Source: Candidatus Limnocylindria bacterium (lineage in GTDB: Bacteria; Chloroflexota; Limnocylindria; P2-11E). From it: 35,825 nucleotides of DNA. A model generated the notes under the pieces. That model did no database searches and was not told the origin of the DNA. It saw only the letters and a list, made by a program, of their open reading frames with translations. The position numbers were made by a program, and so were the translations under genes. The DNA lies in contig DATDEH010000004.1 in the NCBI GenBank assembly GCA_036523395.1, positions 1-35,825 on the forward strand, in the 5' to 3' direction. This document shows, in pieces, positions 1-35,825 of the stretch. The stretch's first letter is position 1. Each line of letters starts with the position of its first letter.

Positions 1-156
1 GATGCGACCTTTCGATTCGAGCGCTTCTTCGGTCGCGACGAACCCGCCACGGGTGCGCTTGAACTCGGGCGGGCGGACGATGCGCACGACGCGATCCCCG
101 GGCCGCTGCCCGCGCCGCTCTTCGCGGCGTTCGAGACCCCCACGGTCGTCGCTCAA
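1..156 (-). CDS. 5' end of an unrecognised gene, cut by the window edge
   Basis: An open frame runs from a TTG at 156 to the left edge (52 codons, no stop). It encodes an Arg/Glu-rich N-terminus, then a stretch with an RPPEFKRTRGG motif and a TEEALESKG motif, which reads as normal coding sequence. I do not recognise the family. It follows the PrcB-like lipoprotein gene by 40 bases on the same strand and may belong to the rsmG operon. A TAGACT hexamer (165-170, minus strand) lies 8 bases before the TTG, so it may have its own promoter. The start is uncertain, because in-frame GTG codons follow further in. Confidence 0.4.
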   Translation of the reverse strand, partial: MSDDRGGLERREERRGQRPGDRVVRIVRPPEFKRTRGGFVATEEALESKGRI

Positions 157-196
157 CCTCGCGGAGTCTAGGGAGGACGGTCTGTTGAGAAGTTGT

Positions 197-748
197 TTAG
201 GTGGTGCTCGTTCGCGCGACCTCGACTCCACCGCTGTCGATGAGGATCGCTTCATGCACGCCCGTCACGTCCGATGCCGCGATCGACACGACGTGAGCGG
301 GCGAAGTGAGCACCTGCGTCACCATCGCACCGGGACCGGGGACACCGAAGGTCGCGCGCACGATGAGTTGATCGCCCTTTCGCTCGATCGCGGTGATCTG
401 GACCGAGTAGCCACCGGTGTTCTGCTGTCCCTGAAACACGGCGACGAGCACGCGCCCTGAGGGAGTCGTCGCGTTCGGCACGAGCTGCGCGATCTTCGCG
501 CGCGACGCGTCGGTCGTGCCGACGATGAGCGCGGGGCCTGAGTCGTCCCGCGCCTGCGCCGTCGCGGCGAGCTCCGCGAACGCGACCGGACGCGCGGACG
601 GCGACGGGCTCACGGATCCGCCGCTCTTTGCCGTGCTGCCGCACGCGGCGAGCAGCACGACAGCGAGCGCGGCACTAGACGCCGAACGCCAGGCGATCGG
701 CGAACATCTCCGGAAGGCCGCGCTCACGTATCCGTCGCTGCGTCTCAT
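197..748 (-). CDS. PrcB-like lipoprotein
   Basis: This encodes a secreted lipoprotein of up to 183 residues. An N-terminal Arg-containing segment is followed by a hydrophobic stretch ending in a lipobox (LLAAC), with the cysteine at about residue 36. A short Ser/Pro linker leads to a C-terminal domain with the NTGGYSVQI motif and the strand pattern of the PrcB C-terminal family, named after a protease-complex inhibitor or associate in Treponema. Any role in inhibiting or binding a protease is inference from that family. The ATG at 748 overlaps the end of the metallophosphoesterase gene by about 74 bases. An in-frame GTG at 727 is an alternative start, and neither has a clear ribosome binding site. 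It is probably the fourth gene of the rsmG operon. Confidence 0.7.
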   Translation of the reverse strand: MRRSDGYVSAAFRRCSPIAWRSASSAALAVVLLAACGSTAKSGGSVSPSPSARPVAFAELAATAQARDDSGPALIVGTTDASRAKIAQLVPNATTPSGRVLVAVFQGQQNTGGYSVQITAIERKGDQLIVRATFGVPGPGAMVTQVLTSPAHVVSIAASDVTGVHEAILIDSGGVEVARTSTT

Positions 749-1394
749 CCACTCGATACGACGAACGATAGAAGGTCACCCTTCCGGCATCGGTGTCGAT
801 CACCCCGTACGCCGCTCGTGGATCGCCGTCACGCGGCTGGCCCACGCTTCCGGGGTTGATCAGCATGCGGTCGGTCAGCTCGTATGGGTGCTCCTGCTTG
901 GGCTCGGTGAAACGGACGCCGGTCGGGAATTCTCGGAACAGCGCCGGAACGTGGGTGTGGCCGTTGCAGCAGAACGGCGTGCTCGAGCGCGCGAGCGTGG
1001 CGCCCGCCGTGAGCGAGTTCGTGACGTACTCCCACAGCGGATCGCGCAGGCTGCCGTGACAGAGCGTGAATCGCTCCACGCTGTGCACCGTGGGCAGCGC
1101 GGCGAGCTCGTCACGTTCAGCGGATGAGAGCCAGTCGGAGTGAAGCCGCGCCGCGACGCCCGCGCGATCGTGGAAGAACTCGATGCCCTCCCCCGTCGCG
1201 ACCGCGCGGTCGTGGTTGCCCTGCACGAGGAGCGCGTTCCGTTCGCGCAGCAGCGCGAGGGTCTCCGACGGATCCGGACCGTAGCCGACGGTGTCACCCG
1301 TCACCCACAGGGCATCGACCCGCCCGAGCGCGGCAAGGACCGCCTCGAGCGCCACGAGGTTGGCGTGGATATCGGAGAGAAGACCTACGCGCAC
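675..1394 (-). CDS. Calcineurin-like metallophosphoesterase (YfcE/MJ0936 type)
   Basis: This is a 239-residue cytosolic two-metal phosphoesterase. The metal-ligand motifs appear in order: DIH at residues 8-10, GDTVGYGPDP from 33, GNHD at 59-62, CHG near 113 and a late GHTH. This set and the length match the small YfcE/MJ0936/Lpp1-like phosphodiesterase group, which acts on small phosphodiesters or nucleotides. The actual substrate cannot be told from sequence. The GTG start at 1394 overlaps the end of the HisA-like gene by 10 bases, and the end overlaps the PrcB-like lipoprotein gene, so it sits in the middle of a tightly packed operon. Confidence 0.88.
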   Translation of the reverse strand: MRVGLLSDIHANLVALEAVLAALGRVDALWVTGDTVGYGPDPSETLALLRERNALLVQGNHDRAVATGEGIEFFHDRAGVAARLHSDWLSSAERDELAALPTVHSVERFTLCHGSLRDPLWEYVTNSLTAGATLARSSTPFCCNGHTHVPALFREFPTGVRFTEPKQEHPYELTDRMLINPGSVGQPRDGDPRAAYGVIDTDAGRVTFYRSSYRVDETQRRIRERGLPEMFADRLAFGV

Positions 1395-2098
1395 GCGGCC
1401 TTCGCCTCGGCGAGGGTGAAGCGCTGGTCGAGGAACGCACGTCCGATCACGACCGACGCTGCGCCCCAGCGCGCGAGCGCGCGCACATCCTCGACGTCGC
1501 GCACGCCACCGCCAGTGTGGAACGTCACGCCGGGTCCGGTCTTCGCGCGGAGCCGTTCCATGAGAACGAGTGGCGGGCCACCGAGCCGGCCGTCCGCGCT
1601 CGTGTCGACGACGTAGAGCGCCCGGATACCGCGCAGCGCCGCGATCTCCGCCGCCCCCGCGGCGTCGCGACCCGACGCGCGCTTCACGAGATCAGGCTCG
1701 CCACCGCGCGGCGCGAGCGCTCCATCCCGGGCCTCGATCTCGACGATCGCGCGGTCACCCAGTCGCGCGATGCGGCGAAGCAGCGCGTCGTCTCCGAAGA
1801 CGGCGCTCGAGAAGAGCACGCCGGCGAAACCCGCGGCGATCGCCTCCTGCGCCTTCGCGAGCGACGAGATGCCGCCGGCGAGACGGCACGGTACCGAGGC
1901 GCTCCGCGCGATGCCCGCGAGCGTCTCCGCGTTCGCGTAGTCGCCACGCTCGGCACCGTCCAGGTCCACCAGATGCAGCTCCTCCGCGCCTTCGCGGAGG
2001 TAGCGCGAGGCGAGCTCGCGCGGCTCGATGTCGGCACCGGCGCCGCCGCGATACGCGACACGTCCGGCGCGCACGTCGACCGATGGCACGATCACCAC
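1385..2098 (-). CDS. Divergent HisA-like TIM-barrel isomerase
   Basis: This 237-residue TIM barrel is related to HisA, which isomerises the ProFAR aminoaldose to an aminoketose in histidine synthesis. Recognisable HisA features are the catalytic-type Asp8 in the first strand (PSVDVRAG), LVDLDGA at about 43-49, GGISS at 75-79, the DTSADG motif from residue 165 and the phosphate loops GGGV (197-200) and IGRAF. By my alignment the second catalytic Asp (Asp127 of Thermotoga HisA) is Glu122 here, and the usual Gly-Trp that follows is Gly-Gly. No other his genes are nearby. It starts with GTG and overlaps the rsmG stop by 7 bases. It may be a true but divergent HisA, or a paralogue acting on another sugar-phosphate compound. 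Confidence 0.7.
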   Translation of the reverse strand: MVIVPSVDVRAGRVAYRGGAGADIEPRELASRYLREGAEELHLVDLDGAERGDYANAETLAGIARSASVPCRLAGGISSLAKAQEAIAAGFAGVLFSSAVFGDDALLRRIARLGDRAIVEIEARDGALAPRGGEPDLVKRASGRDAAGAAEIAALRGIRALYVVDTSADGRLGGPPLVLMERLRAKTGPGVTFHTGGGVRDVEDVRALARWGAASVVIGRAFLDQRFTLAEAKAACA

Positions 2099-2820
2099 GG
2101 CCGGCGGCGCGCTTCCGCTGACGTTCGCGGGTAGCGCAGGGGCGTGGCGCGCGTCTTTCGCACGACGACGAGATTGCGGCCGGGCAGCTCATCACCGACG
2201 CCGAGCGAGACCGTCGGCACGATGGATGCGATCTCACCACCGAGCGCGGCGCACGCTTTCTGCGCGCCCGGCAGCTCCGCGTCGACACGTCCCTTCCATA
2301 CGATCGCGTCGCCGCCGGGCCGGAGGAGCGGAAGGATGTACTCGCTGACCATGCCCAGAGTCCCCACGGCACGGGCCGTACCGACGTCGTAGCGGTCGCG
2401 ACGCTCGCGGCCAAGTGCTTCCGCGCGCTCGTTGCGGATCTCGACGTCAGTCAGTCCGAGGAGCGCGCACACATCCTCGAGAAAGCGGACCTTCTTGCCC
2501 ACCGACTCGACCAGCGTCAAGCGGATGTTCGGCAGGGCGATACGCAGGGCGAGACCGGGAAAGCCCGCGCCGCTGCCGACGTCGACGACACGCTCGCGGC
2601 CCGTCCAGCGTCGCACGGCGATCGCGGTGAAGGAATCGAGGAAATGCTTACGCGCGATGTCGTGAGGCTCGGTGATCGCTGTGAGGTTCACCGACGTATT
2701 GCGTTCGATGAGCTCATTGCCGAGACGCTCGCAGAGTGCGATCTGCCCGGACGACAGCGCGAGCCCCAGTCGCGCCGCCTCGACCGCGAGCGCGGCGAAC
2801 GGCGGCGAGGCGACGGGCAC
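2092..2820 (-). CDS. rsmG: 16S rRNA (guanine527-N7)-methyltransferase RsmG
   Basis: This 242-residue SAM-dependent methyltransferase modifies G527 in the 530 loop of 16S rRNA. Family signatures are clear: NLTAI near residue 45, DSF at the helix before the fold, the SAM-binding VDVGSGAGFPGLALRIALP from about 79, LVESVGKKVRFL, the TARAV motif that carries the catalytic Arg, and the C-terminal KT…YPR segment. The start is the GTG at 2820, only 17 bases from the GTG of the divergent cupredoxin gene. A TACGAT box ends 6 bases before it with no ribosome binding site, which suggests a leaderless message. It heads the operon that continues into the HisA-like gene. Confidence 0.93.
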   Translation of the reverse strand: MPVASPPFAALAVEAARLGLALSSGQIALCERLGNELIERNTSVNLTAITEPHDIARKHFLDSFTAIAVRRWTGRERVVDVGSGAGFPGLALRIALPNIRLTLVESVGKKVRFLEDVCALLGLTDVEIRNERAEALGRERRDRYDVGTARAVGTLGMVSEYILPLLRPGGDAIVWKGRVDAELPGAQKACAALGGEIASIVPTVSLGVGDELPGRNLVVVRKTRATPLRYPRTSAEARRRPW

Positions 2821-2838
2821 GCCGGTATCGTACGTGCG
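2820..2838. promoter_or_regulatory. Ultra-compact divergent leaderless promoter pair
   Basis: Only 17 bases separate the GTG of rsmG from the GTG of the cupredoxin gene. On the plus strand TATCGT occupies 2826-2831 and the GTG at 2838 follows after 6 bases. On the minus strand TACGAT occupies 2832-2827 and the GTG at 2820 follows after 6 bases. The two TANNNT boxes overlap by 5 bases within a near-palindrome. This geometry fits two -10 elements whose transcripts begin at the start codon. No good -35 is visible for either, and that region would lie inside the opposite gene. The promoter call is inference. Confidence 0.5.
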
Positions 2839-3401
2839 TGAGGATGAGAGCGGTCCGCTGCGCCGCGTTCGCGTGCGTGCTGCTGTTCTTCGCCGTCACG
2901 TCGAACGCGTCCGCGGCGACGCTCACCGTCGAGATCTCCGGCTTCGCGTTCAGGCCTGACGCGGTGTTCATCACTGCCGGCGACACCGTGACCTGGACGA
3001 ACCGCGACAGCGCGCAGCACAGCATCGTCTTCCTCACCGGGCTCGGTCAGACGGAGAACTTCGGGCTCGGCCAGAGCTCGTCGCTGCGGTTCATCGCTCC
3101 GGGCACGTACAAATACATCTGCGGGCTGCACGGGCAGAGCATGTCGGGCACCGTGGTGGTCGAGCCGGCATCGGGTCCGATCGCGGCTGCTTCGGGAGGT
3201 GCGCCGACGTTCGTGCCTCCGACCCCGACCCCGATCCCCAGCGCCGGCGTCGTCGTGCGCGGCGCCGACGAGGTGCCCGAGCTGCCCGCGGGCGCGGCAG
3301 ACAGTCGGGTCGACGGCGGCCGCGCCGCGGTCTTCGGCGGGATCGGCGCGCTCCTCGTTTACATGGTCGTGCGCGGCGGCTCACTACTCCGCCGCCGATG
3401 A
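2838..3401 (+). CDS. Membrane-anchored cupredoxin (blue-copper) protein 1
   Basis: This 187-residue exported electron-transfer type protein has a signal peptide (hydrophobic core FACVLLFFAV, cleavage near ASA-A) and one plastocyanin-like domain with the FAFRP and GDTVTWTNRD motifs. It then has a Pro/Thr linker (PTPTPIP) and a C-terminal membrane helix followed by Arg residues. The predicted type-1 copper ligands, counted from the ATG at 2844, are His59, Cys93, His96 and Met100. The last three have the spacing C-x2-H-x3-M, one residue longer than amicyanin. The start may be the GTG at 2838, given the TATCGT box 6 bases upstream, or the ATG at 2844. Neither has a normal ribosome binding site. 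It overlaps the next, paralogous gene by 4 bases. Confidence 0.85.
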   Translation: MRMRAVRCAAFACVLLFFAVTSNASAATLTVEISGFAFRPDAVFITAGDTVTWTNRDSAQHSIVFLTGLGQTENFGLGQSSSLRFIAPGTYKYICGLHGQSMSGTVVVEPASGPIAAASGGAPTFVPPTPTPIPSAGVVVRGADEVPELPAGAADSRVDGGRAAVFGGIGALLVYMVVRGGSLLRRR

Positions 3402-4027
3402 GACTGCGGGCCGCGCGCCCCGGGGCCCTTGCCGGTCTGCTCCTCTTCGTCGCCCTCGCCTCGACCGCAGCCGCCGCGACAACGACCGTCAACATCCAGG
3501 GCTTCGCCTTCCAGCCACCCAGCGTGACGATCAACGTCGGCGACACCGTCACGTGGACGAACAAGGACGCGGCAGCTCACAGCGCCGTCGTGAACGGAGT
3601 CGGGCAAACACCTGTGCTCGCGCAGAACCAGAGCGCATCGCTGACGTTCACCGCGGCAGGCACGTTCCCCTACATCTGCGGCATCCACCGCGCGGCGATG
3701 ATGGGCACCGTCATCGTGCGCGCCGCGGCCACGCCTGTTCCAACACCGATCCCTACGCCGGTGCCGACGGCGCGACCGACCGTCGCGCCCACCGTCGCAC
3801 CGACGGTCGAACCGACGCCGACCGCGAGCCCTTCACCGACGCCGAGCCCAGCCCCCACGACGGCCGCGCCGAGCGCGACACCGACCATCGCGGTCGTGGT
3901 GCCGACGCAGCAAGCGCCCGCTCCTGCCGCATCGAACGACGGCGGAGCATCTCCGCTGCTCATCGCCGGGGCCGCGGTCGTGGTCATCGGGCTCGTTGCC
4001 TTCGCTTTGACACGTATCCGGCGCTAG
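3398..4027 (+). CDS. Membrane-anchored cupredoxin protein 2
   Basis: This 209-residue paralogue of the preceding gene is translationally coupled to it through an ATGA overlap. It has a signal peptide (about residues 1-26), a cupredoxin domain (about 28-108) with predicted copper ligands His61, Cys94, His97 and Met101, then about 75 residues of Pro/Thr/Ala repeats typical of a cell-wall-spanning linker. It ends in a single membrane helix (LLIAGAAVVVIGLVAFAL) and a short basic tail. As in its neighbour, the ligand spacing is C-x2-H-x3-M. The two proteins probably carry electrons at the outer face of the membrane. The redox partner is unknown, and no oxidase or nitrite reductase gene is nearby. 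Confidence 0.87.
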   Translation: MRLRAARPGALAGLLLFVALASTAAAATTTVNIQGFAFQPPSVTINVGDTVTWTNKDAAAHSAVVNGVGQTPVLAQNQSASLTFTAAGTFPYICGIHRAAMMGTVIVRAAATPVPTPIPTPVPTARPTVAPTVAPTVEPTPTASPSPTPSPAPTTAAPSATPTIAVVVPTQQAPAPAASNDGGASPLLIAGAAVVVIGLVAFALTRIRR

Positions 4028-4033
4028 GCGCGT

Positions 4034-4045
4034 GCCCTGCAGGGC
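4034..4045. promoter_or_regulatory. 12-bp perfect palindrome before hpt
   Basis: GCCCTGCAGGGC lies between the cupredoxin stop (4027) and the hpt start (4055). It has no loop and no T-tract, so a terminator is unlikely. A dimeric regulator site or chance are the two options. Confidence 0.25.
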
Positions 4046-4054
4046 TATCTAGGG

Positions 4055-4651
4055 ATGCCGAGTGAGACAATCGAGCGACCGATGACGACCCTCCGCGTCG
4101 CCACACCCGCGGATGACATCGCCGAAGTGCTCATCGACGAGAAGGCGATCGCTGCGAAGGTGCGCGAGCTCGGCACGGCGATCGCGGACGACTATCGCGG
4201 CAAAGACGTCGTGCTTGTCAGCATCCTCAAGGGAGCGCTGCCATTCCTCGCCGACCTCATGCGCCAGATGCCGATCCCCCTCGCGCTCGACTTCCTCGAG
4301 CTCTCCTCGTACGGGGAGGCGACCGAGTCCAGCGGCAACGTGCGGATCCTGAAGGACCTCGCCAAATCGATCGAGGGCCGCGACGTCGTCGTGGTCGAGG
4401 ACATCCTCGACACCGGGCAAACGCTCTCCTATGTGATCGAGCACCTGCGTTCGAAGCAGCCCGCATCCGTAAGGCTGTGCACGCTGCTCGACAAGCCGGC
4501 GCGTCGCATCGTGCCGATACAGATCGACTATCGCGGGTTCGAGATCCCCGACAAGTTCGTCGTGGGATACGGGCTTGACTACGCCGAGCGGTACCGCAAC
4601 CTCCCGTTCATCGGCGTGCTCAAGCCGGAGGTGTATCGAGGCGTGCCGTGA
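4055..4651 (+). CDS. hpt: Hypoxanthine (guanine) phosphoribosyltransferase
   Basis: This 198-residue type I phosphoribosyltransferase salvages hypoxanthine or guanine with PRPP. The PRPP loop VVVEDILDTGQTL spans residues 112-124 with its acidic pair Glu115-Asp116. The SILKGAL segment (56-62), the flexible-loop SSYG and the C-terminal purine-binding part (FVVGYGLDYAERYRNLP) are all present. The ATG at 4055 has only a short purine run (AGGG) before it. An in-frame ATG at 4082 would shorten the unaligned N-terminus by nine residues. Its TGA overlaps the GTG start of the SpoIID gene, so the two are coupled. In many bacteria hpt sits beside tilS or ftsH, but not here. Confidence 0.92.
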   Translation: MPSETIERPMTTLRVATPADDIAEVLIDEKAIAAKVRELGTAIADDYRGKDVVLVSILKGALPFLADLMRQMPIPLALDFLELSSYGEATESSGNVRILKDLAKSIEGRDVVVVEDILDTGQTLSYVIEHLRSKQPASVRLCTLLDKPARRIVPIQIDYRGFEIPDKFVVGYGLDYAERYRNLPFIGVLKPEVYRGVP

Positions 4652-6156
4652 GACGGCGAACGCTTCTCGGCCACCTCGTGACGTGCGTCGTCATCGCGGC
4701 GTCGACGATCTCGCTGTCCGAGCCCGCGCGCGCGTCAACGCCGGCCGCTGTGCCGGCGACGGTGCGCGTGAACGTCTCGCTCTACGGCACGTCGTACGCC
4801 CTCATCGGTTCCACCGGTGCGATGACGGTGACCACCGAGGATGGGAAGCTCCTCTACAAGGGCGGGCAGCGCATGGTCGCGCGCACGAACGTGCAGCGAC
4901 TCGAGGGCGAACCGATCACGCTGCCGCCGGCGCGCGAAGGACTGACGCGCGAGGAGAGATCCAGCCGCCTGGAGCTGCTGCGCGAAGCGCGGCGCGCCGC
5001 GCGCGAAGCGCAGGTCACCGGGAAGCTCGTCACCGTGCCATTCGAGGTCTCGCTCCTCGCCGGGTCTGACGACGCGCTCGGCACGCCGATGCTGTCGGCG
5101 CCGCGCGTCGGCGTCATCCGTTTCAACGCCGACTTCGGTTACCTGAACTGGGGCGGCCGCCTGTTCCGCGGAACGCTCGAGGTCACGACCGACGACGCGG
5201 GCGACATGATCGTCGTCAACGAGGTCGAGACCGGCCGCTACCTCGCGTCCGTCACCGGCGCGGAGTCACCGTCCAGCTGGCACGGCGAAGCTCTCGCGGC
5301 ACAGGCGATCGCGGCGCGCACCTATCTTGTGACGCACCTGCACCATCACGCCAACTACGACCTCGAGGGCGACGTGCGCGATCAGGAGTACGCCGGGATC
5401 GGCACCGAGGCGGACTCGACGATCCGCGCCGTCGAGCGCACCGCGGGCATCGTCGCGACCTACCGCGGCTCGCCGATCGAAGCGCTGTATTCCGCGAACG
5501 CGGGCGGCGTCACCGAGGACTCCGAGAACGTCTACGCGAACGCCCTCCCCTACTTGCGGAGCGTTCCGTCACCGGGGGACGAGCTCGCGAAGGACAGCGG
5601 CTGGGGCACGACGAGCTGGGAATGGAACCGCGAGTTCACCGCGCCGCAGCTGGGCGACTACATGCGCTCGCGCGGGCTGAGCGTCGGCGTGCCGCAGCGC
5701 ATCGAGCTCGTCCGCGTCACGGGCGCGGGCCGCGTCACGCTCGCGCGCGTCTTCGGCACGACCGGCACGCGCGACATCGGCAAAGACCTGACGCGCTACT
5801 ACTTCGGCCTGAAGAGCAGCATGTTCACCGTTAAGCTCACCGAGGGCGGCGAGGCGGAATGGGTCTCCTGGCGCGACACCGCGCGCCTGGTGGACATGGG
5901 CATCCTCGGGTCGGAGCTCCTCGGCACGACGTACGAACGGATCCTGAACGAGGACCGCGAGCTGACATCGATCCGCATCACCGGCTTCGTCTACAAGCTG
6001 CCGCCGCGCTTCATCTTCTACGGGCGCGGTTTCGGACACGGCGTCGGCATGTCGCAGTGGGGCGCGCAGGGCATGGCGCTGAGCGGCGCGAACTACGAGC
6101 AGATCCTGAAGCACTACTACCAGGGCATCGCGCTGACGAACATCGGCGGCGTCTAG
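4648..6156 (+). CDS. SpoIID/LytB-family lytic transglycosylase-like protein
   Basis: This is a 502-residue secreted protein. A signal peptide (about residues 1-30, ending ARA) is followed by an N-terminal region with an Arg/Glu-rich helical insertion (about 98-123) and then the SpoIID domain (about 155-485). The family core YLASVTGAESPSSW…EALAAQAIAARTY contains Glu206, equivalent to the catalytic Glu of SpoIID transglycosylases. YSANAGGVTE (281-290) and the late GRGFGHGVGMSQWGAQGMA motif are also intact. SpoIID cleaves peptidoglycan glycan strands during engulfment, while family members in non-sporulating bacteria act in wall remodelling. No other sporulation gene is seen, so a vegetative role is more likely. 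The GTG start overlaps the hpt stop. Confidence 0.9.
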   Translation: MRRRTLLGHLVTCVVIAASTISLSEPARASTPAAVPATVRVNVSLYGTSYALIGSTGAMTVTTEDGKLLYKGGQRMVARTNVQRLEGEPITLPPAREGLTREERSSRLELLREARRAAREAQVTGKLVTVPFEVSLLAGSDDALGTPMLSAPRVGVIRFNADFGYLNWGGRLFRGTLEVTTDDAGDMIVVNEVETGRYLASVTGAESPSSWHGEALAAQAIAARTYLVTHLHHHANYDLEGDVRDQEYAGIGTEADSTIRAVERTAGIVATYRGSPIEALYSANAGGVTEDSENVYANALPYLRSVPSPGDELAKDSGWGTTSWEWNREFTAPQLGDYMRSRGLSVGVPQRIELVRVTGAGRVTLARVFGTTGTRDIGKDLTRYYFGLKSSMFTVKLTEGGEAEWVSWRDTARLVDMGILGSELLGTTYERILNEDRELTSIRITGFVYKLPPRFIFYGRGFGHGVGMSQWGAQGMALSGANYEQILKHYYQGIALTNIGGV

Positions 6157-6166
6157 CGCCGGCTGG

Positions 6167-6700
6167 TCACTCCCCGATGAATTTCTGGGAGTTCCCCATG
6201 TGCGGGTAGACGCGCGCCTGCACTACGGCGAGCAGCTGCTTGGTGTGGTTGCGATCGTGGTGCACCCACTCCTGCAGCAGACCCTTGACTCGAAGCGTGC
6301 CGACCTTCGGATGCTCGCCGCTCCGCTCGAGGTCCGCCGGAGTCAGTGACCGCACGAGCGCGATGCTGTCGTGCCGGAGGCCCATGAACTCCATCCAGAG
6401 GCTCTGGCTCATGCGGGCGCAGTCGTTGCGCTCGCGGGCTACCGCTTCCTGATCCCAGGCCTTCAGCGCTTTGCCGGCGATCATGTCCCGGATCCGGCCG
6501 GCGAAGCCACGGCGCTCCGCCTCGATGAGGTGCCCGACGCACTCGTTGACGCACCACTCGCTCGGCGCGGGATGCCACTGCGCGCCCACGTCGCCGAGCG
6601 CGTTGATCTCGCCTTCGATGAGCGCGCATGTGGATTCGAGCAGAGCCGCGATCTGGGTCGGCGCGAAGGGATGCGTGGGACTCCCCGGAGCACCGCTCAT
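6167..6700 (-). CDS. DinB-family (DfsB/YfiT-like) protein
   Basis: This 177-residue four-helix-bundle protein belongs to the DinB/YfiT metal-dependent superfamily. The conserved SEWCVNECVGHLIEAER segment supplies the first metal-binding His, and EWVHHDRNHTKQL supplies the others with H-x3-H-type spacing. Members of this fold act as thiol-dependent transferases or are uncharacterised. The substrate here is unknown, and it is not the DNA polymerase DinB. Its ATG overlaps the stop of the upstream degenerate kinase by 4 bases, so it is the last gene of the two-component cluster. It converges on the SpoIID gene with a gap of 10 bases. A second DinB domain occurs in the fusion at 19822. Confidence 0.85.
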   Translation of the reverse strand: MSGAPGSPTHPFAPTQIAALLESTCALIEGEINALGDVGAQWHPAPSEWCVNECVGHLIEAERRGFAGRIRDMIAGKALKAWDQEAVARERNDCARMSQSLWMEFMGLRHDSIALVRSLTPADLERSGEHPKVGTLRVKGLLQEWVHHDRNHTKQLLAVVQARVYPHMGNSQKFIGE

Positions 6701-7731
6701 GAGATGAGCTGTGGTGCGCTCCGGATCGGGACATGGACGTTGAGCACGACCGTGCCGTCGGGTCGCGTCTCGTGCTGCGATTCGCCGTGCAGGAGATCGA
6801 GACGCTCGCTGCGGCGCAGGCCGGACTGCAGCTCGCCGTCCGGCGGGAGCTCCTTGCCGTCGCTCTGCAGCATGATCTCGAGCTTGTCGTCCTTCCAGGT
6901 CATTCCGAGGACGAGGTCCTTCGCGATCGCCTTCTCGATCCGCTCCACCAGCGAGTCCTGGATGAGTCGGAAGATGGCGACCTCGTCGTCGGACGGGAGG
7001 CGCCGGTCACGGCCGGTGCTGGAGAAGTCGATGCGTACGCCGTGCTTGTCGATGAGCGTCTGAACGTAGCGGCGCATCGTCGGCACGAGGCCGAGATCGT
7101 CGAGGATCATCGGCCGCAGCTCGAAGATGAAGCCGCGCAGCTCCTGCAACGTCTTGTTCACCATCTGTCGGAGCGCGGCGAGCTCGGTGCGCGAGCGCTG
7201 CGGATCGACCTCGAAGAGCCGCTCGCTGATCTCGGACTGGAGCACCACGTTCGCCATCGCCTGCGCCGGCCCATCGTGGACCTGGCGGGCGATGCGCTTG
7301 CGCTCCTCCTCCTGCGTGTCCACGACCGCCTGGAGGAGACGGCTCTCGTCGATGACCGGCGCGGTGTCGGCCGGCAGCGGCGCCTGCGAGCTCGTGTGCA
7401 CGTGGTTCTGCGCGGCCGTGACGAGGGCCCGCGCGCGGTCGAGAAGCTTCTTCTTCGCCTGCAGCCCGGCGAGCTGCGCTTCCATCGTCATGCGCCGCGA
7501 CAGTGCGGCCGTGTATTCGTCCGCCGCGGTGAAGATCTGCTCGCGTTCGAAGCTCGCCGGGTTGGCGCGGGCCTCTTCGACCTTCGCCTTCGTCTGGTCC
7601 TCACGCGCCTTGAGCCGGCTCACCTCGGTCAGCGTCGACTCGACCAGTAGATCGAGCTCGCGGACCTCGGCGGTGATCTTCTTCTGCTCGGCGACGAGCT
7701 CGCTGACGAGGTCGGGGGCTGCCACGCTCAA
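6697..7731 (-). CDS. HisKA_3 histidine kinase with decayed ATP-binding domain
   Basis: This 344-residue soluble sensor has an N-terminal coiled coil (about 8-110) and no membrane segment. A HisKA_3 dimerisation domain carries the motif EEERKRIARQVHDGPAQA with phospho-accepting His152, as in NarX/DegS kinases. The C-terminal part still resembles HATPase_c in outline, but the key boxes are altered. In the N box (253-272) the Asn is Glu263 and the following KHA His is Lys267. The G1 motif DxGxG reads SDGKE at 290-294. The G2 region survives only as GLRRSERLDLL. It is therefore unlikely to bind ATP normally. It overlaps the response regulator gene by 4 bases. It could act as a phospho-acceptor in a heterodimer with the intact kinase at 8434, or as a binding scaffold. 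Confidence 0.85.
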   Translation of the reverse strand: MSVAAPDLVSELVAEQKKITAEVRELDLLVESTLTEVSRLKAREDQTKAKVEEARANPASFEREQIFTAADEYTAALSRRMTMEAQLAGLQAKKKLLDRARALVTAAQNHVHTSSQAPLPADTAPVIDESRLLQAVVDTQEEERKRIARQVHDGPAQAMANVVLQSEISERLFEVDPQRSRTELAALRQMVNKTLQELRGFIFELRPMILDDLGLVPTMRRYVQTLIDKHGVRIDFSSTGRDRRLPSDDEVAIFRLIQDSLVERIEKAIAKDLVLGMTWKDDKLEIMLQSDGKELPPDGELQSGLRRSERLDLLHGESQHETRPDGTVVLNVHVPIRSAPQLIS

Positions 7732-8471
7732 CTACCCATCTCCGGTCCCTTGATCCAACCCTGGCGGATGGCGTACACGACGGCCTGCGTGCGGTCGTTG
7801 ACCGACAGCTTCCGCAGGATGCTCGACATGTGATTCTTGACCGTCTGCTCGGAGATGGCCAGAGCGTACGCGACCTCTTTGTTCGTCATCCCCTGGGCGA
7901 TGTTGTCGAGGATCTGGACCTCGCGCGGCGACAGCGGCGCGAAGACGTGCGACGAGCCCGGGCCGTACACCGACAGCTCGCGGAACTCAGCGAGCACCTT
8001 CGACGCGACCGCAGGCCGGTTGAAGACCTTCTCGTTGATGATGAACTGGCCGGCGCGCGCCTTGCGGATCGCGTCCACCAGCTCCACCGGATCGCAGTCC
8101 TTGTTCAGGTAGGCGGCCGCGCCCGCGCGGATCGCCTCGAAGAGCGTCTGCTCCTCGTCCTTCGCCGTCAGGACGACGACGCCGACGTGCGGCAGCTCGC
8201 GGCGGATGCGCTGCGTGACCTTGATGCCCGACGTGCGCGGCAGGTCCGCCTCGATGACGAGCACATCGGGCTCGAGCTCGAGGGTCTTCGCCGCAGCCTC
8301 GTCGCCGTCGGCCGCGGTGCCGACGAGCTCGATATCGGATTCCTTTTGCAGCACCTGGCTGATCCCCATCGTCGTGAGGCGACTGGAATCGGCCAGTACG
8401 ACACGGATGTTCCGGTCCGGGTCCTTCGTGCGGTCAATCTTGTCGGCCAATGGACCTTCCTCTTTCAGCAT
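7728..8471 (-). CDS. LuxR/NarL-type response regulator with Glu at the phospho-site
   Basis: This 247-residue regulator has a receiver domain (about 22-140) and a GerE/LuxR helix-turn-helix (179-240, LSPREVQIL…GMTNKEVAYAL…VKNHMSSILRKL). The DNA-binding half looks fully conserved. In the receiver, the acidic pair reads Asp28-Ser29 instead of Asp-Asp. The phospho-acceptor position is Glu74, four residues before Pro78 in IEADLP; I checked the GAG codon on the minus strand. Thr102 and Lys124 are kept. Glu at this site often mimics phosphorylation, so it may be constitutively active or controlled by protein contact. The ATG at 8471 has little ribosome binding site. A TTG at 8450 has GAGGAAGG just upstream and is a good alternative start. 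It overlaps the upstream kinase gene. Confidence 0.88.
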   Translation of the reverse strand: MLKEEGPLADKIDRTKDPDRNIRVVLADSSRLTTMGISQVLQKESDIELVGTAADGDEAAAKTLELEPDVLVIEADLPRTSGIKVTQRIRRELPHVGVVVLTAKDEEQTLFEAIRAGAAAYLNKDCDPVELVDAIRKARAGQFIINEKVFNRPAVASKVLAEFRELSVYGPGSSHVFAPLSPREVQILDNIAQGMTNKEVAYALAISEQTVKNHMSSILRKLSVNDRTQAVVYAIRQGWIKGPEMGS

Positions 8472-9312
8472 GCGTCGCGCCTGTGGAGCCCTCGTTCGGA
8501 AGCTGGAGTGTAACGGCGGAGCCTTTGCCCGGGCTCGATTGGATCTGCAGGGTCCCGCCGATGAGCGAGGCGCGCTCGCGCATCGAAAGGAGACCGACGG
8601 ACTTCGCGCGGCGCGCCGCCTTCACCAGGTCGAAGCCGATGCCGTCGTCGGTCACGTGGAGCACCCAGTTGCCCGCCGATCGCTGCCAGACGATGCCGAC
8701 CGCGGACGCCTGCGCGTGCTTGTGCACGTTCTGCAGAGCCTCCTGCAGCACGCGGTATACGGCGAGCTCTTGCTGTGGCGACATCGCGGTCTCGCCCGTG
8801 TCGAGCTTGGTGGAGACCTTGATGCCGCACCGGGTCTCCCACTCGCTCGCGTAGTTGCGCATCGCGTCGGCGAGGCCGAGCTCGGTGAGCTCAGGCGGCC
8901 GCAGGTCGTAGATCATCGCGCGGACGGAATCGAGCGAAGAGCGGAACTGTCCGCGTAATGTCCCGAGCTCACTGCGTAGCGTCTGCCGGAGCTCGGCCGG
9001 GGCACGCTCGGCGATGCGCTCGAGATAGTCGACCTCGAAGATCGCGTTGGCGAGGACCTGCGCGGGGCCGTCGTGCACGTCGCGGTACAGGCGCTCGCGC
9101 TCGGCCTCGAGACTTTCGAGAACGCGCTGCGCGACGTCGAGCGTTTGGCCGTCTCCGTGTGGCTCCGGCTCGATCCCGGAGCCGAGGAGATACGAGACGC
9201 TCGATTCGATGTGCTGCACGACGAGCTGAAGCTGCTTCAGTCGCCGGTAGGCGCGCTGCGTGCTCTCGTCGAGCTCGCCCTCGGGCGACCGGCCGGATTG
9301 GGCCTCGGCCAT
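8434..9312 (-). CDS. DegS/NarX-like histidine kinase, intact
   Basis: This soluble HisKA_3 kinase has 292 residues from the ATG at 9312. A coiled-coil N-terminus is followed by ERLYRDVHDGPAQVLAN with phospho-His80, and by a complete HATPase_c domain: QEALQNVHKHA with Asn195, TDDGIGF (221-227) and SVGLLSMRER (238-247). No membrane segment is present, so it should sense a cytosolic signal or partner. The same frame stays open upstream for 62 codons, back to the shared TGA at 9499. The last 35 or so of these read as convincing coiled coil (DDLEAQFDALVDALRRDV…), yet no ATG, GTG or TTG occurs there. A TATACT box (9462-9457) lies exactly 6 bases before an ACG at 9450, which may be the true start. 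It begins the kinase-regulator-kinase-DinB operon. Confidence 0.88.
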   Translation of the reverse strand: MAEAQSGRSPEGELDESTQRAYRRLKQLQLVVQHIESSVSYLLGSGIEPEPHGDGQTLDVAQRVLESLEAERERLYRDVHDGPAQVLANAIFEVDYLERIAERAPAELRQTLRSELGTLRGQFRSSLDSVRAMIYDLRPPELTELGLADAMRNYASEWETRCGIKVSTKLDTGETAMSPQQELAVYRVLQEALQNVHKHAQASAVGIVWQRSAGNWVLHVTDDGIGFDLVKAARRAKSVGLLSMRERASLIGGTLQIQSSPGKGSAVTLQLPNEGSTGATHAERGRSIGRQD

Positions 9313-9456
9313 GCGCTGGTACGCGCGCGCGAACTTCTCGACCTGCTGTCGCGTGCGCCGGACATCGCGCCGCAGTGCGTCGACCAGCGCATCGAACTGC
9401 GCTTCGAGGTCGTCCGGATCTTTGATGAGTCGTGTTGGCTGTGGCGTCGTTTGCCG

Positions 9457-9462
9457 AGTATA
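9457..9462 (-). promoter_or_regulatory. Likely -10 element (TATACT) of the kinase operon
   Basis: TATACT on the minus strand is the best -10-like hexamer I saw in the window. It lies between the GT-C gene stop (9499) and the kinase. No matching -35 is visible. Six bases follow it before the ACG codon at 9450, the same spacing seen before the starts at 2820, 2838, 30522 and 30968. Confidence 0.45.
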
Positions 9463-9498
9463 TGGACGGATACCGGTCGTTCTGGCGACCAGCGCGTC

Positions 9499-10869
9499 TC
9501 AGCGCGGTCGCTCGAGCAATACCGAGCCTTCGTCGCCACCCACGACACGCCAGCCCTGCTCGCGAAGCGCGGCGACCAGCGCGCGATCCGGCTTGAGCAG
9601 CACCTGCGTGACCTTGTAGCGCTCCAGCACCTCTCTCCACCCTGGCCCGAGTTCGACGGCGGCGCGCCAGTCCGCGAACACATCCGGGAGGAACGGGAAG
9701 AGGCGCCCATCAACGAACACGGGACGCTCGGGGGCGCGCCAGATCAGGTAGCCACCCCAGTCGTACTCGTTAAGGAGAACGCCGGACCCGGAGCGCACCG
9801 CGTCGAGAACGACGGTCGGATAGGCCCGCTCGTTCGGGGCGTTCGGCACGAACGCGAGGCCCGCGAGCGCCATCGCCGCGACGCCCGCGCCGAAGCCCAC
9901 GATCGCTCCGCGCGGGTACGGACGGCGGCGTGCGAGCCAGGCATCGAGCGGCGGCCACACGCGCGGCACGGCAGCCGAGATGAACGGAACCGCCGCGAAC
10001 GCGAAGTACGGCATGTGCCGCTGCGCGGACAGTCCGAGCCAGAGCAGTGGCGCGAGAAGCAACAGGTCGAGCAGAGTCCCACCCCCGCGCATCGCAAGCG
10101 CGAGCGTGCCGATGATGAACGCGGCGAACACGAATCCGGCGGGACGTGTGACGTCGGGCGGGGACTCCTCGACGATGAAGCGCGGCGGCGCGGTCGCGTG
10201 TGCCGCCGCGGCACCGAGTCCGAGCGAGCCCGGATCCACGAGCGACGCTGCGAACGCGGTGCTCGCCGTGATCGCGAACGCCGCGAAGTTGCGACGCGCG
10301 AGGAGCGCTTCGAGCGTGAAGATCCCGACGAGCACAAGGCCGAGTGCGTAGCCCCCGTGGAGATTCGTCCACAGGAGCATCAGCGGCGGCACGCCGAGCA
10401 GCAGGCCGAGGCGACCGGCACGCGCGGTGAGGAGCAGGTCGAGCAGGAGCGGGAACAGCGCGAGCGTGAAGAGGTGTGGGCGATCGGTCCACACGATCTC
10501 CGACAGGAGGAGCGCCGCGCAGGTCACCGGGACCGCCACGATGATCGGCGCTCCGCCGCGCAGCGCGACGCGCGTGAGGAAGAACGCGCACACGCCTACG
10601 AGCAGCCCGCGCAGGATCACCAGTCCGCTCCAGCCGCCCGTGAGGTACGCGACATACAGCACGATCTCGCCGAGCCACTCGCCGACGCTGTACGGCTGCC
10701 CGTTCACTGTGCTCGAGAACACATCGGTGCGCAGGAGCGCGCCGTGGTCGAGCATCCACTTCCCCGACGCGAGATGCCAGTACGTGTCCGGATCGCCGGG
10801 CGGCGTCGCGAGCGCGAGCGCGAACGCCGCGAGCGCGACGAAGAGCGGCGCGAGGCTGCGGCCGTTCAA
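9499..10869 (-). CDS. GT-C-fold-like integral membrane protein
   Basis: This 456-residue polytopic membrane protein has about ten hydrophobic segments and a C-terminal soluble part. The early extracytoplasmic motif DPDTYWHLASGKWMLDHG followed by DVFSST and GEWLGE, and the late motif NEYDWGGYLIWR with VFVDGR, are typical of a family of putative membrane glycosyltransferases in Chloroflexota and Actinobacteria. The Asp in the first loop is where GT-C enzymes carry a catalytic acidic residue. The donor, presumably a polyprenyl-phosphate sugar, and the acceptor are unknown. The start is set by a TTG at 10869 that overlaps the TGA of the upstream gene. It is the last gene of the mreB-led envelope operon. 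Confidence 0.75.
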   Translation of the reverse strand: MNGRSLAPLFVALAAFALALATPPGDPDTYWHLASGKWMLDHGALLRTDVFSSTVNGQPYSVGEWLGEIVLYVAYLTGGWSGLVILRGLLVGVCAFFLTRVALRGGAPIIVAVPVTCAALLLSEIVWTDRPHLFTLALFPLLLDLLLTARAGRLGLLLGVPPLMLLWTNLHGGYALGLVLVGIFTLEALLARRNFAAFAITASTAFAASLVDPGSLGLGAAAAHATAPPRFIVEESPPDVTRPAGFVFAAFIIGTLALAMRGGGTLLDLLLLAPLLWLGLSAQRHMPYFAFAAVPFISAAVPRVWPPLDAWLARRRPYPRGAIVGFGAGVAAMALAGLAFVPNAPNERAYPTVVLDAVRSGSGVLLNEYDWGGYLIWRAPERPVFVDGRLFPFLPDVFADWRAAVELGPGWREVLERYKVTQVLLKPDRALVAALREQGWRVVGGDEGSVLLERPR

Positions 10870-12389
10870 TCGGTCGCCTTGGAGATGTGGACCGAGCACC
10901 CGAGTTCGCCGATCACAGGGAAGATCTTGATCGTGTCGAGCACCACGGGCTGTCCGAGCCACGGCGGACGCTCCGTCCCGTTGTAGACCGCGTCGTAGGT
11001 CCGGAAGTGCGCGGCCTCCAGGACAACGGCTCGCGCGTGATATATGGCCGCCGCGCAGGCGAGCTCGGTCACGCCATCGGCCGGCGTGACCATGACCGAC
11101 CGCCCGCTGATCGCGCGCCACGCCGCGGCGTCGATCGCCATGAACGTTCCCGGTGGGATCGCGTCGAGCACGGCTGTGCGTGCACGCGCCGACGCGTTGA
11201 AGGCGGCGTCCCATTGCACGAGCGCGCCCGCGGTGAGTGCGACCGCGAGCGCGAGCGCGCCGGTGACCCAGATACGACCGATCGACGCTTCGCGGCGCGC
11301 GAGCGCGCGCTCGGCTGCGGCCGCTGCCAGCGCCATGCCGAACGGGAAGAACGCAGCGAGCGAATGGAAATACGAGCCGCGCGTGGAATGCAGCGTCCAC
11401 AGCAGCGACTGCGCGAGGAAGACCGCCGCGAGCAGCGACGACCACGCGCGCACATCGGCGCGCGCCCGCAACCGCCACGCGGCAACGGCGGCAAGAGGAC
11501 CGAGAAGGACAAAGAAGGCGAAGAGCGCCGTGGCCGCGTTCGTCACGACCGCGCTCATCTTGGCGATCAGGACGTCCGGCAAGGCGCCGAAGAACTCCGC
11601 CGCGGTCGGCGGCGCGATGCGGAAGAATTGCTGGTAATCGGCCAAGAGCATCGAGCGCGCGAGAATGTCGCTGGTCCCAAGACTCAGGTCGCGCGCGAAC
11701 CACCCACCACCGATCACAAGCGCCACTGCGCTGCCAGCGAGCCCGGCGCTGCGCGACGCAGGGCGAGCGGCGAGCACGAGGAGCGCGAGGCCGAACAGGG
11801 CGCCTTCGGCGCGGGCGAGATAAAGGAGTCCGACGAGGAGCCCGGCGACCGCGCCGGCGCGGAGCGACCCGCTCGCGGCACGAGCGAACGCGAGGAAGAA
11901 CAGCGTGCCGATGAGGGCCGCCGGCGCGAACGAATCGGCCGCCACCCAGCCTGGCGCGAAGACGCCGCCGAGTCCGACCAGCGCCGCCGCTGCGAGGGCG
12001 TAGCGGGGCGAGACTTCGAGGGAACGGGCCGCGGCGTACGCGCCGGCCGGTAGGAACGCTGCGACCGCGATCACGGCGGCCTGCGCCGCGCGGAACTCAC
12101 CGAGGGCACCGCCGAGCACCGCGATCCCGGCGGCCTGCAGTGTGGTGGCGAGCGGCACCCAGAACTGATGGCTCGGGATGGGAAGCGGCGCGAAGTTCGG
12201 CGCCTCGAGGAAGTTCCAGATGAAGTCCGCGGTCAGGCCCTCGCCGTGCGCCAGCCGGCTCGCGACGATGGAGTAATAGAAGGCGTCGGTGTAACCGGGT
12301 TGGGCGACGACGACGGCGCTGGCGACGCGCACGATGAGTGCCGCGACCGACACGAGGAGAACAGGTCGGATGGCCGCGGCATCCGGCAC
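10866..12389 (-). CDS. Membrane glycosyltransferase, GT-C/PMT-like
   Basis: This 507-residue polytopic protein has roughly 11-12 hydrophobic segments, an early extracytoplasmic loop with YTDAFYYSIVASRLAHGEGLTADF (contains an Asp-containing GT-C-like motif) and a C-terminal soluble domain. The arrangement resembles the PMT/ArnT/GT39-GT83 superfamily, which transfers sugars from polyprenyl-phosphate carriers at the outer membrane face. The exact family is not certain. It starts with GTG at 12389, 9 bases after the GT87 stop, and its TGA overlaps the TTG start of the next gene. Its place among glycan genes supports a role in building a surface glycan or glycolipid. Confidence 0.75.
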   Translation of the reverse strand: MPDAAAIRPVLLVSVAALIVRVASAVVVAQPGYTDAFYYSIVASRLAHGEGLTADFIWNFLEAPNFAPLPIPSHQFWVPLATTLQAAGIAVLGGALGEFRAAQAAVIAVAAFLPAGAYAAARSLEVSPRYALAAAALVGLGGVFAPGWVAADSFAPAALIGTLFFLAFARAASGSLRAGAVAGLLVGLLYLARAEGALFGLALLVLAARPASRSAGLAGSAVALVIGGGWFARDLSLGTSDILARSMLLADYQQFFRIAPPTAAEFFGALPDVLIAKMSAVVTNAATALFAFFVLLGPLAAVAAWRLRARADVRAWSSLLAAVFLAQSLLWTLHSTRGSYFHSLAAFFPFGMALAAAAAERALARREASIGRIWVTGALALAVALTAGALVQWDAAFNASARARTAVLDAIPPGTFMAIDAAAWRAISGRSVMVTPADGVTELACAAAIYHARAVVLEAAHFRTYDAVYNGTERPPWLGQPVVLDTIKIFPVIGELGCSVHISKATD

Positions 12390-12398
12390 CGCGCGAGT

Positions 12399-13589
12399 CT
12401 AGGCGGAGACGCTCGCCCGGGACGAGCGCACGCGCAGCGCCGCCGCGACGAGGAGCGCCGTCGCGGCCGTCACGACCGCGGAGAGAGTCTCGTTGCCCCG
12501 TGGGAACGCGACCGTGTAGAAGAGCCACTGGAGGGGACCGGCAAGAGCGACCGCACCGAGCGTGAGCCACATTCGCGTGCGCGGTGACGCGGAGCCGGCA
12601 CGAGCCAGGACGAAGGCGTATGACACGAACAGCACCAGGAAGTCGTAGCTCCACGCATACGGCGTCGCGAAGAGCGAGATCGGCAGCGTGAGCGAGAACA
12701 GGCCGACGTCGTCCACGCCCGAACGCCGGACCAGGAGCCAGCACCCGATCACGAGGGCGGCCACCAGCAGCGCACCCACTGCGGCGTTCCCGAGCACGTC
12801 GGCCGCGAGACCCCACGCGGTCGGGAGGAACACCGCCACCCTCGCCCGGCGCACCACGAGCTCGTCGAGCCACTCGAAGATCCAGCCTGGGACGAACAGC
12901 ATCGGCACGACGACCATCGCGGTGCCGGTACCGACGACCGCCGCGAGAACACGCCAGCGCCGCTGCGCCAGCGCGCGTAGAGCGATGGCGGGGATCGCGA
13001 GCGCGACGATCTGCGGCTTGAGGGCGAGCCCGGAGAGCGCTGCGCCGGCGACCGCGCGCCCGCGCGCGACCAACAACACGAAGAGGCCGGCCAGACCGAG
13101 CATCACACCGGTGATCTGTCCGTAGATCACGAGCAGCCAGAGAGGCTGGGCGGTGACGAACAGGATCCCGAAGAGGGGCGCGAGCCGCGCCGGCCCGCGC
13201 ACCGCGAGCCAGGCCCACCAGGCGCCGGCGAACGCGGCGCCGAATGAGATCGCCATCCATGCGCTCGCGGCGTATTCGATCGGTAGCGCGCCGATCGGCA
13301 ACATGACCACCGCCGTCCACAGCGGATAGCCGTAGCGGCCGGGGCAGGAGGAGCGCACGAGACGACCGCCGCTCGAAGGATCGGGGTACAGGCCGCCGGT
13401 CACTTCCTTCCACCAGGCCTCGTCGTACGGGTCGTGCCCGACGACGAGCGACCGCGCGCCGTGATAGAGGCAGAAGAAATCCGTCGCCTGGTAGTAGAGA
13501 TTCGACCGAGCCGCGACGGCGCCGGCCGCGAGCAGGACGAGGACGATCGCCGCGAGCCTAGCGCTGCCCACTCGTCCGGAAGTCATCAC
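12399..13589 (-). CDS. GT87 family polyprenol-phosphate mannosyltransferase-like protein
   Basis: This 396-residue polytopic membrane protein has the DUF2029/GT87 signature. The first loop holds TDFFCLYHGARSLVVGHDPYD, followed by RYGYPLWTAVVMLPIGALP. GT87 members such as mycobacterial PimE transfer mannose from polyprenyl-phosphate mannose onto lipid glycans. The acceptor here is unknown. It begins with two adjacent ATGs (13589 and 13586) and overlaps the flippase-like gene by 32 bases, which indicates co-translation within the mreB-led operon. Hydrophobic segments alternate along the whole length, with a short Arg/Ser tail. Confidence 0.85.
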   Translation of the reverse strand: MMTSGRVGSARLAAIVLVLLAAGAVAARSNLYYQATDFFCLYHGARSLVVGHDPYDEAWWKEVTGGLYPDPSSGGRLVRSSCPGRYGYPLWTAVVMLPIGALPIEYAASAWMAISFGAAFAGAWWAWLAVRGPARLAPLFGILFVTAQPLWLLVIYGQITGVMLGLAGLFVLLVARGRAVAGAALSGLALKPQIVALAIPAIALRALAQRRWRVLAAVVGTGTAMVVVPMLFVPGWIFEWLDELVVRRARVAVFLPTAWGLAADVLGNAAVGALLVAALVIGCWLLVRRSGVDDVGLFSLTLPISLFATPYAWSYDFLVLFVSYAFVLARAGSASPRTRMWLTLGAVALAGPLQWLFYTVAFPRGNETLSAVVTAATALLVAAALRVRSSRASVSA

Positions 13590-14616
13590 GCGAGCGCAGG
13601 TACACGATGCCGCCGATCACGATCACCGAGAACACGCTCACGGCGCGGTCGAGCACGGCGACCGCCACCGCGTTGGAGTTCGACAGGCCGAAGCCCTCGG
13701 TGAGGACGTACACCATCGCGATCTCAACGAAGCCGAATCCCGCGGGCGTGAGCGGCACCGTCGTGAGCAATGACGTCGCGACCGCGACGAAGACGATCCC
13801 GGATGCGGGCAGATCGATGCCGAGGGCCCAAAGGACGAACATGAGGCGCATCGCTTCGGCGCCCCAGATGATCAGCGTGAGCGGTCCGGCGAACGGCAGT
13901 GCCCGGAAGCTGTGCAGCACTCCTTCGCGGAAGAGGCGGCCGATCCGGCGCACCTCGCGCGGGAAGAAGCGAGCGACGGTGGGACCGAGCGCGTAGATGG
14001 CGACGAGGCCCGCCGCGATCAACAGCGCGAGCACGCCGGCCGTGACGTAGACGATCCACAGGTCCGGAAGCACGGTCCGACCGAACGCGACATATCCGCC
14101 GACGACGAGCAGGCCGAAGACGACGATGAGGTCGAGCAACCGTTCCGCGACGACGACGCCGACCGTGCGCGACATCGAGATGCCGAACTTCCGTTTCACG
14201 AGATAGGAGCGGTACAGATCGCCGAGCTTCGCCGGAACGAGGCTGTTGACGAACCAGCCAAGGAACAGGATGCGGAGGAGGTCGCGCCAGCCGAGATCCG
14301 CGCCACCCTCGCGTAGGAGCCGCGCCCAGCGGGCCGCCCGCAGTGGGAACGTCGCGTAATAGACAAGGAGCGCGCAGCCGACGAGCAGCGGGCTCGATCT
14401 ACCGATCGTCCGCGTCGCCTCGGACCAGTCGACGTTGCGCGCGAAGAGCGCGATGAGGATGAGCGGGATGATCGTCGAGACGAGCTCGCGCATCCCGAAG
14501 AGCTGGCGGCGAACCGCGAGGTCATCGGTCTGCTCCGCGACCTCGGCGAGCTGCTCGATGCTCGGGTCTTCGACGTGGACCGGACGTTCGAGTTCGTCCG
14601 CCGGCCTCCGCCTCAT
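13558..14616 (-). CDS. LPG-synthase-TM/UPF0104 flippase-like membrane protein
   Basis: This is a polytopic protein of 352 residues with the lysylphosphatidylglycerol-synthase transmembrane (UPF0104) fold. The family motifs FVNSLVPAKLGDLYRSYLV and VPLTPAGFGFVEIA are both present, and about eight hydrophobic segments are spread along it. Proteins of this group flip or transport lipid-linked molecules or lack a known function. The soluble MprF synthetase domain is absent. The preferred start is the ATG at 14616, which forms an ATGA overlap with the PHP gene stop and has AAGAG just upstream. A longer frame from a GTG at 14646 would overlap the PHP gene more and adds a non-conserved leader. Confidence 0.82.
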   Translation of the reverse strand: MRRRPADELERPVHVEDPSIEQLAEVAEQTDDLAVRRQLFGMRELVSTIIPLILIALFARNVDWSEATRTIGRSSPLLVGCALLVYYATFPLRAARWARLLREGGADLGWRDLLRILFLGWFVNSLVPAKLGDLYRSYLVKRKFGISMSRTVGVVVAERLLDLIVVFGLLVVGGYVAFGRTVLPDLWIVYVTAGVLALLIAAGLVAIYALGPTVARFFPREVRRIGRLFREGVLHSFRALPFAGPLTLIIWGAEAMRLMFVLWALGIDLPASGIVFVAVATSLLTTVPLTPAGFGFVEIAMVYVLTEGFGLSNSNAVAVAVLDRAVSVFSVIVIGGIVYLRSRDDFRTSGQR

Positions 14617-15293
14617 GCGGATCTCTTCATGCGTCGTCGGGCCCACCAGTTCCGGATCACATCGAGGCGCGTCAGCACGTGGATGTAGTTACCGGTGAGC
14701 CTGCCGATGACGCTGCCTTCGCGAAGGGCGGCGATGAAATCCTCGCGACCCGCGAACTCCTCGACCTCGACCCAGGCGCGCCCGATCTCCGATGCGCGAT
14801 GCGCGTCGCTCCCTACGGCTCCAGGAAGTCCCTTGTCTTTGGCGAACGCCGCCGCGCGCACGTTGTCCTGAGTGAATGCTTCGCGGGCGTTGAAGACCTC
14901 GATGCAATCGATGTCCTTCCACACACGCTCGAGCACCGAGCGCCGCAGGTGGAACCGCCGGTTGCGGCTGAACGGATGCGGGACCGAGACGAGTCCGCCC
15001 TGATCGTGGATGCGGGCGATCGTGTCGTCCGCTGAGAGGTCGCGCGGCACCGACCTGTCGAGAAAGAGGCCGATGATCTCGCCGTCGCGAGTGCTGACCT
15101 CCTCCCCCACGATCACGCGGAAGCCATCGGCGAGCTCGCGCAACCGCAGCGCTCCCTCGATCGTGTTGTGATCGGTCGCGCACACGACATTCAGGCCGGC
15201 GGCCTTGATCGCAGCGGCCTGCGCCGCGAGCGGCGTGCGGCTGTCCGGCGAGTACTCGCTGTGCGTATGCATGTCGACCTTGACCTTGCTCAT
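14613..15293 (-). CDS. PHP-domain phosphoesterase
   Basis: This 226-residue cytosolic metal-dependent phosphoesterase is of the PHP superfamily. Metal-binding motifs occur in the expected order: DMHTHSEYSPDS with His9 and His11, TDHNT with Asp41-His42, GEE at 63-65, VPHPF with His106 and GSDAHR with Asp163 and His165. The closest family sense is the YciV/TrpH-like group, some of whose members are 5'-to-3' exonucleases or nucleotide phosphatases. The substrate is not evident. The start is set by an ATGA overlap with the GT4 gene at 15290-15293. It sits between a glycosyltransferase and a flippase-like gene, so a role on a phosphorylated sugar or lipid is possible but speculative. Confidence 0.86.
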   Translation of the reverse strand: MSKVKVDMHTHSEYSPDSRTPLAAQAAAIKAAGLNVVCATDHNTIEGALRLRELADGFRVIVGEEVSTRDGEIIGLFLDRSVPRDLSADDTIARIHDQGGLVSVPHPFSRNRRFHLRRSVLERVWKDIDCIEVFNAREAFTQDNVRAAAFAKDKGLPGAVGSDAHRASEIGRAWVEVEEFAGREDFIAALREGSVIGRLTGNYIHVLTRLDVIRNWWARRRMKRSA

Positions 15294-16420
15294 ACGGTCC
15301 CCCGCGCCGTCCGCCCGCGCGCATAGGCCTCTTCGACGATCGCCCGAATGCGGTCTCGGAATCGTGACACATCGAAACGGAGTGCGGAACGATGCAGCTC
15401 GTCGACATCCCACGCGCGCTGCTCTACCCGGAGCACCGCATCCGCGAACGCGTCGGCGTCGGCGGTCGCGACGAGCGCGCCGTCGATCCCGTCGCGCACG
15501 ATCTCCGGCGCACCACCCGCAGCGAGCGCGACGACCGGCGCACCGGATGCGAGCGCCTCGACGCACACGATCCCGAAGTCGTCTTCCGCAGGGAAGATGA
15601 GACCGCGCGCCGCGCCGAGCAGCTGACGGAGGGTCGCGTCGTCCAGGTGCCCCGCGAAGGCGATGTTCCCCATGGGACGCCCCGACGTATCGCGCGCGAT
15701 CGCCTCGAGCGAGGAGCGCTCCCGTCCTTCGCCCACGAGGATGAGACGCATGCCGAGCCGCCCGAACGCGCGCACGGCGATGTCCGCACGCTTGTACGCG
15801 GAGAGCCGGCCGACATAGACCCAGAAGTCCCCGCGCTCCCGTTGCGGGACGAAGGTGTCGACATCGACTGGCGGATGCAGCACCTCGCTCTCACGCTCGT
15901 AGTAGCGGCGGATGCGCGCGGCGACGACCTGCGAGTTGGCGATCCAGCGATCGACGCGCGCCGCGAAGGCTCGATCCGTCTCGCGAAGTCGCGACAGCAG
16001 CTCTCCGACCGCGCCACGCAGCGGCGCGGGGACCTCCTCGTGCAGGTACTGATCCCTCCAGTCCCAGAGATATCTCGTCGGTGAATGGCAGTACGCGACC
16101 TCTACGGTGTGTTCCGCGAGCCCCAGGCCCTTTATGAACGCAGACGTTGAGACGAGTGCGACGTCCGTGTCCCGAGAGACTCGAATTCGACGCGCGGCGC
16201 CTGGATACAGCGGGAGAAGAACGCGATGCACGCCGCCGCCGATCGAGAACTGCTGCAGATAGCTCGTGCGAAGGTCCCAGCCTGAAAGATCGCCATACCG
16301 CCGCCGGTCGTGGAAGAACGTATGCACGGGCGCATCGGGCCACATCGCGTGCAACACGTCGACGACGCGCTCGGCGCCACCACGCGCGGCGAAGTACTCG
16401 TGCGCGAGCGCGAGCTTCAA
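15290..16420 (-). CDS. GT4-family glycosyltransferase
   Basis: This 376-residue cytosolic GT-B enzyme carries GGAERV at 14-19 in the acceptor domain. The YCHSPTRYLWDW segment (110-121) is typical of mannosyltransferases related to WbaZ. The donor-site parts are YVGRLSAYKR (202-211), the EDDFGIVCVEAL motif (279-290) and GGAPEIV. It probably adds mannose or a similar hexose from a nucleotide sugar to a lipid-linked acceptor. The start is the TTG at 16420, overlapping the wecG-like TGA at 16417. The frame stays open upstream, but that part lies inside the wecG-like gene and is low-complexity Ala/Arg, so I exclude it. It is coupled to the PHP gene by an ATGA. Confidence 0.88.
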   Translation of the reverse strand: MKLALAHEYFAARGGAERVVDVLHAMWPDAPVHTFFHDRRRYGDLSGWDLRTSYLQQFSIGGGVHRVLLPLYPGAARRIRVSRDTDVALVSTSAFIKGLGLAEHTVEVAYCHSPTRYLWDWRDQYLHEEVPAPLRGAVGELLSRLRETDRAFAARVDRWIANSQVVAARIRRYYERESEVLHPPVDVDTFVPQRERGDFWVYVGRLSAYKRADIAVRAFGRLGMRLILVGEGRERSSLEAIARDTSGRPMGNIAFAGHLDDATLRQLLGAARGLIFPAEDDFGIVCVEALASGAPVVALAAGGAPEIVRDGIDGALVATADADAFADAVLRVEQRAWDVDELHRSALRFDVSRFRDRIRAIVEEAYARGRTARGTV

Positions 16421-17151
16421 CGGCCGACGAGACGCTTTCGCAGCACGAGCAGCGCGAACAGGGGCAGGACGCGCTGGCGACGCCAGCGCCGCGGCTCGCG
16501 CGCGAGCCGCCATAGCCACTCCAGTCCGACCGCGTGCAACAGGGCCGGCGGCACCTTCTGGACACCGGCAAGCTGATCGAAGACGCCGCCGACGCCGACC
16601 GCTACTCGCATCGAAGGCAGCGCCGCCAGATTCCGAGCGATCCACCGCTCCTGTTTCGGCATGCCATACGCGACGAACAACACCTGCGCGCCACTCTGGC
16701 GGATACGTTCGATCGATACCGGGTCGTCCGCCGGCTCGGCTGAGCCGGCGTGCACGCCGGCCACGACGAAACCGGGCGCACGACGGCGCACCTCGGCCGC
16801 GGCGCGCTCGCCGACGCCAGGCGCCGCACCGAGAAAGAAGACCGGCGCGCGCCGCTGCGCGAGATGCGGCACCAGCGCGTCGACGAGAAGACGCCCCGCG
16901 ACGCGCGGCAGAGGATCGCCGAGAAGGCGCGACGCGGCCGTGATGCCAGAGCCGTCGGCGACGACGAGGTCCGCGGCCCGCGCGATCTGCGCGACCTCCG
17001 CGTCCTGACGCGTCAGCATCACGAACTCGGGATTCGCGGTGATCACGAACGTGCGCTCGCCGGCGTCGAGCCGGCGCAGGATGCGCTCCGCGGCGCCAGC
17101 AAGGTCGACGCGGTCGAAGCCCACCCCGAGCACGTCGACTCGCGCGGACAC
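16417..17151 (-). CDS. WecG/TagA/CpsF-family (GT26) glycosyltransferase
   Basis: At 244 residues this matches the usual family length. WecG and TagA add N-acetylmannosamine(uronic acid) to undecaprenyl-PP-GlcNAc, the second step of wall teichoic acid or common-antigen synthesis. The signatures ITANPEFVM (37-45) with Thr38 and Asn40, ADGSGI with Asp66 (equivalent to the TagA catalytic Asp), FFLGAAPGVGE, FVAYGMPKQERWI and GLEWLWRLAREPRRW are all present. The GTG at 17151 with AAGG upstream gives a family-typical N-terminus. The start of the frame overlaps the mreB stop. The gene pairs naturally with the WecA/TagO-type transferase whose end is at the right edge of the window, though the two lie 18 kb apart. 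Confidence 0.92.
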   Translation of the reverse strand: MSARVDVLGVGFDRVDLAGAAERILRRLDAGERTFVITANPEFVMLTRQDAEVAQIARAADLVVADGSGITAASRLLGDPLPRVAGRLLVDALVPHLAQRRAPVFFLGAAPGVGERAAAEVRRRAPGFVVAGVHAGSAEPADDPVSIERIRQSGAQVLFVAYGMPKQERWIARNLAALPSMRVAVGVGGVFDQLAGVQKVPPALLHAVGLEWLWRLAREPRRWRRQRVLPLFALLVLRKRLVGR

Positions 17152-17159
17152 GACCTTAT

Positions 17160-18179
17160 TTAATGGACGGCGACGAGGCTTCTGCGGAAGAAGTCGATGT
17201 GCTCGAGCGCGAGACCGGTGCCCTTCGCGACGCAGTAGAGCGGGTTCTCCGCGACGTAGCACGCGACGCCGGTGACCTGCGTCAGGAGCTTGTCCATGTT
17301 GCGCAGGAGCGCGCCGCCGCCCGAGAGGACCATGCCCTTGTCGATGACGTCCGATGCGAGCTCGGGTGGCGTCTCTTCGAGAACGGCCTTCACCGACGTG
17401 ATGATCTGCTGCAGCACCGGGTCCATCGCCTCGGTGATCTCATTGCTCCCGATCGTGATCGTCCGCGGCAGACCGGCAATGAGATCGCGGCCGCGGACCT
17501 CCATGGTGAGCTCCTGGTCCATCGGCATCGCCGAGCCGATCTGGATCTTCACGTCCTCTGCGGTGCGCTCTCCGATCATGAGGTTGTATCGCTTGCGCAC
17601 GAAGTTCGCGATCGCCTCGTCGAGCTTGTTGCCCGCGGCACGGACGCTACGCGAGACGACGATGCCACCGAGAGAGATGACCGCGATCTCCGCGGTGCCG
17701 CCACCGATATCGATGATGAGGTTCCCGCTCGGCCCGGAGATCGGGATGTTCGCGCCGATCGCCGCCGCGAGCGGCTCCTCGATGAGATGCGCGACGCGCG
17801 CACCTGCGCGCACCGCGGCGTCCTTGACCGCGCGGCGCTCGACGCTCGTGACACCGGACGGGACGCAGATCATGAGCTCGGGGTGGAAGATGCGAATGCG
17901 ACCGCAGACCTTGTCGATGAAGTACTTGAGCATGTACTCGGTGATGACGTAGTCGGCGATCACGCCGTCGCGCATCGGCTTCTGAGCCGTGATGTTCCCG
18001 GGTGTCCGTCCCAGCATCAGGCGTGCTTCCTCTCCGACCGCGACGATGCGCGGGCGTGGCGATCCGTCGTCGTGAGCGAGCGCGACCACCGAGGGTTCGG
18101 TGAGGACGATGCCTTTGCCGCGTACGTAGACGATGACGTTGGCCGTGCCGAGGTCGATGCCGATCTGCTTAGCGAACAT
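17160..18179 (-). CDS. mreB: MreB/Mbl rod-shape-determining actin homologue
   Basis: This 339-residue bacterial actin forms membrane-associated filaments that guide side-wall synthesis. Phosphate 1 ([14 protein letters not shown], residues 7-20), the connect 1 region, phosphate 2 ([17 protein letters not shown]) and the adenosine motif ([13 protein letters not shown]) are complete. MreC and MreD are absent. Instead the gene heads a run of eight overlapping or closely spaced envelope genes on the same strand. A TAGATT box (18193-18188) ends 8 bases before the ATG, and I see no ribosome binding site, so a leaderless message is possible. Confidence 0.94.
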
Positions 18180-18187
18180 GTGGGCTC

Positions 18188-18193
18188 AATCTA
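18188..18193 (-). promoter_or_regulatory. Possible -10 element (TAGATT) of the mreB operon
   Basis: TAGATT on the minus strand ends 8 bases before the mreB ATG. The 53-base gap to the FTR1 gene holds no better candidate, and no clear -35 is visible. Confidence 0.3.
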
Positions 18194-18232
18194 GAACGTC
18201 GGTGCGGTGCGCGTGTTGTGGTCGCGCGATGA

Positions 18233-19078
18233 TCAGGCCGTCCGTGTCACCTCAGTCGCCGTTCGGACCGGCTGGCGCGTGAGGTCCGTCTTCGAGAGCA
18301 GCCACACGACGACGAAGTACCCGACGTACGCGACGAGCTCCAGGACCGTCGGCTCGTCCTGATAACCGAGGAACGCGCGGAGGACAGCACCGATTCCCGA
18401 GTCGTCGGGAAGAATGGCTGCCGTGCTCCAGAGCTTCGGTCCTTCGACCCCCGCGAGCGGGCCGGCTTCCGCGAATTCGTGAGCCGCGTGTGCGAACAGG
18501 CCCGCGGCGAACAGGATGAGGATCACCGTCGTGACCTTGAAGAAGGTCCGCAGGTCGATGCGTCGCCCGAACGCGTAAATGAGGACGCCGACCCCGATGG
18601 CGAGACCGAGACCGATCAGAGATCCGACGAGCTTCCCTTCTCCCGGCGCGGCGAACAGCAGGAGCGCGAGCTCCACGCCTTCACGCACCACCGCGAAGAA
18701 CACCAAGAAGAAGAGGCCCCACGCGGCGCCGCCGCGCTCGAGCACACCCTGGACCCCGCGCTGCAGCTCGGACTTCAGATAACGAGAGTTGCGAAGCATC
18801 CAGAAGACCATCCACGTCAGGAAGACCGTCGCGAGCAACATCGTCGTGCCCTCGAAGACCTGCTCGGTGGTGCCTTCGAACTCGGCGTTGAGCGCGTTGA
18901 GGATCCCGAGCGCCAGCAGGCTGACCGCGGCAGCGGCGAGAGCGCCGGCCCAGACCCACTTGCGCGCGCCCTTCGCGCCGACCTGTCCGAGATACGCGAG
19001 CACGATGCCGACGACCAGCGCCATCTCGACGCCCTCGCGAAGGCTCAGGACCAGCGCGCTGATGTCACCCGCGCTCAC
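18233..19078 (-). CDS. FTR1-family iron permease (EfeU-like)
   Basis: This 281-residue polytopic membrane protein has about seven hydrophobic segments and the two REGxE iron-binding motifs that define the FTR1/EfeU family (REGVE at 14-18 and again at 132-136). Such permeases import iron, as Fe3+ after oxidation or through the EfeUOB system. EfeO and EfeB are not present here. The GTG start at 19078 has a GGGAG ribosome binding site about 7 bases upstream. It diverges from a DtxR-family regulator gene, with two iron-box-like sites between them, so it is very probably repressed by that regulator when iron is plentiful. Confidence 0.92.
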   Translation of the reverse strand: MSAGDISALVLSLREGVEMALVVGIVLAYLGQVGAKGARKWVWAGALAAAAVSLLALGILNALNAEFEGTTEQVFEGTTMLLATVFLTWMVFWMLRNSRYLKSELQRGVQGVLERGGAAWGLFFLVFFAVVREGVELALLLFAAPGEGKLVGSLIGLGLAIGVGVLIYAFGRRIDLRTFFKVTTVILILFAAGLFAHAAHEFAEAGPLAGVEGPKLWSTAAILPDDSGIGAVLRAFLGYQDEPTVLELVAYVGYFVVVWLLSKTDLTRQPVRTATEVTRTA

Positions 19079-19115
19079 TTCGATCTCCCGGTGCGATACT
19101 CGGCGAGGCGCCCTT

Positions 19116-19150
19116 TTAGGAGCGCCTGACGGACCTAAGGTGAGCCTAAC
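19116..19150. promoter_or_regulatory. Two DtxR/IdeR-box-like operators, 20 bp apart
   Basis: Compared with the 19-bp DtxR/IdeR consensus (TTAGGTTAGSCTAACCTAA), the site starting at 19136 (TAAGGTGAGCCTAAC, then AATT) matches 13 of 19 by my count. The site starting at 19116 (TTAGGAGCGCCTGAC, then GGAC) matches 12 of 19. They are offset by exactly 20 bases, about two helical turns, so dimers would bind the same face. They lie between the FTR1 start (19078) and the regulator start (19175) and could control both. Assignment is by consensus and context. Confidence 0.6.
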
Positions 19151-19174
19151 AATTTCCGACCCGGGAGGTCAAGA

Positions 19175-19825
19175 ATGACGACGCAGGCCTCCCCCGCGAC
19201 CGAGGAGTACCTGCAGGCCGTCTACACCCTCGCCGACGAAGGCGGCCAGGTCATCGGCGCGCGTCTCGCGGAGTTCCTGCGGATCTCTCCTGCCGCCGTG
19301 TCTGAGATGGTCCATCGCTTGGAGCGGGATGGGCTCCTGAAGCTCGACGAGCGCAAAGAGGTCCGGCTCACGCCGCGCGGGCTCACCGCGGCGAGCTCGA
19401 TCATCAGACGGCACCGGCTTGCCGAACGGATGCTCGTCGATCTCCTCGGCTATGAATGGTGGAAGACGCACGAGGAGGCCGAGCGCATCGAGCACGCGAT
19501 GTCGCAGGAGATGGAGGAGCGGCTGGTGCGCGTCCTCGGAGATCCACAGACCTGCCCGCACGGTAATCCGATGCCGGGCTCGACGCCGCGTCCAACGCGC
19601 CTCCTCGAGCGGCTGGCCACCGGCGAGCGCGCCACGGTCGAGCGGATCCCCGATCAGTTCGAGCACGAGCCGGGGTTCCTCGAATACCTCGACACGCAGG
19701 GGATCCGCCCCGGCGTCACGCTCGAGATGATCGAGCAGCGTCCGGGCCTTCTGCGCGTCTCGGTGGATGGGACCTCACGTTCGATCCGCCCCGACTGCGG
19801 TCAGAAGGTGTGGATGGCGGCATGA
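19175..19825 (+). CDS. DtxR-family metal-dependent repressor
   Basis: This 216-residue regulator has a winged helix (about 5-65, with recognition-helix segment SPAAVSEMVHRLERDGL), a dimerisation and metal domain (about 66-145) and a C-terminal SH3-like FeoA domain (about 148-214). Metal-site residues include His80 and Glu84 (RRHRLAER), and His99, Glu103, Glu106 and His107 (HEEAERIEH). Glu103 replaces the Cys102 of DtxR, a change also seen in MntR. The CPHGNPMPG turn is conserved. The ribosome binding site GGGAGG lies 8 bases before the ATG. The neighbouring FTR1 gene and the iron-box-like sites point to iron rather than manganese, but the ligand set is mixed. Confidence 0.9.
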   Translation: MTTQASPATEEYLQAVYTLADEGGQVIGARLAEFLRISPAAVSEMVHRLERDGLLKLDERKEVRLTPRGLTAASSIIRRHRLAERMLVDLLGYEWWKTHEEAERIEHAMSQEMEERLVRVLGDPQTCPHGNPMPGSTPRPTRLLERLATGERATVERIPDQFEHEPGFLEYLDTQGIRPGVTLEMIEQRPGLLRVSVDGTSRSIRPDCGQKVWMAA

Positions 19826-20484
19826 CCGAGGCGAAGATCTACGCGGCCGAGGCACAGCCCGGGTACTTCCTGGCCATCATCCCGATCCTCCCGGGCTGTG
19901 TCGCGTCGGGTAAGACTCGCGACGAAGCGGTCGCAAAGGCGCGACGTGCCTTCCACGAATACCGCGCGTTGCTCGAGGCGCACGGCGTCGCGATCGATCA
20001 CTGGAAGGACATCGACCCGGACACGCTACCCGTCGGTGAGCTCGAGAGCCCGCCGCTCGTGCCCGGGGAGGATCAGCGGTTCGAGGAGCACGAGATCCGC
20101 GACTTCATCCACCAGTACGAGGCGTCGCGCGCCGCGGTGATAGCGCTCGTGACGAAGCTCAGCGCGGACCGCCTCGAACAGAAGCCGGACGACGACAGCT
20201 GGAGCGTGCGCCAGGCGCTGGAGCACATGATGACCACGGATATCGCGCTCCTATCGCGGCTCGAGAAGTGGCCCGCGGATCCGCTCAGCTCGTATCAGGC
20301 GATCCATCGCCTGATCGTCCAGCGCTTCAGCGTGATGGAGCCCGATGACTGGCGCGACCACACGATCGTGGGACGGCGCTGGACGACCAAGCGCGTGATG
20401 CGCCGACTGCTCGAGCACGAGTTCGAGCACTACCAGCACATCAAAGAGATCATCGCCGCGCTGGGTGAGCCGTCTAAGACCTGA
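19822..20484 (+). CDS. HicB-like domain fused to a DinB domain
   Basis: This is a 220-residue two-domain protein. Residues 1-65 (KIYAAEAQPGYFLAIIPILPGCVASGKTRDEAVAKARRAFHEY) follow the HicB antitoxin fold pattern. Residues 88-215 form a DinB-type helical bundle with likely metal ligands His135 (QALEHMM), His199 and His203 (LLEHEFEHYQH). HicB domains normally neutralise HicA RNase toxins. No HicA gene is next to this one, so the domain may serve as a regulatory or dimerisation module. The start is the ATG at 19822, giving an ATGA overlap with the DtxR-family gene and coupling the two. It converges on the VOC gene with an 11-base overlap. Confidence 0.82.
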   Translation: MTEAKIYAAEAQPGYFLAIIPILPGCVASGKTRDEAVAKARRAFHEYRALLEAHGVAIDHWKDIDPDTLPVGELESPPLVPGEDQRFEEHEIRDFIHQYEASRAAVIALVTKLSADRLEQKPDDDSWSVRQALEHMMTTDIALLSRLEKWPADPLSSYQAIHRLIVQRFSVMEPDDWRDHTIVGRRWTTKRVMRRLLEHEFEHYQHIKEIIAALGEPSKT

Positions 20485-20860
20485 TCTCGTTCGAAACTTC
20501 GATGAGATTGCCGTCGGGATCGCGGAAGTAGAGGGAACGTAGCGGACCGCGCGCACCGGTCTTTTCGACCGGACCGAGCTCGACCTCGACCGAGCAATCG
20601 CGTAGATGTGCCGCCACCTCATCCAGCGGCGTGTCGGTCGTGAAGCAGACATCCATCGTGCCGGGCTTCGGCTGCCGCGCCTTAGGCTCGAACTCGCGGC
20701 CAGCCTGGTGAAGATTCAGTTTCTGATCGCCGAACGCGAGCGCTTGGCGTCCCTCACCGAACCAGACGGCGTTCATGCCGAGTACGCGCTGATAGAACGC
20801 GATCGTCTTGTCGATGTCAGCGACGGTGAGGACCACGTGGTCGATGCGCTGAACTCTCAT
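20474..20860 (-). CDS. VOC (glyoxalase/dioxygenase superfamily) protein
   Basis: This 128-residue single vicinal-oxygen-chelate protein has two beta-alpha-beta-beta-beta modules. Likely metal ligands are His8 (RIDHVVLTV), His51 (LNLHQ) and Glu121 (DPDGNLIEVSN). The AFYQRVLGM segment is typical. Such proteins include glyoxalases, antibiotic-resistance proteins and dioxygenases, and the substrate is unknown. The start is fixed by an ATGA overlap with the NUDIX gene stop at 20857. The frame is open further upstream, but that is antisense-like sequence inside the NUDIX gene. Confidence 0.88.
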   Translation of the reverse strand: MRVQRIDHVVLTVADIDKTIAFYQRVLGMNAVWFGEGRQALAFGDQKLNLHQAGREFEPKARQPKPGTMDVCFTTDTPLDEVAAHLRDCSVEVELGPVEKTGARGPLRSLYFRDPDGNLIEVSNEIRS

Positions 20861-21330
20861 CCGCGCTCGGCCCACTCGATCGCAGCCGCGGCATGGCGCT
20901 CGATCAGCCCGCGTTGGTCGGCGCGCACCTCGGGGAGCGCGTCGGGAGCGAAGCTGCGCAGTTCGAGGATCTCGCTGGTGAGCTCCGCAGACCCGCTGGT
21001 CACCCGGTAGGCGAACACGACCTCGACGCGCTCCCATCGGTACCCGGTCACGACCTCGAGCACCGGGCCGACCTCCGCGACCAGGCCGGTCTCCTCACGT
21101 ATCTCGCGCGCGAGCGCATCCTCGACCCGCTCTCGCGGGTGAAGGAATCCTCCTAGGAACCGCCACTGCGGTGCGCCGAAGCGGTGGCGCGCGAGGAGCA
21201 CTTTGCCCTGGTCATCGACTCCGAGCCCGGTCACACCGACGAGGAATCGGTCGTGCGCGGCGGTCATGAAACGTCGCTGCCAGCGCACGGGGAAGGCGTT
21301 GAACACCACGGCCAGAAGTCGCATGAACAT
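20857..21330 (-). CDS. NUDIX hydrolase
   Basis: This 157-residue hydrolase has a perfect Nudix box, GX5EX7REUXEEXGU, at residues 61-83: Gly61, Glu67, Arg75-Glu76, Glu79-Glu80 and Gly82. Nudix enzymes cleave nucleoside diphosphates linked to another group. The preceding GVTGLGVDDQGKVLLARH segment and the following VTGYRWERVEVVFAYR strand are typical of general nucleotide-cleaning members, and the particular substrate is not predictable. It is coupled through an ATGA to the VOC gene downstream. The N-terminal 25 residues (Arg/Phe-rich) lie outside the fold. Confidence 0.9.
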   Translation of the reverse strand: MFMRLLAVVFNAFPVRWQRRFMTAAHDRFLVGVTGLGVDDQGKVLLARHRFGAPQWRFLGGFLHPRERVEDALAREIREETGLVAEVGPVLEVVTGYRWERVEVVFAYRVTSGSAELTSEILELRSFAPDALPEVRADQRGLIERHAAAAIEWAERG

Positions 21331-21354
21331 CGCGACGCAAAGCCTAGCCCGCGT

Positions 21355-22482
21355 CTAGGGAGCGGCGATCCCCACCGACGCGATGCCGTGCGCTTTGGTC
21401 ACCGGGAGCTTCTGCACGACCTGCCGCGTCTTCATGTCGATCACGTTCACCATGCCATCGACGTTCGTGGTCACGAGCATGCGGTCACCTTCGGGGTCGT
21501 ACGTCGAATGGAACGGCTGCTGGCCCAGCTTTGTCTCGCCCAGGATCGCCCGCTCGCGCCAATCGACCCATAGGAGTGACGGCCCGAGGTGATCCGAAAG
21601 GACCATCACGTTGGTGTTGCTCGGGTAGTACACGCCGTCCTGGAAGACCTTGAGGGTGTGGAACGGATAGCGACCCTTGAGGTGGATCTCCTGCTTCACC
21701 GTCCTGGTCAGCGGGTCGTAGATGACCATGCGGTCGGACGGCTTGTCAAGGAAACCGGAAGAGCTCGACCACAGCTCGCTGCCGTCGGGAGTGAAGTACG
21801 CGTCGTGAACGTCGTTCACCTTTACCTTCGTGATCAGCTTGGTGTCGAGGTCGTAGACGCGCAGATGATCGGTCTCATTCGAGTTCGTGACGGTGAACCA
21901 CAGCTCGTTCGGCTTCGCGGCGCTCATCGACAGGACGTGCTGCGGGACGCCGACCATGAGCGGCGGGAGCGACTTCCATGTGCCTGCCTCGAACCGCGAG
22001 ATGTACGTGTCCTTCTCGTGCGCGATGAAGAGCGTCTTCGCGTCGGGCGACCAGATGATGCCGTGCGGCTGCTTGCCCGCCGGAAGACGGATGATCTCCT
22101 TCATCGCGATCGGATCGATCACTGAGGTCGTGTTCGCCATGCGGTTGTTGACCGCGACGAACTTGCCATCGGGCGAGACGGACATCTGGTGCGGCATGCG
22201 TCCGACGGGGATCTTGCCTACGAGCGCGAACGGCGCGTCGGGCGCGCCCTCGAGGACCCAGACCTGATCGGTGCTCTCCGACGCGACGAATACCCGGAGC
22301 TTCGCGTAGAGACGCGGATCGACCGTCGGCTGCGCGGTCGGCGATCGTGTGCTCGCAGGCATCGCGGTCGGGGCGGCGACATGCTCGCTCGTATCTGCTT
22401 CCGTTGGTGCTGGTGCGACCGATGCGCCCGCACACGACGCGAGCAGCACCACACCGATCGCAAGAAACCGCAAACCCCTCAC
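21355..22482 (-). CDS. Beta-propeller (YVTN/YncE-like) lipoprotein
   Basis: This 375-residue secreted lipoprotein has a short signal with lipobox LLASC (Cys at about 17), a Pro/Thr/Ala linker (to about 55) and then a seven-bladed-propeller type domain with repeated blades such as GKIPVGRMPHQMSVSPDGKFVAV and LPAGKQPHGIIWSPDAKTLFIA. It resembles the YncE and cytochrome-D1-like families but lacks an obvious haem CxxCH motif. Its function is probably binding at the cell surface. The GTG start at 22482 has a GGGGTGG ribosome-binding-like run. A 16-bp palindrome sits 17 bases upstream. It is a monocistronic unit between the NUDIX gene and the ATP operon. Confidence 0.82.
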   Translation of the reverse strand: MRGLRFLAIGVVLLASCAGASVAPAPTEADTSEHVAAPTAMPASTRSPTAQPTVDPRLYAKLRVFVASESTDQVWVLEGAPDAPFALVGKIPVGRMPHQMSVSPDGKFVAVNNRMANTTSVIDPIAMKEIIRLPAGKQPHGIIWSPDAKTLFIAHEKDTYISRFEAGTWKSLPPLMVGVPQHVLSMSAAKPNELWFTVTNSNETDHLRVYDLDTKLITKVKVNDVHDAYFTPDGSELWSSSSGFLDKPSDRMVIYDPLTRTVKQEIHLKGRYPFHTLKVFQDGVYYPSNTNVMVLSDHLGPSLLWVDWRERAILGETKLGQQPFHSTYDPEGDRMLVTTNVDGMVNVIDMKTRQVVQKLPVTKAHGIASVGIAAP

Positions 22483-22498
22483 GCAACCACCCCTGGAT

Positions 22499-22514
22499 CG
22501 CGGTCACGACCGCG
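22499..22514. promoter_or_regulatory. Palindromic operator candidate upstream of the propeller lipoprotein gene
   Basis: CGCGGTCACGACCGCG has two perfect 7-base arms around an AC centre. It lies in the 122-base gap between the lipoprotein start and the atpC stop. Further upstream an 8-base direct repeat, ACGGCCAT, occurs at 22568-22575 and 22579-22586, one helical turn apart. Together they look like a regulated promoter region, but I cannot identify the regulator. Confidence 0.35.
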
Positions 22515-22604
22515 GCCAGCGTCAGCGTATCCGCACCGGAAAGCGAACGCCAGAAGGCCGCCAGCGTACGGCCATCGAACGGCCATGTTCAGCGCCACTA
22601 TGCC

Positions 22605-23018
22605 CTAGGCGCGACGCCGCCTCCGCTCGCTGACCCGAATCCGGACGAGCGCGCGCTGCAGGCTCGCGCGCGCCCGCGCCTCCTCAGCGGCGGACATCGG
22701 GCCCGCCTGCAGCGCCTGCTGGGCGCGGTCGCGCGCCTCCTGCGCACGCTGCGTATCGATCTCCTCGGCCGCCTCGGCGGCCTCGGTGAGGACGATGACG
22801 CGGTCGCCGCGCACGTCCATGAAGCCGCCGAACACCGCCATGACCTCCTCGACGCCGCCCTTCTTCACGCGAAACTCGCCAGGCCCGAGCGTGGTGAGGA
22901 GCGGGGCATGGTGCGGGAGGATGCCGACGTATCCGTCGCTCGCCGGCGCGATGACCATGTCCACGTCATCTTCGTAGACGGCGCCTTCCGGCGTGACGAT
23001 CTCGAGTCGGATGGGCAC
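22605..23018 (-). CDS. atpC: ATP synthase F1 epsilon subunit
   Basis: This 137-residue central-stalk subunit has an N-terminal beta sandwich (about 1-85, with SDGYVGILPHHAPLLTTLGPGE) and a C-terminal helical hairpin (about 88-135) rich in Ala, Arg and Glu. The helices can extend to inhibit ATP hydrolysis in other bacteria. The tail ends in a very basic RRRRR run. It is the last gene of the atp operon, 2 bases after the atpD stop. Confidence 0.95.
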   Translation of the reverse strand: MPIRLEIVTPEGAVYEDDVDMVIAPASDGYVGILPHHAPLLTTLGPGEFRVKKGGVEEVMAVFGGFMDVRGDRVIVLTEAAEAAEEIDTQRAQEARDRAQQALQAGPMSAAEEARARASLQRALVRIRVSERRRRRA

Positions 23019-23020
23019 GG

Positions 23021-26958
<3,938 letters not shown>

Positions 26959-26970
26959 GGTGTTCTCCCT

Positions 26971-27501
26971 CTAGCGCGCGAGCTCGCGCTCAAGCTCGGC
27001 CAGCTGTGCTTTCAGTGATGAGTCGATGAGCCGGTCGCCGATCTGAACCTTGGCGCCACCGATGAGCGACTCGTCGACGGCGAATGTCGCGAGGATCTTC
27101 TTGCCGCTCGAGCGCTCCAGGCGCCCGACGAGTTCCTCGCGCTCGCGGGTGCTCAGCTCCGTCGCCGTCGTGATCCTTCCCTTGACGATCCCGGCGCGCC
27201 GCTCGACCAGGTCGGAGTACGCGACCGCGATCTGCGGGAACAACGCGATGCGCTCGCGCTCCAGCAAGAGACCCAGCAGCGAGCGGATCGGCTTCGGCTC
27301 GCCGGCGGTCGCGGACTCGATCGCCGCCTGCCGCGCCCGCAGTGGGACGCCGGGATTGCGAAGCGCGCGCAGGATCTCGCCACCCAGCGCTTGACGCAGA
27401 CGCTCGAACGAGGCGGCGAATTCTTGCTCCGCCTTCTCCGCCGTCGCGATCTGAAGGAGCGCCTCGGCATAGCGTCGCGCCGACGAGCCGGAGAGTGCCA
27501 T
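26971..27501 (-). CDS. atpH: ATP synthase F1 delta subunit
   Basis: This 176-residue peripheral-stalk subunit links subunit b to the top of F1. Its RRYAEALLQIA N-terminus and the C-terminal GAKVQIGDRLIDSSLKAQLAELEREL motif are diagnostic. Its start codon shares a base with the atpF stop (TGATG), indicating coupled translation. Confidence 0.94.
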   Translation of the reverse strand: MALSGSSARRYAEALLQIATAEKAEQEFAASFERLRQALGGEILRALRNPGVPLRARQAAIESATAGEPKPIRSLLGLLLERERIALFPQIAVAYSDLVERRAGIVKGRITTATELSTREREELVGRLERSSGKKILATFAVDESLIGGAKVQIGDRLIDSSLKAQLAELERELAR

Positions 27502-28037
27502 CAGTTCTGCTTCAGCTCCGCGCCCGCCTCGTCCAGCGACCGCTCGATGAGCGCGCGGTGCTGGTCGGCACTGATCTCGCGACCGAGGATGCGGCTCGCC
27601 GCGAGCACGACCATCGACGCGACCTCGGTGCGCAGCTGTGCGAGCGCCTGATCGTGGAGGTGCTGCGCGTCCGCGCGACCCTTTTCACGGATGCGATCGG
27701 CTTCCGCCTTCGCCTGCGTGCGGATGTCGGCCGAGGCAGCCTCAGCGGCCTTCGTCGTGCGCTCGGCGATCGCGGCCGCTTCGCGACGCGCCTCTCCCAG
27801 GATCTTCTCGACCTCTTGCTTCAGCTGTTCGCGCTCGCGTCGCGCGGCTTCCGTGAGCTCGAGCCCCTCGCGGATCTTCGCGGCGCGCCGATCAAGCGTC
27901 GACATGATCGGCCCCCACATGAAGCGGCGGAGCAGGTACAGGAGAACGAGGAAGTTGACGATCGAGACGAGCACCCAGAACGGGTGCACGACGAGCGCGG
28001 TGGGCGATTCCTCCGCCAGAAGTGGAGCGAAGAGCAT
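27501..28037 (-). CDS. atpF: ATP synthase F0 b subunit
   Basis: This 178-residue peripheral-stalk subunit has a single N-terminal membrane helix (about 17-38, FWVLVSIVNFLVLLYLLRRF) followed by a long charged coiled coil to about residue 150 and a C-terminal delta-binding part. Only one b gene is present, so the stalk is probably a homodimer. The ATG lies 3 bases after atpE. Confidence 0.94.
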   Translation of the reverse strand: MLFAPLLAEESPTALVVHPFWVLVSIVNFLVLLYLLRRFMWGPIMSTLDRRAAKIREGLELTEAARREREQLKQEVEKILGEARREAAAIAERTTKAAEAASADIRTQAKAEADRIREKGRADAQHLHDQALAQLRTEVASMVVLAASRILGREISADQHRALIERSLDEAGAELKQN

Positions 28038-28040
28038 CGC

Positions 28041-29219
<1,179 letters not shown>

Positions 29220-29223
<4 letters not shown>

Positions 29224-29549
29224 TCGCTCTCCTCGCCCGACTCTTTCTTCTGCTCTCGCTCTTGGATCTCGCGCTCCCAGCGCCGCCCCGCCTCACGCGC
29301 CGCATCACTGGTCGGCGGCGTCGGATTCCGCGCGATGTAACGCTTGATGATGAAGAACATCCCCAGACCCGCGACCGCCAGACCCACCAGGATCGCCACG
29401 AGCCCCAGCGTTGGGGCGGTCCCGAACTGCTCGTCCAGCTTCTGCCCCACGTACGCCGCGATGAGCAGCGGCCCTCCCACGACCACCGCGACCTGGAAGC
29501 CCATGGAAAGGAGATCGCCGCCGTAGCTGCCGGAGTCCCGCTGGGGCAA
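29220..29549 (-). CDS. AtpZ/AtpI-family accessory protein
   Basis: This 109-residue membrane protein has two hydrophobic helices (about 15-38 and 44-70, with GGPLLIAAYVGQKLDEQFG between) and a charged C-terminal tail of alternating Glu, Arg and Lys. It is the first gene of the atp operon, the usual place of AtpI/AtpZ, which help c-ring assembly or magnesium uptake for the synthase. The frame opens with a TTG at 29549 with no obvious ribosome binding site. An ATG at 29504 is an alternative but would trim the N-terminus before the first helix. Confidence 0.85.
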
Positions 29550-29568
29550 TGCAGGGACAGGTTAGCGG

Positions 29569-30522
29569 CTAGAGCCACCCCTTGCGTCGGAAGTAGAGCG
29601 CGGTGCCTGCGGCCACGGCGAGCATGAAGATCAGCGACGCGAAGAACAGCGGTTCGCTGTCGTACGGGATGAATTTCCAGTTCTGCCCGAAGAAACCCGT
29701 GACCACAGTGAGCACCAGCAAGACGGTCGCTACGCTCGTGAGGACCTTCACGACCTCGTTCAGCCGGTTGGACACCGACGCCAGATGCGCGTCGATGACG
29801 TTCGAGGTCAGCTCGCGGAACGTGTCGATCTCGTCGGTCACGCGCGAGATGTGGTCGTACACGTCCTGGAAGTACGCGCGGCGCCCGGTCTCGCGCAGCT
29901 CGCGGATGTCGCCGCGCACGAGGACGGTCAGGACATCCCGCTCCGGCGCGATGAGGTGGCGGATCCGCACCAGGTCACGCTTGAGCACGAACAGCTCCCG
30001 GATCGAGGTGTCGTAATCGGGCGCCTCGCCGCCGACGACCATCGACTCGAGGAGCTCGACGCGATCGCCGAGCGCGTCCACGATCTTGAAGTACTGGTCG
30101 ACGATGGTGTCGAGGAGCGCGTGGAGGAGGAGCCCCGTGGTCGCCAGCTTTCCCTCGCGGAAGCGCTTCTCGACGGCGGCGCGCGCGGTGAAGTCGCCCT
30201 CGTGCACCGTGACGATCGCGTTCTGCGACATGAAGATCGAGATCTCGACCTCGCGCACCACGCCGGGCGACGGCTCCTCGAGCGCGTAGAAGACGATGAA
30301 GTAGTGGTCGTCGTACTGGTCGATCTTCGGCCGCTCGTGCCGCTGCTGCGCGTCCTCTACCGCGAGCGGGTGCAGATTGAGCTCCTTCGCGGCGAGCTCG
30401 AAGTCGTGGCTCTTTGGATCGCTGATGTCGAGCCAGCACGGGCGGTCGCGGAGCTCGGAAAGCTCCTCGGGCGGCCGTTCGCTGGTCTGGTTCGCTTCCT
30501 TGACGAGCAAACGCGCAGGCAT
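29569..30522 (-). CDS. CorA-family divalent cation transporter with GQN motif
   Basis: This 317-residue protein has the CorA architecture: an N-terminal alpha/beta domain, a long helical stalk (about 110-265) and two C-terminal membrane helices (about 262-280 and 292-311). CorA proteins carry magnesium, cobalt or, in ZntB, zinc. The selectivity motif normally reads YGMN; here it is FGQN with Gln280 in place of Met. The C-terminus ends in basic residues after the second helix. A TAGCCT box lies exactly 6 bases before the ATG, with no ribosome binding site, which suggests a leaderless transcript. It ends 19 bases before atpZ and may be transcribed into the atp operon. Confidence 0.88.
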   Translation of the reverse strand: MPARLLVKEANQTSERPPEELSELRDRPCWLDISDPKSHDFELAAKELNLHPLAVEDAQQRHERPKIDQYDDHYFIVFYALEEPSPGVVREVEISIFMSQNAIVTVHEGDFTARAAVEKRFREGKLATTGLLLHALLDTIVDQYFKIVDALGDRVELLESMVVGGEAPDYDTSIRELFVLKRDLVRIRHLIAPERDVLTVLVRGDIRELRETGRRAYFQDVYDHISRVTDEIDTFRELTSNVIDAHLASVSNRLNEVVKVLTSVATVLLVLTVVTGFFGQNWKFIPYDSEPLFFASLIFMLAVAAGTALYFRRKGWL

Positions 30523-30528
30523 GATCGA

Positions 30529-30534
30529 AGGCTA
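30529..30534 (-). promoter_or_regulatory. Possible -10 element (TAGCCT) of the corA-type gene
   Basis: TAGCCT on the minus strand is followed by TCGATC and then the ATG at 30522. The 6-base spacing recurs at several genes in the window and fits a transcript starting at the ATG. No -35 is apparent. Confidence 0.4.
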
Positions 30535-30544
30535 AACCCGCGGG

Positions 30545-30913
30545 CTAACTGGCGAAGCGCCTGACCACTTTCAGGAACTCAGGCCCGTCGAACGGCTTGC
30601 ACAGGAAGGCTTCGGCGTTGCAGCGGTCGGCCTCGTGCTTCGGATCGATGGCACCGGTGAGGATCACGAGCGGAACTCGCCGAAGCGCCATCCGGAGCTC
30701 GCGCGCGAAGGCCGGTCCGTCCACTCCGGGCATCTGGATGTCGAGCACGACGACCGCGGGAGGATCGATCTGGATCACGCGCATTGCCTCTTCCCCGTCT
30801 CGTGCCTCAACGACACGGAATCCGTCCTCGGTGAGGACGGCGCGCTCCGCCGCGCGCGTCGCCGCATCGTCGTCGACGACGAGGACCGGACGCGCAAATC
30901 GTTGACCAAGCAT
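30545..30913 (-). CDS. Stand-alone receiver-domain response regulator
   Basis: This 122-residue single-domain receiver has an intact phosphorylation site: acidic residues Asp14-Asp15-Asp16, phospho-acceptor Asp58 (VVVLDIQMPGVDG), Thr86 and Lys106 (CKPF). It has no output domain, so it acts through protein contacts or as a phosphate relay, like CheY or Spo0F. No kinase gene is adjacent. The start ATG has AGGTGA upstream. It precedes the CorA-type gene by 22 bases on the same strand. Confidence 0.92.
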   Translation of the reverse strand: MLGQRFARPVLVVDDDAATRAAERAVLTEDGFRVVEARDGEEAMRVIQIDPPAVVVLDIQMPGVDGPAFARELRMALRRVPLVILTGAIDPKHEADRCNAEAFLCKPFDGPEFLKVVRRFAS

Positions 30914-30955
30914 GGGGACTCACCTAGCACAACGCGTACCGCGGTTCAGCCTTCT

Positions 30956-30961
30956 TAGACT
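30956..30961 (+). promoter_or_regulatory. Possible -10 element (TAGACT) of the DUF3052-like gene
   Basis: TAGACT is followed by CGCTGC and then the GTG at 30968, giving a 6-base gap and no room for a ribosome binding site. It is the same arrangement as at 2838 and 30522. A -35 is not evident. Confidence 0.45.
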
Positions 30962-30967
30962 CGCTGC

Positions 30968-31408
30968 GTGGCCCAGCCCGGCGGCCTTCGCGCCATCGAA
31001 GAGGTGGTGCCCAGACTCGGCGCGAAAGCGGGTTTCCCAGCCCTACGTATCGGCCACGTGACGAAGTACGACCGGCCGCTCGAGCACCTGACCGGGCAGC
31101 TCGATATCGCTCCGCTGAAGCTGCCACTCCGCGCGCGCGATGGACGCTACGGTCTGGTGCTCTGCTTCTCACTCGATGAGGTCGACCCACCCAGGCTGGC
31201 GCGCGAGCTCGTTCGCGTCACCCATCCCGACGGAACGATCTGGGTCGTGGTGTGGAAGAAGGATCATCTTCCGCCGGGTGTCCTGTCGTGGGACGAGGCG
31301 CAGCGGGTGATGCTCACGACGGCCTGGGTCGATAACAAGATCCTGTCGCTCGGCGAGCAGGTCTACGCGACCCGTTACGTCCGCCGGCGCCGGCCGGCGA
31401 AGGTCTAG
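30968..31408 (+). CDS. DUF3052-like protein of unknown function
   Basis: This 146-residue protein has no signal or membrane segment. The alternating pattern with YGLVLCFSLDEVDPPRLARELVRVTHPDGTIWVVVWKKD and a final WVDNKILSLGEQVYATRYVRRR resembles DUF3052 proteins from Actinobacteria, in which an acidic segment, a DG-x-IWV strand and a C-terminal wATR strand recur. The match is by eye and not certain. The start is the GTG at 30968, with a TAGACT box 6 bases upstream that suggests a leaderless message. The next gene starts 2 bases after its stop. Confidence 0.6.
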   Translation: MAQPGGLRAIEEVVPRLGAKAGFPALRIGHVTKYDRPLEHLTGQLDIAPLKLPLRARDGRYGLVLCFSLDEVDPPRLARELVRVTHPDGTIWVVVWKKDHLPPGVLSWDEAQRVMLTTAWVDNKILSLGEQVYATRYVRRRRPAKV

Positions 31409-31410
31409 CC

Positions 31411-32355
31411 GTGGAACCGCCAGCCCGCCCTCAGCGTCGCATGAGTGTGCGTCTGCCAGGGCTCGTTCTCGCGCTGGCGCTCGCCGCATGTGGCGGCGGG
31501 CTCGCCTCGCCGACCCCGTCGCCGACACCACCGCCGCAGCCGCTCACGGTGCCCCAGATGAAGTACGCGGTGACGGACCAGCTGGGCCGGCCATGGTTCT
31601 GCGACCCCGACTTCTTCCCGGTCGGGCGCGGCGATGAGGGTCAACGCGCGCAGGAGAAACTGCCAGAGATACAGAAGGATGCCGGCACGTTCAGCGCGAT
31701 CGTTGCGCATCTCAAGCTGTCGCCGGCGCCCCCGTATATGGCGGACCAAACGCTCGCGATCTACCGCGAGTGGAAGACGCTGAACGCGATACAGCTGCAG
31801 CCCGGGTCATTCGGATCTCCCAGCACGCTCCAGGACTGGACCTTCGCGTACCTCGCGATGAGGAACACCGGCGGCGGCGAGCGCGTCGAGGGTCGCGTGA
31901 CCGCGGACGGGCGCATCACCGTCACGGCTCGCCAGCAGTCCGGACCACCGCCGTGCCCGATCTGCCTTGCGGTCGGGACGCACATCGCGACACCGAGCGG
32001 TGAGATCGCCGTGCAGGACCTGCGCGTCGGGGACGTTGTCTGGACGCCCGACCCCAGTGGAACGCGAGTTCCCGCACCGCTCGTGGCAATCGGGAGCACG
32101 CCGGTGCCAGGAACGCACATCGTGGTCCGCCTCGCGCTGGACGACGGGCGCATCGTCTATGTCTCGCCGGGTCACCCGACCGCCGACGGGCGTCACATCG
32201 GCGACCTCGCCGTGGGCGACATGCTCGATGGCGCGCGGATCGCGAGCGTCGACCGGGTTGCCTACGCGGGGGGTGCGACCTACGACGTCCTCCCGGCTGG
32301 CGCGACGGGCGCCTACTGGGCGAACGGCGTGCTACTTGGGAGCACGCTCCGCTAG
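31411..32355 (+). CDS. Lipoprotein ending in a Hint (hedgehog/intein) domain
   Basis: This 314-residue protein is secreted as a lipoprotein (lipobox LAAC, Cys27 from the GTG start; an internal ATG at 31441 would also keep the signal). After a Pro/Thr linker there is an unrecognised extracytoplasmic domain (about 45-175). From Cys185 a Hint-type module follows: CLAVGTHIATPSGEIAVQDLRVGDVVWT, then VSPGHPTADG with His255, then a second LAVGD turn, and a final TYDVLPAGATGAYWANGVLL. In inteins the domain ends in His-Asn before the extein. Here it ends in VLLGSTLR, so splicing is unlikely, though self-cleavage at Cys185 as in hedgehog proteins is conceivable. Its TAG and the TAG of the S9 peptidase share one CTAG. 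Confidence 0.75.
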   Translation: MEPPARPQRRMSVRLPGLVLALALAACGGGLASPTPSPTPPPQPLTVPQMKYAVTDQLGRPWFCDPDFFPVGRGDEGQRAQEKLPEIQKDAGTFSAIVAHLKLSPAPPYMADQTLAIYREWKTLNAIQLQPGSFGSPSTLQDWTFAYLAMRNTGGGERVEGRVTADGRITVTARQQSGPPPCPICLAVGTHIATPSGEIAVQDLRVGDVVWTPDPSGTRVPAPLVAIGSTPVPGTHIVVRLALDDGRIVYVSPGHPTADGRHIGDLAVGDMLDGARIASVDRVAYAGGATYDVLPAGATGAYWANGVLLGSTLR

Positions 32356-34187
32356 GTCTCGAGGAGCTCCCGCGTCAGGAACTTCACGATCCGGCTGTAA
32401 GCGTCCTCGGCGTTCGCGCGCTTCGTGAAGCCGTGGCCCTCGCCGGGATACACGACGTATTCGACACGACGGCCAAGTGTGCGCAAACGCTCGACGACCT
32501 GATCCGATTCTTCCTGCGGCACGCGCGGGTCGTTCTCGCCCTGGAGGATGAGCATCGGGCAGCGCACGTTCTCGATGTGCGTGATCGGTGAGCGCTCGAT
32601 GAGCTTCTCGCGGTCCCGTTCGACGTCGCCGATCCAGCGCGCGAGAAATCGACGCCAGTTCGGTTGCGCGTTCTCGATCATGGTGATGAGATTCGCGACC
32701 CCGAAGACATCGACCGCGCAGCGCCACAGGTCGGGGATCCGCGTGACACACATGAGCGTCGCGAATCCCCCGTACGAGCCTCCGTAGACAGCAAGGCGCT
32801 TCTGATCGAAGTCCGACTGCGTCGTCATCCACTCGGAGACCGCGCGGAGGTCGCGCAGATCTATCCCGCCCCAGTCCTTGTGGATCGCGGCCTGCCACGC
32901 GCGACCGTAGCCGGTCGAGCCGTGGATGTTCGGGACGACGAGCGCGATCCCGTTGTGCACGAGCGCAGCGAGATGCGTCAGATGCGCCGAGAACGCTGGA
33001 CGCGACTGGCCCTCGGGTCCGCCGTGTGGATACAGGACCGCGGGCACGGGTCCGCGCGCGCCGCGCGGCCGGTATACGAAGCACGGGATGTCGCCGTCGG
33101 CCGCCGGGATGCGGATGAGCTCCGGCTCGACGAGCTCGGTGGCCGGCACGCCGAACGTCGTCGTGAGTGCGACGCGTGCCTCGCCGCTCGCTATGTCGAG
33201 CGTCCACACCTGCCACGGCTCGGTCGCCGAGATCCGCGCGAACGCCGCGCGCGTTCCGTCGGCGCTGAGCACCAGATCCTCACAGACTCCATGCAGGTCG
33301 CGCTCGCGGATCGGACCGCCGCCCTGCCGCCAGCGCAGGCGCGAATAGCCGTCCTCGTTCACCGACCAGATCTGCACGCGTCCGTCGACCGATGACGCCG
33401 CGAGCTCGACGTCCCACTTCGGTTGGTCGACGGCATCGCGTCGCCCACTCGCCGGATCGAGCGCTGCGAGCCAGAGGTGGTCGCTCTTCAGATCGGTGAT
33501 CTCGAGCACGCGTCCATCGCTGAGCCATCCCGCGGGGATGTGCTGCACGTCCTCTTGCTGTGGCGTGATCTCGCGAGGCTCCCCGGTGACCGGATCGACG
33601 AGGAGGAGCTCCTGCGTCGTGTTGTCGAGCACCCGCATCACGAGGAGGCGCGTGCCGTCGGGCGACCACCCGCCGGCGACATGCCACGCCGCGCCGGTGA
33701 TGAGCTGTCGCTCCGAACCCGTATCGAGGTCAGCGATCACGATGTCCATATCGGTCGCGATGCGCGAGTTGCTCGAGAACGCGACGCGCCGTCCATCGGG
33801 CGAGGCGGCGTTCCACGAGAGCAGTCGCTGCACCTTGCCCGCGGGATCGACGGAGACCGGTGCGACCGGGCCATCTGGGTGGCGGACGTACACCTGGTGG
33901 AGCTCGGTGCCGCCGCGATCGGCCGCCGCGAGCAGCTCACCGCTCGCGCTCCAGCAGAGGCTGCGGACGGCGTGCTCGGGGATGGTGACGGCGCGCTGCG
34001 CGGTACCGCCGGTCGCCGGAAGCGTCCAGGCCTCGTAGGTGCCGGCACCTTGATCGGATACGACCGCGAGCGTCCGAGCGTCCGGTGACAGCGCTAACAC
34101 GGACCTGCAGGCGAAGCGGCGTGTTGTGTGGGGCACACTCGCGAGCCGATCGTGCGGGTGGAAGTCCGAGAGCGGTCGGTTTGGCAC
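32352..34187 (-). CDS. S9 family (prolyl oligopeptidase-like) serine peptidase
   Basis: This 611-residue protein has a beta-propeller N-terminal part (about 25-340, repeated WSPDGTR-type blades) and an alpha/beta-hydrolase C-terminal domain. The catalytic triad is Ser471 in GGSYGG, Asp553 in GENDPRVP and His585 in GEGHGF. This is the S9C/acylaminoacyl-peptidase-like arrangement, acting on short peptides. No signal peptide is seen, so it is cytosolic. The GTG at 34187 is the longest start, and an in-frame GTG at 34136 is possible. A TACCGT box lies 8 bases upstream of the longer start. It converges on the Hint-lipoprotein gene with overlapping stops. Confidence 0.92.
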   Translation of the reverse strand: MPNRPLSDFHPHDRLASVPHTTRRFACRSVLALSPDARTLAVVSDQGAGTYEAWTLPATGGTAQRAVTIPEHAVRSLCWSASGELLAAADRGGTELHQVYVRHPDGPVAPVSVDPAGKVQRLLSWNAASPDGRRVAFSSNSRIATDMDIVIADLDTGSERQLITGAAWHVAGGWSPDGTRLLVMRVLDNTTQELLLVDPVTGEPREITPQQEDVQHIPAGWLSDGRVLEITDLKSDHLWLAALDPASGRRDAVDQPKWDVELAASSVDGRVQIWSVNEDGYSRLRWRQGGGPIRERDLHGVCEDLVLSADGTRAAFARISATEPWQVWTLDIASGEARVALTTTFGVPATELVEPELIRIPAADGDIPCFVYRPRGARGPVPAVLYPHGGPEGQSRPAFSAHLTHLAALVHNGIALVVPNIHGSTGYGRAWQAAIHKDWGGIDLRDLRAVSEWMTTQSDFDQKRLAVYGGSYGGFATLMCVTRIPDLWRCAVDVFGVANLITMIENAQPNWRRFLARWIGDVERDREKLIERSPITHIENVRCPMLILQGENDPRVPQEESDQVVERLRTLGRRVEYVVYPGEGHGFTKRANAEDAYSRIVKFLTRELLET

Positions 34188-34473
34188 CGCGGGCTACGGT
34201 ACCGCTGTCATCGGATCGGCGCGAAGTGCGCGACGCGGAGAGCGTCCAAGCGACCGTGCACCCGGTACACCGTGCTCAGAAGAAACGCACGGAGGGACGG
34301 TAGTGGCGCTCCGAACGACGACACTCCGAACGCAGCCGCAGCTCCGCTGGTGGACCGTATTCGGACCGCTTCGCCTCGCCGCGCTCCAACGCTCGCCGTA
34401 CTCGTTCGGAGCGCCGGGAACCGATCCGGTCGCACGCGTTCAAGGACGACCCGAACTTCTGGCTCCGGTCGCT
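34188..34473. other. Largest intergenic gap (286 bases), with an inverted repeat
   Basis: No gene is supported between the S9 start and the DUF72 stop. It holds a TACCGT box at 34196-34201 (minus strand) near the S9 start and the long-range inverted repeat described separately. Confidence 0.6.
34305..34415. repeat. 14-bp inverted repeat with 83-nt loop
   Basis: The arms GGCGCTCCGAACGA (34305-34318) and TCGTTCGGAGCGCC (34402-34415) are perfect complements. A second copy of CTCCGAACG (34324-34332) follows the first (34309-34317) with a 15-base offset, so the right arm could pair with either. This could fold as a small structured RNA or be a remnant of a mobile palindromic element. No T-tract follows on either strand. 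Confidence 0.6.
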
Positions 34474-35379
34474 CTAGCGGCGGGCGAGCAGCTCCGAGAG
34501 ATCGCGCGCGTTGTTCACGGCCTTATCGCCGTAGCAGTTGTTCATCAGCAGGTGGATCTCCTCGGATGCCTCTTCCATCCGCTTGATCTTCGGTAGCCAC
34601 TCCTCGAGCTCGCTCTTCTTATAGGAGTAGTCGAACCGCTCGGCGGCGGTGAGACCCCCTTTCTTCCAGTTCTCGGCGTTGCGTCCGTGGAAGCGGACGA
34701 CGGCGAGCGGCGCGGTCACCGCGTCCACCGGCGGGATGCTCGAGGGAAAGCCCTGTGGCTCGTCCACGGCGACGTAGCTGAGGCCGCTGTCGCGCAGGAA
34801 GGCCAGCGTCTCGTCGCGGTTGCGCTCCTCCATCCACAACCGGTTGCGGAACTCGACGGCGAGGCGGTCGTCGGGCAGGAGCTCACGAGCGCGGAGGATC
34901 TCGCTCTTGTTCTTGCCGGTGATCGTGAACCAGTCGGGGTACTGGAGGAGGATCGCGCCGAGCTTCCCCGCCTTGCGCAGTGGCTCGAGGGCCACCCAGA
35001 AACGCGCGTGGATCTCGTCGATGATCTCTTTCGGAAGATCCTTCGGATAGACGCGCCGCTTCTCGCGGGTCTCTGCCGGCAGCGACTCGCGTAGGTCCTT
35101 TGGCAGTCTCTTCGGGTCCGTCGGATGCGTGGTGATCGTGGCGAACGCCTTGAAGTTCATCGTGAAGTTGTCGGGCGTGCGCTCGAGCCAGAGCTGAGCC
35201 TGCTTCTGATCGGGCAGCGCGTAATAGGACGCGTCGTTTTCCACAAGCGGGAAACGCTCGGCGTAGAACCGCAGTCGCTCGTCGGCCTTCTTGGCAACGT
35301 TGTCCGGATACCAGCCGGATTCAAGAAGAGTTGGGTCCGTCCATGAACAAGTACCAATAAGGACGCGCTTCTTCGCCAC
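34474..35379 (-). CDS. DUF72-domain protein (YecE-like)
   Basis: This 301-residue TIM-barrel protein is of the DUF72/YecE family, whose function is unknown. Early motifs IGTCSWTD and the WYP segment with ERLRFYAERFPLVENDASYYALPD, then FTMNFKAF, and the end ELVHLLMNNCYGD-type segment (here EIHLLMNNCYGDKAVNNA) are characteristic. The start chosen is the GTG at 35379, which begins just before the conserved strand. The longer frame to 35430 runs into the inverted-repeat element and adds only Pro/Arg-rich residues. No ribosome binding site is clear. It lies between an S9 peptidase and a WecA-type gene. Confidence 0.9.
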   Translation of the reverse strand: MAKKRVLIGTCSWTDPTLLESGWYPDNVAKKADERLRFYAERFPLVENDASYYALPDQKQAQLWLERTPDNFTMNFKAFATITTHPTDPKRLPKDLRESLPAETREKRRVYPKDLPKEIIDEIHARFWVALEPLRKAGKLGAILLQYPDWFTITGKNKSEILRARELLPDDRLAVEFRNRLWMEERNRDETLAFLRDSGLSYVAVDEPQGFPSSIPPVDAVTAPLAVVRFHGRNAENWKKGGLTAAERFDYSYKKSELEEWLPKIKRMEEASEEIHLLMNNCYGDKAVNNARDLSELLARR

Positions 35380-35410
35380 TAGGAAAGTGTGCGCGGTCCG
35401 AGGCGTGCGC

Positions 35411-35538
35411 GGCTCAGGGCGGGGCGGCACTCCCTCGAGCGAGCGTCTGCGCCCAGCCGGCCCGAACGCGGCGCGCTCCGTGAGTAGCGGGCCGGCGTAG
35501 CCAGCAGCGAGCGAGAGGAGTGCCGCCCCGCCTGAGGC
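35411..35538. repeat. Nested inverted-repeat element (MITE-like or large hairpin)
   Basis: Outer arms: 35418-35433 and 35517-35532 are perfect 16-base complements (GGCGGGGCGGCACTCC), extended after a single bulge by four more pairs outside and four (CTCG with CGAG) inside. An inner pair of arms, CCGGCCCG (35457-35464) and CGGGCCGG (35488-35495), encloses a 23-base loop. The whole 128-base unit can form one long hairpin. It fills most of the 194-base gap between the WecA-type gene and DUF72. It may be a dispersed palindromic element, a structured RNA or a strong bidirectional transcription barrier. Confidence 0.65.
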
Positions 35539-35573
35539 CGCGTCAGCGAGCGGCGCGCGCGGAAAGGGTGACG

Positions 35574-35825
35574 CTAGAAGCGGTCGGCCTCTTCGGCGTA
35601 CAGGGTCGGATCCAACTCTTTCGCTTTCGGTGCGCGCTGAGCGAGCGCGACGACAGTCACGCCGAAGAGGACGACGAGTCCCATGAACGTGATCGCTTGC
35701 GTCCGTCCGCTGGTCACGAACGCCAGGACTCCGAGCACGATCGTGACCCCGTAGATCAGGAGCACGGCTTGGGCGTGCGAGAGACCAACGTCGAGCAGGC
35801 GGTGATGGAAGTGCCCACGATCCGG
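35574..35825 (-). CDS. WecA/TagO/MraY-family sugar-1-phosphate transferase, C-terminal part
   Basis: The frame runs in from the right edge for 83 codons and ends at 35574. It begins with PDRGHFHHRLLDVGLSHAQAVLLIYG, the cytosolic motif with the HxHHR signature of WecA/TagO enzymes, which join GlcNAc-1-phosphate to undecaprenyl phosphate. Two further hydrophobic helices and a short charged tail follow. The GTG at 35765 inside this is only an internal codon. Such an enzyme would supply the lipid-linked sugar used by the WecG/TagA-type transferase at 16417. Confidence 0.9.
   Translation of the reverse strand, partial: PDRGHFHHRLLDVGLSHAQAVLLIYGVTIVLGVLAFVTSGRTQAITFMGLVVLFGVTVVALAQRAPKAKELDPTLYAEEADRF

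Follow-up and report, generated by a model that had tools for sequence, protein, structure and literature searches.

The divergently oriented genes for a 16S rRNA methyltransferase, rsmG, and a cupredoxin-like protein appear to share one near-symmetrical −10 element, TATCGTA, which would serve as a bidirectional promoter and give rise to two leaderless mRNAs beginning at the GTG start codons at positions 2838 and 2820. The probability of this reading, drawn from sequence comparison, is put at about 0.74. The window, the whole stretch of 35,825 nucleotides that was analysed, is contig 4 of a 3.0-Mb draft genome from an uncultured Chloroflexota lineage. As a single locus the arrangement is modest; the recurrent module to which it belongs is more interesting.

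The features of the locus are as follows.

1385..2098, minus strand: hisA/hisF-like gene, overlapping the end of rsmG (Pfam His_biosynth, 3.6e-36)
2092..2820, minus strand: rsmG (GidB), 16S rRNA methyltransferase G (Pfam GidB, 4.7e-41)
2818..2820, minus strand: GTG start codon of rsmG, predicted 5′ end of its transcript (+1 = 2820)
2826..2832, either strand: symmetrical −10 core common to the two genes, TATCGTA, which reads TANNNTA in either direction (sequence and conservation in relatives)
2826..2831, plus strand: TATCGT, predicted −10 element of the cupredoxin gene (sequence and conservation)
2827..2832, minus strand: TACGAT, predicted −10 element of rsmG (TANNNT before rsmG in relatives)
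2838..2840, plus strand: GTG start codon of the cupredoxin gene, predicted 5′ end of its transcript (+1 = 2838; GTG favoured in relatives)
2838..3401, plus strand: cupredoxin-like gene with an N-terminal hydrophobic segment, recognized by eye (Pfam Cupredoxin_1, 2.2e-12)
2844..2846, plus strand: ATG, alternative in-frame start of the cupredoxin gene (sequence; also present in locus L003 of genome G002)
3398..4027, plus strand: second cupredoxin-like gene, its start overlapping the stop of the first (Pfam Cupredoxin_1, 1.3e-11)

Architecture of the junction

Leftward from the junction, rsmG is followed by the His_biosynth gene and then by a metallophosphatase gene; the hisA/hisF-like gene and rsmG are likely to form one operon. 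The two GTG codons, at 2820 on the minus strand and 2838 on the plus strand, are separated by 17 nt (2821–2837), or 18 bp from start to start. A preliminary description of the DNA had reported this gap, a TANNNT box 6 nt before each GTG, and a 5-base overlap between the boxes, all of which prove correct to the base. TATCGT ends 6 nt before GTG 2838 on the plus strand, TACGAT ends 6 nt before GTG 2820 on the minus strand, and the two TANNNT readings are shifted by one base such that they share 2827–2831. If the start codons are taken as +1, the first T of TANNNT falls at −12 for both genes, and A2827 and T2831 occupy −11 and −7, respectively, in the rightward direction, with their roles swapped in the leftward direction.

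In the mechanism that we propose, RNA polymerase would bind TATCGTA (2826–2832) in either orientation and begin transcription 7 bases past the box, at G2838 rightward and at G2820 leftward. Each predicted start coincides with the initial G of a GTG start codon, so that neither the cupredoxin mRNA nor that of rsmG would have a leader, and the 17-bp gap would hold no leader, no Shine-Dalgarno sequence, and no separate promoter. The cupredoxin in the window could equally well begin at the ATG at 2844; use of this codon would give the mRNA a 6-nt leader if transcription starts at 2838.

The overlap of the two boxes is by itself weak evidence, because a second TANNNT, shifted by one base from the first, needs only one extra matching base. 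The window contains a single copy of the full motif, CAY-N5-TANNNTA-N5-RTG; 0 of 100 dinucleotide shuffles contain one, and the 3.0-Mb draft genome carries the motif at one place. The simpler pattern TANNNT-N6-RTG is not significant in the window, where 6 occurrences compare with a mean of 3.22 expected and 10 of 100 shuffles reach 6. In a survey of 300 kb of this genome, including the window, a simple codon model gave 283 genes; with several starts tried per gene, TANNNT was located 6 or 7 nt ahead of a candidate start in 12 of 56 divergently placed genes (the two in the window among them). There were 4 hits at 55 other first genes, 11 at 148 genes inside operons, and none at 24 genes at contig edges, as opposed to 4 at 3441 internal start codons. 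This enrichment before gene starts relative to internal start codons means that leaderless-type starts are a real feature of the genome. Another such start is visible elsewhere in the window, where TAGACT-N6-GTG (30956–30970) precedes the plus-strand gene at 30968–31408.

It is scarcely credible that two TANNNT boxes came to coincide here by chance in a genome rich in leaderless genes. The single extra base that suffices for the second box and the solitary N5/N5 site in the genome speak for such a coincidence; conservation in 13 loci of two families, a locked spacing, base-specific conservation, and recurrence, all described below, speak against it. On the sequences compared, it is conservation rather than overlap that makes the case against chance, and conservation has already largely refuted that explanation.

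Conservation of the shared box in relatives

Relatives were sought in 28 genomes of the family and one other genome of the order, and an rsmG match was obtained in 25 of the 29, giving 25 loci, the window included, with rsmG identities to the window that fall to 50%. A scan of spacings from 5 to 10 nt over all in-frame starts, with one hit taken per locus, shows that TANNNT precedes the rsmG start by 6–8 nt in 23 of the 25 loci and by 9 and 10 nt in the other two. A cupredoxin gene is immediately divergent from rsmG in 19 of the 25, and 13 of these 19 (the window, L003, L008–L016, L025, and L026) contain a shared TANNNTA together with an in-frame GTG start for the cupredoxin. L025 is from a second family of the order. 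The distance from box to GTG on the cupredoxin side is 6 nt in 12 of the 13 loci and 7 nt in L025, and the start-to-start distance is 18 bp twice, 19 bp nine times, 21 bp once, and 22 bp once. The gap, whose conservation across relatives the preliminary description had named as the check on its proposal, is thus conserved at 18–19 bp in 11 of 13 shared-box loci.

Two base-level comparisons bear on the cupredoxin direction. The base that is needed only by the plus-strand box is intact in all 13 GTG loci, compared with 3 of the 6 cupredoxin loci that have no in-frame GTG (Fisher p 0.021) and with 4 of all 12 other loci (Fisher p 4.6e-4); it is intact in 1 of the 6 loci with another neighbour. 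Of the 13 valine codons at this site, 12 are GTG, whereas GTG makes up 38% of the valine codons in these genes (p 7.9e-5). The p values for both the box base and the choice of GTG ignore shared ancestry and are hence optimistic.

The main doubt about the bidirectional reading concerns an ATG that abuts the box in the cupredoxin frame in 15 of the 19 cupredoxin loci and that could be the start of the protein; this genome is without that ATG. Under this alternative, only rsmG would use the box, and the cupredoxin mRNA would have a leader, begin inside rsmG, and be translated from ATG (the box-abutting one in relatives, 2844 here). An in-frame GTG is absent from the site in 6 of the 19 loci (L004, L006, L017, L021, L022, and L024), which also speaks for it, as does the presence of the box in loci without a cupredoxin partner and in the wider set of loci considered below. 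We nonetheless consider it unlikely. The window, L003, L009, and L025 do not have the abutting ATG and yet keep both GTG and TANNNTA, the symmetric base tracks GTG, no Shine-Dalgarno sequence is seen by eye at the usual distance before either ATG, and the same two-sided module is found at unrelated gene pairs. In the six loci named above, the cupredoxin probably starts otherwise, because no in-frame GTG is present there, and perhaps an upstream promoter serves the gene. L021, which has a GTG at N7 that is out of frame with the cupredoxin, was grouped with these six.

In 6 of the 25 loci (L005, L007, L018–L020, and L023), rsmG has another divergent neighbour or the neighbour has moved, and the rsmG box stays. 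L018, in which a cupredoxin frame lies about 118 nt away and has no box, was grouped with these loci. In L023 (genome G010), the place next to rsmG is taken not by a cupredoxin but by a phosphoribosyltransferase-like frame that resembles, by eye, the gene at 4055–4651 of the window; the TANNNTA box is kept, and a TTG 9 nt away is a possible start.

The wider set comprises the best 80 of 538 GTDB loci, ten of which (L141–L150) are from genomes already counted and several of which are not from Chloroflexota. Among these 80, the nearest rsmG is 90% identical and belongs to a Chloroflexi MAG (VBFY01000008). TANNNT is located 6–8 nt before a candidate rsmG start in 41 of the 80 loci and in 33 of the 70 other than L141–L150, counts that come from less GC-rich genomes and carry no chance control. 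The bidirectional form (spacings 6–8) is found in 3 of the best 80, all within L141–L150. Many Anaerolineae and other loci (L151–L219) display TATAAT-like boxes 6–8 nt before candidate rsmG starts. Judged from these sequences, the leaderless state of rsmG may be ancient in the phylum.

Recurrence of the module at other gene pairs

The 29 genomes of the order were searched for the module with RTG starts 18–20 bp apart, along with an N3/N3 spacing control. The matches number 26 for N5/N5, 43 for N6/N5, and 15 for N6/N6, of which rsmG/cupredoxin loci account for 2 N5/N5 and 9 N6/N5. Raw counts relative to the reversed pattern are mixed (26 versus 6 for N5/N5, 43 versus 28 for N6/N5, 15 versus 20 for N6/N6, and 2 versus 15 for N3/N3), and position between genes was therefore used as the criterion. 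Raw motif counts were dropped as proof: a control pattern in which AT replaces TA, with the start codons unchanged, is as frequent as N5/N5 (32 versus 26), and N6/N6 is rarer than its reverse.

By position, 48 of the 73 remaining matches lie exactly between divergent coding starts (19 of 24 N5/N5, 18 of 34 N6/N5, and 11 of 15 N6/N6), compared with 0 of 32 matches to the AT control and neither of the two N3/N3 matches. The coding test has a cut-off of 60 codons; seven matches (L058, L091, L092, L097, L099, L102, and L229) failed it only because one of their two frames has 58 codons, and L061 (57 codons, one score at threshold) was likewise counted as a failure. A small number of gene pairs, each represented by several orthologues, supply many of the positives. 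The pairs below are among those grouped from all 73 matches, including those that failed the coding test, with Pfam names assigned to representatives; neither side is named in 29 matches.

Periplasmic binding protein/small protein: 9 module matches
Chromate transporter/unknown: 8 module matches
HIT/PlsY-like: 7 module matches by motif, plus L057 by eye
Zinc-ribbon/redoxin: 6 module matches
Sigma-54/membrane protein: 5 module matches
DAHP synthase/hexapeptide protein: 2 module matches

Two further sites in the genome of the window passed: L079, of the sigma-54/membrane protein pair, and the weaker L078, with a 63-codon frame on one side. L079 (G000:C60:14757-14780) lies between rpoN-like (sigma-54) and membrane-protein genes, a pair that recurs in G002, G004, G006, and G012. 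In the rest of the class, beyond the order, N5/N5 has 18 matches, 8 of them positioned between divergent coding starts, and is hardly commoner than the reversed control (18 versus 12). No −35 element is seen by eye in the window, and no −35 consensus is present in a profile of 74 promoter directions from 37 module sites, orthologues included; the only signal in the profile is a weak preference, perhaps a coding bias, for G at −20 and for A at −19 relative to the box.

We favour, with some reserve, the view that the 23–25 bp CAY-N5/6-TANNNTA-N5/6-RTG element, which sets the distance between divergent start codons at 18–20 bp, is in this order a reusable minimal leaderless gene junction on which unrelated conserved gene pairs have converged. 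Each half of such a junction would combine a start codon, a transcription start, and half of the shared −10 element, with no untranslated leader on either side. If so, divergent intergenic regions could hardly be shorter than these junctions, and the starts of two reading frames are tied to promoter geometry. Gene starts could then be corrected, with GTG chosen over a nearby ATG, and the distance between divergent start codons in leaderless-rich genomes should peak at 18–20 bp.

A separate observation concerns the redoxin of the zinc-ribbon/redoxin pair. All six motif-found loci (L063, L070, L073, L074, L088, and L102) contain an in-frame TGA at codon 59–61 of this AhpC/TSA-type gene, within F-[ST]-x-T-TGA-N-x-E-A-P, and in L074 and L088 the frame read through TGA goes on to a full-length protein. 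On this sequence pattern, the protein is likely to be a selenocysteine redoxin.

Polymerase exclusion and comparison with known promoters

The preliminary description had also held that polymerases could not open both promoters at once and that expression of the two genes would be mutually exclusive. The first part stands: two polymerases would not sit on the box together, by analogy with published bidirectional promoters, for which steric exclusion is a stated feature (PMC12825309). Mutually exclusive expression does not follow and is overstated. In the E. coli work as described in PMC12825309, each of the five bidirectional promoters studied had a basal transcription too low to cause competition, and interference arose once one direction was substantially activated. 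At this locus, polymerases would exclude each other on one DNA molecule during initiation only, and at ordinary low activity both mRNAs would be made and would coexist.

It is very improbable that the overlap was selected for alternate expression of rsmG and the cupredoxin. The two genes are not known to be functionally linked, the rsmG box is retained in the six loci where the neighbour differs or has moved, and the module serves unrelated pairs. Such selection would be in keeping with the steric exclusion just mentioned and with the EcoRV restriction-modification system, in which overlapping divergent core promoters couple genes (PMC5333194), but the five promoters tested, all of which lacked competition at their basal level, weigh against it.

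Bidirectional promoters and leaderless genes are each already known, and their combination in one box would be the new part. Among the matches listed for literature on leaderless and bidirectional or divergent promoters, as represented by titles and abstract openings, there is no shared leaderless promoter and no single shared −10 element with both start sites at start codons. 'Divergent' and 'bidirectional' have 0 occurrences in PMC12340547, and 'divergent transcription' has 0 in the available text of PMC3160421.

The EcoRV promoters likewise have overlapping divergent cores, and polymerase binding to them is exclusive; they are controlled by a C protein, and the C transcript is described as having a leader (PMC5333194). 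The nearest precedent found is the M. tuberculosis pair prpD (Rv1130)/Rv1129c, which also consists of adjacent divergent genes, both mapped as leaderless, in a study that calls closely juxtaposed divergent promoters common (PMC3898074). A shared −10 element or a fixed spacing of 18–19 bp is not described for this pair in the available text of that study.

With the bidirectional promoters of Warman, Grainger, and co-workers (PMC12825309, PMC10268837), the junction has in common a near-symmetrical −10 element in which, with the start codons as +1, −7T and −11A are reciprocally paired. Start sites in those promoters are most often 18 bp apart, the positions −7 and −11 then being common base pairs (PMC10268837, PMC12825309), whereas the 18 bp here is the distance between start codons, the start sites being predicted. 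In addition, both predicted +1 sites here coincide with start codons, such that both genes would be leaderless, and the base at −18 is C rather than the favoured T because +1 is G. With leaderless TANNNT genes (PMC3160421, PMC12340547), the junction shares a TANNNT that lies some 12 bp ahead of the start codon and serves as a −10 element with no leader; the signal has been described for other high-GC bacteria (PMC3160421), and leaderless expression from a TANNNT adjoining the start codon is reported from experiments in Deinococcus radiodurans (PMC12340547). The difference is that two such genes, on opposite strands, here have one common box. Taken together, the published 18-bp bidirectional layout and leaderless expression from TANNNT lead to the arrangement favoured here, in which one symmetrical box would yield two leaderless mRNAs.

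Follow-up and report, generated by a model that had tools for sequence, protein, structure and literature searches.

A Chloroflexota lipoprotein family with a C-terminal Hint domain that has lost the splicing end: a candidate prokaryotic analogue of hedgehog-type self-processing

Most of the bacterial Hint domains that have been studied are inteins, BIL domains in variable proteins or toxin processors; pretoxin-HINT proteins carry their cargo after the Hint domain. In inteins, an isoleucine at position −1 is expected to slow thioester resolution. The first step of intein chemistry relies on Cys1, a T-x-x-H motif in block B and an aspartate in block F (PMC10663303), while N-terminal cleavage via thioester hydrolysis, uncoupled from asparagine cyclisation, is an established intein side reaction (PMC3922620). 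In the Pyrococcus abyssi MoaA intein and in an engineered Ssp DnaE intein, a cysteine at −3 forms a redox lock with Cys1 (PMC3922620; for the Ssp DnaE trap, also PMC10663303). Secreted proteins with a C-terminal Hint domain were grouped by Burglin in 2008 in Proteobacteria and Myxobacteria (Myxococcus, Stigmatella, Reinekea, Photorhabdus, Serratia and Yersinia; PMC2362128), so that the layout described below is known in outline.

The window analysed here is the whole stretch of 35,825 nucleotides of a Candidatus Limnocylindria bacterium contig (DATDEH010000004.1). On its forward strand, an open reading frame of 314 codons (31411–32355) begins with GTG and ends with TAG; an ATG at codon 11 (31441) is an equally possible start. 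A first-pass annotation of the sequence had described the product as a lipoprotein with a C-terminal Hint domain, which the reading frame, the lipobox, a Pfam Hint_2 match and the predicted fold confirm; lipobox L-A-A-C27, Cys185 and His255 lie where it had placed them. The features are the following:

31411–32355, forward strand: whole open reading frame, 314-residue lipoprotein with a C-terminal Hint domain (aligned with its relatives)
31411–31491, forward strand: lipoprotein signal peptide with lipobox L-A-A-C, Cys27 being the lipidation residue (sequence, lipoboxes of relatives, Lgt and LspA in the genome)
31492–31542, forward strand: Ser/Thr/Pro-rich linker, residues 28–44 (sequence; comparable low-complexity linkers in relatives)
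31543–31953, forward strand: N-terminal extracytoplasmic domain, residues 45–181, containing an FCDPDF(Y/F)P motif (no Pfam or PDB relative found)
31600–31602, forward strand: Cys64 (co-occurs with Cys182)
31954–31956, forward strand: Cys182, at −3 from the Hint start (column counts; Cys(−3)/Cys1 precedent in PMC3922620)
31957–31965, forward strand: Pro183-Ile184|Cys185, with the predicted scissile bond between Ile184 and Cys185 (three residues invariant, 92 of 92)
31963–32343, forward strand: Hint domain, residues 185–311 (Pfam Hint_2, profile search of the PDB, fold comparison)
32164–32175, forward strand: block B motif Ser252-Pro-Gly-His255 (Ser252 and His255 invariant, 92 of 92)
32284–32286, forward strand: block F Asp292 (invariant, 92 of 92)
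32338–32346, forward strand: Gly310-Ser311-Thr312, at the sites of the intein penultimate His, terminal Asn and +1 nucleophile (structural register, column counts)

Searching the proteins of 61 related genomes returned about two dozen full-length homologues with 45–77% identity, and in a phylum-wide draw of 400 genomes a profile of the N-terminal domain recovered the family in 48. Class-wide searches, with strong matches only, found it in roughly 44 of 177 genomes of the window's class, 40 of 110 in another class and 16 of 323 in a third, to which the cultivated Dehalogenimonas member belongs (G281, ‘Candidatus Dehalogenimonas etheniformans’ GP). Throughout the 400-genome draw, strong Hint matches and the N-terminal domain always occurred in one protein and neither half alone, the exceptions being contig-end fragments and one frameshifted copy; weaker Hint matches (E about 1e-9 and above) represented other, mostly larger proteins. 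Sequences in the family tree were grouped mostly by class, suggesting largely vertical inheritance. A viral or plasmid origin was rejected, as a search of IMG/VR gave no viral relative and the plasmid search yielded only a distant 91-residue Hint match from Paracoccus. Our literature search found no published description of a Chloroflexota lipoprotein-Hint family. Judged by sequence, this two-domain protein, which recurs in several Chloroflexota classes, has the look of a conserved prokaryotic counterpart to hedgehog-type self-processing.

The gene neighbourhood was less uniform. No neighbour gene was common to all classes. The gene of an S9 prolyl oligopeptidase (32352–34187, reverse strand) converges on the Hint gene and overlaps the final 4 bases of the latter; such a convergent S9 peptidase gene is found often at the 3′ end, in several families of the window's class, and not in other classes, and was for this reason discarded as a clue to an operon partner. 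On the 5′ side, an ORF of 146 residues (30968–31408, forward strand) with a weak methyltransferase-like match (E 0.07) stops 2 bases before the GTG and is kept only in the nearest relatives. In Dehalogenimonas, the Hint gene is flanked by glutamine synthetase and NAD synthase genes. A CorA-type transporter gene lies less than 2 kb from the Hint gene both here (29569–30522) and in Dehalogenimonas (L217:9865–10944), which may be chance.

The assignment of the C-terminal half to the Hint fold is supported at several levels. Pfam Hint_2 (PF13403) matched residues 184–230 with 33–36 bits against a cut-off of 28.4 and recurred in every one of 49 diverse members of the family that were scanned. When the PDB was searched with a profile built from the Hint region of the family, the matches were an engineered intein, a C-terminal intein domain protein, a Clostridium thermocellum BIL domain, Mtu RecA inteins and hedgehog. 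A full-length AlphaFold model, built from an input of four sequences, reached a mean pLDDT of 44, and its 20 best PDB matches in Foldseek were all inteins, BIL or hedgehog. For a model of the Hint domain alone (mean pLDDT 66), VIA-align gave BIL domain 2lwy as the best match (Z 12.3, rmsd 2.6, 125 aligned residues) and placed hedgehog 6tyy close by (Z 11.7, rmsd 2.6, 121 aligned); 75 chains scored Z of at least 8, and among the 50 matches listed, all were inteins, BIL domains or hedgehog. With Z values of 9–12 to all three groups and the Hint_2 match above its cut-off, both profile search and structure prediction confirm the fold that had been proposed. Cys185 (model residue 11) aligns with intein residue 1 or hedgehog Cys258 in many alignments, in support of its proposed place as catalytic residue 1. 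Ser311 (model residue 137) aligns with the terminal Asn of the inteins (440 in Mtu RecA, 154 in Ssp DnaB and 137 in Npu DnaE), a C-terminal register that is good but not proven because the last 16 model residues have low pLDDT.

Conservation was counted over 92 distinct full-length sequences from several Chloroflexota classes. Fourteen residues are strictly invariant: Pro70, Gly161, Pro183, Ile184, Cys185, Leu186, Pro195, Gly207, Asp245, Arg247, Ser252, His255, Asp292 and Tyr302. They include the first-step acyl-shift machinery, Cys185, Ser252-x-x-His255 and Asp292, which carries the motifs of the Hint superfamily. The splicing end is a different matter. The first-pass annotation had it missing, and so it is in all 92 sequences; the protein does not stop at the His-Asn site, as had been stated, but has Gly310-Ser311 there, Thr312 at the +1 site and two more residues after it. 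Position 310 is occupied by Gly, Ala, Ser, Arg, Lys, Gln, Val or Leu and never by His, position 311 by Ser (89 sequences) or Thr (3) and never by Asn, and position 312, the +1 position, by Thr (91) or Ser (1). The chain ends 1–10 residues past position 313 in 89 of the 92 relatives, and tails measure at most 13 residues in 90. By these features the protein is not an intein, having Ser or Thr311 for Asn, no His310 and no C-extein, nor does it look like the product of an intein insertion, since a Hint-free N-terminal domain was absent from the 400 phylum genomes, bar contig-end fragments and frameshifts.

The same genome also carries a SufB intein (G000:C85:3573–3686, reverse strand, locus L231), which contains an endonuclease-sized insert and is apparently complete and splicing. 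It ends in His-Asn followed by Ser, so that the organism itself provides an example of a splicing end.

The missing splicing end could suggest that the Hint domain is a functionless remnant of a degraded intein. This reading is contradicted by the single defined architecture, the 92 distinct sequences and the 14 strictly invariant residues, and the complete SufB intein looks quite different; we give it almost no credence. Comparison with Hint-processed toxins, also raised in the first-pass annotation, failed as well: PT-HINT matches stayed at chance level (seen in 3 members out of 49, with E no better than 0.05), and a toxin cassette was rejected because nothing follows the Hint domain in the protein.

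At the other end of the protein, a script detected a lipobox-like motif in 83 of 92 relatives and inspection by eye added a further 7, and the source genome encodes both Lgt and LspA, a combination that marks a bacterial lipoprotein. The most divergent relative, L081 (genome G243), has a plain transmembrane segment instead of the lipobox, so that anchoring seems to be kept by other means. The N-terminal domain of about 137 residues (approximately 45–181) had no Pfam match, and a profile search of the PDB gave nothing credible; its pLDDT of about 25–40 in the full-length model, with its four-sequence input, is too poor for a fold. These data support the earlier description of an unrecognised domain on a lipid anchor, together with the suggestion that this domain, if cleaved, would remain at the membrane.

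We consider it somewhat probable that the protein is a self-processing membrane lipoprotein, in which the first half of intein chemistry would cut Ile184|Cys185 and leave an anchored N-terminal domain pinned by Cys64 and Cys182. After export, the lipoprotein would receive its lipid on Cys27 and fold outside the membrane. Cys185, helped by Ser252, His255 and Asp292, would then attack the carbonyl of Ile184 and convert the peptide bond into a thioester. Because the His-Asn end required for asparagine cyclisation is gone, this thioester would be resolved by water or a small nucleophile without that step, and the products would be the lipid-anchored N-terminal domain (27–184) and a free Hint fragment. 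As isoleucine at −1 is expected to slow resolution, uncut precursor might persist.

The relative conservation of the two halves bears on the fate of the thioester. Mean pairwise identity over the whole family is 54% in the Hint half vs. 38% in the N-terminal half (31963–32349 and 31543–31953 of the window), the Hint half being higher in 97% of pairs, which would be odd if the Hint domain were merely discarded. Together with the invariant Ile184, this suggests that the thioester may be resolved under some form of control or handed to an acceptor, and we therefore keep two less likely readings. The protein could be a hedgehog-like ligase, in which a specific nucleophile (an amine, a lipid, a sugar or a wall or S-layer component) captures the Ile184 thioester and the N-terminal domain becomes anchored at both ends. 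The cargo-then-Hint order is that of hedgehog, the invariant Ile184 would disfavour simple hydrolysis, and a Hint domain more conserved than its supposed cargo is expected if it also selects the acceptor. Yet with the chain ending so soon after position 313, there is no extra acceptor-recognition domain, the site of hedgehog's cholesterol-activating Asp is held by Ser229 in the register of the PDB profile, and no neighbour gene is conserved across classes; we regard such ligation as unlikely. A further, improbable variant is membrane-surface acyl transfer by a half-intein, which would pass the Ile184 thioester either to a dedicated acceptor, again with anchoring at both ends, or to Thr312 as a branched ester, permanent because asparagine cyclisation is impossible, while Cys64, Cys182 and Cys185 would form a triad that acts as a switch.

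The coupling of two cysteines outside the catalytic set could not be seen from the single sequence available to the first-pass annotation, nor could the family-wide conservation, and the coupling is new here. Of the 92 sequences, 89 have Cys64 together with Cys182 and 3 lack the two, and one never occurs without the other; Cys185 is always retained. In the three sequences lacking the pair (L067, L068 and L115), Val and Tyr stand in place of the cysteines, and genome G232 encodes two paralogues, one with the pair and one without it. The three sequences form a clade in the first tree and no longer do so once the two cysteine columns are left out. The latter tree allows one to three possible loss events, so that independent, repeated loss is not established, and the identical replacements argue for a single event.

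Joint presence and absence suggest a disulfide between Cys64 and Cys182 as the simplest and most likely reading of the coupling; it would pin the tail at the cleavage site to the N-terminal domain. Since Cys182 occupies the −3 site of the redox-lock cysteine of the MoaA intein, this disulfide may also gate the reaction, and a bond between Cys182 and Cys185 is a possible alternative. In the latter case, the protein would be a redox-locked precursor, held by a MoaA-type disulfide in the oxidising exterior, cut only after reduction and serving as a sensor. The spacing of Cys(−3) and Cys1 is identical to that in the MoaA intein and in the engineered Ssp DnaE redox trap, but Cys182 covaries with Cys64 rather than with Cys185, which stays when both are lost, and we find this reading doubtful. 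Oxidative control is also less obvious for members in strict anaerobes such as Dehalogenimonas.

A doubtful explanation as well is that no cleavage takes place, the Hint fold being retained for a structural or regulatory role, or CPIC working as a redox motif of the CxxC type, which it resembles. An isoleucine at −1, here Ile184, is unfavourable for cutting. Against this, Cys182 can be lost, whereas Cys185, Ser252, His255 and Asp292 are the same in every sequence, a catalytic set that one would hardly expect a mere scaffold to preserve.

Among described systems, the bacterial C-terminal Hint group of Burglin (PMC2362128), compared by its description only, is the nearest precedent in layout. 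As described there, the group shares with the family the C-terminal Hint domain, motifs A and B, two conserved upstream cysteines and, in some members, a signal peptide; the lipobox and the cysteine at −3 are features of the present family that the portion of the source describing the group does not mention. Like type B BIL domains (PMC7765530), the Hint domain here lacks the intein C-terminal motif and is predicted to cut at its N side. However, BIL domains sit in hypervariable regions of non-conserved proteins, whereas this one closes the chain in a single, conserved family of lipoproteins. A cysteine at −3 and the catalytic Cys1 are shared with the P. abyssi MoaA intein (PMC3922620), but that intein splices, while the present protein has no His-Asn and its Cys182 covaries with Cys64.

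The hedgehog comparison drawn in the first-pass annotation holds for the order of domains, a secreted N-terminal cargo followed by a Cys-started Hint domain, with Ser252-x-x-His255 at the place of hedgehog's T-x-x-H. Beyond layout it does not extend: the sterol-recognition region that follows the hedgehog Hint domain (PMC7906309) is absent, with the chain ending at residue 314, a serine replaces the catalytic Asp, and the lipid would come via the lipobox.

Overall, these results describe a Hint domain, predicted to cut only, that is fused one-to-one with a single lipoprotein domain across a wide range of lineages, cultivated Dehalogenimonas among them. If it is processed as we propose, the protein would offer a simple prokaryotic parallel to the maturation of hedgehog and a natural equivalent of the engineered Asn-to-X intein, and the coupled cysteine pair at the cleavage site suggests how cutting could be controlled.
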